Assembly: GCF_943736985.1 (NCBI RefSeq)
Contig: NZ_CALSFS010000001.1
Coordinates: forward strand, 434,001-498,000
Direction: 5' to 3'
Source: Clostridium sp. Marseille-Q2269
GTDB lineage: Bacteria; Bacillota; Clostridia; Clostridiales; Clostridiaceae
Length of the DNA: 64,000 bases
A program made the translations under genes and the position numbers. The notes beneath the pieces were generated by a model, which was not told the origin of the DNA, searched no databases, and saw only the letters and a list, made by a program, of their open reading frames with translations. How positions within the stretch are numbered: the first letter of the stretch is position 1; every line of letters starts with the position of its first letter. Below, piece by piece: positions 1 through 64,000 of the stretch.

Positions 1-2
1 TG

Positions 3-956
3 ACATTCTCTGGTGGTATAATTGATTTCTTAATATTTGGTGTTGTTCCAAATAGAACTAAATGGTGGCTTGTAATTCCTATAGGTTTATGTTTCTCAGT
101 AATCTACTACTTTGGATTTAGATTTGCCATTAGAAAATGGAATTTAAAAACTCCAGGCCGTGAAGATGACTCTGAAGCGGGAGCTGTAACTAATGTTAAA
201 GGTGGTAAATTAGCAGCAGCAGTATTAAAAGCTTTAGGTGGAAAAGAAAATCTAGCAAACCTAGATGCTTGTATAACTCGTTTGCGTGTAGATGTAAATG
301 ATGCTGCAAAAGTAGATAAAGCTGAACTTAAAAACTTAGGTGCATCTGGTGTTATGCAAGTAGGTAACAGTTTCCAAGCTATCTTCGGACCTAAATCTGA
401 TAATTTAAAAGAACAAATTAAAGACGTTATAGCAGGAAAAGTTATTGTTGATGACATAGATATAGAAGAACCAAAAAAAGAAACTGTAAAAGTTTCTTCT
501 AATGATAAATTTATAGCTCCATTAGAAGGTAAAATAATCCCTATAACAGATGTTCCTGACGAAGTATTTTCTCAAAAAATGATGGGTGATGGATTTGCTA
601 TAGAACCTAAAAATGGAACTGTAGTATCCCCTGTAGATGGTGTAATAACTACATTATTCCCAACTAAACATGCTATAGGTATAACAGCAGATAACGGACT
701 TGAACTTTTAATCCACTTCGGAATAGATACAGTTAATCTTAAAGGTGAAGGCTTAGAAGCATTAATAGAACAAGATGCTAAAGTTAAAGCTGGAGATCCA
801 ATATTAAAGGTAGATATTGACAAGATTAAAGATAAAGTTCCTTCAATAATAACTCCAATAATATTTACTAATTTAGCTGAAGATCAAAAGCTAGAAATTG
901 TTAAACTTGGTAAAGATGTAAAAGCTAAAGAAGAAAATATAGTTAAAATAAAATAA
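3..956 (+). CDS. PTS glucose/N-acetylglucosamine-family EIICBA component (5' truncated)
   Basis: The reading frame is open from the window edge, so this is the C-terminal 317 residues of a fused phosphotransferase permease that imports and phosphorylates a hexose. In order it shows the last membrane helix of EIIC, the EIIC-EIIB linker (KTPGRE), an EIIB domain with the phosphorylated cysteine in DACITRLR (Cys codon at 270-272), and an EIIA-Glc-type domain with the active histidine in [10 protein letters not shown] (codon 714-716). The IIC end ([16 protein letters not shown]) resembles NagE/glucose-type permeases. The sugar cannot be fixed from this fragment. A hairpin terminator follows directly, so it is the last gene of its unit. 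Confidence 0.93.
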
Positions 957-973
957 TAATAAGCATTGAAAAG

Positions 974-1016
974 TAGGCTTAAATCTAATGTTTAATGGGA
1001 TTTAAGCCTATTATTT
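974..1016 (+). terminator. Rho-independent terminator of the PTS gene
   Basis: Perfect 12-bp stem TAGGCTTAAATC / GATTTAAGCCTA with a short loop and a T-rich tail, 17 bases after the PTS stop codon. Confidence 0.85.
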
Positions 1017-1064
1017 TAATAATATTTTATACTATTACTCTTAATTATGACTGCATTATAAGAT

Positions 1065-1110
1065 AAAAGCTATGAAACAAGGTATTGACCTGATATTTCA
1101 TAGCTTTTTA
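1065..1110 (-). terminator. Hairpin terminator, probably of rubrerythrin (bidirectional)
   Basis: A 13-bp stem (AAAAGCTATGAAA / TTTCATAGCTTTT) lies between the convergent PTS and rubrerythrin genes. T-runs flank it on both sides, so it could stop transcription from either gene. Confidence 0.65.
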
Positions 1111-1188
1111 TATTCAACATAATATTTAATATTTTTAAGATCTTACAGATTGAAGTTTTAATATATCTACATTATTACAATCTATATA

Positions 1189-1774
1189 TTAATAATTTTC
1201 ACATGCTAATTCAAAATAAGATTTTGGATGTAAACATGCTGGACATTTTTCTGGTGCTGCAGTTCCTTCATAGATAAATCCACAGTTGCTACACTTCCAA
1301 AGCACTTTTTCATCCTTTTTAAATACTTTATCATTTTCAACATTTTCTAATAATTTAAGATATCTTTTTTCATGTTCTTTTTCTACTTTTGATATCATAT
1401 CATAAGCTACTGCAACTTCTGTAAATCCTTCTTCTCTTGCTACTTTTGCAAAAGTTGGATATAATTCTGACCATTCTTCATTTTCTCCAGAAGCAGCTGC
1501 TTTTAGATTGTCTGCAGTATTATCATATAATGCTACTGGATAAGAAGCAGTTATTTCAATAGCGTCTCCTTGAAGATCTTCTTTTAAAAATTTATAAAAT
1601 CTCTTAGCATGTTCTTTTCTTGTTCTGCTGTTTCTATAAAAATTTTTGAAATTTGTAAGAATCCTTCTTTTTAGCTACACTAGCATAATAAGTATATCTT
1701 CCTCTTGCTTGAGATTCTCCTGCAAAAGATTTTAATAAATTCTCTGCTGTTTTTGTTCCTCTTAATGATTTCAT
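1189..1774 (-). pseudogene. rbr: Rubrerythrin, broken by two one-base frameshifts
   Basis: Conceptual product is rubrerythrin, the non-haem diiron peroxidase of anaerobes: an N-terminal ferritin-like domain (start MKSLRGTKTAENLLKSFAGE) and a C-terminal rubredoxin domain with two CxxC pairs (WKCSNCGFIYEG; EKCPACLHP). ATG at 1774 has a good ribosome site (GGAGGG). The frame is lost at the A-run read at 1668-1672 (5 bases where 6 are needed) and again at 1615-1618 (4 where 5 are needed). Adding one A at each restores a full-length protein of about 195 residues. Both lesions are homopolymer contractions, so they may be sequencing errors rather than true decay. Only the last 69 residues are open as a plain ORF. 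Confidence 0.88.
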
Positions 1775-2420
1775 AAAAAACCCTCCTATTATATATTTGT
1801 ATATTATTTTATATTGTCATATAGTTAATGTTCTTTAATGAACAATTCAATAACTTAATTTAACTTTTCACCATAATTATATTATATATTAGCAATAATT
1901 ATTTGTCAATATTAATTACTAATAAATAATAATTATCCATTATGTTTATATATGAATTCTATTTTTATTACAAATTAATAATGTAAAAGATTCCAATACT
2001 TTATTAATTTCTATATTCTTATTAAAATTCCTCTAATAATTTTAGAAATTATAAAATTAAATATTTGTACTTAATTTATTTACATACTCTTGTGTTTTTT
2101 ATAATTTATATTTACTATTCTCCATTTATCTATTTTAAAATTATTATTAATCAAAACTCGTTTATTTAAATCATATCATAATATTAGCAATTTAATATTT
2201 CATATCCATTATATCCAATAAAAAAATTTAGCATCAAATAGAAATTCTTTATTAATACACTACTTGATTTCTCAATTAATATACTTTTATAGTTAAATAT
2301 TCTAAAATACATGGTTCATAATTGTATACGCCCCCTACTATTCCTGTTATTCCATATATTTTATATAGACAAGCTTTTAAAAACTTTGTTAGAATGTGAC
2401 TAAATGAATTTAATAAAATC
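1775..2420. other. Gene-free AT-rich region
   Basis: About 645 bases between divergent rubrerythrin and the c-di-AMP riboswitch. It must carry both promoters, but no ORF, clear repeat or RNA gene was recognised. Confidence 0.6.
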
Positions 2421-2530
2421 ATGCCGAATCTTCTTTATGAAGTACCGGGGATATTTTTGGGGTGAATCTCCTAAAGAGTAGGGTACCTCTAGCCCAAACC
2501 CGTCAACTAACCTGGGAGGCACTATGGAGG
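2421..2530 (+). promoter_or_regulatory. c-di-AMP riboswitch (ydaO/yuaA class)
   Basis: The leader of the LysM/SleB gene carries the conserved blocks of the ydaO-yuaA motif in order: GCCGAATC, CCGGGGA, a T-rich bridge, GGGGTGAATC, GGGTACCTCT, AGCCCAAACCCGTCAACTAACC and a closing GGGAGGC. Known members bind cyclic di-AMP and often control cell-wall hydrolases and osmolyte or potassium transport, which fits the gene downstream. No terminator hairpin separates the aptamer from the start codon. The GGAGGG ribosome site lies immediately after the aptamer, so control may be at translation (inference). Confidence 0.9.
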
Positions 2531-2540
2531 GATTTAACTA

Positions 2541-3356
2541 ATGACTAAACATAATTCATTAAAAACATTTTTAGCTACATTAACCTTATGTATAAGTTTA
2601 TCTAGCACAGCTTTTGCTGGGGAGTATAAAGTAACTTCTGGTGATTCTTTATATAAAATAGGTCAGTTATTTGGCTTATCCTCAGACAGCATTATTAAAA
2701 ATAATAATCTTAAAGAACTACAAATTCAATCAGGACAAGTTCTGAATATACCGTGTAACACTTATACAGTAAAAAGTGGAGATAGCTTGTTTTTAATTTC
2801 AAAAGCGCATAAATTAAATTTATATGATTTAAGGAAAGTAAATAATAAATGGGACAACATGATTTATCCGGGTCAAGTTTTAAATATGCCAGGAAAAATT
2901 TCTAATACTCTAACTACTAACAATAAGGCCAGTAAACCTACTACTACAAAAGCTGCTAATAAAATTCCAGCTACAAAATCTGTAGTAAGTTACACATCAT
3001 CAGATTTAGATCTATTAGCTAGACTCATAACATCTGAAGCCCAAAGTGAGCCTTATAGTGCCCAAGTAGCCGTAGCATCAGTAGTAATAAATAGAATAAA
3101 AAGTTCAAAATTCCCAAATAATATTTCAGCAGTTATTAATGATAAAAGTGATGGTCACTACCAATTTACACCTGTAAAAAATGGTTGGATAAATAAGCCT
3201 GCTACAGAAACATCAAAAAAAGCTACTAAAGAAGCTTTATATGGTTCTGATCCAAGCAAAGGTGCATTATACTATTTTGATAATACAGCTACAAACAAAT
3301 GGCTTAAAGCCAAACCTGTAACAGTTAAAATTGGTAAAATGATTTATGCTAAATAA
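2541..3356 (+). CDS. Secreted LysM / SleB-type cell-wall hydrolase
   Basis: 271 residues. A signal peptide (cleavage near SSTAFA|GEY, residue 26) is followed by two LysM peptidoglycan-binding repeats (about 28-71 and 75-117; YKVTSGDSLYKIGQLFG and YTVKSGDSLFLISKAHK), a Thr/Lys/Asn-rich linker, and a C-terminal Hydrolase_2 (SleB/CwlJ-like) domain from about 152 (LLARLITSEAQSEPYSAQVA). SleB-family domains cleave spore cortex or vegetative peptidoglycan; with two LysM modules it probably acts on the wall outside the membrane. Start ATG 2541 follows GGAGGG. The c-di-AMP riboswitch upstream ties expression to wall or turgor status. Whether it works in germination or in growth cannot be told from sequence. 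Confidence 0.92.
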   Translation: MTKHNSLKTFLATLTLCISLSSTAFAGEYKVTSGDSLYKIGQLFGLSSDSIIKNNNLKELQIQSGQVLNIPCNTYTVKSGDSLFLISKAHKLNLYDLRKVNNKWDNMIYPGQVLNMPGKISNTLTTNNKASKPTTTKAANKIPATKSVVSYTSSDLDLLARLITSEAQSEPYSAQVAVASVVINRIKSSKFPNNISAVINDKSDGHYQFTPVKNGWINKPATETSKKATKEALYGSDPSKGALYYFDNTATNKWLKAKPVTVKIGKMIYAK

Positions 3357-3488
3357 TATTAACTATAAAAAGATAAATATTAAAAATATTATTATATACA
3401 TAATATAATTAAAAACTTTTTCATTAGAAATTTATTAAAATGCTTAAAATTATATCAATTTTATATATACCCCTTATACTAATAATAT

Positions 3489-3568
3489 AAAAAAGTTTCT
3501 CTTATAAGTGTACATTTTCCTTATTTAAAGTTAACATTATGTACTATTTTGTAAGAGAAACTTTTTTA
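3489..3568 (+). terminator. Long hairpin terminator after the SleB-type gene
   Basis: Stem AAAAAAGTTTCTCTTA / TAAGAGAAACTTTTTT, partly extended inward, with a T-run on the 3' side. Confidence 0.75.
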
Positions 3569-3602
3569 TGTATTTTATACTATAACATACATAAGAGGTG
3601 GT

Positions 3603-3736
3603 GATTATTATTGATTCTACAAATAGACTTTGAATCTCACATACCTATACACCAACAATTAAAAAGACAAATAATTTAAGGCATAGCTAAAGGGTATGTA
3701 AATATAGATAGACGCATAGGCAGTTATAAATTCTAA
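3603..3736 (+). pseudogene. Remnant of a YtrA-type GntR regulator
   Basis: In frame from TTG 3611 the translation reads LILQIDFESHIPIHQQLKRQ and then II-stop-GIAKGYVNIDRRIG. This is the characteristic N-terminus of short GntR repressors (IDFES.IPIYQQLK.QI..GIAKG). The frame has an internal TAA after QII, the winged-helix core that should follow is missing, and it stops at 3736. A ribosome site (AAGAGGTGGTG) survives just upstream. Next to it, hydrophobic codons (NLIPIIIILITVLIN) suggest the start of a companion membrane protein, also decayed. Such regulators usually precede ABC-transporter genes, which are absent here. Confidence 0.7.
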
Positions 3737-3884
3737 TCTGATTCCTATTATAATAATTTTAATTACTGTATTGATAAATATACAAGTTAATTATATATAT
3801 TATTTTGATTTTAATAATAATGCTATCTATAATATCAGCTTTTTCCCTAAATAAAATTAACATTAACTTCATTATTTTAAATAA

Positions 3885-3913
3885 TTGTTATTTTTTTAAA
3901 TATATGTTATACT
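3885..3913 (+). promoter_or_regulatory. Sigma-A-type promoter upstream of two micro-ORFs
   Basis: TTGTTA at 3885-3890, a 17-base spacer and TATACT at 3908-3913. It would give a leader of about 125 bases before the first micro-ORF. Confidence 0.55.
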
Positions 3914-4044
3914 GTATTTTGTAAGGGTATTTATATAAAACTCTTAGGCAAAAAGTACAATATATTTTAGAGATTATATATTTATGCACTTTTGTATTTA
4001 TATATAATTTTTTTTATTTAAAAGATTTACAAGGAGGTGGTCTA

Positions 4045-4119
4045 ATGGATAAAGAAATTTTAATAAATTTAACACCAGACATTATAGAAGAATGCTTAAG
4101 CGAATGCTTGTCTGAATAA
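4045..4119 (+). CDS. Candidate 24-residue acidic peptide with a CLSE repeat
   Basis: Too short for most gene finders. A near-perfect ribosome site (AAGGAGGTGG) sits 5 bases before ATG 4045, and a good promoter lies upstream. The peptide is acidic and ends in a short tandem repeat, ECLSECLSE, giving two cysteines four residues apart. I recognise no family. It could be a genuine small peptide (signal, RiPP-like precursor or leader peptide) or the surviving start of a decayed gene, since a GntR remnant lies just upstream. Confidence 0.4.
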   Translation: MDKEILINLTPDIIEECLSECLSE

Positions 4120-4220
4120 TTTTAAATACCAATTATATATTCTTTTAATAAGGTAATTTTATAAAACATTGTAAACATCTGGTTAGTTTTTATTACAAAT
4201 GAAAATTATGGAGGTCTCTC

Positions 4221-4292
4221 ATGAATAAAAATAATCTAATAGAGGAATATGATGTATCTTTCAATTATTCTATAAAAAGCCACATCAAGTAA
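4221..4292 (+). CDS. Candidate 23-residue peptide, or start of a lost ABC ATPase
   Basis: ATG 4221 follows TGGAGGTCTCTC. The translation begins MNKNNLIEEYDVSFNYSIK and stops inside a terminator hairpin. The opening vaguely resembles the start of ABC-transporter ATPases (IE..DVSF.Y), which would fit decay of a GntR-ABC operon with the terminator now fused on. The resemblance is weak and rests on under 20 residues. Confidence 0.3.
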   Translation: MNKNNLIEEYDVSFNYSIKSHIK

Positions 4293-4330
4293 AAACATTA
4301 CAATTACATTTATACTTGTGTGGCTTTTTA
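4274..4330. terminator. Terminator between the micro-ORFs and the helicase gene
   Basis: Stem AAAAAGCCACA / TGTGGCTTTTT with an inner CAAGTA / TACTTG pairing. T-runs on both sides suit termination of the plus-strand micro-ORF transcript and of the minus-strand helicase gene. Confidence 0.75.
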
Positions 4331-4341
4331 ATATTTAAAAT

Positions 4342-6912
4342 CTATACTATATAGTTCAAATAATTTTCAGGTATATAATCTATTAACATACTTTTGGCCT
4401 TTCTTTTATTATGTTCATATTGTGAAAAACTTAAATATAAGGATTTCTTTGCTCTAGTCATTGCTACATAAAATAATCGTTTTTCTTCTATTTCATTTCC
4501 TTCTTTTATTGACATATAATTAGGGAATATATTATTTTGAAGTCCAGCTAAAAATACATAGTCAAATTCTGCTCCTTTTGCTTGATGTACTGTTATTATT
4601 GGTACTCTAGGATATTTTATAAGCATTCTATCTAATTCGCTATTAGATAAGGACGTTATCTTTAAAAGTTCTACTAAATTATCTCTTGGACAACTCTCTT
4701 TATTCTCTACTTCTTTAGCTATAATAAAAAATTCTCTCAAATTATTTATCTTAATATATTGATCCTTATATGTCTCCTTTATCTTTGTTTTATTAACTAT
4801 TTCTCCTATTAATTCTTTAGGATTTTTTTTATAACTTAATTCCCTTAAATTCATTATTTCTTCATATATAGGCATGAATTTTTTAATATATTTGTTGTAA
4901 ATCCCCATTCTATTTATTATGGTTGGTTTAACTTTTTCATTTAACATAACCATAAGAACATCCTTCGTAGCTAATATATCATCCATGGCATCATGGCTAG
5001 ATTTTGTTTCTGTATTAAATAGATTACTTAAAGTTTCTAATTTATAATTTGTTAAATTGGGATAAAATCTTCTAGCTATATCTAATGTATCATAATAAGT
5101 TTTAAATGCTGCTTTCCATAACCCTATTTTTTTAAGTTCACTATTTAATATGCTTATATCAAAAGTTACATTATGCCCTATTATCACTGTATCTTTTATA
5201 AATTCCAAAAAGTCTTTTAAAACTACTTTCTTATTTTCTCCTTTTTGTTTTAAAAATTCATCACTAAAACCATGAACCAAATAAGAATCTCCTACAGACT
5301 TACATGGAATCAAAAATCTTTGGAAACTTTCTATTACTTCTCCTTTATTATTTATTTTAATTGCTGCAATTTGTACAATTTCATCCAATGTAGTATTAAT
5401 ACCTGTACTCTCCACATCAAAAATCACTACATTTTTGCTGTCTAATTCCCTAATTAAAAGTTCATAATAATCTCCATATTCTTGAGTATTTTTATTAATT
5501 AAATCTGTAAGTCTTACACCTGATCTTATATTTTCCTCTTTTTCTATTTCCTCTATGGTCTTTTCTCCTATTCCTCTTCCAATTTTCTTTATTATCCTTT
5601 TAAACCTATTGTTATCAAAATCATTTACTATAAGTTTTAAATAGGCTAACACATCTTTTATTTCCTCTCTCCTAAAAAATTTAAATTCATCTACTAAAAG
5701 AAATCCTATTCTTTCTTCCTTTGGAATCTTAGAGTTTAGTATTTTAAACTTTTCACTTAACGCTATATTTATTCTATTATTTCTAGTTAGTATAGCAATT
5801 TTCGAAAGATTTTCTACCTTTAATGATTTTATTTTATTAAATATAAAATCTGCTTCTGCCATAGTATCATAAGCTTCCCTAAACTGTATTAATTCTCCCT
5901 TTATATTGACTTTAGGCTCTATACCTTCTTTATATATTTCATTAACCCCTTCACCAAAAGCATTTACTAAAAATTCATAAGATGCTTTTAACAATATTTC
6001 TGATGATCTATAATTCTTATCAAAAACTATAAATTCTGGATTATATTCTTTTTTATACTTATCAAATATTATAGATGGATTAGATCCTCTCCATTCATAT
6101 ATGGTTTGGTAATAGTCACCACTCATCATTATATTATTATTTTCAAATAGTTTTGATACTATTTCATACTCTATTTCACTGGTATCTTGTACTTCATCTA
6201 TATGAATAAATTTATATTTTTTTCTCCAATATGTATATATACTTTCGTTTCTAAATAAATCATAAACTTTAATTATTAAATCATTAAAATCTAATCCGTG
6301 TCTTTCATATAATTTCTTATCATAAGTTGTTACCATTAAATATCCATATATCTTTAAATAATCTACTAAAGTTTTATCTACCATATACTTTTGATTTTTA
6401 CATATATCATTAAAAATATTTGCATTGTATTTTACCATACCATCTATAACATCTTTATAATTTCTTTCCTTATAATTTATGCTTTTTTCTTTAACCATAT
6501 TTATAAATCTTTGAAGGCAAGAAACGTTAAATTTATAAGGATTTAACTCATTTATTATTTCTTTTGTATCTTCCTCATCATATATGGTAAAATCAAAAGA
6601 AATATCTGTATTTTTTTTAGCTTCTTTTTTTATTATATCGAAACAAAAACCATGAAAAGTTCTTACATTAATTTTTAATCCTTCTTTTCCTACGGTCTCT
6701 ATTATTTTTTCCTTCATTTCCTTACAAGCTCTATTAGTAAATGTTAAACAAAGTATTTCATCTCCAATAGCTAGATTTTTATCTATTATATTACCTATTC
6801 TCATGCTTAATGTCTTGGTCTTTCCTGTTCCTGCTGAAGATAAAAGAAGTATATTTTTGTCTAATGTATTTATTACTTTTTGTTGTTTGTCGTTAAAATC
6901 TATATTTGACAT
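4342..6912 (-). CDS. UvrD/Rep-family DNA helicase with an internal DnaQ-type 3'-5' exonuclease domain
   Basis: About 856 residues. SF1A helicase motifs appear in order: Walker A SSAGTGKT (about 27-34), DEVQDTS motif II (about 240), VHQAKGAEFD motif V and FYVAMTRAKKS motif VI near the C-terminus. Between the helicase 2A parts, at about residues 490-660, lies a complete DEDDh exonuclease: VVIFDVESTG (DxE), a GHNVTFDI block and HDAMDDILAT (HxxxxD). The protein would couple 3'-5' unwinding to 3' end trimming, probably in DNA repair. The start is taken at the ATG behind GGAGGTG rather than an upstream GTG that overlaps the ribosome site. It appears monocistronic. Confidence 0.9.
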   Translation of the reverse strand: MSNIDFNDKQQKVINTLDKNILLLSSAGTGKTKTLSMRIGNIIDKNLAIGDEILCLTFTNRACKEMKEKIIETVGKEGLKINVRTFHGFCFDIIKKEAKKNTDISFDFTIYDEEDTKEIINELNPYKFNVSCLQRFINMVKEKSINYKERNYKDVIDGMVKYNANIFNDICKNQKYMVDKTLVDYLKIYGYLMVTTYDKKLYERHGLDFNDLIIKVYDLFRNESIYTYWRKKYKFIHIDEVQDTSEIEYEIVSKLFENNNIMMSGDYYQTIYEWRGSNPSIIFDKYKKEYNPEFIVFDKNYRSSEILLKASYEFLVNAFGEGVNEIYKEGIEPKVNIKGELIQFREAYDTMAEADFIFNKIKSLKVENLSKIAILTRNNRINIALSEKFKILNSKIPKEERIGFLLVDEFKFFRREEIKDVLAYLKLIVNDFDNNRFKRIIKKIGRGIGEKTIEEIEKEENIRSGVRLTDLINKNTQEYGDYYELLIRELDSKNVVIFDVESTGINTTLDEIVQIAAIKINNKGEVIESFQRFLIPCKSVGDSYLVHGFSDEFLKQKGENKKVVLKDFLEFIKDTVIIGHNVTFDISILNSELKKIGLWKAAFKTYYDTLDIARRFYPNLTNYKLETLSNLFNTETKSSHDAMDDILATKDVLMVMLNEKVKPTIINRMGIYNKYIKKFMPIYEEIMNLRELSYKKNPKELIGEIVNKTKIKETYKDQYIKINNLREFFIIAKEVENKESCPRDNLVELLKITSLSNSELDRMLIKYPRVPIITVHQAKGAEFDYVFLAGLQNNIFPNYMSIKEGNEIEEKRLFYVAMTRAKKSLYLSFSQYEHNKRKAKSMLIDYIPENYLNYIV

Positions 6913-7144
6913 AGGATACACCTCCCATATATTTTATATTCTATCATATTTAGCTCTATTATTTGTAAAGTTCTATTTACTTTTCAATTTTTATTAACAG
7001 TGGCTATATTATTAAATGCTTTTATCAAAGTGTACCTATCTTTCCGATGCATAATCTTATAATAAATCTTTTTTATCTTAAAGACATTGTATTTTAAATA
7101 TTTTGAACATAAAATTATATAATATGAATCAATATTTAAATTCT

Positions 7145-7573
7145 TTATTTACGTCTTAACTCTAATGTCTTATTGATCTCTATTGCCTTCCTCTTCCAAT
7201 AAGCTTTTAAAATAAACCATGCTACTATATATATAATTATATAAAAAGCAACAAACTTTAATCGTGCTATATTTCGACCTGGCATCCATCCACCATAAAT
7301 AGCTATAGGAAAATATATAAAACTAAAAATTATAAAGTGCGCCACTGTTTGCTTTAATGAACTCCAATGTTCTACATCAAATACAATAGATAAAGCTGCA
7401 AGTCCAAAACCTAATATAACTGATATTATAAACTGATTAAACATCATATTAACGTCTACTGTTCCACGTAATCCTTCCTTTAAAGCTATAATTGCAAAAA
7501 TAATTTGGTTTATAAATACCCCTATAGTTATACCATATAAGCCCCTTTTTAATCCTTTCTTTAAATAATGCAC
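7145..7573 (-). CDS. DUF3021 membrane protein (LytTR partner)
   Basis: 142 residues with four predicted membrane helices (about 12-30, 45-65, 80-100, 110-130) and a basic tail, the pattern of DUF3021 proteins. Starts at GTG 7573 behind GGGAGG, one base after the stop of the LytTR gene, so the two are co-transcribed. In LytTR regulatory systems of Firmicutes the membrane partner typically holds the LytTR activator inactive. That role here is inferred from the gene pairing. Confidence 0.82.
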   Translation of the reverse strand: MHYLKKGLKRGLYGITIGVFINQIIFAIIALKEGLRGTVDVNMMFNQFIISVILGFGLAALSIVFDVEHWSSLKQTVAHFIIFSFIYFPIAIYGGWMPGRNIARLKFVAFYIIIYIVAWFILKAYWKRKAIEINKTLELRRK

Positions 7574-7574
7574 T

Positions 7575-8024
7575 CTATTTTCCTCCCATATTTAAATATT
7601 CTTTAATTTTAGACACATATCTTCTTGATATATATTCTTGTTTGCCATTTATGAAGTTTATACTCATACTACCATTAAAAAATATCTCTAAATTTTTAAC
7701 TTTATCTACATTAGCAATAGCTGATTTAGAAATTCTTATAAAAGAAGTCCCTTTAAAAAATTCTTCTAATTTATAAAGCTTATCTTTTATCTCATAGTTT
7801 TCATTATGCACTTGCACAAATACTTTTCCAGATTCACTATAGAAATAATATATATCATCGGGATTTAAAATATATATTCTTTCTTGTTTTGTGGCTACAA
7901 TATGCTTTTGTTGAGTTCTTTTTAAATTATTTAAAACGCCCTGTACTTCTTCTGTAATTTCACTAGTATATATAACCACCCTTGTTTCTTTAATTCCTTC
8001 ATCAATTTCAATATCAATTTTCAA
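7575..8024 (-). CDS. LytTR-family DNA-binding regulator
   Basis: 149 residues. The C-terminal two-thirds (about 45-147) is a LytTR domain (ATKQERIYILNPDDIYYF; FIRISKSAIANVDKV; ISRRYVSKIKEYL). There is no receiver domain, so it is not a classic response regulator. The start is probably TTG 8024, 7 bases after AGGAGGG. It forms a two-gene unit with the DUF3021 gene. Two LytTR-like direct repeats sit in its own promoter region, suggesting autoregulation. Confidence 0.88.
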   Translation of the reverse strand: MKIDIEIDEGIKETRVVIYTSEITEEVQGVLNNLKRTQQKHIVATKQERIYILNPDDIYYFYSESGKVFVQVHNENYEIKDKLYKLEEFFKGTSFIRISKSAIANVDKVKNLEIFFNGSMSINFINGKQEYISRRYVSKIKEYLNMGGK

Positions 8025-8071
8025 TTATTATCCCTCCTCTAATTTTATTATAGGTGATATATGTGTTATAT

Positions 8072-8117
8072 AGTATAAAATAACAACAAGTGGTAACTTA
8101 TTTTATATAAACGGTAA
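8072..8117 (-). promoter_or_regulatory. LytTR-type direct repeats and -10 box upstream of the LytTR gene
   Basis: Read on the minus strand, TTACCGTTTAT (8107-8117) and TTACCACTTGT (8086-8096) are direct repeats exactly 21 bases apart, matching the two-turn spacing of LytTR operators (ACCGTT-like half-sites). TATACT (8072-8077) follows 8 bases later, where a -35 box would be expected to be replaced by the activator. Confidence 0.6.
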
Positions 8118-8123
8118 TAAATT

Positions 8124-8158
8124 AGGGACAGATCCTTAATATTTAAAGACTGTCCCAT
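8124..8158 (-). terminator. Hairpin terminator of the YibE/F gene
   Basis: Stem GGGACAG / CTGTCCC, 23 bases beyond the stop of the YibE/F gene. The T-run is weak, so termination may be partial. Confidence 0.5.
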
Positions 8159-8180
8159 TAAATTATTAAATTCTATACAA

Positions 8181-9317
8181 TCATTCCTTATCTATACCTA
8201 TTAAGCTTACAGCTAAAGTAGTTATAGGTATTGTAAATATTAATCCTATACTGCCACATAAAGCTTGTATTATTTCTGCTGCCATCACATCTTGATTTAA
8301 CATTCTTTCAAATGGCAGTTGATAGGAAGATATAAGTAATAAAGTATACATAGCTCCTCCTGCGTAGGCTAAAATAAGAGTGTTTGCCATAGTTCCCATT
8401 ATATCTCTTCCCACATTAAATCCTGCTTTTACAAGCTGTTTCTTACTTATATTGGGATTATTTATTTTTACTTCCTTCATAGATGATGCTATAGACATAC
8501 TTATATCCATTACTGCTCCTAAAGCTCCCATAAGTATTCCTGAAAATAATAATCCTCTAAAATTAAATTTTGGATTTCCAGTTATATATATGAGCATTTG
8601 AGCTTCCTCATCTGTAAGACCTATTACTTGAATTACATTACTACTTATAAGAGCTATAATCCCAGCTACCATTACTCCTCCTAAAGTTCCTATAATTGCT
8701 GCAAAACTTTTTTTGTTTTTACCACTTATTATAAGTAAATTTAAAACACTTACTCCTATACATATAATTATAGATATTAATATAGGATTAAATCCTAACA
8801 TTATTAATGGTATAAGTATTTTGAGTACTGCATATGTAGTTATAAGTAATGCTAAAACTGAACGTATACCTTGCATTCCACCTAAAATGCTCAATAGAAC
8901 TAAAAATAATATAATTATTCCTTTTAAATATTTGTATCTTACCACTTCATATATATATGATTTCTTTATGTTTCCTTTGTTATCTTCTTCTATATTTATT
9001 AAAACTTCATTTCCCTTTTTAGCATAAGTTTCATGATAAGTTTTATCACTAACTAAATTATCCATATCTATTACTTTATTTTTATATTTACCATTTAAAA
9101 TTTGTACCTTTACTTTGCTTCTAGATAACTGCCTTTTATCACCATCATTATTTTCTAATTCTATAATCTTTCCATGTATAGCTTCATTTCTTATGTACTG
9201 ACTAGGCATTAGCATACCTATTATAACTATAATGGTTAAAATTATTATTTTAATATCAGATTTAGTTAATTTCTTTAAACTTCTTTTTACTATATCTTTT
9301 AAATCCATTTTTTTCAT
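8181..9317 (-). CDS. YibE/F family membrane protein
   Basis: 378 residues. One N-terminal membrane anchor (about 22-40), an extracytoplasmic domain (about 45-125), then seven or so membrane helices ending TIPITTLAVSLIG. The conserved core reads ILGGMQGIRSVLALLITTYAVLKILIP-like and GALGAVMDISMSIASS (split here), typical of YibE/F proteins. The function of the family is unknown; homologues occur across lactobacilli and clostridia. ATG 9317 is supported by the AGGAG-type site upstream. It seems to be transcribed alone. Confidence 0.87.
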   Translation of the reverse strand: MKKMDLKDIVKRSLKKLTKSDIKIIILTIIVIIGMLMPSQYIRNEAIHGKIIELENNDGDKRQLSRSKVKVQILNGKYKNKVIDMDNLVSDKTYHETYAKKGNEVLINIEEDNKGNIKKSYIYEVVRYKYLKGIIILFLVLLSILGGMQGIRSVLALLITTYAVLKILIPLIMLGFNPILISIIICIGVSVLNLLIISGKNKKSFAAIIGTLGGVMVAGIIALISSNVIQVIGLTDEEAQMLIYITGNPKFNFRGLLFSGILMGALGAVMDISMSIASSMKEVKINNPNISKKQLVKAGFNVGRDIMGTMANTLILAYAGGAMYTLLLISSYQLPFERMLNQDVMAAEIIQALCGSIGLIFTIPITTLAVSLIGIDKE

Positions 9318-9624
9318 CTCCTATAGTAATTCCTTTAATAATGTAATGAATTAATATTAATACTTACTGTTTATTTTTAAATATACAGGTCTAATTATAA
9401 CACATGTATTTGTAGCAAATTATTAATATTTTGTATAATAATATATACTTAATCTTGCTTTAATTATATAGATTTATTTCATATTTTTTTAAAAATAATC
9501 ATTATAACAATTATTTTTAAAATTATCTTATACTTTACCCAATTTACTGCTATTTTGATATTAAATTATATTATGCGTTATGGGTATATAATATATTTAT
9601 AAAATTATTTAATTAAACTGACAT
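9318..9624. other. Intergenic region, nothing recognised
   Basis: About 300 bases of very AT-rich sequence between two minus-strand genes; no ORF or convincing stem was seen. Confidence 0.5.
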
Positions 9625-10386
9625 TTAATATATTTTAGTAGTTATAAAAGATATATAAAATAAAAGTAATTTATCTCCGAATAATATAGAAAATATAGAT
9701 GCCATAGCTATAAAAGGTCCAAATGAGACAACATCTTTTCTATTCTTCTTGTTTAAAGTTATAAGTATAATTCCTATGAATGCTCCAAAAATAAAAGAGA
9801 AAAATAAAGTCATAGAAGTAATTTTAAATCCCAAAAATAAAGAAACTATTATATATATATCTAAATCTCCACTTCCCATTCCTTTTGTAATAAAAATTAT
9901 AGTACCTATAATGGTAATACATAATATTACTGAATATATGTATGTTTTTATACTATATCCTAAGTAAAATTTTTCAATTAGTATAAATATTAATGCTATT
10001 ATCATAGCACTTATAGTTGTTTTACTATACACATATTTAGTATCTAAATCTATCAATCCTATAACAATTATAAAAGAAATAAATGTAGTATATTTAATGA
10101 AATTAAAGCTCATGCCACATATGTTATATACTTCTAAAAATAATATAGCTGTTAATATCTCTACTAATGGATATCTTAATGATATTTTACTTTTACAAGA
10201 CTTGCATCTACCTTTTAAAAATATATAACTTACTACTGGGATTAAATTGTATGATTTTATATCTGATCCACATTCTTCACAATAAGAAGGTGGATAAATT
10301 ATAGACTCTTCTTTAGGAATTCTATAAATACAAACATTTAGAAAGCTTCCCATAATTAGTCCTAAAATTAAGATTATTATATTCAT
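9625..10386 (-). CDS. Prepilin peptidase (A24 family)
   Basis: 253 residues of a type IV prepilin leader peptidase/N-methylase. The N-terminal methylase-like zinc region has the paired CxxC motifs (YCEECGSD and RCKSCKSK) after the opening GLIMGSFLNVCIYRIP. The peptidase part has the two aspartates in GLIDLDTKYV and in GSGDLDIY (the GxGD motif). About six membrane helices. It would mature pilin-like proteins for type IV pili or a pseudopilus, whose genes are not in this window. ATG 10386 follows AGGAGG. Confidence 0.93.
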   Translation of the reverse strand: MNIIILILGLIMGSFLNVCIYRIPKEESIIYPPSYCEECGSDIKSYNLIPVVSYIFLKGRCKSCKSKISLRYPLVEILTAILFLEVYNICGMSFNFIKYTTFISFIIVIGLIDLDTKYVYSKTTISAMIIALIFILIEKFYLGYSIKTYIYSVILCITIIGTIIFITKGMGSGDLDIYIIVSLFLGFKITSMTLFFSFIFGAFIGIILITLNKKNRKDVVSFGPFIAMASIFSILFGDKLLLFYISFITTKIY

Positions 10387-10692
10387 TTCAAACCTCCTAT
10401 TAAAATTTGTAACATTTTTACAATGTTATTTAATCACTATTTTTATTTCTAATTATATCCATATATTTTTTATTTATTAAAGTGAATTTATTATTGTTAT
10501 ATCTTTTAATCATCATAATATAGCTTTAAATACAATATGGATGATTTATTAAACATTAAAATCAAATTAAATTTTAAAAAAATCTTAATTTTTATATTTA
10601 TATAAATTTAATATATGATTTTATAATATTTTTAAAAATAATGCACAAAATATACATAGTCATAATTTTAATTCAAATTGGAGGTATGAAAA
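10387..10692. other. Divergent promoter region, nothing else recognised
   Basis: About 300 bases between divergent prepilin peptidase and the YvlD-like gene; AT-rich without a clear repeat or RNA. Confidence 0.5.
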
Positions 10693-11055
10693 ATGGATGA
10701 AAGAAAAAATAATAATAATTCAAACGGTATAATGGGATACATTATAAGATTAATAGTAGCTATGATTGTTTTATCTATAACTGCATTTTTAACACCTGGT
10801 TTTACTATAAGTGGTTTTTGGGCAGTTTTATTAGCTGCTGTAATCATAAGTGCTATAGATTATTTAATAGAAAAATTTATGGGAGTAGATGCATCTCCTT
10901 TTGGTAAAGGAATAAAAGGCTTTATTGTATCAGCTATAGTCATATATTTAGCTCAATTTTTAGTACCAACCATGAGAGTTTCTATAATAGGTGCTTTAAT
11001 TGCAGCTTTAGTTATTGGAATTATAGATGCTATAATTCCAGGAAGGTTTATGTAA
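10693..11055 (+). CDS. YvlD-like membrane protein ('phage holin family')
   Basis: 120 residues. After a polar N-terminus rich in Asn come four membrane helices with the repeated pattern LTPGFTISGFWAVLLAAVIIS and IGALIAALVIGIID (motifs split), characteristic of the Phage_holin_4_2/YvlD family. No phage genes are nearby and these proteins are usually chromosomal envelope-stress proteins, so the holin label is nominal. ATG 10693 has GGAGG 8 bases upstream. It is monocistronic with a strong terminator. Confidence 0.85.
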   Translation: MDERKNNNNSNGIMGYIIRLIVAMIVLSITAFLTPGFTISGFWAVLLAAVIISAIDYLIEKFMGVDASPFGKGIKGFIVSAIVIYLAQFLVPTMRVSIIGALIAALVIGIIDAIIPGRFM

Positions 11056-11065
11056 ATCTATAAAA

Positions 11066-11106
11066 CAAAAACTACTTAGATGTATTTTACATCTAAGTAG
11101 TTTTTA
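11066..11106 (+). terminator. Terminator of the YvlD-like gene
   Basis: Stem ACTACTTAGATGT / ACATCTAAGTAGT followed by TTTTTATTT. Confidence 0.9.
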
Positions 11107-11174
11107 TTTAAATATAAATTAACTATTTATATAATTATTTAGCATTAATTATAACAGACTTTCTAATTTTATAT

Positions 11175-11603
11175 TTATTTTACTATGTATTCTTTAAGTT
11201 GTTGTTGTATTTTTTCTTTTACAATTGTAAGAGTGCTATTATCTTCTTCTCCATAACTCCAACTAAAGCTATCGCCTTTATATCTTGGGAATAAATGCAT
11301 ATTATAGTGACCCATATTATTAAAAGTTCCACCATTTTGCATTATGCTATATCCATCTGGTTTATATGTATTTTTTAATATTTTTACCATAATTTTTGAT
11401 AATGCCATTATTTCTTTACACGTTTTATCATCCATTTCATCTAAATCTAAATAATGTTTTTTAGGGACTATAAGCATATGTCCTTCATTAATAGGTTCAT
11501 CTGCCAACAAACAACAAACTAAGTCATTTTCATATACTATATTGGCGCTTTTCTCATGGTTTATCATCTTGCAAAAAATGCAATTTTCAGTAGTGCTTAT
11601 CAT
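11175..11603 (-). CDS. HIT-family nucleotide-binding protein with altered histidine triad
   Basis: 142 residues. The family frame is clear: a zinc-type start ENCIFCKMINHE, the EGHMLIVPKKH strand, NGGTFNNMGH and the C-terminal triad. In the triad HxHxH the sequence reads HYNMHLF. The first and third His are kept but the central His, which is the nucleophile that accepts the nucleotidyl group in characterised HIT hydrolases, is Asn (codon AAT where CAT/CAC is expected). The protein may be a nucleotide binder without hydrolase activity, or the base may be a read error. ATG 11603 is behind a GGAG site. Confidence 0.9.
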   Translation of the reverse strand: MISTTENCIFCKMINHEKSANIVYENDLVCCLLADEPINEGHMLIVPKKHYLDLDEMDDKTCKEIMALSKIMVKILKNTYKPDGYSIMQNGGTFNNMGHYNMHLFPRYKGDSFSWSYGEEDNSTLTIVKEKIQQQLKEYIVK

Positions 11604-11640
11604 GTTTATCTCCTTTATTATAAAAATTTAAAATAAATAC

Positions 11641-11856
11641 TTATCTACTCTTTTCTCTTTTACTTAACTTTTTAAAAACTAAATGTACTATTAAATATAC
11701 TATACTCCAACCAGCAAAATCTATAAGAAGCTTTAATATACTAAATTTGTCACTAAAAAGATTATAGCTAAAATTAAAATAACCAATTATTAGCTTATAT
11801 ATTATAAAAGAGATTACAAATTTTAAAAAAGTTACAGTTGCCTTGTTTATCTTCAT
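11641..11856 (-). CDS. Small membrane protein, function unknown
   Basis: 71 residues with two predicted membrane helices (about 8-28 and 42-62) and a Lys/Arg-rich C-terminus (KKLSKREKSR). It lies 37 bases upstream of the HIT gene on the same strand, so they may be co-transcribed. No family is recognised. Confidence 0.6.
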   Translation of the reverse strand: MKINKATVTFLKFVISFIIYKLIIGYFNFSYNLFSDKFSILKLLIDFAGWSIVYLIVHLVFKKLSKREKSR

Positions 11857-11935
11857 TTATTTTCCCCCAATCGCTAACAAATATAACCTTATATATTTAT
11901 AATAACCTATAAATTACTTCATGTCCAAAACAAAA

Positions 11936-11988
11936 ATAAAGTAAGAGTACATCTATACAAATAAAACAGTCTCTTACTTTAACTTTTT
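11936..11988. other. Hairpin in the divergent promoter region
   Basis: Stem AAAGTAAGAG / CTCTTACTTT with a 23-base loop and T-rich sequence on both sides, lying between two divergent genes. It looks like a terminator but has no obvious gene to terminate, so it may mark a small RNA or a read-through block. Confidence 0.45.
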
Positions 11989-12026
11989 TTATAAATTAGC
12001 ACAAATGTGATTCTATTTATATTGTT

Positions 12027-12055
12027 TTGACCCTATAAATATAAAATGTTATACT
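12027..12055 (+). promoter_or_regulatory. Sigma-A-type promoter of the NimA-like gene
   Basis: TTGACC at 12027-12032, 17-base spacer, TATACT at 12050-12055; about 30 bases before the start codon. Confidence 0.65.
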
Positions 12056-12087
12056 ATCTTCATATATTACCGTAAGGAGGATTTGAT

Positions 12088-12552
12088 ATGTTTAAAGAAA
12101 TGAGAAGAAAAGATAAAAAATTAACTGAAAAGGAAAGTATATCGTTATTAGAAACAGCTAATTACGGAATTCTTTCAATATGTCTTAATAATGGATACGG
12201 TTACGGTATTCCATTAAATTTCACTTATAATAACGGTGCTATTTATTTTCATTGCGCAAAAGAAGGACAAAAACTTGAAGCAATAAATGAAAATAATAAA
12301 GTCTCATTTTCTATTGTAGATAATATAGAATTACTTCCTTCAAAATTTAGTACAAAATATACAAGTGTAATAGTATTTGGTAAAGCTTATGAAGTATTTG
12401 AAGATGAGAAGAAACAAGTACTACTATCTCTTATAAATAAATATTCAAAAGATTATATAAAAGAAGGTACTAACTATATAGAAAGGGCTCAAGATACAAC
12501 AACTGTTATAAAAATTGAAATAGACCACATTACAGGCAAAGGTAAAATATAA
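12088..12552 (+). CDS. Pyridoxamine 5'-phosphate oxidase-like FMN-binding protein (NimA type)
   Basis: 154 residues with the split beta-barrel flavin fold. The N-terminus MFKEMRRKDKKLTEKESIS and the motifs YGILSICLNNGYGYGIPLNF (around residues 28-48) and IYFHCAKEGQK match the NimA/5-nitroimidazole-resistance-related family common in clostridia. It probably binds FMN and reduces small molecules; the substrate is unknown. Preceded by its own promoter and an AAGGAGG site. Its stop codon overlaps the left end of the inverted-repeat element that follows. Confidence 0.88.
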   Translation: MFKEMRRKDKKLTEKESISLLETANYGILSICLNNGYGYGIPLNFTYNNGAIYFHCAKEGQKLEAINENNKVSFSIVDNIELLPSKFSTKYTSVIVFGKAYEVFEDEKKQVLLSLINKYSKDYIKEGTNYIERAQDTTTVIKIEIDHITGKGKI

Positions 12553-13077
12553 GGAAATTACGACATAACAGACTTTAAAGGATTAAAATTAAAACAAGGA
12601 ATACTTTTAGTCAATAGATGGCTATAAAAATAGAAAATACTATATTTGTGCTCTAATATTTAAACTAACACCCTAACGCCATGTCCTGTGGCTGCAGGGC
12701 TAAGTAAACGTCCTGATTACTTCACGTTTAAATATTAGGACACAAATAAAGTATTCTATTTATTTTTCTAGATATCTATTTTCCTTAAAAGTATTCTTTG
12801 TTTTAATCCATTTAAAGACTGTTATATAAATTTTCAGTTTCATATAAATATTTTAAATTTAAATATAAAATGATTGGCGTAGCCAGGAAATTGATCATAC
12901 GAATTTTTATTGCTAACGCATAAATATTTAGTATTAATAATGCCTATATAAATTTTATAAATCATATATTTTAAGGAGAAACAAATTAGAATCTCTTATG
13001 GAAGTGAATTGCCTTTAAATCCACATATCCCTTTTTAATCTAAGGTAGTAACCCTTTTACGTCGTAATTTTCTTATA
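12549..13077. repeat. 530-bp nested inverted-repeat element
   Basis: Outer arms of 17 bases (12549-12565 and 13061-13077; ATAAGGAAATTACGACA-like, with about two mismatches) enclose an inner imperfect palindrome with arms of about 100 bases (12565-12664 and 12725-12826, beginning TAACAGACTTTAAAGGATT and ending TAATATTTAAAC). The inner loop (12665-12724) is more GC-rich and has its own short stems (AAGTAA / TTACTT; CCTG..CAGG). No ORF of any size is inside. ATAT flanks both outer ends, a possible target duplication. The element fills the whole gap between two convergent genes, whose stop codons lie at its edges. It could be a non-autonomous mobile element or a very large bidirectional terminator/structured RNA. 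Confidence 0.7.
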
Positions 13078-13973
13078 TTATGAATTTATATCTATTATAT
13101 GATTTTGCCTATGATCACTCATAAAGAACACATTAAGGGAGCCTGGTCCACCATAAGTTCCTACTACTGGTCCTACATAATTTATTATTACATCTTTCAC
13201 TTTTATTTCTTTCAATATACGTTCTTTCAAATTCTCTGCATCTATATTTGAATCTCCATGAGAAATAGCTATTATCTCTTCTTCTGGATTCTTTGTTCTC
13301 TCTATAAGAGTTGTTGCTAATTTACTTATGGCCATCTTTCTTCCTTTAGCTTTACGTACTGTTATAACTCTTCCCTCATCATTTATAGTTAGTATAGGCT
13401 TAATATTAAGAACTGTTCCTATAAAAGCTGCTGCTGTTGAAATTCTTCCTCCTTTTTTGAGATGAATAAGATGGTTTACAAGCATATAGCTATTTAATTT
13501 GAACCTGCTTTCTTCCAAATTTTTAGTAACTTCACCAATAGTATGCCCTTTTTTTTCATATCCATGGCTTTCATTACCATAATCCCTTGTCCTAAGGATG
13601 CAGTTAATACATCTATTATTTCTATTTTTACATTTTCAAATTCATCTATTATCATATTTTTCGCTATATTAGCACTATTATATGTTCCACTTAATCCTGA
13701 AGAAACACATACATATAATATATCTTTATCTTTCTCTATGTATTCTTTAAAAGCCTTGTAATACACATCCGGGCTTGGTTGTGATGTTTTTGGCATTTCT
13801 GCTTTTCTTATAATTAAATAAAAATCCTTATAGGAAAGACTTTGTCCAAAATCATCCATATATTCTTTCCCTTCAACATTACAAATTAATGAAACATAAG
13901 GAATATCATTTTCTATTATATATTCACTAGGTAGATCACAACAAGAATCTGTCATTATAATATAATCTTTCAT
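13078..13973 (-). pseudogene. degV: DegV-family fatty-acid-binding protein, one-base frameshift
   Basis: Together the two frames make a complete protein of about 298 residues. The N-terminal part (MKDYIIMTDSCCDLPSEYI; SQPSPDVYYKAF; CVSSGLSGTYNSA) and the C-terminal part (HLKKGGRISTAAAFIGTVLNIKP; ISHGDSN; GTYGGPGSL) are both DegV/EDD-fold hallmarks. Family members present fatty acids to fatty-acid kinase. The frame breaks in the poly-A run read at 13549-13556 (8 bases; 9 would give MKKKGHTIGEV and a continuous protein). It is either a recent pseudogene or a homopolymer read error. The start is ATG 13973 behind GAGGAG. Confidence 0.88.
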
Positions 13974-14375
13974 CAATAATCTCCTCTTTAAGATAAATTT
14001 TTATAATTTAAGATAAAATACATACTATGATAATAAACTTATATTTAATTCAAACAAATTGCATAAAAGTATATTTATATATTAATATTTAACTATATTT
14101 AATAAAATCATAAAACCTTTCTATTATAACTAATATATCAGATATTATTAAAAATTATAATATATTTTAATAATATTTATTTCATTTTTATAAAAATAGT
14201 TGATTATTGATATTGTGTTACAAAATCTTATTATTCATTTTATAAGTTAAACTCCCTTTTATTAGTCATAATATATTAAATAAAAACTTTTTCCCTTGTA
14301 TAAATGTATGTTTCATTAATGAATCATAATTAAATGTTTAGATACTAACTTAGAATATTTAAATTATAAACCTCT
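13974..14375. other. Intergenic region, nothing recognised
   Basis: About 400 bases between two minus-strand genes; it should hold the degV promoter, but no distinctive element was seen before the terminator at its right edge. Confidence 0.5.
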
Positions 14376-14408
14376 AAAAAAGGAAAGCACTCAGTACTTT
14401 CCTTTTAC
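14376..14408 (-). terminator. Terminator of the NifX-like gene
   Basis: Stem AAAGGAAAGTACT / AGCACTTTCCTTT-like, a few bases beyond the stop, with T-runs. Confidence 0.75.
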
Positions 14409-14410
14409 TA

Positions 14411-14767
14411 TTAATTATGATTATGTTCACCGTGATGATTACACATTACTTTTTTATCTTCAAGTTGCCCTTTTAAGTATTGATCCAATACTTCTTCAAT
14501 TGTACCTTTTGCTCCTCTTATAACTTTCAATCCTCCTTTAAGCAAAGCATCATAGGCTCCTTGACCAATACCTCCTGTTATAACTAATTCAACTTTTTCA
14601 TTCACTAACAAACTGGATAGACCACCATGATTATGTTGTAAACTTTCTGTTGATATTTCTTTAATATTTACAACTTTATTGTCCTCTACTGTAGCTATAG
14701 CAAACATTTTGCTTTTCCCAAAATGTTGATTAATTATTTCCTCATTCTTAGGCATTGCTATTTTCAT
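14411..14767 (-). CDS. NifX/NifB-like dinitrogenase cofactor-binding domain protein
   Basis: 118 residues. The start MKIAMPKNEEIINQHFGKSKMF, the middle GGLSSLLVNEKVELVITGGIG and the GLKVIRGAKGTIEEVL segment are those of the NifX/NafY iron-molybdenum cofactor-binding fold. A His-rich tail (CNHHGEHNHN) may bind metal. In non-nitrogen-fixing anaerobes such stand-alone domains are thought to handle Fe-S or metal cofactors. It is transcribed alone here. Confidence 0.88.
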   Translation of the reverse strand: MKIAMPKNEEIINQHFGKSKMFAIATVEDNKVVNIKEISTESLQHNHGGLSSLLVNEKVELVITGGIGQGAYDALLKGGLKVIRGAKGTIEEVLDQYLKGQLEDKKVMCNHHGEHNHN

Positions 14768-14915
14768 TTATATCACACTCCACTTATATTTTCTTGTATA
14801 CTGGTATATTAACACATATATCCTTATACTTCTAATTTACAATCATATCTTTATGTGTTAATTTTAGTTAAGCAAAGTAATTATCTATACATATGTAACC
14901 TTTTTCTTTAAAATT

Positions 14916-15722
14916 CTAACTGTCATTTGCCATAAACATTTTTTTACTTCTCTTCCACAAAAAAAATGCTAATGTTACTAATATAACTATACCAATACTT
15001 AATTTTATAATATTAAATGTTCCCTTATATATATTAGGATAAAATTGTGCTATATTACAATACAAATTATTTATCCCATGGAGTGCAATACATGGTATTA
15101 ATGATTTACTCTTATAATATACCATGGCAAGAATAATACCTACTAAAAAAGCATCTACTAATTGTACTAAATTTAAATGATATATTGAAAATATTAATGA
15201 AGAAATAATTATAGCTTTTTTATAATTATATTTAACTAACAATTCATCCAATATTACTTGTCTATATACTATTTCTTCAAAAATAGGTGCCATAATCACT
15301 GTACTTATAAAACATAATATTGGATTCTTAACTTGCTTATTAATACCATTACAAATCCAACCATTCTTTATAAGTTTTAATAAAAAAATTTCAATTGTAT
15401 TATCATAAACCAGAGTATATCCTATAAGTAAAATAATTATGAGAATATAACCTTTTAAATTTAATGTATTATCAGTCTTTAATTTGCGCTTATTATAGTT
15501 TAGGTAATTTTTAATAAAAACAATATATGATAATGTTTCTCCCGTCAGTTGAATCCATGGTTCTATAGCATGCTTATTTAATCCAATATACCCTAAAAAA
15601 TTTGCTAAATTACTAAATACTATACAAAATGCTATCTGGTAAAAAAACAAATCCATAATAACATTCATAATTTCACATGATTCTGATTTATTTTTATATT
15701 CTATAATTGTATTATGTTCCAT
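14916..15722 (-). CDS. CPBP-family intramembrane protease
   Basis: 268 residues with about seven or eight membrane helices. The three CAAX-protease/ABI motifs are present: EEIVYR (about 149), FSIYHLN (about 185) and the final HGINN. Family members are membrane-embedded glutamic-type or metal proteases, some giving self-immunity to bacteriocins. No bacteriocin gene is adjacent, so the substrate is unknown. ATG 15722 has an excellent AAAGGAGG site. Confidence 0.88.
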   Translation of the reverse strand: MEHNTIIEYKNKSESCEIMNVIMDLFFYQIAFCIVFSNLANFLGYIGLNKHAIEPWIQLTGETLSYIVFIKNYLNYNKRKLKTDNTLNLKGYILIIILLIGYTLVYDNTIEIFLLKLIKNGWICNGINKQVKNPILCFISTVIMAPIFEEIVYRQVILDELLVKYNYKKAIIISSLIFSIYHLNLVQLVDAFLVGIILAMVYYKSKSLIPCIALHGINNLYCNIAQFYPNIYKGTFNIIKLSIGIVILVTLAFFLWKRSKKMFMANDS

Positions 15723-15870
15723 TTTGTCCTCCTTTGTTGCTAACTAGGTTAAATAACTATATCAATATTATATACATTATATATTTTACCATTTAAGTAG
15801 TTAATTGTATATATTTATTGTTATTCACGCATAAGAATTTGTACATAATACCAGTAATTTTATATTAAAT

Positions 15871-15923
15871 AAAAAATCCTAGTTTTACTATTTAATTTTA
15901 TAAATGATAATACTAGGATTTTT
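15871..15923. terminator. Hairpin between the ABC exporter and the CPBP gene
   Basis: Stem AAAAATCCTAGT / ACTAGGATTTTT with a loop of about 29 bases; a second terminator after the ABC gene or a boundary element. Confidence 0.55.
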
Positions 15924-16012
15924 AATTTATACAGTTATATGATTTACTACCTTTTCTTCCTATTTAGAAATTTCTTTTAATATGTTTACTATTTATTAAA
16001 TTGATTTCAAAA

Positions 16013-16050
16013 ATAAAAGCTATGAAATATATTAATTTCATAGCTTTTAT
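16013..16050 (-). terminator. Terminator of the ABC exporter gene
   Basis: Stem AAAAGCTATGAAAT / ATTTCATAGCTTTT, then TATTTTTG on the minus strand. The stem sequence is almost the same as the hairpin at 1065-1110. Confidence 0.8.
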
Positions 16051-16108
16051 CTGTTTTTATCTTAAAATATACTGAAGATATATAATTTTATTAAGTCATA
16101 ATATATAT

Positions 16109-17830
16109 TTAGTTATATGTGGTATTTTCAATGTTTTTATTAAGTTCGCTGTAGATTCCACCTAATGTCAATAATTCTTCATGAGTTCCTTTCTCTTCAA
16201 TTCCTTTATCCGTTAAAACCATTATTTCATCTGCATTTTTTATAGTGGATAATCTATGAGCTACTACTATAGTTGTTCTTCCATGGGATAATTTTTCCAA
16301 AGATCTTTGTATTAAATATTCTGTAGCATTATCTAATGCTGAAGTAGCCTCATCTAATATAAGTATAGGGGGATTCTTTAAAAATACCCTTGCAATAGAC
16401 AATCTTTGTTTTTGTCCTCCAGATAATTTTATTCCTCTTTCTCCTATATATGTATCATATCCCTCTGGTAAACTTTCTATAAACTCATGTATATTAGCAA
16501 GCTTAGCCGCTTTTATTACCTTTTCATCATTAGCCTCTGGATTACCATACAATATATTATCTTTTATAGTTCCTGTGAATAAGAATACCTCTTGTTGGAC
16601 AATACCTATATTTTTTCTTAATGAACTTATAGTTATATCATATATACTTTTATTATCTATTAATATATCCCCTTCATCTATATTGTAAAATCTAGGTATC
16701 AAATTGCAAAGGGTTGTCTTACCTCCACCAGAAGGACCAACTAAGGCTAATGTTTTTCCTGCTTCAACTTTAAAACTTAAATCATTTAATATATGAGTAT
16801 TTTCATCATAGTTAAAACCCACATTTTTAAATTCTATAGCACCTTTAATGCTTTCTATATCTTTTGCTTCTTTCTTATCCTTTTCCGGTTTAATCCTTAA
16901 AAGTTCACTATATCTTTCAAATCCTGTTACTCCTGATTGATACTGCTCTACAAATGAGATAAGCTTTCTAATAGGAGTCATAAACATATTTATAAATAAA
17001 AGATATGCAACCAAATCACCAAAATTAATTAATTTTTTATATACAAAATATCCACCAGCAATAAGTACTATTAAGCTTAATATATCTATAAAAAAGTACA
17101 TTCCTGAAAAATAGTCTGCCATAGATTTATAAGCCATTTGTCTAGCATCAACAAATTTTTTATTTCCCTTTTCAAATTTCTTGTTTTCATGATATCTATT
17201 GGTAAAGGCTTTAGACACCCTTATACCTGCAACGCTATTTTCTAATTCTGCATTAAGATCTCCAATTTTAACTCTGCTATCCATAAATGCCTTTTCCATT
17301 CTTAACCTACTTTTCATAGAAAACCACACTAAGATTGGTATGAATATAAAACTTATTATTGTTAATGGTACATTTATAGTACACAGTATGATAAAGGATC
17401 CTATTAACATAATAATGGAAATAAAAAGATCTTCTGGCCCATGATGTGCAAGCTCTGATATTTCCATAAGATCATTTATTATTCTAGACATTATTACACC
17501 GGTTTTATTTTCATCAAAGTATGAAAAGGGTAACGTTTGAAGATGATTAAATACTTTTTTTCTCATAGCTGCTTGCATTCTAACACCAACCATATGTCCC
17601 CAATACTGAATAAAATGATTTAAAAAATATTTTATTATATATATAACTAATAAAGCTATTGCCCAAAAGAAAAGTAATCTGATCTTTCCATTTGGAATAA
17701 TATCATTTATAATTTGTCTTGTTATCATAGGATAAAACAAATCACACAAAGCCACAATAAAAGCTGCTATCATATCTAAGATAAACAACTTTTTATGAGG
17801 CTTATAATAAGATATAAACTCTTTAACCAT
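16109..17830 (-). CDS. ABC exporter, fused permease and ATPase (MsbA/LmrA type)
   Basis: 573 residues from the start at 17830. Six membrane helices span about 1-300, followed by an ATPase domain with Walker A GPSGGGKTT (about 365), signature LSGGQKQR (about 468) and Walker B ILILDEATSA. This is a half-transporter that dimerises and exports lipids, drugs or peptides; the substrate is not readable. The ORF extends 16 codons further up, but the ATG at 17830, behind GAGAGG, fits the family start MVKEFISYYKPHK. It stands alone. Confidence 0.92.
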   Translation of the reverse strand: MVKEFISYYKPHKKLFILDMIAAFIVALCDLFYPMITRQIINDIIPNGKIRLLFFWAIALLVIYIIKYFLNHFIQYWGHMVGVRMQAAMRKKVFNHLQTLPFSYFDENKTGVIMSRIINDLMEISELAHHGPEDLFISIIMLIGSFIILCTINVPLTIISFIFIPILVWFSMKSRLRMEKAFMDSRVKIGDLNAELENSVAGIRVSKAFTNRYHENKKFEKGNKKFVDARQMAYKSMADYFSGMYFFIDILSLIVLIAGGYFVYKKLINFGDLVAYLLFINMFMTPIRKLISFVEQYQSGVTGFERYSELLRIKPEKDKKEAKDIESIKGAIEFKNVGFNYDENTHILNDLSFKVEAGKTLALVGPSGGGKTTLCNLIPRFYNIDEGDILIDNKSIYDITISSLRKNIGIVQQEVFLFTGTIKDNILYGNPEANDEKVIKAAKLANIHEFIESLPEGYDTYIGERGIKLSGGQKQRLSIARVFLKNPPILILDEATSALDNATEYLIQRSLEKLSHGRTTIVVAHRLSTIKNADEIMVLTDKGIEEKGTHEELLTLGGIYSELNKNIENTTYN

Positions 17831-17971
17831 AAACATTTCCTCTCTTTCTTTAACTAAACATATTATATATTCTATCATATTAAATACAAAAATAAATATA
17901 TTATTCTATTTTTATTATTAAATAATAATGTTATGTTTTAAAGAAAAGAAAATTTTCAAATATTTAACATA

Positions 17972-20353
17972 TTACAATCTATTCATGTTCATTTTTAAAC
18001 TAACTTTCTGAAATATGACTTTATTTATCCTCGGCATAATTAATATTAGAATCATGGATATAGAATATATAAGTATTATAGGTACCATATAATTTGCTCC
18101 AAAATATTCCATAACAAAAATTCTTCTCGTAAATGGTATTATAAAAGCTAATACAAATGATATTGTCATAGAAAAAACTATAAAAATTCTATAACCATTT
18201 AATGGTGTAGATACTTTAAGTAAAATAAATAAACTTAAACTTCCAAAAGTTAACAAAGCTAATGTTCTACATTGCTCTAATGATAATCCTGTATTATATC
18301 CTAATGAAAACATTATAGTTGTACTTATTGCGATTAAAATACCATTAGGTATAGACGCTTGAAGAACTCTTCTTAAAAAATCTTTTTTTATAATATCTTC
18401 ATTAGGTGATATTGCTAAGAAAAAAGATGGTATTCCTATTCCCAATGATCCTACTAATGTAAGCTGTATTGGTAGCATAGGAAATGGCTTTTCCAATAAT
18501 ACAAAAATTATAGATAACACTATAAAATAAGATGTTTTTGACAAAAATAGTTCTGATACCTTTTCTAAATTATTTATAAGTCGCCTTCCTTCCATAACCA
18601 CTTCTGGTATAGCTGCAAAATCTGAATTTAAAAGAACTAATTGGGCTACAGCCTTTGTTGCATCAGATCCACTTGCCATAGCAATACCACAATCTGATTC
18701 TTTTAATGCTAAGACATCATTTACACCATCACCAGTCATAGCTACTGTATGACCATATTCTTTAAGAGCTTTTATTATATTCTTCTTTTGATGTGGAGAA
18801 ACTCTACCAAATACACAAGTATTTTCCACAACCTTTTTTAACTCATCTTGCTGTTCTGGTAGTTCTCTAGCATCTATATAGTTTTCTGCATTTGTTATTC
18901 CTACTTTTTTAGCTATAGAAGATACCGTAATGGGATTATCTCCAGATATTATTTTCAGACTAACTCTTTCCTTATTAAAATAATCAATAATTTCTTTAGC
19001 ATTTTCTCTTATAATATCTTCAATAAATATTAAAGCTATTTCTTTAACATTTCCTTTAAGTTCTTCATTAAGATTTTCTCCCTCATATTTAGCTAAAAGC
19101 AGTACCCGTTTTCCTTCTTTAGCTGACTTTTCTATTTCCTTCTTTATATTTTTATACTTATCTTTTAATATCATTTCTGGAGCCCCTAATATAAATGCTC
19201 CTTTCTCTTGAAATTCTACTGCTGACCACTTTCGTTTTGATGAAAATACTATTTTATTTTTAATTTTCAAATTTGGATCATTTTTATATTTTTTAAGAAG
19301 AGCTTTTTCTGTAGAATTTCCATTTTTAAAACTATGAACCATAGCTGAAATTATTTTATCTATATCTTCTCTATTCTCCTTATAAAAATATTTTACATCA
19401 GTTACTTTTAAATCACCTTTAGTTATAGTTCCTGTTTTATCTAAGCATAAAACATCAACCCTTGCCAAAACTTCTGTAGCAGGTAATTCTTGAATAAGAG
19501 TATTCCATTTTGAAAGTCTTATAACTGCCACCACAAAGGTAGCGCTAGTCAAAAGTACCAAACCTTCTGGTACCATACCAACTATACCAGAAACAGAACC
19601 TAAAAGCGCATCTTGCCAGCTTTTTTTAACATAAAATAATTGTGTAAAAATAAGTATTAATCCTATAGGAATAGCAAGCCACATTATAATTTTAAATATA
19701 TTATTTATAGAAATTTGAAATTCTGAATTTATAACCTTAAATTTTTTAGCTTCCTCTGCTAATTTTGCTGCATAAGTATCCTTTCCTACATTGATTACTT
19801 TTGCGTAAGCACTACCTGAAGATACAAAACTTCCAGATAAAAGCTTATCCTTTTCTTTTTTTAATATAGAATCAGACTCTCCTGTAATTAGGGATTCATC
19901 CACTTCTATTTCATTATTGAAAAGCATCTCACAGTCTACTAATATTTGTTCTCCTACTTTTAAAACTATTATGTCATCTAATACAATTTCTTCTACATTT
20001 ATATTAATAGGCTCTCCTTCTCTTATGACATTTACACTTTTCTCATTTAACACAGATAATCTTTCTAATACACCTTTAGCACGAACTTCTTGAAACATTC
20101 CTATTATAGTATTGGTAATTATAACTCCTGCAAAAACAGCATTTTTAGGTGATCCTGCTATAAATACAATTATAGCTAAAATAGCATTTAAAGCGTTATA
20201 GCTAGTAAATAAATTTGCTCTAACTATTTGACCTAGTGTTCGTGATGGAGCTTTAGGCAATATATTGACCTTTCCCTCTTTTACTCTATGCAATACATCA
20301 TCTTTGCTAAGACCTTTTATTATGCTTTCATTTATATCATCTTTTTTCATCAT
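17972..20353 (-). CDS. P-type cation ATPase, CtpE-like
   Basis: 793 residues. Phosphorylation motif DKTGTITKG (about 304), ATP-domain hinge TGDGVND (about 539), TGES (in LITGESD) and about ten membrane helices. There are no heavy-metal-binding N-terminal domains and no CPC motif, so it is not a copper pump. The segment ELPATEVLARVDVLCLDKTGT resembles CtpE-like cation ATPases, one of which has been linked to calcium. The ion is a guess. The last base of the upstream copper operon is separated from it by a repeat and a terminator, so it is probably transcribed on its own. Confidence 0.88.
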   Translation of the reverse strand: MMKKDDINESIIKGLSKDDVLHRVKEGKVNILPKAPSRTLGQIVRANLFTSYNALNAILAIIVFIAGSPKNAVFAGVIITNTIIGMFQEVRAKGVLERLSVLNEKSVNVIREGEPININVEEIVLDDIIVLKVGEQILVDCEMLFNNEIEVDESLITGESDSILKKEKDKLLSGSFVSSGSAYAKVINVGKDTYAAKLAEEAKKFKVINSEFQISINNIFKIIMWLAIPIGLILIFTQLFYVKKSWQDALLGSVSGIVGMVPEGLVLLTSATFVVAVIRLSKWNTLIQELPATEVLARVDVLCLDKTGTITKGDLKVTDVKYFYKENREDIDKIISAMVHSFKNGNSTEKALLKKYKNDPNLKIKNKIVFSSKRKWSAVEFQEKGAFILGAPEMILKDKYKNIKKEIEKSAKEGKRVLLLAKYEGENLNEELKGNVKEIALIFIEDIIRENAKEIIDYFNKERVSLKIISGDNPITVSSIAKKVGITNAENYIDARELPEQQDELKKVVENTCVFGRVSPHQKKNIIKALKEYGHTVAMTGDGVNDVLALKESDCGIAMASGSDATKAVAQLVLLNSDFAAIPEVVMEGRRLINNLEKVSELFLSKTSYFIVLSIIFVLLEKPFPMLPIQLTLVGSLGIGIPSFFLAISPNEDIIKKDFLRRVLQASIPNGILIAISTTIMFSLGYNTGLSLEQCRTLALLTFGSLSLFILLKVSTPLNGYRIFIVFSMTISFVLAFIIPFTRRIFVMEYFGANYMVPIILIYSISMILILIMPRINKVIFQKVSLKMNMNRL

Positions 20354-20643
20354 ACTCTCACCACCTAATAATAAATATAGTGTAAACTTATTTATTACAA
20401 ATTAATGTCAATAAAAATACTTAACAATAATTTTTCTATAAAATAATCATTATATAGTTTATTATTTCAAATATAATTAAATATATTATGATTTTAACAA
20501 CAATGTTATATATCTAATTTAAATGACATATTTGCTCTAATAAATCTTAATAAGATATTTTTATTTAACTTAACTATTAAAATTTATATTGACATTATTA
20601 ATATTACTTTTTTTAAAAAATACATGATAAATTTTTTAAAAAA

Positions 20644-20676
20644 ATAGAAAGCTAGCGTATTTTGCTAGCTTTCTAT
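20644..20676 (-). terminator. Terminator downstream of the gene fragment and copZ
   Basis: Stem AGAAAGCTAGC / GCTAGCTTTCT, followed on the minus strand by a run of T. It lies 12 bases beyond the stop of the truncated fragment at 20689 and may serve the copper operon. Confidence 0.82.
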
Positions 20677-20688
20677 AAATACTTTAAT

Positions 20689-20769
20689 TTAATATCCCAT
20701 TTCTTTTAATATTCTAAGTGTTTCTCCTATAATATCTTCATCATCACAAAGATTATATAAAAGCAAAAG
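20689..20769 (-). pseudogene. C-terminal fragment of an unknown gene, cut at a palindromic repeat
   Basis: The minus-strand frame reads LLLYNLCDDEDIIGETLRI then LKEMGY-stop, with codon use like neighbouring genes and a terminator just behind. Upstream the frame runs straight into the MITE-like repeat at 20767-20867, and no matching N-terminus lies beyond it (copZ is complete). It looks like the tail of a gene removed when the repeat inserted or by a deletion at it. Family unknown. Confidence 0.5.
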
Positions 20770-20867
20770 GGATTGTGGCATTAAAGAATTTAAGCACAAT
20801 ATATTGTTTTACAAATTTAAAATTAACACAATATATTGTAGGATTTATTCTTAGTACCACAGCCCTT
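20767..20867. repeat. MITE-like palindromic repeat, copy 1
   Basis: About 100 bases with imperfect terminal inverted repeats (AGGGATTGTGGCATTAAAGAA and its complement at the right end TTCTTAGTACCACAGCCCT, shown split) and an inner inverted pair CACAATATATTGT / ACACAATATATTGT. It matches copy 2 at 52646-52744 almost base for base. No ORF. Confidence 0.85.
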
Positions 20868-20883
20868 TAACTTAATAATTTTA

Positions 20884-21099
20884 TTAAATTGTTGTTATTT
20901 TTTTAATCTCATATCCCAAATCTTCTATAGCAGATTTTATATCATTCTCACTTACTTCACCGTCACTATCAAACTCTGCAAATTTTTCTTCTAAAGAAAC
21001 CTTTATGTTTGATATACCTTTTAATTCTGAAAGAGCCTCCTTAACATGACCAACACAATGCATGCAACTCATTCCCTCTATTATGGCCTTCATTTTCAT
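20884..21099 (-). CDS. copZ: Copper chaperone CopZ (HMA domain)
   Basis: 71 residues, a single heavy-metal-associated domain with the metal-binding motif GMSCMHC near residue 10 and a ferredoxin-like fold pattern. It delivers Cu(I) to CopA. It follows copA by 119 bases on the same strand and probably shares the csoR-copA transcript. Start ATG 21099 follows GGAGG. Confidence 0.93.
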   Translation of the reverse strand: MKMKAIIEGMSCMHCVGHVKEALSELKGISNIKVSLEEKFAEFDSDGEVSENDIKSAIEDLGYEIKKITTI

Positions 21100-21218
21100 A
21101 ATAATATTCCTCCATTCTTATATTACAATTTATTTTATATGATTTTGTTTACTTAAACATATTAAAATTTTAAGTATTATCAAATATATTAAAAGTAATC
21201 AAAATTATATTTTCTAAT

Positions 21219-23654
21219 TTAAGCTTTAAATCCTCTTAATCTCAACGCATTTAAAAGTACTGATACTGAACTAAAACTCATAGCCGCTGCTGCTATCATT
21301 GGATTTAATAGTGGTCCTCCAAAAATGTGTAAAATACCCATAGCTACTGGAATCCCTAAAGTGTTATATCCAAAGGCCCAGAATAAATTTTCTTTTATAT
21401 TCTTTATAGTAGCTCTGCTTAATTTAATAGCAGTTGGTACATCCATTAAATCACTTTTTATAAGAACAATATCAGCTGATTCTATTGCTACATCTGTTCC
21501 AGAACCTATAGCTATACCTATATCTGCCTGAGCTAATGCTGGAGCATCATTAATTCCATCTCCTACCATAGCTACAATTTTTCCTTCTGATTGAAGTTTT
21601 TTAACCCAATTAGCCTTATCACTAGGTAGAACTTCTGCAAATACTTTATCTATCCCTACCTGTTTTGCTATAGCATGTGCAGTATTTTTATTATCTCCAG
21701 TTATCATAACTACTTCTATACCCATATTATGAAGCTTATCTATAGCTTTTTTACTATTGTCTTTAAGAGTATCTGCTACAGCTATTATACCTTTTATTTT
21801 ATTATCCATAGCTATAAACATTGGAGTCTTTCCTTCCTTTGAAAGCTCATGGGATTTATCTATAAAATCTTTTATTTCTACTTTATATTCTTCCATGAGT
21901 CTTACATTTCCAAGAAGTACTTTTTTATCTTCTATAATAACTTCTATACCTTTACCAGGTATAGCTCTAAAGTCTTTACCTATAAATAAATCCAATTCTT
22001 CTTCTTCTGACTTTTTAACTATAGCTTCTCCTAAAGGATGCTCTGATCCCTTTTCTGCAGTTGCTGCCACTTGAAGTAAATATTTTTTATCCATATCATC
22101 TGAAACTAAAATATCTGTCACTTTTGGGTTTCCCTCTGTAATAGTTCCTGTTTTATCAAATATGATGCTCTGAACCTTATGAGCTGTTTCTAATGCTCCT
22201 CCACTTTTTATTAGAACTCCATTTTCTGCACCTTTTCCTGTACCTACCATAATAGCTGTTGGTGTAGCTAAGCCTAAAGCACATGGGCAAGCTATTACTA
22301 ATACAGATATAAATATAGTTAATGCAAATATTGAAGATTCTCCACTAATATACCAAGCTATGGAAGAAATTATAGCCAAAGTTATTACTATTGGCACAAA
22401 ATAAGCAGAAATTTTATCAGCTAGTCTTGCAATTGGTGCTTTACTACTCTGAGCCTCTTCTACTAGTTTTATAATTTGTGCTAAAGTAGTATCAGCTCCA
22501 ACCTTAGTAGCCTTGTATTTTATTACTCCATGTTTATTTATACTTCCTGCTACCGCTAAATCTCCTACATGTTTTTCCACTGGTAAACTTTCTCCTGTAA
22601 GCATAGACTCATCTACAGTTGTAGAACCTTCAACGACTTCTCCATCTACTGGAAGCTTTTCTCCTGGTTTAACCAAAACTATATCATTTATTTTGACTTC
22701 TTCTATAGGAATTGTTACTTCCTTATTATCCCTTATTATAGTTGCATTCTTAGGGGACAAAGCCATCAATTTTTTTATAGCTTCAGATGTTTTTCCTTTA
22801 GATACAGCTTCTAAATATTTTCCTAAAGTTATTAAAGTTAATATAGTAGCTCCAGATTCAAAATACAAATCATGGGCATAATGCATATTACCTTTAGAGA
22901 TTTGGAATATAGCAAAAATACCATACAATACAGCAGCTGATGTACCTATAGAAATTAATGAATCCATGTTAGGGCTTCCTTTTATCAAAGATTTAAATCC
23001 TACTCTAAAAAACTTATTTCCTACTAATACAATTGGTATTACTAAAATAAGCTGTATTACCCCAAAATTCAACGCATTATCCATAGGATTAATAACTTTA
23101 GGTAACTGAAGGCCCATCATACTTCCCATAGATATTGTAAGTAATGGTACTGAAAACACTAAAGAAACTATGAATCTTCTCCATAAAGATTTAATTGCAT
23201 CCTCTTTTCCTTTCTTCTCTTCTTCTATATTCTTTTCTTCTATAGCCTTGTATCCAGCCTTTTCTATAGCTATCTTTATATTACTAACACTTGTCATTGA
23301 TTTATCAAAGGTTATATCTAATTTTTCTGTAGCTATATTAACATTTGCCTCTATAACACCTTCCAATTTTTTTGTAGCTCTCTCTACAGCTTTGGCGCAA
23401 GATGCGCAAGTCATTCCCTCTATTCTCAAATTCCTGTGTTCTCCATCTAAAAATGCCTCGTATCCTGCTTTTTCTACAGCTCTTTCTATATCTGAGATAC
23501 TTGTTTGTTTTTCATCAAAAGTTATACTTAACTTTTCTGTGGCTATGTTAACATTTGCCTCAGTTACTCCTTCTATTTTTTTTGAAACTCGCTCTACAGC
23601 TTTTGCACAAGCCGCACAGGTCATTCCCTGTATATTAAAAAATAATTTTTTCAT
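21219..23654 (-). CDS. copA: Copper-translocating P-type ATPase CopA
   Basis: 811 residues. Two N-terminal HMA domains ([12 protein letters not shown] at about 9 and [12 protein letters not shown] at about 80), eight membrane helices, the ion-binding CPC motif in IACPCALG (about 460), phosphorylation site DKTGT (about 500) and GDGINDAPA. The P1B-1 pattern indicates Cu(I) export. Gene order csoR-copA-copZ is the classical copper-efflux operon. Strong AAGGTGG site before ATG 23654. Confidence 0.96.
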
Positions 23655-23812
23655 TTCTATACCACCTTCAAATTTATATTTAAAGTACTATGTTTTCATA
23701 TAATTTATTGTTGTTATATATAAATTAACATTTTATATTATGATCTATTAAATCAAACATACTATACCAATGGTAATTAATAATTCATTTAATCATTAAT
23801 TATATAAATTTG

Positions 23813-24079
23813 TTATTTACCCAGTAATTTAGTTAATGTGTCTATAATCTCTTCTACCTTTTCCTCTCCATTATCATGAAGGAAAGCCTGTTTTACACAA
23901 TGATTAAGATGTTGCTTCAAAATAAGCATATTAGCTTTTTTTAATAAAGATTGAGCAGCAGTCATTTGATTTGATATATCTATGCAATATCGGCCATCTT
24001 CTATCATCTTTATTATCCCTTCTATTTGTCCTTTAGAAGTTTTTAAAGCTTGTATGGCTGCTTTCTTTTCATTATTCAT
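23813..24079 (-). CDS. csoR: CsoR-family copper-sensing repressor
   Basis: 88 residues, all-helical. The Cu(I) ligands of CsoR are in place: Cys in GRYCIDI (about 32), His and Cys in LKQHLNHCV (about 57 and 61). It represses the operon and is released on copper binding. A textbook GC-rich CsoR operator lies 87 bases upstream of its start. The gap to copA is 158 bases without a terminator, consistent with one transcript. Confidence 0.93.
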   Translation of the reverse strand: MNNEKKAAIQALKTSKGQIEGIIKMIEDGRYCIDISNQMTAAQSLLKKANMLILKQHLNHCVKQAFLHDNGEEKVEEIIDTLTKLLGK

Positions 24080-24165
24080 TATATTACCTCCTTATATAAG
24101 TTTTTCATTGTTAAATGTAAGTATTTATAATATATAATTTTTTATTTAAATAACTTAAAATTTTA

Positions 24166-24190
24166 ATACCACCCCTACCTAGGGGGGTAT
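24166..24190 (-). promoter_or_regulatory. CsoR operator
   Basis: An almost perfect palindrome, ATACCACCCCTA with CTAGGGGGGTAT, in an otherwise AT-rich region directly upstream of csoR. This matches known CsoR boxes (TACCCC-n-GGGGTA). No second copy is seen before copA or copZ. Confidence 0.88.
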
Positions 24191-24302
24191 ACTTACATTA
24201 AAACACAATTGATATCATTTTTCAATACTTTTTAGAAAATAAATAAAAAATATGTATCAAAATAAATCTAAATTCATTTTGATACATCATCTTCAATTAA
24301 TT

Positions 24303-24869
24303 TTAATTATTATATTGTTTTTTGGGTAAATAAACTTCACACCCCGCCTTTACTGGATGATCATAAATTAAAGCTTTTGCATCATATTTTCTAATTACCC
24401 AATAGATCATAAAATCGCCTGTACCACCGACAATCAAAAAACTACCAACAAAAACAAGCATTTTTATTCCCAGAACTAGACCTACTATTGTAGGTAAAAA
24501 TCCAACTATTATAGTAGGTAGTAATATGGCCATTTTATATATATTGGAAGATATGGGAATTTTACAATGAGCATAAGGGGTAAGAGTTTTAATATTAAAC
24601 CCAAGTTTTATATCCTTCCAAGTAACTCCTTTTGCTATAGAGAATCCTATTCCATGAATAAATTCATGTAATATTATAAAAATCATAACTAACGCAAGAC
24701 TATATATATTATTATTGTTATTGATTATTAAACGTACACTTTCTCCCCATATTTTATAATACACCCCACCATTTATACTAAAAACTAGAATAAAGAAGAT
24801 AATACTAATCAAATTAGCTTTTAATAAGTTTATTGTTCTATCCACTTTCTCATATTCTTTTTCATTCAT
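24303..24869 (-). CDS. DUF3267 putative membrane zinc protease
   Basis: 188 residues with four membrane helices. HEFIHGIGF in the second helix region is an HExxH zinc-protease motif, as in DUF3267 proteins. A downstream TGDFMIYWVIRK may hold the third ligand. Substrate unknown. A second member lies at 42956-43519. It is followed by an unrelated copper operon and appears independent. Confidence 0.82.
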   Translation of the reverse strand: MNEKEYEKVDRTINLLKANLISIIFFILVFSINGGVYYKIWGESVRLIINNNNNIYSLALVMIFIILHEFIHGIGFSIAKGVTWKDIKLGFNIKTLTPYAHCKIPISSNIYKMAILLPTIIVGFLPTIVGLVLGIKMLVFVGSFLIVGGTGDFMIYWVIRKYDAKALIYDHPVKAGCEVYLPKKQYNN

Positions 24870-24939
24870 TCTGAAGCCCCCCTTAATTTTTAAGATTCAT
24901 TGTAAACATTTCCCATATTGGTCACTTTAGTATAAATAT

Positions 24940-25743
24940 TTAAATTAATCTTGCAATAGTGGCAATAATCTCAGCTGCAGGCTTCAGTAAAATTTGCGCC
25001 AAAAGTGTACCTACTATTAATCCTCCAACTATAAAAGCTACACATCTGTTAAAATTAACCTCACTACATTTCCCAACAACTACGTCATCTGTTAACATAG
25101 ATATAAACGGATCTATAAATATAAACATAAGAATTGTAGCTATACTATTTACAACAGATGATAATGTACTACAAGTTGTTCTTATTTCTGGATTTAAACA
25201 CCCTGCATATAAAGATGCCAATATTCCAACTGTAGATATGGAAAATGCTATTGTATTTAATAAAACCAACTTTTTAGGTATCTTTTTATATTCCTTTATA
25301 TATGTAAAATTTTCTTTTTTAGGTTTTGTTACACTGTTTTTAAACTGTGTTATACCTGATCTTGAAAATCCATGGAATAATAATTTAGGTATAGAACGAT
25401 AGACACTAAAAGAGGCTACTGCCTTAGTAAAAACTTTTATAAATGTAGGCATTAGCAGTGCTCCAACTATTGTTGCTAAAGTTGTTGATAAAAGTATCCA
25501 TCTGAAAATATATAGTAATCCTTGTGAATTACCTAAATTTATGCTATTTTCAATGGTTTTGGCTAATAACGGTGCTTGTATAGTGTTGGCAGTTCTAGAT
25601 AACAGTGCAAAAACATTAAATACAGCAAAAGATATTGCTATTCTTCCAGTTCTCACCCCTACAATCCTTACTGAATAGGCTAAAGTTGATATTACATAAA
25701 TAATAAACGTAAGAATAAGAACGATTATAATTTGTATAGACAT
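24940..25743 (-). CDS. amj: Lipid II flippase Amj
   Basis: 267 residues with about six membrane helices. The start MSIQIIIVLILTFIIYVIST and the block YSVRIVGVRTGRIAISFAVFN (split) are those of Amj (DUF2837), the alternate to MurJ that flips lipid II across the membrane for peptidoglycan synthesis. Start ATG 25743 follows GGAGGG. Alone on its transcript, 70 bases upstream of the DUF3267 gene. Confidence 0.88.
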   Translation of the reverse strand: MSIQIIIVLILTFIIYVISTLAYSVRIVGVRTGRIAISFAVFNVFALLSRTANTIQAPLLAKTIENSINLGNSQGLLYIFRWILLSTTLATIVGALLMPTFIKVFTKAVASFSVYRSIPKLLFHGFSRSGITQFKNSVTKPKKENFTYIKEYKKIPKKLVLLNTIAFSISTVGILASLYAGCLNPEIRTTCSTLSSVVNSIATILMFIFIDPFISMLTDDVVVGKCSEVNFNRCVAFIVGGLIVGTLLAQILLKPAAEIIATIARLI

Positions 25744-26051
25744 TTTTCCCTCCTAAAGTATATAAATTATATTATATTTAAATGTAAACTTTATTCTTTA
25801 TATGATAGCCAACAAATTAAATAATTAAATTTTATTTTAAATATACTGTGTTCATAAAATACAATCTTAATTTTAACTCTCCATATATAACTAAATATAA
25901 TAATAAAATGTTTATAATCCATATGTTCCTAAATATCATAATACAATTATTATATCATTTCAACTTAACTATAATAAAACAAACTTTTTTTGTATATACC
26001 ATTCATACCAATTAATTATTATAAATTATATAAAAATAATCTAATATACAG
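25744..26051. other. Intergenic region, nothing recognised
   Basis: About 300 bases, AT-rich; holds the amj promoter region but no further feature was seen. Confidence 0.5.
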
Positions 26052-26083
26052 CAAAAAACCTGTAAGAGATTACTCTTACAGGC
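26052..26083 (-). terminator. Terminator of the zinc-ribbon gene
   Basis: Perfect 10-bp stem CCTGTAAGAG / CTCTTACAGG, followed by a T-run on the minus strand. Confidence 0.88.
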
Positions 26084-26099
26084 ATAATTACGAATTCGA

Positions 26100-26264
26100 T
26101 TATCTTCTGAATCCTCTGTTATTTTGTTGTTTTCTTGCTTTTCTGCATTCTGGGCATCTTTGTGGTTCATTTTCGAATCCTTTTTCTTTGTAGAATTCTT
26201 GTTCTCCTTCAGTGAAAACGAATTCCTTTCCACAATCTTTACATGTTATGTTCTTATCTGCCAT
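26100..26264 (-). CDS. Small zinc-ribbon protein
   Basis: 54 residues, MADKNITCKDCGKEF..., with two CxxC pairs (TCKDCG at 8-11 and RCPECR at 37-40) and a basic tail, as in the widespread 'zinc-ribbon domain containing' proteins of Firmicutes. ATG 26264 follows AGGAGG and a strong terminator lies behind. The overlapping ORF in another frame is a shadow. Function unknown; nucleic-acid binding is plausible. Confidence 0.88.
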   Translation of the reverse strand: MADKNITCKDCGKEFVFTEGEQEFYKEKGFENEPQRCPECRKARKQQNNRGFRR

Positions 26265-26578
26265 TTTAACATTCCTCCTTCTAATTATTAAGATTTAAAA
26301 CTGATTCACATAACTTCTTAAAAAGAGGAGATGTTATTATCATATTAAATCCATAGTCGCTGTAAATTTAAACTTACAACGTAATTAATCATATCACATA
26401 TAAAATTAATAATCAATAGTTTTATTACCTTATTTAGCAAAATAAACATATAATATTTCTAAATATATTTTTATCATTCTATAATTTTCTATATTATTAC
26501 ATTTATTAGGAAATAACCTATATAATGTTCATTAACATCAATTATAATATCATAATATAATTGATGTATGCCCTGTAT
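26265..26578. other. Intergenic region, nothing recognised
   Basis: About 310 AT-rich bases between the zinc-ribbon gene and the symporter gene, both on the minus strand; no clear element. Confidence 0.45.
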
Positions 26579-27931
26579 TTATCTATCTGATATTTGCAAA
26601 TTTTCATTGTAATCTTTTAATGAGTCTTTTACTAATTTTACTAAAGCTATTAACGCTATTACATTAGGAATTACCATAAGACCATTAAAAGTATCTGCAA
26701 GTTCCCAAACTAACTCTACTTTTAATGTTGTTCCTATTACTATAAAAGCTGCTACCAATAATCTATACACTGTTAACCCTTTTCCTTTAAAAAGATACTT
26801 CACATTAGCCTCTCCAAAAAAATACCATCCAATTATAGTTGAAAAGGCAAAGAAAAATAAGGCAATGGCTATAAAATATGCCCCAAAACTACCTAATCCT
26901 TGAGTAAATGCATTTTGTGTTAATTCTATCCCTGTGGTCTTTCCATCTAATACCCCTGTTGTAAGTATTACGAAAGCTGTAAATGTAAGAACCACAAAAG
27001 TATCTATAAACACACCTACCATAGCCACTAATCCTTGTTCTACTGGATGTTTTACTTTAGCTACTGCATGAGCATGTGGTGTTGATCCCATTCCTGCCTC
27101 ATTTGAAAATAATCCTCTTGCCACCCCATATCTTACAGCCTGTTTTATAGTAATACCTGCTGCTCCGCCTAAAACAGCCTTAGGATTAAAAGCAGATAGG
27201 AATATCAATCTAAAAGCTGGCAATATATTTACATAATTTCTGCATAATATAATAATGCTTCCTATAACATAAAATAAGGCCATTATTGGCACCATTTTTT
27301 CTGTAACAGAGGCTATTCTTTCTATGCCTCCTATGAAAACAAATAATCCAAGTATTGCAATTAATATTCCAATTATCCATGATGGTATATTACATATATT
27401 TGAAAAAGCTGCTCCTATAGAATTAGCCTGAACCATATTACCTATAAATCCCAATGCTAATACTATACTCACAGAAAAAAAACTTGCCAAAAAATTGCTT
27501 TTAAGTCCTTTGCTTATGTAATAAGCTGGACCGCCTGTTACTTCACCATCAATTTTTTCTTTAAAAATTTGAGCTAGAACCGCTTCTCCAAATATAGTTG
27601 CCATTCCTAAGAATGCACTGATCCACATCCAAAAAATTGCTCCAGGTCCTCCAGACACTATAGCCGTTGCTGCTCCAGCCAAATTTCCTGTGCCTACTTG
27701 GGCTGCTATTGCTGTGGCAAGTGACTGAAATGAAGACATTCCATCTTTACCTGCCTTTTTTCCTCTTAAACTTATTCCACCAAAAGCTTTTTTAAAAGCT
27801 TTCTTAAACCTAGAAACTTGAACGAATTTTAAAGAAAAAGTAAATATAACCCCTGTTCCACACAACAAAAAAATAAGTATATAATTCCACAACACATTAT
27901 TTATGCTCTTAACAGCATTTAATAAATCCAT
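26579..27931 (-). CDS. Alanine/glycine:cation symporter (AGCS family)
   Basis: 450 residues, about eleven membrane helices. Family signatures are GKDGMSSFQSLATAIAAQVGTGN (split here), GGPGAIFWMWISAFLGMAT and FSNEAGMGSTPHAHA. It imports alanine or glycine with sodium or protons. In an organism that ferments glycine by glycine reductase a glycine role is attractive, but specificity cannot be read. ATG 27931 follows GGGAGG. Confidence 0.92.
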   Translation of the reverse strand: MDLLNAVKSINNVLWNYILIFLLCGTGVIFTFSLKFVQVSRFKKAFKKAFGGISLRGKKAGKDGMSSFQSLATAIAAQVGTGNLAGAATAIVSGGPGAIFWMWISAFLGMATIFGEAVLAQIFKEKIDGEVTGGPAYYISKGLKSNFLASFFSVSIVLALGFIGNMVQANSIGAAFSNICNIPSWIIGILIAILGLFVFIGGIERIASVTEKMVPIMALFYVIGSIIILCRNYVNILPAFRLIFLSAFNPKAVLGGAAGITIKQAVRYGVARGLFSNEAGMGSTPHAHAVAKVKHPVEQGLVAMVGVFIDTFVVLTFTAFVILTTGVLDGKTTGIELTQNAFTQGLGSFGAYFIAIALFFFAFSTIIGWYFFGEANVKYLFKGKGLTVYRLLVAAFIVIGTTLKVELVWELADTFNGLMVIPNVIALIALVKLVKDSLKDYNENLQISDR

Positions 27932-28163
27932 ATATACTCCTCCCTATGATTGTAATACACACACTACATATATATTCCATATAATCATATAAATTCCTTT
28001 GGCTCTATTATTTTATTAACATATTATTTCAAAAGATGTATCCTAAATATAATAACTACAAAATATAATATTATTTATTATCACTTTTAATAATAAATAT
28101 CTTATTATTAAATATGTGTTTAGTTGTTTTTATATAATATAAAATCCCATATTTATACAAATG

Positions 28164-28208
28164 ATAAAAGCTAGGACTTTATTATTTATAAAAATCCTAG
28201 CTTTTATT
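28164..28208 (-). terminator. Terminator of the RNase J gene
   Basis: Stem AAAAGCTAGGA / TCCTAGCTTTT with T-rich flank, 16 bases past the stop. Confidence 0.8.
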
Positions 28209-28223
28209 ATTTTCTATATAGTT

Positions 28224-29888
28224 TTAAATTTCCATAATTATAGGTAGTACAATAGGTCTTCTCTTAGTTTTTTCATATAAATGTTTTTCTACAGATCTTT
28301 TAATATTTGATTTTAATACGTACCATTCAATTATTTTACTTTCTAAACAATTATCTAGTTCTTGTTTTACTATGCCTTTTACTTCATTTATAAGTTGTTC
28401 TGATTCTTTTACATATATAAATCCTCTAGTTATTACATCTGGTCCTGCTATTATACTATAAGATTCTTTTTCTAAAGTTACTACTATAGTTAACATACCA
28501 TCCTGTGCTAAATGCCTTCTATCTCTTAGGACTATATTTCCTACATCTCCAACTCCTATACCATCTACAAATATAGATCCTGTACGAACTTTTCCTGATA
28601 TATTTGCCTCTTTCTTTGATATTTCTAATACTTGCCCTGTTTCTACAAGGAAAATATTTTCTCTCTTCATACCTAATTCCATAGCTAAATTAACATGTTG
28701 TCTTAAATGCCTATATTCTCCATGAACTGGCATAAAATATTTAGGATGTACTAATGCATGAATTAATTTTAATTCTTCTTCATAAGCATGACCGGATACA
28801 TGTACTTCCTCTAAGGCTTCATATATTACATCTGCCCCTTTCTTAAACAACTCATTTATTACTCTTGATATTAACTTTTCATTTCCTGGGATTGGTGAGG
28901 CAGAAATTATAAACAAATCATTAGGCTCAATGGATATTTTTCTATGATTAGAATAAGCTATTCTAGCAAGAGCTGCCATGGGCTCTCCTTGACTTCCAGT
29001 AGTTATTATAGTTATTTGCTCATTAGGATAATTTTTTATTTCATCCACAGTTATTAAGTAATTTTCTAATATATGAAGGTATCCTAAATCCATTGCTACC
29101 TTGGATATATTCTCCATACTTCTTCCACTAAATACTACTTTTCTTCCATACTCTATAGATGCATCTACTATTTGTTGCATTCTATGTATGTTGGAAGCAA
29201 AAGTTGCTACAAGAACTCTTCCTTTAGCATTAGAAAAAATTTTAGTTAAAGTTTCACCTATGGCTTTTTCTGAAATTGTGTGGCCCTTACGCTGTACATT
29301 TGTACTATCAGCCATAAGAAGGAGTACTCCCTTTTGTCCTAATTCTGCAATACGATGAAAATCCATTACCAACCCATCTATAGGGGTATAATCTATTTTA
29401 AAATCTCCCGTATGTAATATAACTCCCACTGGTGTGTGAATAGCTATACAACAAGAATCTGCTATACTATGAGTATTTCTTATGAATTCTACATTTAAAT
29501 TTTTAAGTTCTATTATATCTCCTGCTTCCACTTTATTAAGCTCACAATCAGAAAGCATGTTGTGTTCTTTTAGTTTATTTTCTACTATCCCCAATGTTAA
29601 TGCTGTACCATAAACAGGTGTGTTTAATTGCTGTAAAATATATGGTAATGATCCTATATGATCTTCATGTCCATGAGTCAAAAAAATACCTTTTACTTTA
29701 TCTTTGTTATTTAAAAGATAGTTTATATCTGGAATAACCAAGTCTACACCATACAGCTCTTCATCGGGAAAAGATATACCACAGTCTATAATAATTATTT
29801 CATCTTCATACTGAAAGGCAGTTATATTCTTACCAATTTCTCCAAGTCCACCCAAGGGAATAATCTTTACACTATCCATATTACTCAT
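28224..29888 (-). CDS. rnj: Ribonuclease J
   Basis: 554 residues. Metallo-beta-lactamase core with HGHEDHIGSLPY (about 73-84), DCGISFPD, HTGDFKID and the beta-CASP domain (ADSTNVQRKGHT, HVSGHAYEEE, PVHGEYRHL). RNase J combines 5'-3' exonuclease and endonuclease activity in mRNA turnover and rRNA maturation. The C-terminal dimerisation part ends RRPIVLPIIMEI. Start ATG 29888 behind AGGAGG. One RNase J is present here; a paralogue could be elsewhere. Confidence 0.94.
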   Translation of the reverse strand: MSNMDSVKIIPLGGLGEIGKNITAFQYEDEIIIIDCGISFPDEELYGVDLVIPDINYLLNNKDKVKGIFLTHGHEDHIGSLPYILQQLNTPVYGTALTLGIVENKLKEHNMLSDCELNKVEAGDIIELKNLNVEFIRNTHSIADSCCIAIHTPVGVILHTGDFKIDYTPIDGLVMDFHRIAELGQKGVLLLMADSTNVQRKGHTISEKAIGETLTKIFSNAKGRVLVATFASNIHRMQQIVDASIEYGRKVVFSGRSMENISKVAMDLGYLHILENYLITVDEIKNYPNEQITIITTGSQGEPMAALARIAYSNHRKISIEPNDLFIISASPIPGNEKLISRVINELFKKGADVIYEALEEVHVSGHAYEEELKLIHALVHPKYFMPVHGEYRHLRQHVNLAMELGMKRENIFLVETGQVLEISKKEANISGKVRTGSIFVDGIGVGDVGNIVLRDRRHLAQDGMLTIVVTLEKESYSIIAGPDVITRGFIYVKESEQLINEVKGIVKQELDNCLESKIIEWYVLKSNIKRSVEKHLYEKTKRRPIVLPIIMEI

Positions 29889-30186
29889 TTTCTAACCTCC
29901 TATTTTAGTGTTTTTAAATTTTTATATAATATATTCTAAATTAAAATATTAAACTCCAATTAAAATTAATGTTTATTATAAAGACTTTATTTATATTATT
30001 TTGGCTACTCTAACCTAAATTAATTCCTTTTATTTATATTTTATCAGTCTTTACTTAATCATACCATTATTACTATATAATATACATCTATTATAATAAC
30101 CCTTAATAATATTTTTATATATTATTTGAAATAAATTATTTTAATCTACACTTTTAATAATATTTTTATACAAAAATTTTTATAAA
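29889..30186. other. Intergenic region, nothing recognised
   Basis: About 300 AT-rich bases holding the RNase J promoter; no repeat or RNA recognised. Confidence 0.45.
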
Positions 30187-30239
30187 CACAAAAACACTAT
30201 TAATATTATTAATTTAAAATAATACTAATAGTGTTTTTT
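30187..30239 (-). terminator. Terminator of the transaldolase-like gene
   Basis: Stem AAACACTATTAATATTA / TAATACTAATAGTGTTT with T-runs, 20 bases after the stop. Confidence 0.82.
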
Positions 30240-30259
30240 CATATATTGTTTAATCTAGA

Positions 30260-30913
30260 TTATTTATTCTTTCCGAATACGTTTTCGTAATCCTTCATAA
30301 ACTTTTCAATTCCTATGTCAGTCAATGCATGTTTTGACATTTGCACTATCACTTTATATGGAATAGTTGCTATATGAGCTCCTGCCATTGCGGATTCAAA
30401 CACATGCATAGGATTTCTTACACTTGCAGCAATTATTTCTGTTTCTATTTTGTGAATTTTAAACATATCTGCTATTTGTTTTACAACTTCAACACCTGGA
30501 TTGCCTATATCATCTAATCTTCCTAAAAAAGGACTTACATAAGTGGCTCCTGCTCTAGCTGCCAATAAAGCTTGCATTGATGAAAATATTAGAGTTACAT
30601 TTGTTTTTATTCCTTCTTTACATAAAACATTAACTGCTTTTAATCCTTCTTCACACATAGGTATTTTTACAACTATGTTTTTATGCAATTTAGCTAATTC
30701 TTTTCCCTCTTCTATCATTTTTTCATGTTCTAAGCTTATAACCTCTGCACTTATAGGTCCATCTACTATGTTGCAAATTTCTTCCACTACCTGTTTTAAA
30801 TCTCTTCCTTCTTTTGCTATTAGTGAAGGATTTGTTGTAACCCCTGATACAACTCCCAATTCACTTGCTTTTCTTATTTCTTCTACATTGGCTGTATCTA
30901 TAAATATTTTCAT
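30260..30913 (-). CDS. fsa: Fructose-6-phosphate aldolase / short transaldolase
   Basis: 217 residues from ATG 30913 (AAGGGAG site), giving the family start [20 protein letters not shown]. The ORF runs 30 codons further up without support. Motifs [13 protein letters not shown], the Schiff-base lysine in [12 protein letters not shown] and [11 protein letters not shown] place it in the FSA/TalC group of class I aldolases. It acts in the non-oxidative pentose phosphate pathway. FSA versus transaldolase activity cannot be separated by eye. Confidence 0.92.
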
Positions 30914-31219
30914 TTTGTCATCTCCCTTAAATATTTTATGTAGATTGTCTACAATAGTCATATTTACTATTATACAATTTACTCCATAAATTTCAAAATT
31001 CATTTTACTGCTTTTATTTTAATATTTTTATGAATTGCTTTTATTGTCTGAATATTTATGACTTTTTCTTATATTAACTAATTTATTCACATAATCTCTA
31101 TAAATCATATAAATATTATATTTAATATGATTTATAGAAATTATTGTTATGTATCTAATTTAAAACAATCTAATATTTCTAAATTTAAAGGTAATTTTAT
31201 ATTAATGACACTGAATTTA

Positions 31220-31408
31220 TTAATATTTTTGTATTGAAAGCATATCTTCAATTCTTTCTAAAGAATATTCATATGCATCATAAACCCCTTTATTGTAAAT
31301 CTCTGGGCCTAATTCTTCTAAGAAAAAATCTAAAATCATGCTTGCAGCTAAGTCTCCTAATTCTTCATCTCTTTCATTATAAAAATATTCTTTTATAGAG
31401 TCCATCAT
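31220..31408 (-). CDS. DUF2164 family protein (N-terminus probably frameshifted)
   Basis: 62 residues open from ATG 31408: the DUF2164 core IKEYFYNERDEELGDLAAS and LDFFLEELGPEIYNKGVYDA. No ribosome site precedes that ATG. The family normally has some 16 more residues. They are encoded just upstream (KKKNVIKIDNHKKK after TTG 31456, behind GGAGGT) but in shifted frames, with A-runs of 7 (31444-31450) and 8 (31411-31418) between. Changing each run by one base gives a 78-residue protein of normal family length. Function unknown. Confidence 0.8.
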   Translation of the reverse strand: MMDSIKEYFYNERDEELGDLAASMILDFFLEELGPEIYNKGVYDAYEYSLERIEDMLSIQKY

Positions 31409-31520
31409 AATTTTTTTTCTTATGGTTATCTATTTTAATAACATTTTTTTCTTCAAAACTTTACCTCCAATTAATATATATTCTCCATACAAATATTGTA
31501 TCATGTTAAAATTCATTAGT

Positions 31521-32117
31521 CTAAAATATTCTAGATAGAATATTAGTATGTTCTATAAATATCTTAATACCTATCAATATTAATACAACTCCACCTAAAA
31601 TTTCTGCTTTCTTTTTTAAAAGCTCTCCACATTTTCTACCTATTACAACTCCAATAAAACATATAAAAAAGGTTATAATTCCTATAATTATTATGGTGCT
31701 TACTATTGAAACATTTAAAAATGCAAAACTTACTCCTACAGCTAAAGCATCTATACTAGTAGCTATAGCTAAAAGTGTAAGGGTCTTATTACTTAAACAT
31801 CTTTTTTGAGTAGCTTTATAATCACAGGCAATTTCATCTTCATTCTCATTTAGACTATCGTATATCATTTTTCCTCCAATTAAAGAAAGTAATATAAGGG
31901 CTATCCAATGATCTAGAGCGGCTATATAACTTTGAAACTTTATTCCTACAGACCAGCCTATCAAAGGCATTAATGCTTGGAATCCTCCAAAAAATGCTCC
32001 TATTCTTATTCCTTCTGCAACTATACCCTGAGATATCATAGCTCCATTAGTTACAGATACAGCAAAGGCATCCATGGATAAACCTATACTTATTAATATT
32101 ATACTAAATAAATCCAT
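31521..32117 (-). CDS. mntP: Manganese efflux pump MntP
   Basis: 198 residues, six membrane helices in two similar halves. The conserved acidic motifs are in SIGLSMDAFAVSVTNG (helix 1) and ATSIDALAVGVSFAF (helix 4), as in MntP/YebN. It exports Mn2+ to relieve toxicity. A probable Mn2+ riboswitch with terminator lies in its leader. ATG 32117 follows AAGGAGGG. Confidence 0.94.
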   Translation of the reverse strand: MDLFSIILISIGLSMDAFAVSVTNGAMISQGIVAEGIRIGAFFGGFQALMPLIGWSVGIKFQSYIAALDHWIALILLSLIGGKMIYDSLNENEDEIACDYKATQKRCLSNKTLTLLAIATSIDALAVGVSFAFLNVSIVSTIIIIGIITFFICFIGVVIGRKCGELLKKKAEILGGVVLILIGIKIFIEHTNILSRIF

Positions 32118-32226
32118 TATTTCCCTCCTTAAAATAATTCTTATAAATTTATATAAATAATATTTAACAACCCATATAATTTATAATAAAGATAGTAATC
32201 CACATATTTATCAAATTTATACAATA

Positions 32227-32266
32227 AAAAAAGACTCATGTATAACTAAAAGTTATACATGAGTCT
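32227..32266 (-). terminator. Terminator of the Mn2+ riboswitch expression platform
   Basis: Stem GACTCATGTATAACT / AGTTATACATGAGTC with a small loop and a T-run, located between the aptamer and mntP. Confidence 0.88.
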
Positions 32267-32271
32267 CATTA

Positions 32272-32352
32272 TTCAAGACAAGCCAGACTTTTATAAGTCA
32301 ATATGTTGACTTTGCCACACCATATTTTAATATGGTGCCAATTACTCCCTCA
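32272..32352 (-). ncRNA. Probable yybP-ykoY (Mn2+) riboswitch upstream of mntP
   Basis: Minus-strand leader of mntP: GGGAGTA, a hairpin GGCACCATATT / AATATGGTGT, then AAAGTCAACAT, a small hairpin GACTT / AAGTC and GGCTTGTCTT, followed at once by a terminator. The GGGAGTA and AGTCAACA blocks, the order of helices and the mntP target fit the manganese-sensing yybP-ykoY class. The 3' conserved block is less canonical, so this is probable rather than certain. Confidence 0.7.
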
Positions 32353-32508
32353 CAATCACTATTTATATTAATTAATATAATGTCTTTTAATTAATTATAT
32401 GTTATATACAGGCTCAAGGTCAACAATTTTTTATTTTTAAACAAATAATTAACTATTTTTATAATTTAAAATTAAATATAAATAATAACACTCTTCTCTT
32501 ATTTTTAC

Positions 32509-34704
32509 TTATAATTTGAACTTAGCTAAAGCATCTGCTAAAGCCGAATTTATTGGCTCATCGTTCTTTGTTTTCATTTTTTTCATATACTTAGCTACAT
32601 CTCTTTTATTTAATTTTTCTTGATTATTCCTGTATTTTTTATTAAAAGAAGAAAGTTTTTCTCTAAAGCTACACCTTGTGCATACATAAATTTGACCTTC
32701 TCCTTCTCCTCTAAGCTCTAATTTAACATGACATTCTGGACATCTTACATTAGTAAATCTACTTATATTTTCTCTATATCCACATTCTCTATCTTGGCAT
32801 ACATTCATAACTCCATTTTTACCTTTTACTTCTAACATATACTTACCACATTGTGGACATTTTTTGCCTGTTAAATTATCATGAACAAATTTATCTTTAC
32901 TGTTTTTTACATTCTCTACAAGTTTCGTAGCATAATCTCTCATTTTATTTATAAATACATTTCCCCTTAGATTTCCCTTACTAATAGAGTCTAGTTCAGT
33001 TTCCCATTTTGCTGTTAAAAGAGGTGATTTTAAATCTTCTGGTACTAGGTCTACAACCTGTTTTCCCTTGGAAGTTGGAAGTATTTCTTTTCCTCTTTTT
33101 TCTATATAAAAAGTATTATATAATTTTTCAATTATATCAGCTCTAGTAGCAACAGTCCCAAGTCCACCAGTTTCTCCTAATGTTTTAGAACTTTGTTTAT
33201 CTAGATTAACATATTTTTGTGGGTTTTCCATAGCAGATAATAAAGTTCCTTCGTTAAATCTAGCTGGTGGTTTTGTTTGTCCTTTATTTATTTTAAAATG
33301 AGAAAACTCTACAATATCTCCTTTATTAACCTTAGGAAGATTTTGATCTTTTATACTATCACTATGTAAATTATCATCTCCATGATCCATATCTTCTTTA
33401 TCATAGACTGATTTCCACCCCTTAGCTTTAATAACTTTTCCTTTTGCTACGAACTTTTCACTCATGATCTCTGCTTTAATGGTAGTTTGAATATATTCAA
33501 AAGGTGGCAACATAACTGATAAAAATCTTTTAATAACTAAATCATATATATTTCTTTCTTCACTACTTAAATTACCTAATTTCGGTCTTTCTTCTGTAGG
33601 AATTATGGCATGGTGATCTGAAACCTTACTATCATCTACAAAACCTTTATGTGCTTTAATATTTCCTTTTAATATTTCATTGGCAGGTTTACTATAACTA
33701 CCAATAGATATAGCCTTTAACCTGTCTTTTAGAGTAGCCACAATATCCTTTGAAATATATCTTGAATCAGTTCTCGGATAAGTTAAAACTTTATGATTTT
33801 CATATAATCTTTGCATTATAGATAATGTTTGCTTTGCTGAATAACTAAATATTCTATTAGCATCTCTTTGAAGTTCTGTTAAATCATAAAGTGCTGGAGA
33901 ATATTTGTTCTTATTACTTTCTGTAACTTCTATTATTTCTCCCTGTTTACCAGTAACCTTTGATATAATTTTTTTAGCTAAATCTTCATTAAAAGTATTA
34001 AATCCACCTTTTTGATTTTCCCAATGCATGATAAAGCCCTTACATTTGCCTTCTATACTATAATAATCTCTTGATTTAAATTTTTTTATTTCTTCTTCTC
34101 TTTGAACTATCATAGCTAAAGTAGGAGTTTGAACCCTTCCTGCTGAAAGCTGAGCATTATATCTGCAAGTTAGAGCTCTTGTAACATTTAGCCCTACAAT
34201 CCAGTCCGCTTCTGATCTACATGCTGCAGATTCATATAAATTCTCATAATTTTTTCCTGGCTTTAAATTTCTGAATCCATCTAAGATAGCTTTATCTGTT
34301 TGTGATGAAATCCAAAGACGTTTTATTGACTTTCTAAATCCCACTTTGTCGATTATCCATCTAGCTACAAGTTCTCCTTCTCGTCCTGCATCTGTAGCTA
34401 TAACAAGCTCATCTACATCATTTCTTGTCATAACTTTTCTAACTTCACTAAAATGCTTTGAAGTCTTTTTTATAACTGTAGTTTTCATCTTTTTGGGCAA
34501 CATTGGAAGAGTATCCATGCTCCACTTTTTATACTTTTCATCATAACTTTCAGGATCTGATAAAGTTATTAAATGTCCAAGGGCCCAAGTCACAATATAT
34601 TTATTTCCTTCCAAATAACCATTGCCTTTTTTATTACATTTTAAGACCTTAGCTAAATCTCTTCCTACGCTAGGCTTTTCTGCTAAAACTAATACTTTTC
34701 CCAT
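32509..34704 (-). CDS. topB: DNA topoisomerase III
   Basis: 731 residues, type IA topoisomerase. Toprim domain at the start (MGKVLVLAEKPSVGRDLAKV; ATDAGREGELVARW), catalytic tyrosine in LTYPRTDSRYIS (about 305), LSAGRVQTPTLAMI, and a C-terminal pair of zinc ribbons (CPQCGKYM...CQDRECGY and CPECHVKL...CTRCSF). Relaxes and decatenates DNA. It appears monocistronic, with no obvious ribosome site beyond a weak AAGGAC. Confidence 0.94.
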   Translation of the reverse strand: MGKVLVLAEKPSVGRDLAKVLKCNKKGNGYLEGNKYIVTWALGHLITLSDPESYDEKYKKWSMDTLPMLPKKMKTTVIKKTSKHFSEVRKVMTRNDVDELVIATDAGREGELVARWIIDKVGFRKSIKRLWISSQTDKAILDGFRNLKPGKNYENLYESAACRSEADWIVGLNVTRALTCRYNAQLSAGRVQTPTLAMIVQREEEIKKFKSRDYYSIEGKCKGFIMHWENQKGGFNTFNEDLAKKIISKVTGKQGEIIEVTESNKNKYSPALYDLTELQRDANRIFSYSAKQTLSIMQRLYENHKVLTYPRTDSRYISKDIVATLKDRLKAISIGSYSKPANEILKGNIKAHKGFVDDSKVSDHHAIIPTEERPKLGNLSSEERNIYDLVIKRFLSVMLPPFEYIQTTIKAEIMSEKFVAKGKVIKAKGWKSVYDKEDMDHGDDNLHSDSIKDQNLPKVNKGDIVEFSHFKINKGQTKPPARFNEGTLLSAMENPQKYVNLDKQSSKTLGETGGLGTVATRADIIEKLYNTFYIEKRGKEILPTSKGKQVVDLVPEDLKSPLLTAKWETELDSISKGNLRGNVFINKMRDYATKLVENVKNSKDKFVHDNLTGKKCPQCGKYMLEVKGKNGVMNVCQDRECGYRENISRFTNVRCPECHVKLELRGEGEGQIYVCTRCSFREKLSSFNKKYRNNQEKLNKRDVAKYMKKMKTKNDEPINSALADALAKFKL

Positions 34705-35041
34705 AAATAATTATCGTCCTTCCATAAATAATTGCTGTTTCAATAAAAAATAAGGATAGATAAGTATATTTACTACCCTTACATTATATAAATATATATT
34801 AAATTGAAAGTAAAACCATATAGACATATCATATCTTAATATTATTATGTATATATAATATTACCTATTTAAGCATATTTTCTTTCACAATAAACAATTA
34901 ATTCTTCTTACTTATTTATTTAATTATAAACCAAATATTTAATTAATACAAAAAATTTAACTATGTAATAAAGATTTAGAGTATGAATTTCATAACATTT
35001 TTTATTTTTACTATAAACCTAATTTCTAAAAATCTTAATTA
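34705..35041. other. Intergenic region, nothing recognised
   Basis: About 340 AT-rich bases between topB and the guanine deaminase terminator; no ORF or RNA recognised. Confidence 0.5.
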
Positions 35042-35089
35042 GAAAAATCCAGTAGAGATATTCTTAATACTTTCCACTGGATTTTTTAA
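35042..35089 (-). terminator. Terminator of the purine-hydroxylase operon
   Basis: Stem AAAATCCAGT / ACTGGATTTT with T-run, about 30 bases past the guanine deaminase stop. Confidence 0.75.
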
Positions 35090-35119
35090 AACTATTTTAA
35101 AAATATATACAAATATTTT

Positions 35120-35593
35120 TTAATATTCAGTTTTAGATATGTCCTTAACCCAATACTCAAAAGCTTTTAAAGAAGATTTCTTATCAATGTGTTCTAAATC
35201 AAGTATTTTATCATCCTTACAACCTTCTTTTAAAAATTTTAATATGTGTTCATCTCTAAAACCAATATCTCTTGCATCTTCTACAGTGCATCCATAATAT
35301 ACTTTTGATATGTTTGCCCAAATAATTGCAGACATGCACATAGGACAAGGCTCTGATGTGGTATACAGTTCACATCCACTTAAATCGAATGTATTAAGCT
35401 TTCTACATGCCTCTCTTATGGCATTCATTTCCCCATGTGCTGTTGGATCATTATCTGCTATTACAGTATTGTGAGTCACTGATATTATTTGTTCACCCTT
35501 AACAATTGCAGCTCCAAAAGGACCTCCTTCATTATTTTTCATGCCCTCCATACAACTTTTCACACATAAATCCATAATTTCATTTTTATTCAT
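35120..35593 (-). CDS. guaD: Guanine deaminase-type nucleoside deaminase
   Basis: 157 residues, cytidine-deaminase fold. Zinc and catalytic motifs: TAHGEMNAIR (HxE) and SEPCPMCMSAIIWA (PCxxC). Length and the GGPFGAAIVKG and DIGFRDEHI segments resemble B. subtilis GuaD more than tRNA adenosine deaminase. It sits at the end of a xanthine-dehydrogenase-type cluster, which makes guanine to xanthine deamination a good assignment. ATG 35593; 127 bases after the 2Fe-2S subunit gene, probably same operon. Confidence 0.85.
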   Translation of the reverse strand: MNKNEIMDLCVKSCMEGMKNNEGGPFGAAIVKGEQIISVTHNTVIADNDPTAHGEMNAIREACRKLNTFDLSGCELYTTSEPCPMCMSAIIWANISKVYYGCTVEDARDIGFRDEHILKFLKEGCKDDKILDLEHIDKKSSLKAFEYWVKDISKTEY

Positions 35594-35720
35594 CTAAATA
35601 ACCTCTCAAAATATTTTAATAATTAAACTATATAATTTAATATTTTTTTATAATATAAATTTGTTTAATTTCCTATGCTTCTTTTCCTTATAAAAATCAT
35701 AAGTATATAAAAGCTAAATA

Positions 35721-36194
35721 TTATTTTCTTTTCAAAATAGCTTTTTTAGTAGCATTAAATATCTTATTATATCCAGTGCATCTACATAAATGTCCTGATA
35801 TCTCTCTTTTTATTTCCTCATCAGTATAATCTTTTCCACTTTCTACTAAAGCTGTTGTTGTTAATACTAATCCTGGTGTACAAAATCCACATTGCACAGC
35901 ACCTTCATCTATAAAAGCTTTTTGAACATCTGAAAGTTTCCCATTCTTATCTACACCTTCAATGGTTTTTATTTCTTTACCATCAGCCCAAGCTGCCAAA
36001 TAAATACATGAGTCTGTTGGAACACCATCTATTAAAACCGTACAGGCTCCACACTCGCCTACACAGCATCCTTGTTTAACACCTGTTAAATGCAATCTAC
36101 TTCTTAATACTTCTGATAAAGATTCTCTAATATCTACATCTATTTCGTAGTTTCTATCATTAACTATAAGATTTATTTTCTTTTTTAGTCCCAT
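35721..36194 (-). CDS. Molybdenum hydroxylase [2Fe-2S] subunit (xanthine dehydrogenase type)
   Basis: 157 residues. Two 2Fe-2S clusters: plant-ferredoxin type CCVGECGACTVLIDG (about 40-60) and the C-terminal helical type CGFCTPG with GHLCRCTGYNKI. It passes electrons from the molybdenum centre to the FAD subunit. It follows the FAD gene by 29 bases. Confidence 0.93.
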   Translation of the reverse strand: MGLKKKINLIVNDRNYEIDVDIRESLSEVLRSRLHLTGVKQGCCVGECGACTVLIDGVPTDSCIYLAAWADGKEIKTIEGVDKNGKLSDVQKAFIDEGAVQCGFCTPGLVLTTTALVESGKDYTDEEIKREISGHLCRCTGYNKIFNATKKAILKRK

Positions 36195-36223
36195 ATGTTC
36201 ACCATTCCCCTCATTGTATCCTA

Positions 36224-37108
36224 CTACTTTATATACTTATCATTTTCTGATCTTTTAATAGATTCTTTAAGTGCTCTATAAGTTAACTCATCTATTAAAT
36301 GCTCTTTAAATTCCTTTGAAGCATTCCAAAAATCTATTGCCCTTGAAGATTTTAAAGCTAATTTTCCTATTAGTTTTATATTTTCATCAGTAACTTTCAT
36401 ATGGGTTCCTTGTTCTTCAGCTATTTCACATCTTATAGGAGTTGGACCTGACACTCCTAAAGCTATTCTTAAATCTTCAATCTTATTATTTTTAATTTCT
36501 ACTAATACAGCAACTCCCATTAAAGCTATGTCCATGGCATTTCTACTAGCAAATTTAATATAATTTCCATACTTGTTTTCATAATCTTTCTTTTCAATAA
36601 TTATACTGATTAGTATTTCATCATTTTTGATACTAACCTGACCAGGACCTGTATAAAAATCTTCAATTTTTACTACTCTCTCATGATTTATAGACTTAAG
36701 TTTTAGTTTACTATTCAATGTAAATAATGATGGTGCACTGTCTCCAGATACAGCTCCATTACAAACATTTCCTCCAATAGTTGCCATATTTCTAATTTGA
36801 GGCCCTCCCATAGAAACTGCAGCCTCTGCTAATATAGGAATATTATTATTTATTATATGATTCCTAAATATTTCTGAAAAAGTTGCCATAGCACCTATTT
36901 CTATTGAACCATCTTCAGATATTTTTATATCATTTAGTCCTTTTATATTTCTAATACTTATTAAATTTAAAGACTTGAATCTTTCCTCATGAAGTTTTAC
37001 AAGTACATCGGTTCCTCCAGCTATAACAGTTAAGTCATCACGTTCTGACAATAATTCCAATGCTTCTTCTAATGTTTTAGGTTCTAATATTTCATTTATA
37101 TCATACAT
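36224..37108 (-). CDS. Molybdenum hydroxylase FAD-binding subunit
   Basis: 294 residues from ATG 37108, chosen for its AGGAGG site; the ORF runs 15 codons upstream into the preceding gene. FAD-binding PCMH motifs: VIAGGTDVLVKLHE, GGPQIRNMATIGGNV, and DSAPSLFTLNSKL. A CODH-FAD C-terminal domain completes it. The middle subunit of the electron path to NAD or another acceptor. Confidence 0.93.
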   Translation of the reverse strand: MYDINEILEPKTLEEALELLSERDDLTVIAGGTDVLVKLHEERFKSLNLISIRNIKGLNDIKISEDGSIEIGAMATFSEIFRNHIINNNIPILAEAAVSMGGPQIRNMATIGGNVCNGAVSGDSAPSLFTLNSKLKLKSINHERVVKIEDFYTGPGQVSIKNDEILISIIIEKKDYENKYGNYIKFASRNAMDIALMGVAVLVEIKNNKIEDLRIALGVSGPTPIRCEIAEEQGTHMKVTDENIKLIGKLALKSSRAIDFWNASKEFKEHLIDELTYRALKESIKRSENDKYIK

Positions 37109-37121
37109 ATTGTTTCGCCTC

Positions 37122-39419
37122 CTATATAAGTCCAACTTCCTTGAATTTTTCAAAAACAGATTGTGAATCCATTGGCAATTTATTAAATGCTACTCCAGTG
37201 GCATTTAATACAGCATTACGTATAGCAGGTGCTGGAGAAATAGTTGTATTTTCACCTAAAGATTTTTGTCCGTAACTAGATGTTGGATCATAAGTATCTA
37301 CAAATTCACATTTTATATTTGGCGTATCCATAATAGTTTGAATTTTATAATGTAAAAGATTGTTGTTTATTACTGATCCTGTTTTTTCATCTATTATGAA
37401 TTTTTCTGATAATGCAAATCCTAAAGCCATACTAACTCCTCCATGAACTTGTCCTTCAGCTAATTTTTTATTCAAGATTTTTCCTGAATCGTGTATGTTA
37501 TAAATATCTACTACTTTTATTTTTCCTGTTCTTATATCTACTTCAACTTCTACAAAAGTTGCTCCATAGGCTATAGCATTATTCTTAACCTTTACAGTCA
37601 AATCACTGGTTATAGGGGCATATTTTTCTTTTTCGTAATAAGCTTCCATTGCAATTTCTTTTAAAGGATATAATTCTCTTTTTATTCCCTTTTCTATTAC
37701 CTTTCCATCTACAATATCTAATAGTTCTGCATCTAGTCCACATTTATCACTAGCAATTTCTAAAACTTTTCTCTTTACTTCTGTAGCTGCTTTCTTTATG
37801 GCTTGCCCAGCTATAAAAGATTGTCTTGATGCATAAGATCCTGTATCAAAAGGTGTTACATCTGTATCTTGCTGAGAAACTATAGTTACCATATCAAATG
37901 GTATACCAATAGTTTCTGCTGCCATTTGGCTAAACACTGTATCGCTACCTTGTCCTATTTCTGTGGCTCCTACTTGAACTTGAATTGAACCATCTTGATT
38001 CATTACTATTCTTGTTCCTGCCGCTTCAAGTGATACAGGCCAAGTTCCAGAAAAATAACTAAAACAAGCCATTCCAACACCTCTTCTTACAGGTCCACTT
38101 TGATTTTTATATAATTCTCTTTTTCTATCCCAATCTATTAAATTCCTTCCTTTTTTTAAACATTGTGGTAATCCGAATGTCCTTACTACAAGATTTGATG
38201 CTTTATCTATATGTCCTTCTTTTATAAAGCTGTTAAGTCTAAAATCTATAGGATCTATATGTAAATCCTTACATATATCATCAATCATAGCCTCTAACAC
38301 AAAACACATTTGCGGTATACCATAAGCTCTCATTGCTCCTGCCACTGGAAGATTGGTATATATGGTTTTAGGTCTGTATTTTTCTGCTTTTATATCATAA
38401 AGAGGTCTAATCTTGCTTCCAGCACTCATAGCAATAGAATGTCCATGAGATGCATAAGCTCCATTATTTACAAAGTTTTCTATGTCATAACCTTCTATTT
38501 TATTATCTTTTGATAAGGCCACTTTAAGATTTACTCTCATTGCATGCCTTGTTCTAGTTGCAACAATTGCCTCTTCTCTACTTAATTGTAATCTTACAGG
38601 TCTTCCGTTAACAGCAAGAGACATTGCAGCTGTAAGGGGCTCTATTACAACATCTTGTTTTCCTCCAAAACCTCCACCAACATAAGGCTTTATTACTCTT
38701 ATTTTTCCTATAGGTAAATTGCAAGCTTGTGAAACTATTCTTCGTACAATATGTGGTATTTGTGTTGATGTTATAATAAGCATTCTGCCTTTCTCATCAA
38801 TCTTTGCTATAGCATTATGAGTTTCCATCTGACAATGTTGTACTATTTGAGTTTCATATTGTCCTTTATAAATTTTATCTGCATTTTTAAACACTTCATC
38901 TGGATTTCCTACTGTTATACCAAAATCACTAACTATATTATTAGGTCTCTCATCATGAATAATTGGAGCCCCTTCTTTTATTGCTTCTTCTTGATCTATT
39001 ACAAAAGGTAATACTTCATATTCTAATTTTATTAATTTTAATGCTTTTTTAGCTACAAGTTCATCCACTGCAACAACTGCTGCCACTGCATCTCCTACAA
39101 AACGTGCCTTATGTGTAAGTAATGAATAATCTTCTATATCTCTATGGGCTGGGTCTAATGAATATGGATGTCCTGCTGTAGGAAATTTTGTATTGGGTAC
39201 ATTTTTATATGTCAATACAGCTTCAACGCCCTCTAATTTTTCAGCTTCTTTAGTATCTATATTTTTTATTTTTGCATGAGCATAAGGGCTTCTTAAAACC
39301 ATTCCTATAAGACAATCAGGTTCAAAATAATCTGAGCAATATTTAGCCTTACCTGTAACTTTAGCTACTGCATCTACTCTATTTATACTTTTACCGATTA
39401 AATCGTAAGAATCTTTCAT
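37122..39419 (-). CDS. Molybdopterin-binding catalytic subunit of a xanthine-dehydrogenase-type hydroxylase
   Basis: 765 residues. Molybdopterin motifs: RSPYAHAKIKNID near the start, PYVGGGFGGKQD (about 240), MRAYGIPQ, QVGATEIGQGSDTVF, and KSLGENTTISPAPA with the catalytic Glu region. Guanine deaminase in the same cluster suggests xanthine or hypoxanthine as substrate; other N-heterocycles remain possible. Clostridial purine hydroxylases often carry labile selenium, which cannot be seen in sequence. First of the three enzyme subunits, after two SemiSWEET-like genes. Confidence 0.93.
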   Translation of the reverse strand: MKDSYDLIGKSINRVDAVAKVTGKAKYCSDYFEPDCLIGMVLRSPYAHAKIKNIDTKEAEKLEGVEAVLTYKNVPNTKFPTAGHPYSLDPAHRDIEDYSLLTHKARFVGDAVAAVVAVDELVAKKALKLIKLEYEVLPFVIDQEEAIKEGAPIIHDERPNNIVSDFGITVGNPDEVFKNADKIYKGQYETQIVQHCQMETHNAIAKIDEKGRMLIITSTQIPHIVRRIVSQACNLPIGKIRVIKPYVGGGFGGKQDVVIEPLTAAMSLAVNGRPVRLQLSREEAIVATRTRHAMRVNLKVALSKDNKIEGYDIENFVNNGAYASHGHSIAMSAGSKIRPLYDIKAEKYRPKTIYTNLPVAGAMRAYGIPQMCFVLEAMIDDICKDLHIDPIDFRLNSFIKEGHIDKASNLVVRTFGLPQCLKKGRNLIDWDRKRELYKNQSGPVRRGVGMACFSYFSGTWPVSLEAAGTRIVMNQDGSIQVQVGATEIGQGSDTVFSQMAAETIGIPFDMVTIVSQQDTDVTPFDTGSYASRQSFIAGQAIKKAATEVKRKVLEIASDKCGLDAELLDIVDGKVIEKGIKRELYPLKEIAMEAYYEKEKYAPITSDLTVKVKNNAIAYGATFVEVEVDIRTGKIKVVDIYNIHDSGKILNKKLAEGQVHGGVSMALGFALSEKFIIDEKTGSVINNNLLHYKIQTIMDTPNIKCEFVDTYDPTSSYGQKSLGENTTISPAPAIRNAVLNATGVAFNKLPMDSQSVFEKFKEVGLI

Positions 39420-39466
39420 GTATAGTTCCCCCTTTAACGGCTTATGTTTTATAATAGCTATATATA

Positions 39467-39766
39467 TTATTTATAAGTTCTTTTTTGTTTCACTTCCCTT
39501 TGATAGTTACTAGATATAAGTAACACTATCAATGCTAAAACTGCATTTAACCATTGAGTTATTTGAATAAATATGTTTACCTTACTTATAGTTAAGTTTA
39601 TTGCTATACATGCTACCCCCACAGTTAATATAGCCCAGTATTGAAGATTCATGCCATCTGCATTTTTCGCTTTTGTTAATTTACATATTTGTGGGAAGAA
39701 TGAATATATTAAAGTACAACTTCCTAAAGCTTGAGCAATGTTGCCCCAAAAATGTAAGTCAGTCAT
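39467..39766 (-). CDS. SemiSWEET-like PQ-loop membrane protein (copy B)
   Basis: 99 residues, three membrane helices with the PQ-loop motif SFFPQICKLTKAKNADGMN, the half-transporter architecture of SemiSWEETs, which dimerise. It lies 47 bases upstream of the hydroxylase gene and 27 downstream of copy A, so all are probably one operon. Sugars are the known SemiSWEET cargo; a purine role is only inferred from context. Confidence 0.82.
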   Translation of the reverse strand: MTDLHFWGNIAQALGSCTLIYSFFPQICKLTKAKNADGMNLQYWAILTVGVACIAINLTISKVNIFIQITQWLNAVLALIVLLISSNYQREVKQKRTYK

Positions 39767-39793
39767 AATTATCCTCTCCTATCATCAAATCTA

Positions 39794-40096
39794 TTAAAAC
39801 TCTTCATATTTTTCCTTTTTTTCTTTTATACTAAAATGAACTATTAATACAGTACTACAAACAGCAAATGCAACATTTATGGACTGTATAACCAATTGTA
39901 CTTTGGGAACTTTGCATATGAATTGATTTATACATATACAAAATATCCCAAAAGACATCACTATCCAATACTGTATACTGTTATTTCCCGAACTCTTAGT
40001 CTTTAATATAGTATAGATTTGTGGTATGAAAGAATATAATACTAAAACTCCTCCTATAATATTTATAATTGTTCCAAATTTTATTAAACCACTCAT
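39794..40096 (-). CDS. SemiSWEET-like PQ-loop membrane protein (copy A)
   Basis: About 100 residues, three membrane helices, PQ-loop motif YSFIPQIYTILKTKSSGNNS. It differs enough from copy B to suggest a heterodimer. The start is uncertain: ATG 40096 (AAGGG site) is preferred, but TTG 40117 would add seven residues. First substantial gene of the purine-hydroxylase cluster. Confidence 0.78.
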   Translation of the reverse strand: MSGLIKFGTIINIIGGVLVLYSFIPQIYTILKTKSSGNNSIQYWIVMSFGIFCICINQFICKVPKVQLVIQSINVAFAVCSTVLIVHFSIKEKKEKYEEF

Positions 40097-40185
40097 AGCA
40101 CCCTTATTTTTATTCAATTAAAACCTTTACATATAATAAAAACTTTTAGTTTTAATTTTAAAAATAAGTCCCTCCCTTCTTTTAT

Positions 40186-40248
40186 TTAATTTTTGTTTCC
40201 TTCTTCAATATTAATTAAAATTCCCGACAATCCGACTATTAGACTCAT
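40186..40248 (-). CDS. Candidate 20-residue leader peptide
   Basis: A short ORF (MSLIVGLSGILINIEEGNKN) behind an excellent CAGGAGG site, the first translatable frame after the candidate sigma-54 promoter of the purine-hydroxylase operon. An in-frame ATG two codons upstream is less well spaced. It may be a leader peptide, a small membrane peptide or chance. Confidence 0.35.
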   Translation of the reverse strand: MSLIVGLSGILINIEEGNKN

Positions 40249-40300
40249 ATTCATTCCTCCTGTTCCTTAATATAAATATTGGTCATTAAATATGTATAGA

Positions 40301-40317
40301 TGCAAAAATTATACCAA
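40301..40317 (-). promoter_or_regulatory. Candidate sigma-54 (-24/-12) promoter
   Basis: The minus strand reads TTGGTATAATTTTTGCA. GG and GC are 12 bases apart, as in the sigma-54 consensus TTGGCA-n6-TTGCA. It lies about 55 bases upstream of the first small ORF and about 205 upstream of the first SemiSWEET gene. A perfect 13-bp palindrome lies 150-190 bases further upstream, where an enhancer-binding activator would sit. Confidence 0.5.
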
Positions 40318-40462
40318 AATGAATTACCCATAATAGTATTTTTTACGTGTATTTCCGATTATTTTATGTATTTTTCTTATATTATATCAGTAATTTATTA
40401 TAAAAAAGATAATATTCTTTCTTTGTTCAATTATTAATAAGTTATGGTATAAATGGTATTTT

Positions 40463-40495
40463 TATCAAAATGATATGTTTATTATCATTTTGATA
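40463..40495. promoter_or_regulatory. Perfect palindrome, candidate activator site
   Basis: Arms TATCAAAATGATA and TATCATTTTGATA are exact complements around a 7-base centre. No T-run follows on the operon strand, so it is more likely an operator or enhancer site for the purine-hydroxylase operon than a terminator. Confidence 0.5.
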
Positions 40496-40679
40496 CTTAT
40501 TAGAATATATTTTGGTAGATTAATTTATTACTGGATTTCTATAAATTAACTTTTCATTTATCATTTATATTAAATGTATTATAATATATTCAATTTACTA
40601 AGAATACTGATCTATAATTATTCCTAATATCTTATAAAGATTATATTATATTTTTCTTTGATTTTTAATATAATAATTA

Positions 40680-40719
40680 AAAGCTTAGGGAATAAATGTA
40701 GATTTGTTCCCTAAGCTTT
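40680..40719 (-). terminator. Terminator of thiE
   Basis: Stem AAAGCTTAGGGAA / TTCCCTAAGCTTT, 13 bp perfect, about 70 bases after the thiE stop. Confidence 0.85.
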
Positions 40720-40790
40720 ATCAATTTGATAGTACTTTAATTCATCATATCTTTGAAAATATATTTCCAATATTATTTAATTATTTTTAA

Positions 40791-41375
40791 TTAAATAATA
40801 TTATAATTTGTAATTTTATTTATCTTGTCAGGGCTTTTCATAGCTAAAGACATTATAGCTACTCCATAAGCACCTGTTTTTCTTATATTTTTAATATTAT
40901 ATTCATTTATGCCTCCTATTGCTATTACAGGTATAGATACCGTTTTAATTACCTGTTTTAAAAAAATTTCTCCTTTTCCCTTTAGTCCCTTTTTACAATC
41001 TGTTTCATATATATTTCCTAAAAGTATATATCCAGCTCCTAACTGATCTGCATTTATAGCTTCGTCCATACTATGAACAGACACCCCTACATTAATATCC
41101 AAAGGCATTTTTAATTCTATAAATTCTCTGTATCCAAAGTGAACTGCATATGCTTGAACTTTTTTTGCTACTTGTAAATTGCTATTTATTATCAATAATT
41201 TGTTATACTTATTAGTTATGTATTTTATCTTTGAAGCCATATTAAATAAATCATTTGATTCTAAATCTTTCTCTCTTAATATTATGGCATCTGCTCCAAA
41301 TTTACATAATTTTTCTACTACAGAATAAATGTCCTCATTTACTATTAACTTTCTGTTAGTAACTGCATATATCAT
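40791..41375 (-). CDS. thiE: Thiamine phosphate synthase / TenI family
   Basis: 194 residues, TIM barrel. Motifs YAVTNRKL, IILREKDLES (the REKD pyrophosphate site), GNIYETDCKKGLKGKG and IPVIAIGGINEYNI match ThiE/TenI. It joins the thiazole and pyrimidine halves of thiamine. The TPP riboswitch in its leader supports a thiamine role. The histidine region is atypical (HFGYRE), so TenI aminohydrolase/aromatase-like function is possible. ATG 41375 follows AAGGAGGG. Confidence 0.87.
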   Translation of the reverse strand: MIYAVTNRKLIVNEDIYSVVEKLCKFGADAIILREKDLESNDLFNMASKIKYITNKYNKLLIINSNLQVAKKVQAYAVHFGYREFIELKMPLDINVGVSVHSMDEAINADQLGAGYILLGNIYETDCKKGLKGKGEIFLKQVIKTVSIPVIAIGGINEYNIKNIRKTGAYGVAIMSLAMKSPDKINKITNYNII

Positions 41376-41433
41376 ATTACCCTCCTTAAATAAATTTAAT
41401 TACTTTAGTTATGCAAAATAAAAATCTTCAAAT

Positions 41434-41460
41434 AAAAAAGGAAGCTTAATAGCTTCGTTC
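41434..41460 (-). terminator. Expression-platform terminator of the TPP riboswitch
   Basis: Short stem GAAGCT / AGCTTC followed by CTTTTTT on the minus strand, between the aptamer and thiE. Confidence 0.65.
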
Positions 41461-41523
41461 ATAACCTCATTTATGATAATAAAATTTTATTATTAAAAAT
41501 AAAATTTAAGATCATATATTTCC

Positions 41524-41612
41524 TTTTCCTACGTTGGCATTATCCAAATCAGGTTATGTGGGTCTAGAATAACATTCTACTTTCAGCCTATTCATATAGG
41601 CTCCCCTTGCGG
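41524..41612 (-). ncRNA. TPP riboswitch (thi-box)
   Basis: The minus strand carries every conserved thi-box block in order: GGGGAGCCT, AGGCTGAAAG, GACCC, ACCTGATTTGGATAATGCC and AACGTAGGAAA. It lies in the leader of thiE, ahead of a terminator, so thiamine pyrophosphate would shut thiE off. Confidence 0.96.
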
Positions 41613-41864
41613 AATACAATTGGTAATATTTTGTTTTCCGTATATTTTATCATACTAAGGTTTATAAATCAACATTTATAGTTTTTCAAAAATATATTTA
41701 ATACTAAACAAATTAATTGTTATCTGTTATATTAAATTTTAAAAATTATATTAAACTATGATAAAATTAATTCTAAACTTTATGTTAATATTGAGTAATG
41801 TTATATTATGCCATATAATTTAATGTATAATTAATATGATAAATCATAAGAAAGGGTTGATCTT

Positions 41865-41996
41865 ATGGAAAAAAAACATAAAAAGAAAACTTTATTTAGA
41901 ATACTATTATCCACATTGGCTATTGGTTCAATTTTTTTAGCCTCTAATTCTAAAGAGCAGTGTTGCACTAATGATAATGACGAAATAAATAATTAA
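41865..41996 (+). CDS. Small membrane or secreted peptide, 43 residues
   Basis: MEKKHKKKTLFRILLSTLA then IGSIFLASNSKEQCC and an acidic tail. A Lys-rich N-terminus, one hydrophobic segment (about 9-27) and a vicinal Cys pair make it look like a signal peptide plus a short mature peptide, or a single-pass protein. An AGAAAGGG site precedes the ATG and a terminator lies 100 bases after. No family recognised. Confidence 0.5.
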   Translation: MEKKHKKKTLFRILLSTLAIGSIFLASNSKEQCCTNDNDEINN

Positions 41997-42094
41997 TATT
42001 ATCAGTGTAATGCTTAAATCTTAATAATTCTTATATACATTTGTGTCTACAAAGTATGGAAAATAATTATAGCGGTATAAAATTTATAATAGAT

Positions 42095-42134
42095 AAAACC
42101 TCTTGTATCAGAAATGTATTCAAGAGGTTTTATT
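42095..42134. terminator. Bidirectional terminator
   Basis: Stem AAAACCTCTTG / CAAGAGGTTTT between the plus-strand small peptide gene and the minus-strand IDEAL gene. Confidence 0.8.
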
Positions 42135-42192
42135 TATTATAAAAACATATTTACATAAAAATAACAAGTTGCTTAATAAAGATAAACTATTA

Positions 42193-42900
42193 TTATTTTT
42201 TGTTGTATTTCTCCATTTCATCGCAGATAGAATGAAAAGCTTGTTCATCTTTTCTATCTAATGCTTCATCTATAAAAGCATATAATGCCTGTAAACATAC
42301 ATTATTTTTTTCTTTTTGACTTAATATATAATCTTTATTTATTCCTATTTTACTATACTCATTACTTTCCTTAATATAATCTTTACTACTAATTGTACTT
42401 AAAGGATTTTTTAAATAATCTAATTCATTAATTATATTCCTTTCATAATATATATTTTCCATAAGTTTTATATAATATGAGAGTTCATCTTTATTTAATA
42501 TAAAAAATACTCTAATTTTGTTATTATCTTCAGAAGTTAATTTTACATATTCTTGGCCTATTAAAGATAAGCTTACTTCTCCCTGACCTTTAATAAGAAA
42601 AAAATGTTTAATATCCTCTTGTTTAATTAAAGTTGTTTTTATTACATTATAAAAATTATGAAGGAAATGTATATATACTTTTAAATCTTCTTTAAACATA
42701 TAAAATTTATTTTCTATCAATTTTCCATCATATGTTCTCCCAAAATAAAAATCAAAATAGCTTTCCCCTGTTACATATTTATAATAAAATACTTTTATTT
42801 TATCTGTAGACTTGTTTAAGGATTTAGCTGTTGTTACCTCTGTACAATAAGTTAATCTATTACATTCATCATCAAATATCTCCATATACTTAACTTCCAT
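42193..42900 (-). CDS. IDEAL-domain protein of unknown function
   Basis: 235 residues, soluble. The last 35 (LQALYAFIDEALDRKDEQAF HSICDEMEKY, around 200-233) form an IDEAL motif, as at the end of YpiB-type proteins. The N-terminal 190 residues match nothing I recognise; they look mixed alpha/beta and rich in Tyr and Lys. The true start may be the second Met (MEIFDDE). Confidence 0.7.
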   Translation of the reverse strand: MEVKYMEIFDDECNRLTYCTEVTTAKSLNKSTDKIKVFYYKYVTGESYFDFYFGRTYDGKLIENKFYMFKEDLKVYIHFLHNFYNVIKTTLIKQEDIKHFFLIKGQGEVSLSLIGQEYVKLTSEDNNKIRVFFILNKDELSYYIKLMENIYYERNIINELDYLKNPLSTISSKDYIKESNEYSKIGINKDYILSQKEKNNVCLQALYAFIDEALDRKDEQAFHSICDEMEKYNKK

Positions 42901-42955
42901 TATACTCTTATACCTCTCCCTGTCTTAATATAAATTTACAATAGTCATTAATATT

Positions 42956-43519
42956 TTAGTTCCACTTCCAATAAGTCTCATTGTCTATATTTTTTATATA
43001 GGCACTTTTGGGGACTTGTAACAATAACGAAAATATAGTCAAAATATCTACATAGGAAACCACTGCATTTATAATTATCAATATACATACAAAATTATTT
43101 TCTACTCTTATAAAACTTAATACTATGATTGGCAATATTGTTAACATTACGAAAGGAAAAATTAAAGATATGACTAACCTATTCCTTGATACTTCCCTCT
43201 TTAAAAAAGAACATGATATTATCTTATTAGGTATAATCCTAAAGATAGTTTGTTTTAAATCTGGTAATATCAATTTATGCATAATTTCATGCATTGGAAT
43301 AATAATTATAAATGATACAATTACCTCTACCATATCCAAATAAATCTCTTCTATATAGGTGTAATTTATTATATATGAATAGATAAGTCCTACTACTGAT
43401 ACAGCTATAGATATACCTAGTATTTGAGTTAATATAATTCCTGGGGTTTTTAGTTTATACCATTTACTCTTGTTAAAAAAGGAGAAACTGTCTTTATCTT
43501 TTTCTCTTTTAAAATTCAC
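42956..43519 (-). CDS. DUF3267 putative membrane zinc protease (second copy)
   Basis: 187 residues, four membrane helices. HEIMHKLILPD is the HExxH motif, within helix 2 as in the copy at 24303-24869. Sequence identity between the copies outside the motif looks low, so they are old paralogues. It lies 55 bases upstream of the IDEAL gene, possibly co-transcribed. Confidence 0.8.
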   Translation of the reverse strand: MNFKREKDKDSFSFFNKSKWYKLKTPGIILTQILGISIAVSVVGLIYSYIINYTYIEEIYLDMVEVIVSFIIIIPMHEIMHKLILPDLKQTIFRIIPNKIISCSFLKREVSRNRLVISLIFPFVMLTILPIIVLSFIRVENNFVCILIIINAVVSYVDILTIFSLLLQVPKSAYIKNIDNETYWKWN

Positions 43520-43579
43520 ATAAATCAGCTCCTGACTTAGTTATATTATTACTATTATACCATTAATTATATCTATTCT

Positions 43580-43622
43580 TTTTAAATAGCAATATATTTA
43601 TATAATATATTGCTATTTAAAA
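43580..43622. repeat. Perfect 19-bp-arm hairpin
   Basis: TTTAAATAGCAATATATTA pairs with its exact complement across a loop of a few bases. It could be a terminator in either direction or an extrusion-prone palindrome. Confidence 0.55.
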
Positions 43623-43673
43623 CTAATATCAGAGCAAATTATAGTTAAATATTATATTTTCTATAAAAGATAA

Positions 43674-43703
43674 AAAGACTGCCTGTTTATATTTAAGGCA
43701 GTC
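43674..43703 (-). terminator. Terminator of the ytrH-ytrI operon
   Basis: Stem GACTGCCT / AGGCAGTC followed by TTTTTATC on the minus strand. Confidence 0.75.
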
Positions 43704-44056
43704 CTTTAGTGTGTGTGTATAATAAATCAAGGAAGGCATTTTAAATTAAGGCTAACATTTTTGCCAATAATATACTATTTAATCTATTATCTTTACAATT
43801 TAATAAGTTAACCCGTTTAACATATCTTTATGTTTTATCTTATAAAATATATCAAAGTATTTTATAATTTTCCTTTCTTTATATATTATAATGTATTATA
43901 ATATATTTTTATATATTTATAAATAAATGCTATAGGTAAAGCTTTTACTAATAAATGTTCATTATAATGTGTCATTGAATTTATAAACTATACTAGTTTG
44001 TTTTTTTATTTATATCAAAATATAGTAAATCCATAATAGATAAACATATAATATAA

Positions 44057-44515
44057 TTATTCTACTTGTATATGAAATTTTATATTTTGAGATATTATTA
44101 TTTTTTGCACTTTTAGTTTGTATTGCTTATTGTTTATTTTCATTATTCTGTTATCTACTACTTGTAGCAATATATCTCCATCAAGCTTATCTACATCTTT
44201 TCCAATTAGATCATTAAACTTTTCTTTTATATATTTTTCTAATTCAATAGACACCAACTCATCATGCTCTTCTGTATTTTTAAATTGCATGTCTATTTCT
44301 ATCTTTTTAACTATAAGCTTTTTTTTACTTAACTTATTTTCTAACCCATCTAATCTTACCTGTTGATCCTCTATTACATTATTTAGATAAGTTATTTCTC
44401 TATGGTAGTTCTCAATTTTATAACTTATAAACAAACTAAAAAAAATTATACCTACTAATCCTCCTGTAACTAATCCTACACAAAACGAAAAAAAATATTT
44501 ATTCTTCTGGTTCAT
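44057..44515 (-). CDS. ytrI: YtrI-like sporulation membrane protein
   Basis: 152 residues. One N-terminal membrane helix (about 8-30), a coiled-coil segment (about 35-70, YLNNVIEDQQVRLDGLENKL) and a C-terminal alpha/beta domain. It overlaps ytrH by four bases (ATGA), and ytrH-ytrI pairs are sigma-E-controlled genes needed for normal spore formation. Assigned mainly by that coupling. Confidence 0.72.
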   Translation of the reverse strand: MNQKNKYFFSFCVGLVTGGLVGIIFFSLFISYKIENYHREITYLNNVIEDQQVRLDGLENKLSKKKLIVKKIEIDMQFKNTEEHDELVSIELEKYIKEKFNDLIGKDVDKLDGDILLQVVDNRIMKINNKQYKLKVQKIIISQNIKFHIQVE

Positions 44516-44859
44516 TTATTAAAATATTCTCCCCATTTTTCCAAAAGCCCTATACAGTTTACTGCTAGATTAGCCCCTATTAAAGATGCTAGAATATAAA
44601 ATATCTGTTTTATCATTCCCCTTAACTCACCTTTAAATATGCCCTCATCTAAAATAGAAAAAGAAGAAAATGTCCCTCCCAAAGCTGTAGCTACTGCCCA
44701 TATTTTTATAGAATTGGATAAGTCCATCATAATCTTTAAAGGAGGATGGTTTAGTAAAATTGCACTAATACCCGAAAAAATACTTGCTCCTATTACTATG
44801 CCAAAGGATACCATAAAACTATATAGTAAGTTCTCTACAAAAACTTTCATAAAATTCAC
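44512..44859 (-). CDS. ytrH: Sporulation membrane protein YtrH
   Basis: 115 residues, three membrane helices. NLLYSFMVSFGIVIGASIFS, WAVATALGGTFSSFSILDEG and KQIFYILASLIGANLAVNCI are the conserved YtrH blocks. Acts in the forespore envelope. Translationally coupled to ytrI. Confidence 0.92.
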   Translation of the reverse strand: MNFMKVFVENLLYSFMVSFGIVIGASIFSGISAILLNHPPLKIMMDLSNSIKIWAVATALGGTFSSFSILDEGIFKGELRGMIKQIFYILASLIGANLAVNCIGLLEKWGEYFNK

Positions 44860-44974
44860 CTAACAAATATTATATATCTGTATAAATTTATGAAACCTAC
44901 TTATTTTTTATTCTTTTCTTATACAATTATGCAAATAACTTAGTGTTAAATTTTATTAAACAATAATTATATTT

Positions 44975-45340
44975 TTATTTATCTATACTTTTCCACTCCT
45001 GATAGAAACTGTATAAATTAGATAAGGTTACACCTTTATCCTTAGCCATTATGCCACCTTTAGCCTTATTTATATTTTCATTTAAAAAATTTATTTGATC
45101 TACTTCCCAACTAAATTGAACTCTTTTTAAGATCTTGTTCCATGCTAAATCTAATTTTTCTATTTCTTTTTCTGCCTCAGACCAATCTTCGCTTTCCACA
45201 TATTCTATTGTAGTACTTATAAATTCATCCACATTTTCTGCTTGATTTCTAGGTCTTTTCATATATCCTCCACTAAGCATAATCATAACAAAAAAGCTTA
45301 ATGCTACTATTGGAATTGTTCTTACTAAAAATCTTCTCAT
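44975..45340 (-). CDS. DUF4363 family protein
   Basis: 121 residues. N-terminal membrane anchor or signal (RTIPIVALSFFVMIMLSGG) followed by a helical extracytoplasmic domain (SEDWSEAEKEIEKLDLAWNK). DUF4363 genes habitually follow DUF421 genes, as here (122-base gap). Function unknown; the pair may form an envelope complex. Confidence 0.83.
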   Translation of the reverse strand: MRRFLVRTIPIVALSFFVMIMLSGGYMKRPRNQAENVDEFISTTIEYVESEDWSEAEKEIEKLDLAWNKILKRVQFSWEVDQINFLNENINKAKGGIMAKDKGVTLSNLYSFYQEWKSIDK

Positions 45341-45462
45341 ATAACCACCCTTTAGAAGTTATTTTATAAATATAATTAAATGTCATTTAAAACCTTATAT
45401 TTAATAATTTTCTTATTCATGTTATTTAATATATATTGCTATATATAAATTAAATAATCTAA

Positions 45463-46191
45463 TTAATAAGGTCCTTTATAATCTCCTATATCTATTATTC
45501 TTTTTAGATGATCCTTATATGTATCTACATAAATCTTATTATTATCATTTATAGTAGCTAAAAAAACATCTGAAAAATTTTTAACTTTTCTTTTTTTTAA
45601 TTCGTTTTTAAGCCATTCTCTATCTTTTTTTATTTCTCTTAAATTATCTTCTATAACTTCACCATCATATATAAGTTCTCTACCTATACCAGTCTTTTGT
45701 TTACGCATGTTTAGATCCTTAGGAGTTAATGGTTCTTCATCTGGTTTTTTTAGCACTGATAATTGGCCATCAGACTCTAATACAGCAAAATCTACTTCTG
45801 AAAGATCAAAAACTCCCTTTCCTCTAAGTTGTTCCATGATATCCGCTACTCTATATCTCATTTTTCTAAGAGTATCTTCCATTATTTTGCCATCCATTAT
45901 TACTATAGTTGGTTCCCCCTCTATATATTTAGCTGCATATCTCCATTTTAATGTTATCCATTGCATTAAGAATCCTAAACTACACCAAGTCAAAAGGCCT
46001 ACCCAATGTGACCATGCTGTGCTTTCTAATTCTGTACTTAATGTAGACGCTGTGGATCCTATAGTTATACCAAGAACATACTCGAAAAATGTAAGCTGAC
46101 TTATTTGTTGCTTTCCTAATATTCTGGCAAATATTAAAAGAGTAAAGAATCCTATTACAGCTCTAACAAATACAACTAAAGCTTCGTTCAA
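45463..46191 (-). CDS. DUF421 family membrane protein (YetF type)
   Basis: 242 residues. Three N-terminal membrane helices (GFFTLLIFARILGKQQISQL; YVLGITIGSTAS) and a cytoplasmic domain with MRKQKTGIGRELIYDGEVIE. Related YetF/YrbG proteins are spore or membrane proteins of uncertain role. Probably co-transcribed with DUF4363. Confidence 0.9.
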   Translation of the reverse strand: MNEALVVFVRAVIGFFTLLIFARILGKQQISQLTFFEYVLGITIGSTASTLSTELESTAWSHWVGLLTWCSLGFLMQWITLKWRYAAKYIEGEPTIVIMDGKIMEDTLRKMRYRVADIMEQLRGKGVFDLSEVDFAVLESDGQLSVLKKPDEEPLTPKDLNMRKQKTGIGRELIYDGEVIEDNLREIKKDREWLKNELKKRKVKNFSDVFLATINDNNKIYVDTYKDHLKRIIDIGDYKGPY

Positions 46192-46474
46192 TTAGAACAC
46201 TCCCTACCTATAAAAATTTTTATACAAATAGTGTTCTACTATTTCCTTTTTTTATACATTCATAACCTTATCTATTATTTGTATATACATAGATTAGATT
46301 TATTATACTTGTAAATTTTGAACCTAACATTCATATTCATTATATGAAATATTAATTATTAATATCAATTGATAACAATTATTTTAAAATACAATGTTAC
46401 ATTTCTCCTCTATGTAGCATATACTATGCATAGATGTTAATTATATTTTTTTCAACTAATAATGAGGTGTGCAA

Positions 46475-47350
46475 ATGAATACTAAGGAAAGACTAAAAAT
46501 AGGTAATAAAGTTTCTAATATAACCATTATTGTAAATATAATATTATCTTTTATAAAAATACTATTTGGAATAATAGGACATAGCTCTGCTACTATTGCA
46601 GATGGTATTCATTCTCTATCTGACGTACTAAGTACCATAGCAGTAATTATAGGCCTTAAAATATCTTCTAAACCTGCAGACAAAGATCATCCCTATGGTC
46701 ATGAAAGACTTGAGGCCATAACTTCTAAATTATTGGCTGGCATGCTATCTTTAACTGCTTTATTTATAGGTTATAATGGCATAAGCATTATAATAAACAA
46801 AAATTTCTCCGTTCCTTCTAAAATGACTATTTATGTAGCTATTTTATCAATAATAACAAAAGAATGGATGTATAGATACACTTTAAAAGCAGCCAATACA
46901 ATAAATAGCACAGTCCTTAAAGCAGATGCTTGGCATCATAGATCCGATGCTTTTTCATCTATAGGAACACTTATAGGCATAATAGGTGCCAGACTTAAAT
47001 ATCCAATATTAGACCCTATAGCCTCTTTAATAATATGTGTATTTATAATTAAAGTTTCTATAAATATTTATAAAGACGCTATAAATCAACTTGTTGATCA
47101 TTCTGCTGATGAAAAAACCATTGATATGATAGAAAATCAAATTAAATCTATTAAAGAAGTGAAGAGAATAGATGAATTAAAGACTAGACTTCATGGAAGT
47201 AAACTTTATGTGGATGTGGAAATTGCTCTTGATTACAGTTTATCATTAAAAGCATCCCATAGTATAGCACAAGAAGTCCATGACAAAATAGAAGCAAGTA
47301 ACAATGATATTATTCATTGTATGATTCACGTAAATCCCTATGAGGGATAA
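46475..47350 (+). CDS. Cation diffusion facilitator (CDF) transporter
   Basis: 291 residues from ATG 46475 (ATGAGGTG site; an upstream in-frame GTG overlaps it). Six membrane helices, metal site HSLSD in helix 2 (with SSATIADGIHSLSDVLS), the HPYGHER loop, and DAWHHRSDA (HxxxD in helix 5). The cytoplasmic C-domain has RLHGSKLYVDVEIALD. Exports Zn2+, Fe2+ or Mn2+; the helix 2/5 residues suggest a divalent metal with D/H ligands. It is one of the few plus-strand genes, alone. Confidence 0.92.
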   Translation: MNTKERLKIGNKVSNITIIVNIILSFIKILFGIIGHSSATIADGIHSLSDVLSTIAVIIGLKISSKPADKDHPYGHERLEAITSKLLAGMLSLTALFIGYNGISIIINKNFSVPSKMTIYVAILSIITKEWMYRYTLKAANTINSTVLKADAWHHRSDAFSSIGTLIGIIGARLKYPILDPIASLIICVFIIKVSINIYKDAINQLVDHSADEKTIDMIENQIKSIKEVKRIDELKTRLHGSKLYVDVEIALDYSLSLKASHSIAQEVHDKIEASNNDIIHCMIHVNPYEG

Positions 47351-47411
47351 CTTAATATTGTTTTTAATAGTTTATTTCATACCCAAACATGGAATTTATT
47401 GTTGATATAAT

Positions 47412-47586
47412 TAAAGATAAAAAGTACACATAGTAAATATACAAATGAACTGTAGTGTTTCTTAAACTATCTATTTAATAAATACAGTAATAGAATCTTT
47501 AAACTAACAAAAAATTTTTTAATAAATAGTAACTGGTAAGCTTATTATTTAAACAACACAATTCATAAATGTACTTTTTATCTTTA
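47412..47586. repeat. Long-range inverted repeat, 17-bp perfect arms
   Basis: TAAAGATAAAAAGTACA (47412-47428) recurs as its exact complement at 47570-47586, 141 bases apart, between the convergent CDF and LapA genes. The enclosed sequence has no ORF. Confidence 0.6.
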
Positions 47587-47647
47587 TAATATTAGATTAA
47601 TTATATTATTTTTTATATACATTTTATATTAAATGAATAGTATAAAG

Positions 47648-48007
47648 TTATTTTTCATTTTCTTTTTGTTCATTCATATTTGTATATTCTGAATCTTTTA
47701 TGTAATATGCTTTTTTAGAATCTGAATTAGATTTTTCTAGTTTATTTGATAAATATCCATTATTTTCTTCTGATTCTTTTATTTTATTTAAAAGATCTTT
47801 ATTTTGTCTTTTTATACCTCTCTCTTTTTTTATTCCCATAATTCCTGTGATAACAGCTCCTATAACAGCAGATACCAAAATTATAATTGCTAAAGAAACA
47901 TCTATCTGCCAAAATAAAATTTTTACTGGTATAGCAGTTGAATTTTGTATAGCGAATATAGCTACAATAAGTGCCATTATAAGAGAAAATACAAATCCAT
48001 TTCTCAC
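47648..48007 (-). CDS. LapA-domain (DUF1049) membrane protein
   Basis: 119 residues. Two membrane helices (about 5-22 FSLIMALIVAIFAIQNSTA and 36-58) and a charged coiled C-terminal tail. In Gram-negatives LapA helps LPS assembly; the role in Firmicutes, which lack LPS, is unknown. ATG 48007 follows AGGAGG. Confidence 0.85.
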   Translation of the reverse strand: MRNGFVFSLIMALIVAIFAIQNSTAIPVKILFWQIDVSLAIIILVSAVIGAVITGIMGIKKERGIKRQNKDLLNKIKESEENNGYLSNKLEKSNSDSKKAYYIKDSEYTNMNEQKENEK

Positions 48008-48209
48008 TAAAAAACCTCCTTTATTTTAAGTCATACCCATATAATACAACAACCTTTATATAACTATCAACTTACTTATACTAAATAAATTAACTTTTTG
48101 TGCTAGTTAAATTAAGCTTACAAAATCATATTTTGCACATTAAACTAGAGCTACTTTAACTAGTACAATAGATTAAATTAATACAATTAAAGCTTTTATA
48201 ATAAAAACA

Positions 48210-48245
48210 ATAATGTTAAGTGTAAAATTTTACACTTAACATTAT
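48210..48245 (-). terminator. Terminator of the mtnK-mtnA-aldolase genes
   Basis: A perfect 36-base palindrome (ATAATGTTAAGTGTAAAA and its complement) with a T-rich tail on the minus strand, about 100 bases past the aldolase stop. The rest of 48008-48347 shows only weak repeats of CTAGTTTAA-like words. Confidence 0.8.
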
Positions 48246-48347
48246 CCTTTCTCAAATTTAAATAATTAATTTATATATTATTAGTTTTATATACATCTAT
48301 ATATAAATTATTTAGACATCGTTATCTCTGTGTTCATATATTTAAAC

Positions 48348-49001
48348 TTACAAACTACCCCACCCCTTTCCTTTTTTTACTATATTTAATTTTTCAATTT
48401 GTAATTCATTTAAAGTTTTTATATCTCCTATTATTTTTGAATAAATAGTTATTTTTGAAACCATTTCTAAATTTTCCATTTTATAATAAGCTCTCATTAC
48501 ATCTGCTCCCACAGTAAGTGCTCCATGGTTTGATAATAAAAGTACATCACTATGTGTAATCTCTTTTTTCACGGACTTTGATACTTCATTAGTTGAAGGA
48601 GTTCCATATTCGCAATATCCTATTTTCCCTAACGAAAAAACCGCCTCTGGAAGAATAACAGGTTCCTCTAATTTTTGTCTTGATACTGCGAAAGCTGTGG
48701 ATGCTGGTGGATGGGCATGAACTATAGCCCTTACATCTGATCTCATATTATAAACCACCAAATGCATTTTTATTTCAGATGTAACCTTCATATGTCCTGC
48801 TATAACATTTCCCTCTCTATCTACCTTTATTATTTGGTCTGGTGTTACTTCTCCTTTGTTAACTCCTGTAGGAGTAATTAATATAGTATTATCATCAAGT
48901 TTTGCACTTATATTTCCATCATTAGAGGCTACAAAAAATCTTTCTTGAAGCTTTTTACCTGCTTCTACAATCTGAGTTCTTACATATGTTTCATTATCCA
49001 A
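48348..49001 (-). CDS. Class II aldolase (Ald2/DrdA type) of 5-methylthio-/5-deoxyribose salvage
   Basis: 217 residues. Zinc-site motifs HAHPPAST (about 93) and the later H of LLSNHGALTVGAD; start region ERFFVASNDGNISAKLDD. It belongs to the L-fuculose-1-phosphate aldolase/MtnB superfamily. With mtnK and mtnA upstream, the likely reaction splits 5-(methylthio)ribulose-1-phosphate (or the 5-deoxy analogue) into DHAP and an aldehyde. TTG 49001 is favoured since GGAGAGG sits 8 bases ahead and inside the longer ATG-started ORF (49025). MtnB dehydratase is the main alternative. Confidence 0.8.
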   Translation of the reverse strand: MDNETYVRTQIVEAGKKLQERFFVASNDGNISAKLDDNTILITPTGVNKGEVTPDQIIKVDREGNVIAGHMKVTSEIKMHLVVYNMRSDVRAIVHAHPPASTAFAVSRQKLEEPVILPEAVFSLGKIGYCEYGTPSTNEVSKSVKKEITHSDVLLLSNHGALTVGADVMRAYYKMENLEMVSKITIYSKIIGDIKTLNELQIEKLNIVKKGKGWGSL

Positions 49002-49110
49002 ATTGTCACCCTCTCCATTAACCAATTAATAAATTTAAGAATAAACTATTATTTGACTTTAAAACCCATGATAAATTTTATATTTCAATATTTATAAATT
49101 TTTTATTGTT

Positions 49111-50178
49111 TTAATATCTTTTATAAATTTTATCTTCAAATAATTTTTTTAAATTTTTTCCAAATGGCTGATATACTATACCCTCTTCTGTAATAATTGC
49201 AGTTATATTTTGGTTAGGTGTAACATCAAACCCTGGATTATAAACCTTTACACCATGAGGAGCTGTCCAAATTCCAAATCTACAAGTAACCTCTTCTGAA
49301 TTTCTTTCTTCTATTTGTATATCTTCCCCTGATTTTGTATTCATATCTATACTTGGAGTTGGTGCTGCAATATACATAGGTATTCCAAAATACTTAGCCA
49401 AAATTGAAACACCCATAGTTCCTATTTTATTGGCAGTATCTCCATTAGCTGCTATCCTATCACAACCTACTATTACGGCATCAATTTTACCCTGAGACAT
49501 AACCATTGCAGCCATATTATCCGTTATTGTAGTTACATCTATTCCAGCCTCATACAGCTCTAGTGCTGTTAAAGCAGATCCTTGAAGCCTTGGTCTAGTT
49601 TCATCTGAATAAACTTTCAAATTCCACCCTTTTTCCTTTGCAATATACATAGGTGAAGTAGCTGTTCCATATTTAGAAGTAGCAAGTTGGCCCGCATTAC
49701 AATGAGTTAATATTCCATACCCATCTTTCAGTAAAATTATAAGGTTTTCTCCTATAGCTCTACATATTTTTATATCTTCTTCATGAATTCTTTTAGCTTC
49801 TTCTCTTAATATACTTTTTATATCTTTAATACTCTTATGCTTATTTTCTAAAGCCTTGTTTATCATAACCTTTAAAGCCCATGATAAATTTACTGCGGTT
49901 GGTCTACTGGAATCCAGATAAGACGCCTTGTTCTTTAGATATTTAAAGAATTCCTCAAAATTATATTCTGGGGCTACTTTTGCTGCAAAATATAAGCCAT
50001 AAGCTGCTGTAACTCCTATAGCTGGAGCACCTCTAACTATCATGTCCTTTATAGAATGATATATATCTTCTACAGTATCATATTCTATATACTCAATGTT
50101 ATTTGGCAATATTGTTTGATCTAAAAGTATTAACTTATCTCTTTTATCATCCCATTTTATGGCTAATAACTCTGACAT
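49111..50178 (-). CDS. mtnA: S-methyl-5-thioribose-1-phosphate isomerase
   Basis: 355 residues of the eIF2B-like isomerase family. [33 protein letters not shown] (catalytic Cys) and [20 protein letters not shown] (catalytic Asp) are all intact. Converts (methylthio)ribose-1-phosphate to the ribulose form. 106 bases after mtnK. Confidence 0.95.
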
Positions 50179-50284
50179 TTTTAATCCCCCTCTTAAATTA
50201 GTTTTATTTACTAACTATGATTGCATTTAACATATCATTTATCTATAAAAATATTTATAATTTTTTATTGTTTTTACATAAATA

Positions 50285-51496
50285 TTATCTTGTAATTTCT
50301 AAAATAAGTGTTGATAACTCTTCTATATTTTTTATTGTATTTCTTCTCATAATCATAGTTTGTCCTATTTTCAATCCTAGTATTTGAGCTTTAGCCTTTT
50401 CGTCCAAATCTTCTAATATATCAAAATCCGGTACATGTGCCATTCCAACTATTCTTCTAATAACTTCACAAGATGCAAACCCTAAAGTTTCATGAAGTAA
50501 ATTGTTTATATAATATTCTTTATATCCTTCAACAGTTGAATATACTTCTTTACTATTTTTATCCCAAATATTATATAAATTTTTTTCAAATTCACTCCAA
50601 ATTTCTTCTATAGTATTTAATAGATACTTTCTAAATTCTCTTATTTCTTCTTTTGATTTATCTTGTCTACCTTCCCATGACACATAATTTAAAATAAAAT
50701 TTGCAAACAAAAGTCCTATATCATATCCATAAGGACCATAGAAAGCAAACTCTGTATCAAAAACTTTTATATAATCTTCTGTTATAAATATAGATCCTGT
50801 ATGTAAATCTCCATGTAAAAGAGCTTCCGCTTTAGTCATAAATATATTTTTTAATTTTGCAACTTCTAATGTAAAATCTTTTCTTTTCCACATTGTTCTA
50901 ACTTCATACAAAATTTTAGGATTTATGTCATTTGATTCTGCACTAATATATGGATCAGTAAAAACTAACCTCTCTGTGATATCACATAGTTCTGGATTTA
51001 TAAATTGGCCCACCAATGATTTCTTAACCACAGCACCTAATCCTAAATCTGAAGTATAAAATAAGTTTCTTGCTAGAAACTTCCCTATTTGCCTTGGGAA
51101 TTTAGAATATTTTTTCATATTCATTAATCCATTTCTTAAAATATCCATATTCCCAAGGTCTTCTGCCACATACAATTTGTAATCGTTGTCACAGTAGTGA
51201 ATCTTAGGTGCACTATTTATACAAGCATTATTTTGTTCAATCATAGCCTGAGCTTCAATTTTATTTCTTTCTACAGTTAATTTCCATCCCTCTCCAGCCA
51301 CTCTTAAGTAAGGAAGAGCTTGTTTAACAATAACAGATTTTCCTGTATTAATATCTTTAACCCTAAAAACTAAATTTAAATTACCATCCCCTATTTCTTT
51401 TGCATCTAAATTTGAGTTTTCATCAAATATATCTAATTTTAGCTCCCTAATATATTTTATTATTGATTCACAATCCATGGGCTTATATTCTGCCAT
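50285..51496 (-). CDS. mtnK: S-methyl-5-thioribose kinase
   Basis: 403 residues, protein-kinase-like fold. EIGDGNLNLVFRVKD nucleotide loop, LLHGDLHTGSIF catalytic loop (HGDxHxG) and KVFDTEFAFYGPYGYDIG metal site, all typical of MtnK. Phosphorylates methylthioribose from MTA. First gene of the trio. No S-box riboswitch is evident in the leader. ATG 51496 follows GGGGGTG. Confidence 0.94.
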   Translation of the reverse strand: MAEYKPMDCESIIKYIRELKLDIFDENSNLDAKEIGDGNLNLVFRVKDINTGKSVIVKQALPYLRVAGEGWKLTVERNKIEAQAMIEQNNACINSAPKIHYCDNDYKLYVAEDLGNMDILRNGLMNMKKYSKFPRQIGKFLARNLFYTSDLGLGAVVKKSLVGQFINPELCDITERLVFTDPYISAESNDINPKILYEVRTMWKRKDFTLEVAKLKNIFMTKAEALLHGDLHTGSIFITEDYIKVFDTEFAFYGPYGYDIGLLFANFILNYVSWEGRQDKSKEEIREFRKYLLNTIEEIWSEFEKNLYNIWDKNSKEVYSTVEGYKEYYINNLLHETLGFASCEVIRRIVGMAHVPDFDILEDLDEKAKAQILGLKIGQTMIMRRNTIKNIEELSTLILEITR

Positions 51497-51886
51497 ATAG
51501 ACACCCCCACCATTAATAATTTATATAAATTAAATTGAGTTTAATGTAATATCATATCTTAATGTGAATTTTTAAAATTTATAAAAACTATTCTACATAA
51601 AAAGAAATCTATGGTAATCTTTTAAATATTATTACAAAAATATTTTTTATAATTATATTCTGCATCATTTACAGATGACTTCATATTCACGGCTATAATT
51701 TGTAATATATGAAAATAATACCATTTCAAATATTTACCTGTCAATATTTTTCATAACTTTTGTTATAATTTGTTATTTGATTTAATTTTTAATATTTTCC
51801 AAAATATTTTATATGTTTAACCCTTCATTAAAAAAATTTTTTTAAATAAAATATCCTAATACTTTTACTTATATATTAATAATCCC
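51497..51886. other. Intergenic region, nothing recognised
   Basis: 390 AT-rich bases holding the mtnK promoter; I looked for S-box and other riboswitch blocks and found none. Confidence 0.55.
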
Positions 51887-52498
51887 TTATTTTATTGAAA
51901 CAAAATCATTATCTTTTATATAATATCTCCATAAAAAATCTCTAGCCTCTTCAGCATAATCTATACCTACTCTTTTAGACTCAATAATTTCAAAATTATT
52001 ATCTTCAGTATTCTCTACATATAAGCTTGAACTCTCACATAAGTCTTCCCAATTATTGGACTTATTAATATTAAAAGCCATGCAAAGCTTTGAAGGGCCT
52101 GAAGTCAAATTTTTCCTTTCATATTTGTTTAATTTTTCATATTCTTTATTGAATCTCAGTTTTGATATTAAATTTATATTTTCTACAGGTTCCAATGCTC
52201 TTATAAGAACTCCTTCTGCTTCCCCTTCTTGTTTACATATTATATTAAAGCAAAAATATTTACCATATATAAAATATACATATGATATACCTGGTTTTCC
52301 ATAAAGAGGTTCTGTCCTCTCAGTTCTTCTACCATTATAAGCATGAGCAGCCTTATCTATGGCTCCAATGTAAGCTTCTGTCTCCACTATTTTTCCCTTT
52401 AATTTTTCACCATTGATTTCTCTCACCAGCACTTTTCCTAATAACTCTTTTGCTAATAATCTAGCGTCTCTACTATAAAAATACCTTGTTAATCTCAA
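51887..52498 (-). CDS. 3-methyladenine DNA glycosylase (Mpg/AAG family)
   Basis: 203 residues. [16 protein letters not shown], the catalytic [11 protein letters not shown] (Glu), [37 protein letters not shown] and [11 protein letters not shown] are the AAG signatures. Base-excision repair of alkylated purines. Transcribed alone. Confidence 0.94.
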
Positions 52499-52645
52499 TG
52501 TTACTCCTCCTAGAACTTAACGTTTTAATAATATATTTGCTACTCACTGTTATATGTTAATGTTATATTTTTATATTAACACTCTTATATATTTTATACT
52601 AACCTTTAGCATAAAATTTACACACAATCCCATAATGCAATAAAA

Positions 52646-52744
52646 TGGGGCTGTGGCATTAAAGAATTTAATCACAATATATTGTTTTACAGTTTAAAAT
52701 TAACACAATATATTGTAGGATTTATTCTTGGTGCCACAGCCCTT
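52646..52744. repeat. MITE-like palindromic repeat, copy 2
   Basis: About 99 bases with terminal inverted repeats GGGGCTGTGGCATTAAAGAA and TTCTTGGTGCCACAGCCC and an inner CACAATATATTGT pair. It is a near-identical copy of 20767-20867 (a handful of differences). No ORF. It sits between the glycosylase promoter and the grd operon terminator. Confidence 0.87.
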
Positions 52745-52789
52745 GATTTAAAATACTTTCAATTGAGTTATTAATTTTTTTATTATAAT

Positions 52790-52872
52790 AAAAACCCATT
52801 TTATAATTTAAGTAAAATCTCTATTCTCCGGAAAATACAGTTTTACTTAAACTATTATAAATGGGTTTTTCA
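52790..52872 (-). terminator. Terminator of the glycine reductase operon
   Basis: A long stem AAAAACCCATTTATAA / TTATAAATGGGTTTTT (with a bulge) extended by AATTTAAGTAAAA / TTTTACTTAAACT, about 70 bases after grdD. Confidence 0.85.
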
Positions 52873-52940
52873 TATTTAATTCATCTACAACTAGTTTATA
52901 TTATCTTTTATACTCATAAATATATTTTTAGCTACTTATT

Positions 52941-54107
52941 CTAAGCTATAAAACCTTGTTCAGTTAATATTTTTATAGCCTTATCATAATTTTTATCACT
53001 AACTTTTATAACAGGACCCGTGCATCCCATTCCACTTTCTGCGTATAGATTATTTTTCCAAAGAGTTTTTTCTGCATCTTCTATATCCATTACATCTATG
53101 CCACTAATAGAAGCTGTAGCTATTTCCTTTGTAGGCATTGGAATGTCCTCTTCATTTTTTGATTCTTTATCATCCTTATTAGTTATAGATTTTAGTATAT
53201 CAACAAATTTAGCATCATTAGCTTTCTTAAATTCTTCTTTTATTATTTTATTTATGTCTCCCTTAGCTAAATCCTTTGCATACTCTATAGCATTTGCTAC
53301 CACTGGTATACCTGAAGCCCTGGATAAAATTAATATATTTCTATCATAGTCTTCTCCAATACCTGGTCCATAACCATATCCAAATCCTTCATAACTTCCC
53401 CCAGTAGTATAGGAAGAAAATACTTTCATCAAAAGATTTCCTGTAAGTGTATCTGTTACCATAACATCTGGTGTTCCTGCTAAAAGATCATTTCCTCTCA
53501 TAACTGCTCCACCATCTGCTCTTAAAGAATTAGCAAAATTTATTTTATATCCATTTTTATCTAATTCTTTTAATGCCTTCTCAACTTGTCTTGCTCCATC
53601 TAAGTTTAGTATACCTACAGTTGGTTCCTTTATCCCCATAGCTTTAGCAGCTATTATTCCATACACTGCATTTTTAACCATAGCTTCTGTTCTATTCATA
53701 GAAGCCGTTCCTGTAGTTGTAGCTAAAAACATGTCTTTTCCTACAGATGGAGTAACAACCTTCCCTACAGTAGAAACTCCTATAGGAAAATTATAATGCA
53801 TTGTAACTGCTGCATCTATATATTTTGTATCTAATAATTCTTCCATTTTATTATACATTTCATCTTCTTTGTTAGCTTCTACTATTTCTAATTCTGTGTC
53901 TACTTTAGGTCCTATTAATACTATCTTTATATCTTTATTCTTTTTTGCAGCAACTTCAGCACCTTTTACTAAATTATCAATGCCATGTTCACTGCCTAGT
54001 GTAGTAATTCCAACTACTACTTTTTTGCTAAAATCTCCACTTTCTATGGATTCAGCGATATTAAGAAGAGTTGTTCCTATTATTTTATTCACTTCTTTAT
54101 TATCCAT
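52941..54107 (-). CDS. grdD: Glycine reductase complex protein C, subunit GrdD
   Basis: 388 residues from ATG 54107 (GAGGTG site 9 bases ahead; the upstream ATG overlaps it). Related to PlsX/phosphotransacetylase-like folds. With GrdC it turns the selenoprotein-bound carboxymethyl (via a protein-C thioester) into acetyl phosphate. C-terminal ESGMGCTGPVIKV carries a likely catalytic Cys. Last gene of the operon, 15 bases after grdC. Confidence 0.95.
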   Translation of the reverse strand: MDNKEVNKIIGTTLLNIAESIESGDFSKKVVVGITTLGSEHGIDNLVKGAEVAAKKNKDIKIVLIGPKVDTELEIVEANKEDEMYNKMEELLDTKYIDAAVTMHYNFPIGVSTVGKVVTPSVGKDMFLATTTGTASMNRTEAMVKNAVYGIIAAKAMGIKEPTVGILNLDGARQVEKALKELDKNGYKINFANSLRADGGAVMRGNDLLAGTPDVMVTDTLTGNLLMKVFSSYTTGGSYEGFGYGYGPGIGEDYDRNILILSRASGIPVVANAIEYAKDLAKGDINKIIKEEFKKANDAKFVDILKSITNKDDKESKNEEDIPMPTKEIATASISGIDVMDIEDAEKTLWKNNLYAESGMGCTGPVIKVSDKNYDKAIKILTEQGFIA

Positions 54108-54122
54108 ACTATACATCACCTC

Positions 54123-55661
54123 TTAATCTTCTATTAGCTGTGATGCTAATTTTTTTATGGATTCTGCAATTATTTTTCTTACTTTATCCTCTGAAATTCC
54201 TTTTTCCTCTTCTTCATACCCTGTATTTCTCTCTACAATTATAGATACTCCATCAAATAGATTTGTCATACGTCCTAAGAATAGACTTCCTTTTCCTACT
54301 ATCATAACCCTATTTAAACTACCTTCTGTTAAATCATGCCTAGCAAATCCTACATAAGGAACTCCTGATGGAATATGGCCTTGTGTTGGAGCCCAACCTG
54401 GCATACCATGATTTTCTATGAAGTCTTTCAATTCTTTCTTTTCTATATGTTTTTTCTTAACCCCCAAAGCTCCTATCATTTTATAGTTTGCTTGTGGTAC
54501 ATCTCCTGCTCCTGCTGGTTTTGTTATATCTGGATTCTGCATTTCTACAGAATATTTATCAACATCAGTTATTTTTAATCCTGCTTTATCTAAAGCATCT
54601 GTTACTAAAGAACTTATTACCGCTTGTGGAGAGGCTCCTGTGCCTACAGTATGTTTTCCTACTAAATCTGTTCTAAGTACTGGATTTACTCCATCATTCT
54701 TACTTATCAAAACAGCAAATCCACCAAGGCAATCCTCTAATATAGGCATTCCTTTTTTAACATGATCCTTACCATTCATGCCTAATTTGGCACTAGCACC
54801 TCCACCAGCTATAACTACGTTATTATATACTCCTGCTTGTACTAAAGCTGAAGCAGCTATTAAAGAGTGACTAGGTCCTGCACAGAATCCTCTCATGTCT
54901 GCACCTGTAGCATTAGTAAATCCTGCTACTTCTGCAAGAGATTTGGCAAAATTTCCTCCACCCCTTTGATTCATATCTCCGCAAGCTTCTTCAGAACATT
55001 CTATAACGTAATCTATAGAATCTGGATCTATGTCATTTTTAGCTATAAGATTTAATAATGATAAAACTCCAGAAGCTTTTACAACCAAATTTTCTAACAT
55101 AGTGTGAGCATTTAAATTCACATCTACATCATGAGCTTTCTTTACGCATCCTACTAATGTGCCTTCATTATATAATCCTTCTGCATCTTCTTCATCTACA
55201 ATTTTTTTGATTTCTTCTATAGATATACCCTCTTTTATTTGAGAAATCATATTTTCATTTATAAGTGGGTGCTTTTCTAGTTTGTTTTTTACTATATCTA
55301 CGAATGATCTTTCTAATAAAACTAAATCGAATACATCACATATTTCCATAAGACCTATAAATTCATCTTGAGGCATAATTTCGCCCATATTCCCAAATCT
55401 ACTACTTTGTTCTATTTTTTTATCCCACCAAGGCATTTCTATTTTACCTAACTCATTTGGTGTCATATTTCCTATATAAGTTTGGTTAGGAGCATAATTT
55501 AAAACTTCTTCAAAACTTCTTAAATGATCTGGAAGTTCTTTAAGATATTCAGAATCTGGATTGACTATTTTTTCTGTAGTTTGAGTAGTCCCATTATGAA
55601 GTACCATATCTGGAGTATGAACCAAAACATATGATGCTCCTTTTATTACTGGATAATTCAT
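54123..55661 (-). CDS. grdC: Glycine reductase complex protein C, subunit GrdC
   Basis: 512 residues with a beta-ketoacyl-synthase-III-like fold. Acetyl-thioester Cys region IECSEEACGDMNQRGGGN and FCAGPSHSLIAASALVQAG are conserved in GrdC. Receives ketene/acetyl from selenoprotein A and releases acetyl phosphate with GrdD. 86 bases after grdA, across an intercistronic hairpin. Confidence 0.95.
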   Translation of the reverse strand: MNYPVIKGASYVLVHTPDMVLHNGTTQTTEKIVNPDSEYLKELPDHLRSFEEVLNYAPNQTYIGNMTPNELGKIEMPWWDKKIEQSSRFGNMGEIMPQDEFIGLMEICDVFDLVLLERSFVDIVKNKLEKHPLINENMISQIKEGISIEEIKKIVDEEDAEGLYNEGTLVGCVKKAHDVDVNLNAHTMLENLVVKASGVLSLLNLIAKNDIDPDSIDYVIECSEEACGDMNQRGGGNFAKSLAEVAGFTNATGADMRGFCAGPSHSLIAASALVQAGVYNNVVIAGGGASAKLGMNGKDHVKKGMPILEDCLGGFAVLISKNDGVNPVLRTDLVGKHTVGTGASPQAVISSLVTDALDKAGLKITDVDKYSVEMQNPDITKPAGAGDVPQANYKMIGALGVKKKHIEKKELKDFIENHGMPGWAPTQGHIPSGVPYVGFARHDLTEGSLNRVMIVGKGSLFLGRMTNLFDGVSIIVERNTGYEEEEKGISEDKVRKIIAESIKKLASQLIED

Positions 55662-55683
55662 AGATTTTCCCCCTTAGTATTTG

Positions 55684-55717
55684 GGAGGCTGAATTATAAA
55701 CTTATAGTACAGCCTCC
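55684..55717 (-). other. Intercistronic hairpin between grdA and grdC
   Basis: 8-bp GC-rich stem GGAGGCTG / CAGCCTCC with an 18-base loop. On the operon strand no T-run follows, so it is more likely an RNA stability or processing element than a terminator. Confidence 0.6.
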
Positions 55718-55747
55718 TTAATTTTTTTATTTAGATTTTTATATTAT

Positions 55748-56224
55748 TTAATCAGTAAATTTACAAAATTCTTCTCTTATATCTGTCATTTCTTCTATGA
55801 TTTCATCTACATCTAAAACCATTTCCATCATGCCTATTTCTTCTTCATAAACCTCTTCTTTTACTTCTTCCTTAAATTCTGGCTCTACCGCATGATAAAC
55901 CCTTAGTCCTAACTGGACATTGGACAATGGACCTGCAAAAGTTGGATCTCCATTAGTAACAGTTTCCGCAGCAAGACCTGCTGCTTCTCCTTCTGCTGCA
56001 CCTAAAAGTACTAATATATTTTCAGCACCATATTTTTCTGTTAATGTTTTTACTCTTTTTTGATTTTCCAAATCCATTGCTCCGGCGGCAGTTCAAACGA
56101 AACATTCTGTGGATGAGAAAACCACTTCTGCTCCTGTACCTTCTATGCATTTTTCTATAGCTGGACCTGGTATTCCATCCCTATCTCCAATTATTATTAC
56201 TTTTTTGCCTTCAAATAAGCTCAT
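55748..56224 (-). CDS. grdA: Glycine reductase selenoprotein A (Sec at in-frame TGA)
   Basis: 158 residues when TGA (56093-56095) is read as selenocysteine at position 44: [18 protein letters not shown], the CxxU motif of GrdA. Plain ORF finding starts only at the Met after it. Carries the Se-carboxymethyl intermediate between proteins B and C and is reduced by the operon's thioredoxin. ATG 56224 gives [17 protein letters not shown]. The bases right after TGA (TGCCGCCGGAGCA) can form a bacterial SECIS-like stem. Confidence 0.97.
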
Positions 56225-56311
56225 TAAAATTCCTCCCTTAATTTATTAATGCTTTTAACTCCTTGATCTTTATATACACACATTTTAATTTGTTAACTAA
56301 ACCTTTGATTT

Positions 56312-56632
56312 CTATCCTATATTTTTTTGTATTATAGCTTCTATATTTTCTTTAGTAGCATCTTCTTTAACTACTTCTCCTAATTTTTCTCCATTTTTGT
56401 ATAAAATTATAGTTGGAAGTCCTAAAACTCTTTGAGATATAGCAAGTCTTCTAGCCTTTGTAGTATTTAGCTTGCAAAATTTAACCTTATCTTCATATTT
56501 TTTTGATAATTCTTCTACGTCAGGCATTAAAGCTTGACATGGAACACAACCATCTCCAAAATAATCTACTAATACATAACCCTCATCCTTTAATACTTCA
56601 TCTTCAAAAGTTTTTTTATCTACTACTAACAT
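56312..56632 (-). CDS. trxA: Thioredoxin of the glycine reductase system
   Basis: 106 residues from ATG 56632. Active site is [11 protein letters not shown], i.e. G-C-V-P-C in place of the usual W-C-G-P-C, as in thioredoxins tied to glycine reductase. cis-Pro in [12 protein letters not shown]. Reduces selenoprotein A after each cycle. The ORF runs six codons further up to a GTG, but AAGGCGG precedes the ATG. Confidence 0.94.
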
Positions 56633-56667
56633 TTTATAACCGCCTTTCACATAAATTTTTTATATAT

Positions 56668-57609
56668 TTAAAAAGTATCCTCTACATATTTATAAGACTC
56701 AACTGCTGCTATAGCGCCATCTGCTGCTGCCGTAACCACTTGTCTTAATGTTTTAACTCTTATATCCCCAGCTGCAAATACACCTTCTATATTTGTTTCC
56801 ATTTTGTCGTTAGTTTTTATATATCCTGCTTCATCCATATCAATAATACCCTTAAATAAATTATTTATAGGTAAATATCCTACGAAAACAAATATTCCAA
56901 AGGTTCCATCATCTTCATCTGCAAAGTATTCAAATGTTTCTCCTGTTTTTTTATTTTTAAATACAGCAGATTCTACTATGCCATCTCCTTTTATCTCTTC
57001 TACTACAGAATCCCACATAATTTTTATCTTAGGATTTTTGAATACCTTTTCTTGAATTGATTTAGCTCCTCTTAAAGCATCTCTTCTATGAACTATTGTT
57101 ACCTTTCTTGCAAACTTTGTAAGGTATAAAGCTTCTTCTAAAGCTGAATCTCCTCCGCCTATTACAAATACCTCTAAGTCTGTAAAGAAATCTGCATCAC
57201 AAGTAGCACAATAGGATACACCTTTTCCTATTAACTCATTTTCTCCTTTACAACCTATATGTCTAGGAGATGCACCAGTGGCTATAATTACACTTTTTGC
57301 TTTATATTCTTCATTCTCTCCTTTTATAATTTTAATTTTTCCTGTAAAATCTACTTCTTTAACATTATCTTTTTTTCTTTCTGCTCCAAATTCTTCTACT
57401 TGTTCTTCCATTCTTGCTACTAAAGTTTGTCCTGTAGCATTTCTTATGGACCCTGGATAATTAGCAACTTCATCTGTTATTACGATTTGTCCACCAGCTT
57501 TTTTTCTCTCTAAAATTAAAGTTTTAAGTCTAGCTCTTGAAGCATATAAGCCTGCTGATAAACCTGCTGGCCCAGAACCTATAATTATAAGATCATAAAT
57601 ATTGTCCAT
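56668..57609 (-). CDS. trxB: Thioredoxin reductase of the glycine reductase system
   Basis: 313 residues. FAD motif GSGPAGLSAGLYASRA, redox CATCD (about 133), NADPH motifs GGGDSALEEA and HRRDALRGAK, and AAGDIRVKTLRQVVTA. A normal NADPH-dependent enzyme, unlike the paralogue at 61601. Reduces the trxA product encoded 35 bases downstream. Confidence 0.96.
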   Translation of the reverse strand: MDNIYDLIIIGSGPAGLSAGLYASRARLKTLILERKKAGGQIVITDEVANYPGSIRNATGQTLVARMEEQVEEFGAERKKDNVKEVDFTGKIKIIKGENEEYKAKSVIIATGASPRHIGCKGENELIGKGVSYCATCDADFFTDLEVFVIGGGDSALEEALYLTKFARKVTIVHRRDALRGAKSIQEKVFKNPKIKIMWDSVVEEIKGDGIVESAVFKNKKTGETFEYFADEDDGTFGIFVFVGYLPINNLFKGIIDMDEAGYIKTNDKMETNIEGVFAAGDIRVKTLRQVVTAAADGAIAAVESYKYVEDTF

Positions 57610-57704
57610 ATTTTATCCCTCCTATGCTTTATTATTTTTATTTTACTATGCTATTTGTCCAAATCAAAGACAATATTTTGAATTTTGTAACTTTTCTAAA
57701 AACT

Positions 57705-59006
57705 TTATTCAAAAACTGTCTGCTCATCAATCTCTGTTTCTAAAGCTTTTAATGCTTTTTCTACAAGATGATATCTTAATTCATATTCTCTATCTTTCTC
57801 TAATGCTGGATTTCCAAGTGGATGAGGTATTGCTACAGTTGGAACTATTCTATTAGCACCAACTGTAAGAGAAATTGGAACTACTGTACACATATGCACA
57901 ACTGGAAGTCCCCCACGTTCTATTTCTTTTACTAGTGTTGCACCGCAACGAGTACAAGTTCCTCATGTGGAAGTTAATATAACAGCATCCACACCATCTT
58001 CTTTTAATTGGTTTAGTATTTCATTTCCAAATTTTTGAGATGATGCTACTGCTGTACCATTTCCAACAGTACTATAAAAATATCTATGAAGAGATCCTAT
58101 TTTCCCTTCTTTCTCCATTTGTCTTAATACATCTACAGGTATGACTCTATCTGAATCTTCATTTGCATAATTAGGGTCATATCCTCCATGGGCAGTTTCG
58201 TGAGTTTCTGAATTTAAATCCATAACTCCTTCTATGTCATATTTACCGTATTTTGATGCACTAGAAGATTCTATATGATCTGGGTTTCCCTTTGGAACTA
58301 TACCGCCAGAAGTTACAATAGCAACCTTACATTTAGATATATCTTCCACAGCCTTATTAGGTTCTACTCTATCAAAAACCGGCATTTTAAATTCTGTAAC
58401 AAATTCTTCTCCCTTTAATTTTTTTATGAGAAGGTTTACTGCTCTTTTAGATCCCCTTTCCTCATTAAAGTAATTTTTTCTTATACCTCTTTCTATATAT
58501 CCTTCTTCTTCAGGAAGTCCTAATTCTTCACCTTTTGCCATTTTTAATGCTAATTTAGCCATAACAGGTAATGCTTTTCTCATACCTACTGCACTTTTCT
58601 TTGTCTTAGCAATATATAAAGATTTTTTATATAAATCTACTCCTGGATTTTCTTCATACATAGCTGTAATAACCTTTATATTTAACTTATCCTCTACTTC
58701 TTTTGCAATGGTTCCACAAGCAACACCATATCTTCCAGCATTAAAAGCAGGACCTGCTACAAATACATCTGCGTCATATTTTTTAATCATCTCTAATATT
58801 GTTTCTTTAGCTTCATCTATATTTTCATTAAAATATGAATCTCCACAAATAATTGTTGCAATTATTTCAGCTTCACCCTTAAATAAAGAATTAAGTTGAG
58901 TTCCTGGTCCTACAGGCTCTTCTCTCACTTCTGGTTTATAATCTGCTTTGTCTTCTCCACCAATACCTGCATAAAACTGATTTATATAATGAATTACCTT
59001 AATCAT
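57705..59006 (-). CDS. grdB: Glycine reductase protein B, subunit GrdB (Sec at in-frame TGA)
   Basis: 433 residues with TGA 57963-57965 read as selenocysteine 348: AVILTST-U-GTCTRCGATLV, the classical GrdB UxxCxxC site. Naive ORFs split there into two pieces. Substrate-specific subunit that activates glycine with the pyruvoyl subunits from GrdE. A SECIS-like hairpin (ACTCGTTGC-GGT-GCAAC, 57931-57953) follows the TGA at the right distance. 32 bases after grdE. Confidence 0.97.
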
Positions 59007-59038
59007 TTATTTTCCCCCCTTGATTATATAACTACAAT

Positions 59039-60325
59039 TTAATAGCCTTTAGCACTTAAATAATTAAATCCAACTTCACTTGTAGCGCCTGTAATAACTT
59101 GAATTTCTGCTTCTATGGAACCATCCTCTTTTAAGGAGCCAACGTGTCCACCGGCAATTACATCTGCAACTTCAACATGTCCTATAACTTTTTCCATTGG
59201 TGGCAATGTTATAAGTTCATTTGCATTTCCTCCTGTAACTACAGCATCACCATTTGGTGTAGAATCTGCCAATGATTGAGAAGCTCCATTTTGCCCTGCA
59301 TATTCATCTGTTACTAATACTGTTTTTATTCCTTTTTCACTTATCTTATTACAGTTCATAACAAGGTCTGCATCTGGATTTCCAAAGCCTTCTTCTGAAA
59401 TTATTACTGCATCTGCACCTAAATATTCCACTAACTTTGCAGTATAATTTGAAGATCTAACTTTATCTGCTAAGTAAACATTTTCATTAGTTATAACACA
59501 ACCTAAAAAATTATACTCTATTCCATGCTTTTCATATAAATCTTCAATTATTGGATGATTCATGTGTACATAGCTTGGATTTTTATCACAAGCTGAAACA
59601 CAGTTTCCACTAACTATAGCTCCATCAAATACTTCTGTTGGATATATAAATGTTGGTATTATTCTTTTAGCATCAACACCATATACATATGTATCATGTA
59701 AAAGCCCTTGGCTTTGAAGCATATATACATATACTACTTTAGGAAGATCTGGATACTGCTTTACTTGTTCTAATAAAGGTAATGTTTCATAAACTTTAGT
59801 TTCATCTGGTATAATGTCCTTTGCAAGCTCTCCTAAATAAGTAGCTGCTTTAAATCCTAGAGTTCTTACAAATTCCTCATGTTCATATTGATTTACTCCA
59901 TCTTTAGGTTCACATACTACTACTAAATTATTAGTTTTTGAAAAAGGTGTATATTTAGCTCCTTCTCCACTCATATCAATGATTCCCTCTTGGAATCCCA
60001 CTATCTTACCTGTAGTTACTACTGCAGCTCCTTTTAGTACATTTGTTTTACCTGAACCAACAGTATCAACTTTACTTATAAATCCAGGAAAAATCCCACC
60101 ATTTCCTTCTACTTTAACCCTTGGTTCTATTACATCTTTTACTGGAATAATTCTAGTTTTATCTCCTGGTTTAGCTATTTCTAAATTGACATTTTTGATT
60201 CTCTCGTCTGTACCAATTGCTTCTAAAAGCTCTTCTTTACAAACATATAGAACTCCATCTTTGATTTTTGTTTCATCGGAAAACTGCATATCACTTATGA
60301 ATATTTTCCCAATCTCTAGACGCAT
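59039..60325 (-). CDS. grdE: Glycine reductase protein B, proprotein GrdE
   Basis: 428 residues from ATG 60325 (GGGGGT site; an upstream TTG would add five). It is cleaved at an Asn-Cys bond to create the pyruvoyl cofactor; the site is in IVSGN-CVSACDKN, at Asn241-Cys242 with this start. The pyruvoyl group binds glycine as a Schiff base. Conserved GHVEVADVIAGGHVGSLKED at the C-terminus. Second gene of the operon. Confidence 0.96.
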   Translation of the reverse strand: MRLEIGKIFISDMQFSDETKIKDGVLYVCKEELLEAIGTDERIKNVNLEIAKPGDKTRIIPVKDVIEPRVKVEGNGGIFPGFISKVDTVGSGKTNVLKGAAVVTTGKIVGFQEGIIDMSGEGAKYTPFSKTNNLVVVCEPKDGVNQYEHEEFVRTLGFKAATYLGELAKDIIPDETKVYETLPLLEQVKQYPDLPKVVYVYMLQSQGLLHDTYVYGVDAKRIIPTFIYPTEVFDGAIVSGNCVSACDKNPSYVHMNHPIIEDLYEKHGIEYNFLGCVITNENVYLADKVRSSNYTAKLVEYLGADAVIISEEGFGNPDADLVMNCNKISEKGIKTVLVTDEYAGQNGASQSLADSTPNGDAVVTGGNANELITLPPMEKVIGHVEVADVIAGGHVGSLKEDGSIEAEIQVITGATSEVGFNYLSAKGY

Positions 60326-60413
60326 AATATCAACCCCCAAATTAATTTTTTAGTACTTTATAATTTTGTTCTGCTAAATTATTTAGCAATTTTTATATAA
60401 ATCTTATATTAGA

Positions 60414-60791
60414 TTAATGCAATGCATTATATATAAGATCATAATCAATAAGTCTGAAATCATTTAAAATATTGTCATTCCATTCTGGAATACCTGAGGA
60501 CTTTTGAAATTTTTCTAAGGACTGTATTGATTCCTCAATATAATTCAAAGATTCCATATTAACTTTATTTTCATGATATTTTGAAATAACCACAGTTCTA
60601 TAGGGTGTTTCATTAGGTTTTACACTACTCATTAATGGATGTGTCAAAAGTTCATGCCCTTTGTGTATATAATCTCTTGCTACTTTAAAAACTTCATTTA
60701 CATTACCTGAAATAAACTGTACTTCACATTTATTGTTAAATTTTTCACTAGCTAATTTGTTATTAGTAACCATAATAACCTTATTATTCAT
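60414..60791 (-). CDS. grdX: GrdX protein
   Basis: 125 residues. First gene of glycine reductase operons in clostridia; conserved KGHELLTHPLMSSVKPNETPYR (split). Function unknown. It starts 59 bases after the riboswitch terminator. No ribosome site stronger than GGGGTG. Confidence 0.93.
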   Translation of the reverse strand: MNNKVIMVTNNKLASEKFNNKCEVQFISGNVNEVFKVARDYIHKGHELLTHPLMSSVKPNETPYRTVVISKYHENKVNMESLNYIEESIQSLEKFQKSSGIPEWNDNILNDFRLIDYDLIYNALH

Positions 60792-60849
60792 TTAGTCATC
60801 ACCCCATTTATTGCTTTCTTGTTAAATTTTTAATTATACATATATACAA

Positions 60850-60886
60850 AAAACAGAGACAAAAGTTCATAACTTTTATCTCTGTT
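60850..60886 (-). terminator. Terminator of the glycine riboswitch expression platform
   Basis: Stem ACAGAGATAAAAGTT / AACTTTTGTCTCTGT with a T-run; the 5' arm overlaps the aptamer end, so glycine binding would favour the antiterminated state. Confidence 0.9.
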
Positions 60887-61086
60887 CATTAACCTGAGAG
60901 TTTTGCTCCGTCGGTGCTTAACGCTTTCCAGAGTTTTGTCAATTTCCGGTCCTTTTGCCTGAGATATTCATGTTATTTATGAGTATAACACTTAATTCCT
61001 TCGGCTATCCTCTGAGGATACTATGTAGAATAACTGTTTATTTAAAAAACTACATAGCTAAGTATAAAACTTAATCTCCCGAAAAT
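60886..61086 (-). ncRNA. gcvT: Tandem glycine riboswitch
   Basis: On the minus strand two glycine aptamers follow each other. The first has GGGAGA, CCTCAGAGGATAGCCGAAGG and TCTCAGGCAAAAGGACCG; the second has ACTCTGGAAAG, CACCGACGGAGCAAA and CTCTCAGG. The double gcvT motif with a terminator just behind sits directly ahead of grdX-grdE-grdB. An on-switch for glycine catabolism. Confidence 0.95.
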
Positions 61087-61117
61087 TTCATCCAACCTTT
61101 ATTAAATATTTAACTAT

Positions 61118-61123
61118 ATTATA
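61118..61123 (-). promoter_or_regulatory. -10 box of the grd operon
   Basis: TATAAT on the minus strand about 32 bases before the first aptamer. No good -35 was found at 17 bases, so the promoter may need an activator or an extended -10. Confidence 0.5.
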
Positions 61124-61567
61124 CAACATTCCAATATTATTTTACACATTTTTCAGAAAATAATGAATTTTGTTTCCAAATAGTACCTATAAATATTTCT
61201 TATACACTTTTTATAAATATATAAACATTTCTTATTTTTATCTGGTATTTATTAAATTTATTTGTAATAATTTTTCTTTATAGTAAAATATATGAGTTAT
61301 AGAACAAATTTATACTTATATTGATATAACAAATTATACTATTTATTTATTGTTATTTAAGTTCAAGGGTTCTGTTTGGTTAACTATATTTAATAATAAT
61401 TTGTAATTTTATTTATTTTTAATGGTTAATATATTTATAATGGCTTATTTATTTTTAATAGTTAATACATTTATAATGGCAAAACTATTCTATCAATAAT
61501 TTTTTTTTATTAATAATTTTTATTAATTATATTGTGTAATATAAAAAAAGTAGTATAATAATGTATA
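61124..61567. other. Divergent regulatory region of grd and trxB2-gapN
   Basis: About 440 very AT-rich bases between two divergent redox operons; contains a 36-bp tandem duplication and the promoters. No ORF. Confidence 0.55.
61409..61480. repeat. 36-bp tandem duplication
   Basis: Two head-to-tail copies (61409-61444 and 61445-61480) with two mismatches; each ends TTTATAATGGC and so carries a TATAAT-like word. Confidence 0.75.
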
Positions 61568-61582
61568 TACCCTATCAGGGTA
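61568..61582 (+). promoter_or_regulatory. Palindromic operator candidate upstream of the second TrxR gene
   Basis: TACCCTATCAGGGTA, perfect 6-bp arms, between a TATAAT box (about 61553-61558) and the ribosome site (AAGGGGGTG). Its position just after the predicted transcription start suits a repressor. The TACCC/GGGTA arms recall CsoR-family boxes, but that is only resemblance. Confidence 0.5.
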
Positions 61583-61600
61583 GTAAGGGGGTGATCTTAT

Positions 61601-62542
61601 ATGAATAAAAAAGTTAAAAATTTAGATCTAATGATTATAGGAGCAGGTCCAGCTGGATTATCTACTGCAATATATGCTGCTAGGGCAAAGCTTAATATGC
61701 TCCTAATGGAAGATGCAATAATCGGTGGTCAGGTTAGAAATAGTTATACAATAGAAAATTATCCTGGGTTTAGTAAGATTGAAGGAAGCAAGTTAGCAGA
61801 ATTAATGGAACAACAAGCTACTGAACTGGGTGCTACTATAGATGAATTTGATATGATAGAAAAAGTTCAATTGAGTGATACTGAAAAAATAGTAGAAACC
61901 TCAGAATATATTTATAAACCAACAACTTTAGTTATATCTACTGGAGCTGAAACCAGGAAACTTCCTATTCCTAGTGAAGATAAATTTTCTGGCAAAGGAA
62001 TACACTATTGTGCTATTTGTGATGGTGCTATGTACGAAGAAAAAACTGTAGGTGTAATAGGAGGTGGAAATGCTGCTTTAGAAGAAGCCTTATTTTTAAC
62101 TAAATTTGCATCAAAAGTTTATATGATAAGAAGATACGATTATTTCAAAGGAGAAAAAGCTACATTAGAAGCTGTTGAAAAGAACCATAAAATAGAAATA
62201 CTTTATAACTGGGATTTGATAGATGTTTATGGTACAAATTTTTTAGAAAAAGCTTTAATTAAAAATGTTAAAACAGATGAAGAAAAAGAACTAAAATTAG
62301 ATGCTATATTCGGTTTTATAGGCTCAAAGCCTAAAACTGAATTATTCAAAGAATATATAGATTTAACTCAAAATGGATATATTAAGACTAATGAAAGCAT
62401 GGAAACAAACATAGAAGGTATATATGCCGCTGGTGATGTTAGAGAAAAACAATTCCGACAAATAACCACTGCTGTAGCAGATGGAACTATAGCTGCATTA
62501 ACTGCTGAAAAATATATTATACAAAAAAGAAGAGAAAAATAA
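61601..62542 (+). CDS. Thioredoxin-reductase-like flavoprotein lacking the usual NADPH motif
   Basis: 313 residues, class II pyridine nucleotide disulfide reductase. FAD motif GAGPAGLSTAIYAARA, redox CAICD and AAGDVREKQFRQITTA are intact. GGGNAALEEA is kept but the phosphate-binding HRRxxxR motif reads IRRYDYFKGEK, losing the His and final Arg. Clostridia have flavoprotein thioredoxin reductases that take electrons from ferredoxin, so a donor other than NADPH is possible. Upstream of and probably co-transcribed with gapN (49 bases). Confidence 0.85.
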   Translation: MNKKVKNLDLMIIGAGPAGLSTAIYAARAKLNMLLMEDAIIGGQVRNSYTIENYPGFSKIEGSKLAELMEQQATELGATIDEFDMIEKVQLSDTEKIVETSEYIYKPTTLVISTGAETRKLPIPSEDKFSGKGIHYCAICDGAMYEEKTVGVIGGGNAALEEALFLTKFASKVYMIRRYDYFKGEKATLEAVEKNHKIEILYNWDLIDVYGTNFLEKALIKNVKTDEEKELKLDAIFGFIGSKPKTELFKEYIDLTQNGYIKTNESMETNIEGIYAAGDVREKQFRQITTAVADGTIAALTAEKYIIQKRREK

Positions 62543-62591
62543 TATACAAAACTATATTTATAATTACAAAAGAAAAATAAGAGGTGTTTAT

Positions 62592-64000
62592 ATGTTTAAA
62601 AACTTATGCATAGAAAATAATTTATATAAAAACTTTATAGGCGGACATTGGGTAAAAAGTACAACAAATAAATTTATAGAAATACATTCTCCAATAGATG
62701 GATCTATAGTAGGTAAAGTCCCTTCTATGAGCAAAGAAGAAGTGGATCTAGCTATAAAGAATTCCAAAGAATCTCAAGCTATTTGGAATGAAGTTCCTAT
62801 AAACGAAAAAGCATCTATACTTCTAAAGGCTGCTCATATATTAGATGAACAAGCTGAAGAAATAGCTAATATAATGATTAGAGAAATAGCTAAAGATAAA
62901 AAAAGCTCTATTTCAGAAGTTCATAGAACTGCTGATTATATACGATTCTCTGCAGATACAGCCAAAAATATGGTAGGCGAAACTTTACCTGGAGACTCTT
63001 TTCCTGGAACCTCTAAAGGCAAAATTTCTATAGTAAACAGAGTTCCTTTAGGTGTAGTTTTAGCTATTTCTCCTTTTAACTATCCAGTTAATTTATCTGG
63101 TTCTAAAATAGCCCCAGCATTAATGGCTGGTAATAGCGTAGTTTTAAAACCAGCTACTCAAGGAAGTATCAGCGCTCTTCATTTAGTAAAAGTCTTTGAA
63201 AAAGCAGGACTCCCTTCGGGTGTTTTAAACACAATTACAGGTAAGGGTAGTGAAATAGGAGATTATATAGTTTCTCACCCTATGATAGATTTTATAAATT
63301 TTACAGGTAGTACGGAAATTGGGAAAAGAATATCCAGCCTTTCTGTTATGAAACCACTATTAATGGAATTAGGTGGAAAGGATGCAGCTATAGTTTTAGA
63401 TGATGCAGATATGGATTTAACAGCTAAAAACATAGTATCTGGTGCCTACTCTTATTCAGGCCAAAGATGCACTGCAGTTAAAAGAATACTAGTTGTAGAC
63501 AAAATAGCCGATACTCTAGTTGAAAAAGTAAAAGAAAAAATAGAAAACTTAACAATAGGAAATCCTTTAGAAAATCAAGTGGATATCGTTCCTTTAATAG
63601 ATGATAAAGCTGCAGATTATGTTGAAGCCTTAATGAAAGAAGCTAATGATAAAGGAGCCAAATTATTAGTAGGTGGAAAAAGAGAAGGAAATTTAATTTA
63701 TCCTACTTTATTTGACAATGTTAATTTGGATATGAGACTTGCTTGGGAAGAACCTTTTGCTCCTATACTTCCAATAATAAGAGTTAAAGATATAGATGAA
63801 GCTATAAAAATTGCTAACCAATCTGAATATGGACTTCAAGCATCTGTATTCACTAAAGATATTAACAAAGCTTTTTATGTGGCAGAAAAACTAGAAGTAG
63901 GTACAGTTCAAATTAATAATAAACCTGAACGAGGACCAGATCATTTTCCTTTCTCAGGCGTTAAAGCATCTGGACTTGGAACACAAGGTATAAAATACTC
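62592..64000 (+). CDS. gapN: NADP-dependent glyceraldehyde-3-phosphate dehydrogenase GapN (3' truncated)
   Basis: About 469 of an expected 480 or so residues; the window ends inside the gene. Aldehyde dehydrogenase fold with SPFNYPVNLSGSKIAPALMAGN, FTGSTEIGKRI, the general-base Glu in LLMELGGKD and the catalytic Cys in SYSGQRCTAVKR, the GapN signature. Oxidises glyceraldehyde-3-phosphate to 3-phosphoglycerate making NADPH without ATP. Start ATG 62592 follows GAGGTG. Placed with a thioredoxin-reductase-like gene, it may feed reductive pathways. Confidence 0.93.
   Translation, partial: MFKNLCIENNLYKNFIGGHWVKSTTNKFIEIHSPIDGSIVGKVPSMSKEEVDLAIKNSKESQAIWNEVPINEKASILLKAAHILDEQAEEIANIMIREIAKDKKSSISEVHRTADYIRFSADTAKNMVGETLPGDSFPGTSKGKISIVNRVPLGVVLAISPFNYPVNLSGSKIAPALMAGNSVVLKPATQGSISALHLVKVFEKAGLPSGVLNTITGKGSEIGDYIVSHPMIDFINFTGSTEIGKRISSLSVMKPLLMELGGKDAAIVLDDADMDLTAKNIVSGAYSYSGQRCTAVKRILVVDKIADTLVEKVKEKIENLTIGNPLENQVDIVPLIDDKAADYVEALMKEANDKGAKLLVGGKREGNLIYPTLFDNVNLDMRLAWEEPFAPILPIIRVKDIDEAIKIANQSEYGLQASVFTKDINKAFYVAEKLEVGTVQINNKPERGPDHFPFSGVKASGLGTQGIKY

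Follow-up and report, generated by a model that had tools for sequence, protein, structure and literature searches.

The obvious candidate for an element with a TA target is an IS630-type transposase, and the palindromic REPINs have the Y1 transposases as their partner. RUP and BOX are dispersed small intergenic repeats; RUP has TA as its target and is tied to IS630. Both are repeats of pneumococci according to the accessible part of PMC3049150. For two Clostridium species, the part of PMC2267715 available to us describes the stem-loop repeat families Clop-1 and Clot-1, which are 93 and 74 bases long, and the accessible text of PMC10969869 does not mention clostridia. In our literature search, with subscription journals mostly outside it, we found no described family for the clostridial repeats that share an end motif with the element analyzed here.

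This element lies in a 64-kb stretch of clostridial DNA, which we call the window, and consists of 526 non-coding bases that form a two-level inverted repeat between two convergent genes. Its borders were fixed from the repeat ends in other genomes and from the upstream gene, whose C-terminus is complete. The features are as follows:

12088..12552, + strand: full-length upstream gene coding for a pyridoxamine 5'-phosphate oxidase-like protein; the insert lies at its 3' end
12546..12571, + strand: left outer arm, AATATAAGGAAATTACGACATAACAG, carrying the stop codon of the upstream gene (12550-12552)
12550..13075, no strand: whole non-coding element, TAAG...CTTA, with TA on both sides (12548-12549 and 13076-13077)
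12565..12665, + strand: left inner arm, starting ATAACAGACTTTAAAG, readable as TA + ACAG
12666..12725, no strand: core between the inner arms, 60 bases, 50% G+C, two small hairpins in the minimum-energy fold
12726..12825, - strand: right inner arm, inverted, starting ATAACAGTCTTTAAATG, readable as TA + ACAG
12826..13053, no strand: right part of the outer element, A+T-rich, outside the inner foldback
13054..13079, - strand: right outer arm, inverted (AATATAAGAAAATTACGACGTAAAAG)
13078..13976, - strand: downstream convergent gene of the DegV family, split over two reading frames

The initial annotation, made from the letters of the window, had described two levels of inverted repeat without an open reading frame, and the analysis bears this out. 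In a self-alignment, the inner foldback (12565-12825) matches at 70.6% over 272 columns (E 4.5e-25), and no reading frame within the element runs for more than 51 codons without a stop, which leaves no transposase-like stretch to test. The inner arms, annotated as imperfect and about 100 bp long, are real and align with 82 matches, 18 mismatches and 12 gap columns; the core was also correctly described as structured and richer in G+C (50%, against 26% for the element and 27% for the window). The outer arms exist as well, but the 17 bp assigned to them is too short, since they measure 26 nt each and pair at 23 of 26 bases (88%). An inverted-repeat scan with 423 overlapping 600-base segments gave an inverted match of any kind in 404, and the foldback of the element is the strongest of the window, with 105 bits against 77 for the next and a median of 27. 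On both strands the fold is better than that of 100 out of 100 shuffles (z -9.8 and -8.8). Other strong palindromes, with 66-77 bits, are located at 52790-52870, 31091-31144, 43574-43628 and 48210-48245; none of the four showed the outer-arm motif in its printed sequence, and they are probably ordinary hairpins or terminators.

The insert starts directly after the last codon of the oxidase-like gene, whose TAA stop at 12550-12552 comes from the insert. The encoded protein has 154 residues, and 29 of the 32 relatives examined (out of 80 loci) have 153-156; the best relative shares 58%, and many finish with a similar GK-containing tail. Because both length and tail agree with those of the relatives, we consider the gene complete, with its stop codon supplied by the insert. 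The claim that the element overlaps both stop codons holds for the outer arms, the right one of which reaches 13079 and thus into the DegV stop (13078-13080), but not for the 526-base unit: ending in CTTA followed by TA, it stops at 13075-13077, and the DegV stop falls just outside. The ATAT flanks noted initially are real in the form of ATA..TAT at both ends.

The element is short and non-coding and has terminal inverted repeats, as MITEs do, and it shares with them an A+T-rich intergenic target and a strong foldback. Elements elsewhere that carry its end motif are dispersed, and two of them have empty sites. The window element differs from MITEs in that no autonomous partner was found for it and that its sequence has been seen in one copy only, that of the window. 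We interpret it as an aged, non-autonomous insertion of the MITE-like kind, a reading to which we give a probability of about 0.6. Some transposase would have carried elements of this type, with ends TAAGRAAATTACGACRYAA, around this clostridial group, and one of them would have inserted into an A+T-rich site, presumably TA, where the oxidase-like gene ends. The gene would have stayed intact, with its stop codon provided by the insert. The long foldback of inner arms and core inside the insert, with its ACAG ends next to TA, would in the simplest case be a second insertion. Since its insertion the element has probably been a passive passenger between the convergent genes; it may mildly influence where transcripts end, though only as a side effect.

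The evidence for this reading comes mainly from the outer arms, which the element shares with other genomes. In related clostridia, AATATAAGRAAATTACGACRYAA and close variants of it are found at the ends of short palindromic elements or close to them. A blastn search of the element against 12 close genomes matched the outer arm at three places in G137 and two in G139; the first 23 bases of the right outer arm agree fully with AATATAAGRAAATTACGACRYAA, and at two places in G139 the sequence departs from them in a single base. Across nine genomes, copies of the motif without mismatch occur in G139 (2) and copies with one mismatch in G137 (3) and G146 (2). Allowing up to three mismatches, the outer-arm 23-mer is present in 102 of 206 genomes of the family, and in 12 genomes that were chosen afterwards for high counts it has 189 matches, compared with 28 for the reversed control pattern. 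The closest relatives by TopB (topoisomerase III), which share at best 77% of this protein, carry the motif at most once (G109 and G167 1 each, G128 and G005 0), and this counts against the reading.

The motif often occurs as a pair. At 46 of 80 motif places in eight genomes a facing second end was found 60-400 bases away, with at most five mismatches over both ends, whereas the reversed pattern gave 0 of 80. The pairs are distributed unevenly (G146 16/20, G149 19/20, G153 0/14, G137 3/3, G136 1/3, G104 3/11, G105 2/6, G107 2/3). A divergent arrangement of the ends was tried as a control and occurred at 34 of 80 places; it is uninformative because palindromic ends match on both strands. In G149, one and the same repeat, 113-134 bases long, fills 14 of the 20 loci, at 83-100% over at least 131 columns and in differing surroundings. 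Alternatively, the outer arms could be a short palindromic motif with a protein-binding or regulatory role, recurring because its function is shared and not as the end of a mobile element, and the foldback could have arisen by local duplication and inversion. Consistent with this, the test used detected no facing second end at 34 of the 80 places, including all 14 in G153, and in G145 and G148 an end palindrome of about 35 bases of the TAAG..CTTA type stands with no good second end nearby (L173, L182, L185 and L200). The facing pairs at the other 46 places, the single repeat that fills most of the G149 loci and the two inserts with empty sites described below argue against a recurring binding motif, and we consider it very unlikely. 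At L173, another, weaker end palindrome is present about 900 bases away.

The two empty-site loci bear on mobility directly. An element in G139 (L112) is absent from the matching locus in G136 and G137, where the flanks are 90-92% identical and adjoin each other. Similarly, an element in G107 (L279) is absent from the matching locus in G104 and G105 (flanks 87-89%, adjoining); in G106 and G108, where this locus has diverged further, 26 and 95 different bases stand in place of the element. The L279 element has relatives, with 76-92%, at no fewer than 41 distinct places in G104. The observation of empty sites at two loci, each in two close relatives, reveals that repeats carrying the end motif move. 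The initial suggestion of a MITE-like mobile unit is thus upheld for the outer-arm sequence, which lies at or near the ends of mobile palindromic repeats, but not for this copy itself, whose own movement we infer.

A point against the reading is that in L112 and L279 the inserted DNA begins about 30-40 bases outside the AATATAAG motif, which is therefore subterminal in these elements; in the window element and in the G149 repeats the motif is terminal. The window element has TA on both sides, which suggests TA as its target. Among 19 G149 copies (one of the 20 loci, having no second end, was dropped), TA is found at 22 of 38 ends against a background of 0.115, with TA on both sides in just 7 of the 19, too few to establish a TA duplication. 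TAAT can be read by eye at both empty-site loci.

The searches for relatives of the whole element gave a different picture from those with its ends. None of the clostridial genomes searched yielded the 526 bases as a whole. Against 12, 206 and again 12 genomes (overlapping sets, with the best 3-4 candidates per genome scored among the 206), the element returned, besides the outer arm, A+T-rich matches that were weak throughout (51 bits or less), and against plasmids and phages it had no matches at E 1e-5. The interior of about 480 bases had no convincing match in the 206 genomes of the same family, so that the shared part amounts to only about 23-26 bases per end, which likewise counts against the reading. 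The right part (12826-13053) gave only weak A+T-rich matches in the related-genome searches, and the core alone, again among the best 3-4 candidates in each of the 206 genomes, gave one 21-base match. The exact end pattern also occurs four times in viral contigs, in no case with a second end facing it close by. Eleven matches in G104 (L121-L131) to 12904-12930 do not represent relatives: each consists of a 28-base match to the window element, and in 11 of 11 an identical second match recurs 518 bases away, which identifies them as another repeat.

The nesting of the two foldbacks has to be judged against this background. The inner foldback is bounded by ends of its own, (TA)ACAG(A/T)CTTTAAA, with TA on both sides, and is most simply explained as a second insertion within the outer element. 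As a pattern, the inner-arm end was found in 9 of the 206 genomes, at one place each, compared with two genomes for the control pattern; the inner foldback is therefore not a repeat family in the genomes searched. Five inner-arm matches (L110, L111, L113, L082 and L115) were rejected as chance, because 100-base arms are absent from each of them. Since neither the inner end nor the core is repeated in the 206 genomes, the second insertion is likewise something we infer.

A second alternative explanation, which the initial annotation had raised as a giant bidirectional terminator or structured RNA, is that the element is a selected intergenic structure in whose foldback both transcripts end or are stabilized. 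Its exact position between two convergent genes and its very stable fold on both strands would agree with such a role. However, no T-tract terminator was found in 12400-13250, and no Rfam family reaches its gathering score in the element, the two matches below that score being at chance level; no promoters were found in the element. The 18 inner-arm mismatches comprise four G-U pairs on the + transcript, five on the - transcript and nine transversions. Mismatches this neutral with respect to strand are as under drift, and in this one sequence there is therefore no sign of constraint at the RNA level. The covariation that could support a conserved fold would have to come from conserved relatives, and the 206 family genomes supplied none. 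We regard a selected RNA or terminator as unlikely.

If the element is instead an aged insertion, the question arises which transposase carried its ends. Of 14 related genomes with the repeats, just three were found to have IS630-type DDE_3 genes and the other 11 none, which does not fit an IS630-derived MITE. This also separates it from RUP with its IS630 link. With RUP and BOX it has in common that they are small dispersed intergenic repeats, with a TA target in the case of RUP; they belong to another genus and, by description, differ in sequence. Of the 24 IS200-type Y1 loci, found in seven of nine genomes, only L319 has the palindromic ends as a pair within 1.5 kb, perhaps by chance, and four others have one weaker end match each. 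A REPIN/RAYT system does not fit this count of 1 in 24. The repeats of G146 and G149 resemble REPINs in having two palindromic ends that face each other across a spacer; in contrast to REPINs, the ends of the window element are not full palindromes, and the Y1 genes do not lie beside the repeats. The window ends start with TAAG, and not with the GTAG or CGTC tag that the title of PMC3733652 names. Compared by description with Clop-1 and Clot-1, as given in the available part of PMC2267715, the repeats are similarly intergenic clostridial stem-loops, but those families measure 93 and 74 bases.

Judged by gene presence for the IS630 type and by end matches in the flanks for the Y1 type, we found no convincing partner transposase in the related genomes. 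The same counts bear on the possibility that the element is the remnant of a larger insertion sequence or fold-back transposon from which the transposase was deleted between the ends. The inverted ends with TA on both sides and the loss of coding capacity would be expected of such a remnant; however, with at most 51 codons free of stops no transposase-like stretch is left, and the scarcity of DDE_3 genes and of Y1 loci with paired ends also speaks against it. The initial annotation had suggested the ruin of a larger IS; the data neither favor nor refute this, and we consider it unlikely.

The aged MITE-like insertion, our preferred reading, could be part of a larger picture. Tentatively, the window element may be a nested and unusually large representative of a superfamily of mobile repeats spread across this clostridial clade. 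Within it, the palindromic ends would be kept, the interiors would be swapped, and the transposase would be of neither the IS630 nor the IS200 type. In some genomes the interiors of this proposed superfamily would be short words in inverted arrays, as observed in the fully printed copies of G146, G149, G137, G139 and G107, and in the window a long foldback. In G147, two inserts of about 400-500 bases (L175 and L184) have TAATAATATTACGACTTAA-type ends; their first 93 bases agree at 94% and an inner 158 bases at 98%, and their middle parts are different. Their comparison hints that interiors may have been swapped. Of greater interest than the window element, which is otherwise ordinary, is the wider set of palindrome-ended repeats. 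Repeats with this end motif occupy about 40 places in one clostridial genome (G104), and their movement is recent enough to have left empty sites between related species. If these repeats belong together, they would be a sizeable source of variation in intergenic regions and at gene ends in clostridia.

Two further observations concern the genes of the window. The DegV-family gene consists of two open reading frames on the minus strand (13494-13976 and 13078-13518), and this split reading frame reflects either a pseudogene or a sequencing error. In the UvrD-type helicase of 859 amino acids encoded at 4342-6921, the C-terminal helicase domain is interrupted by an inserted exonuclease domain of the DnaQ-like kind (PF00929, residues 499-655).
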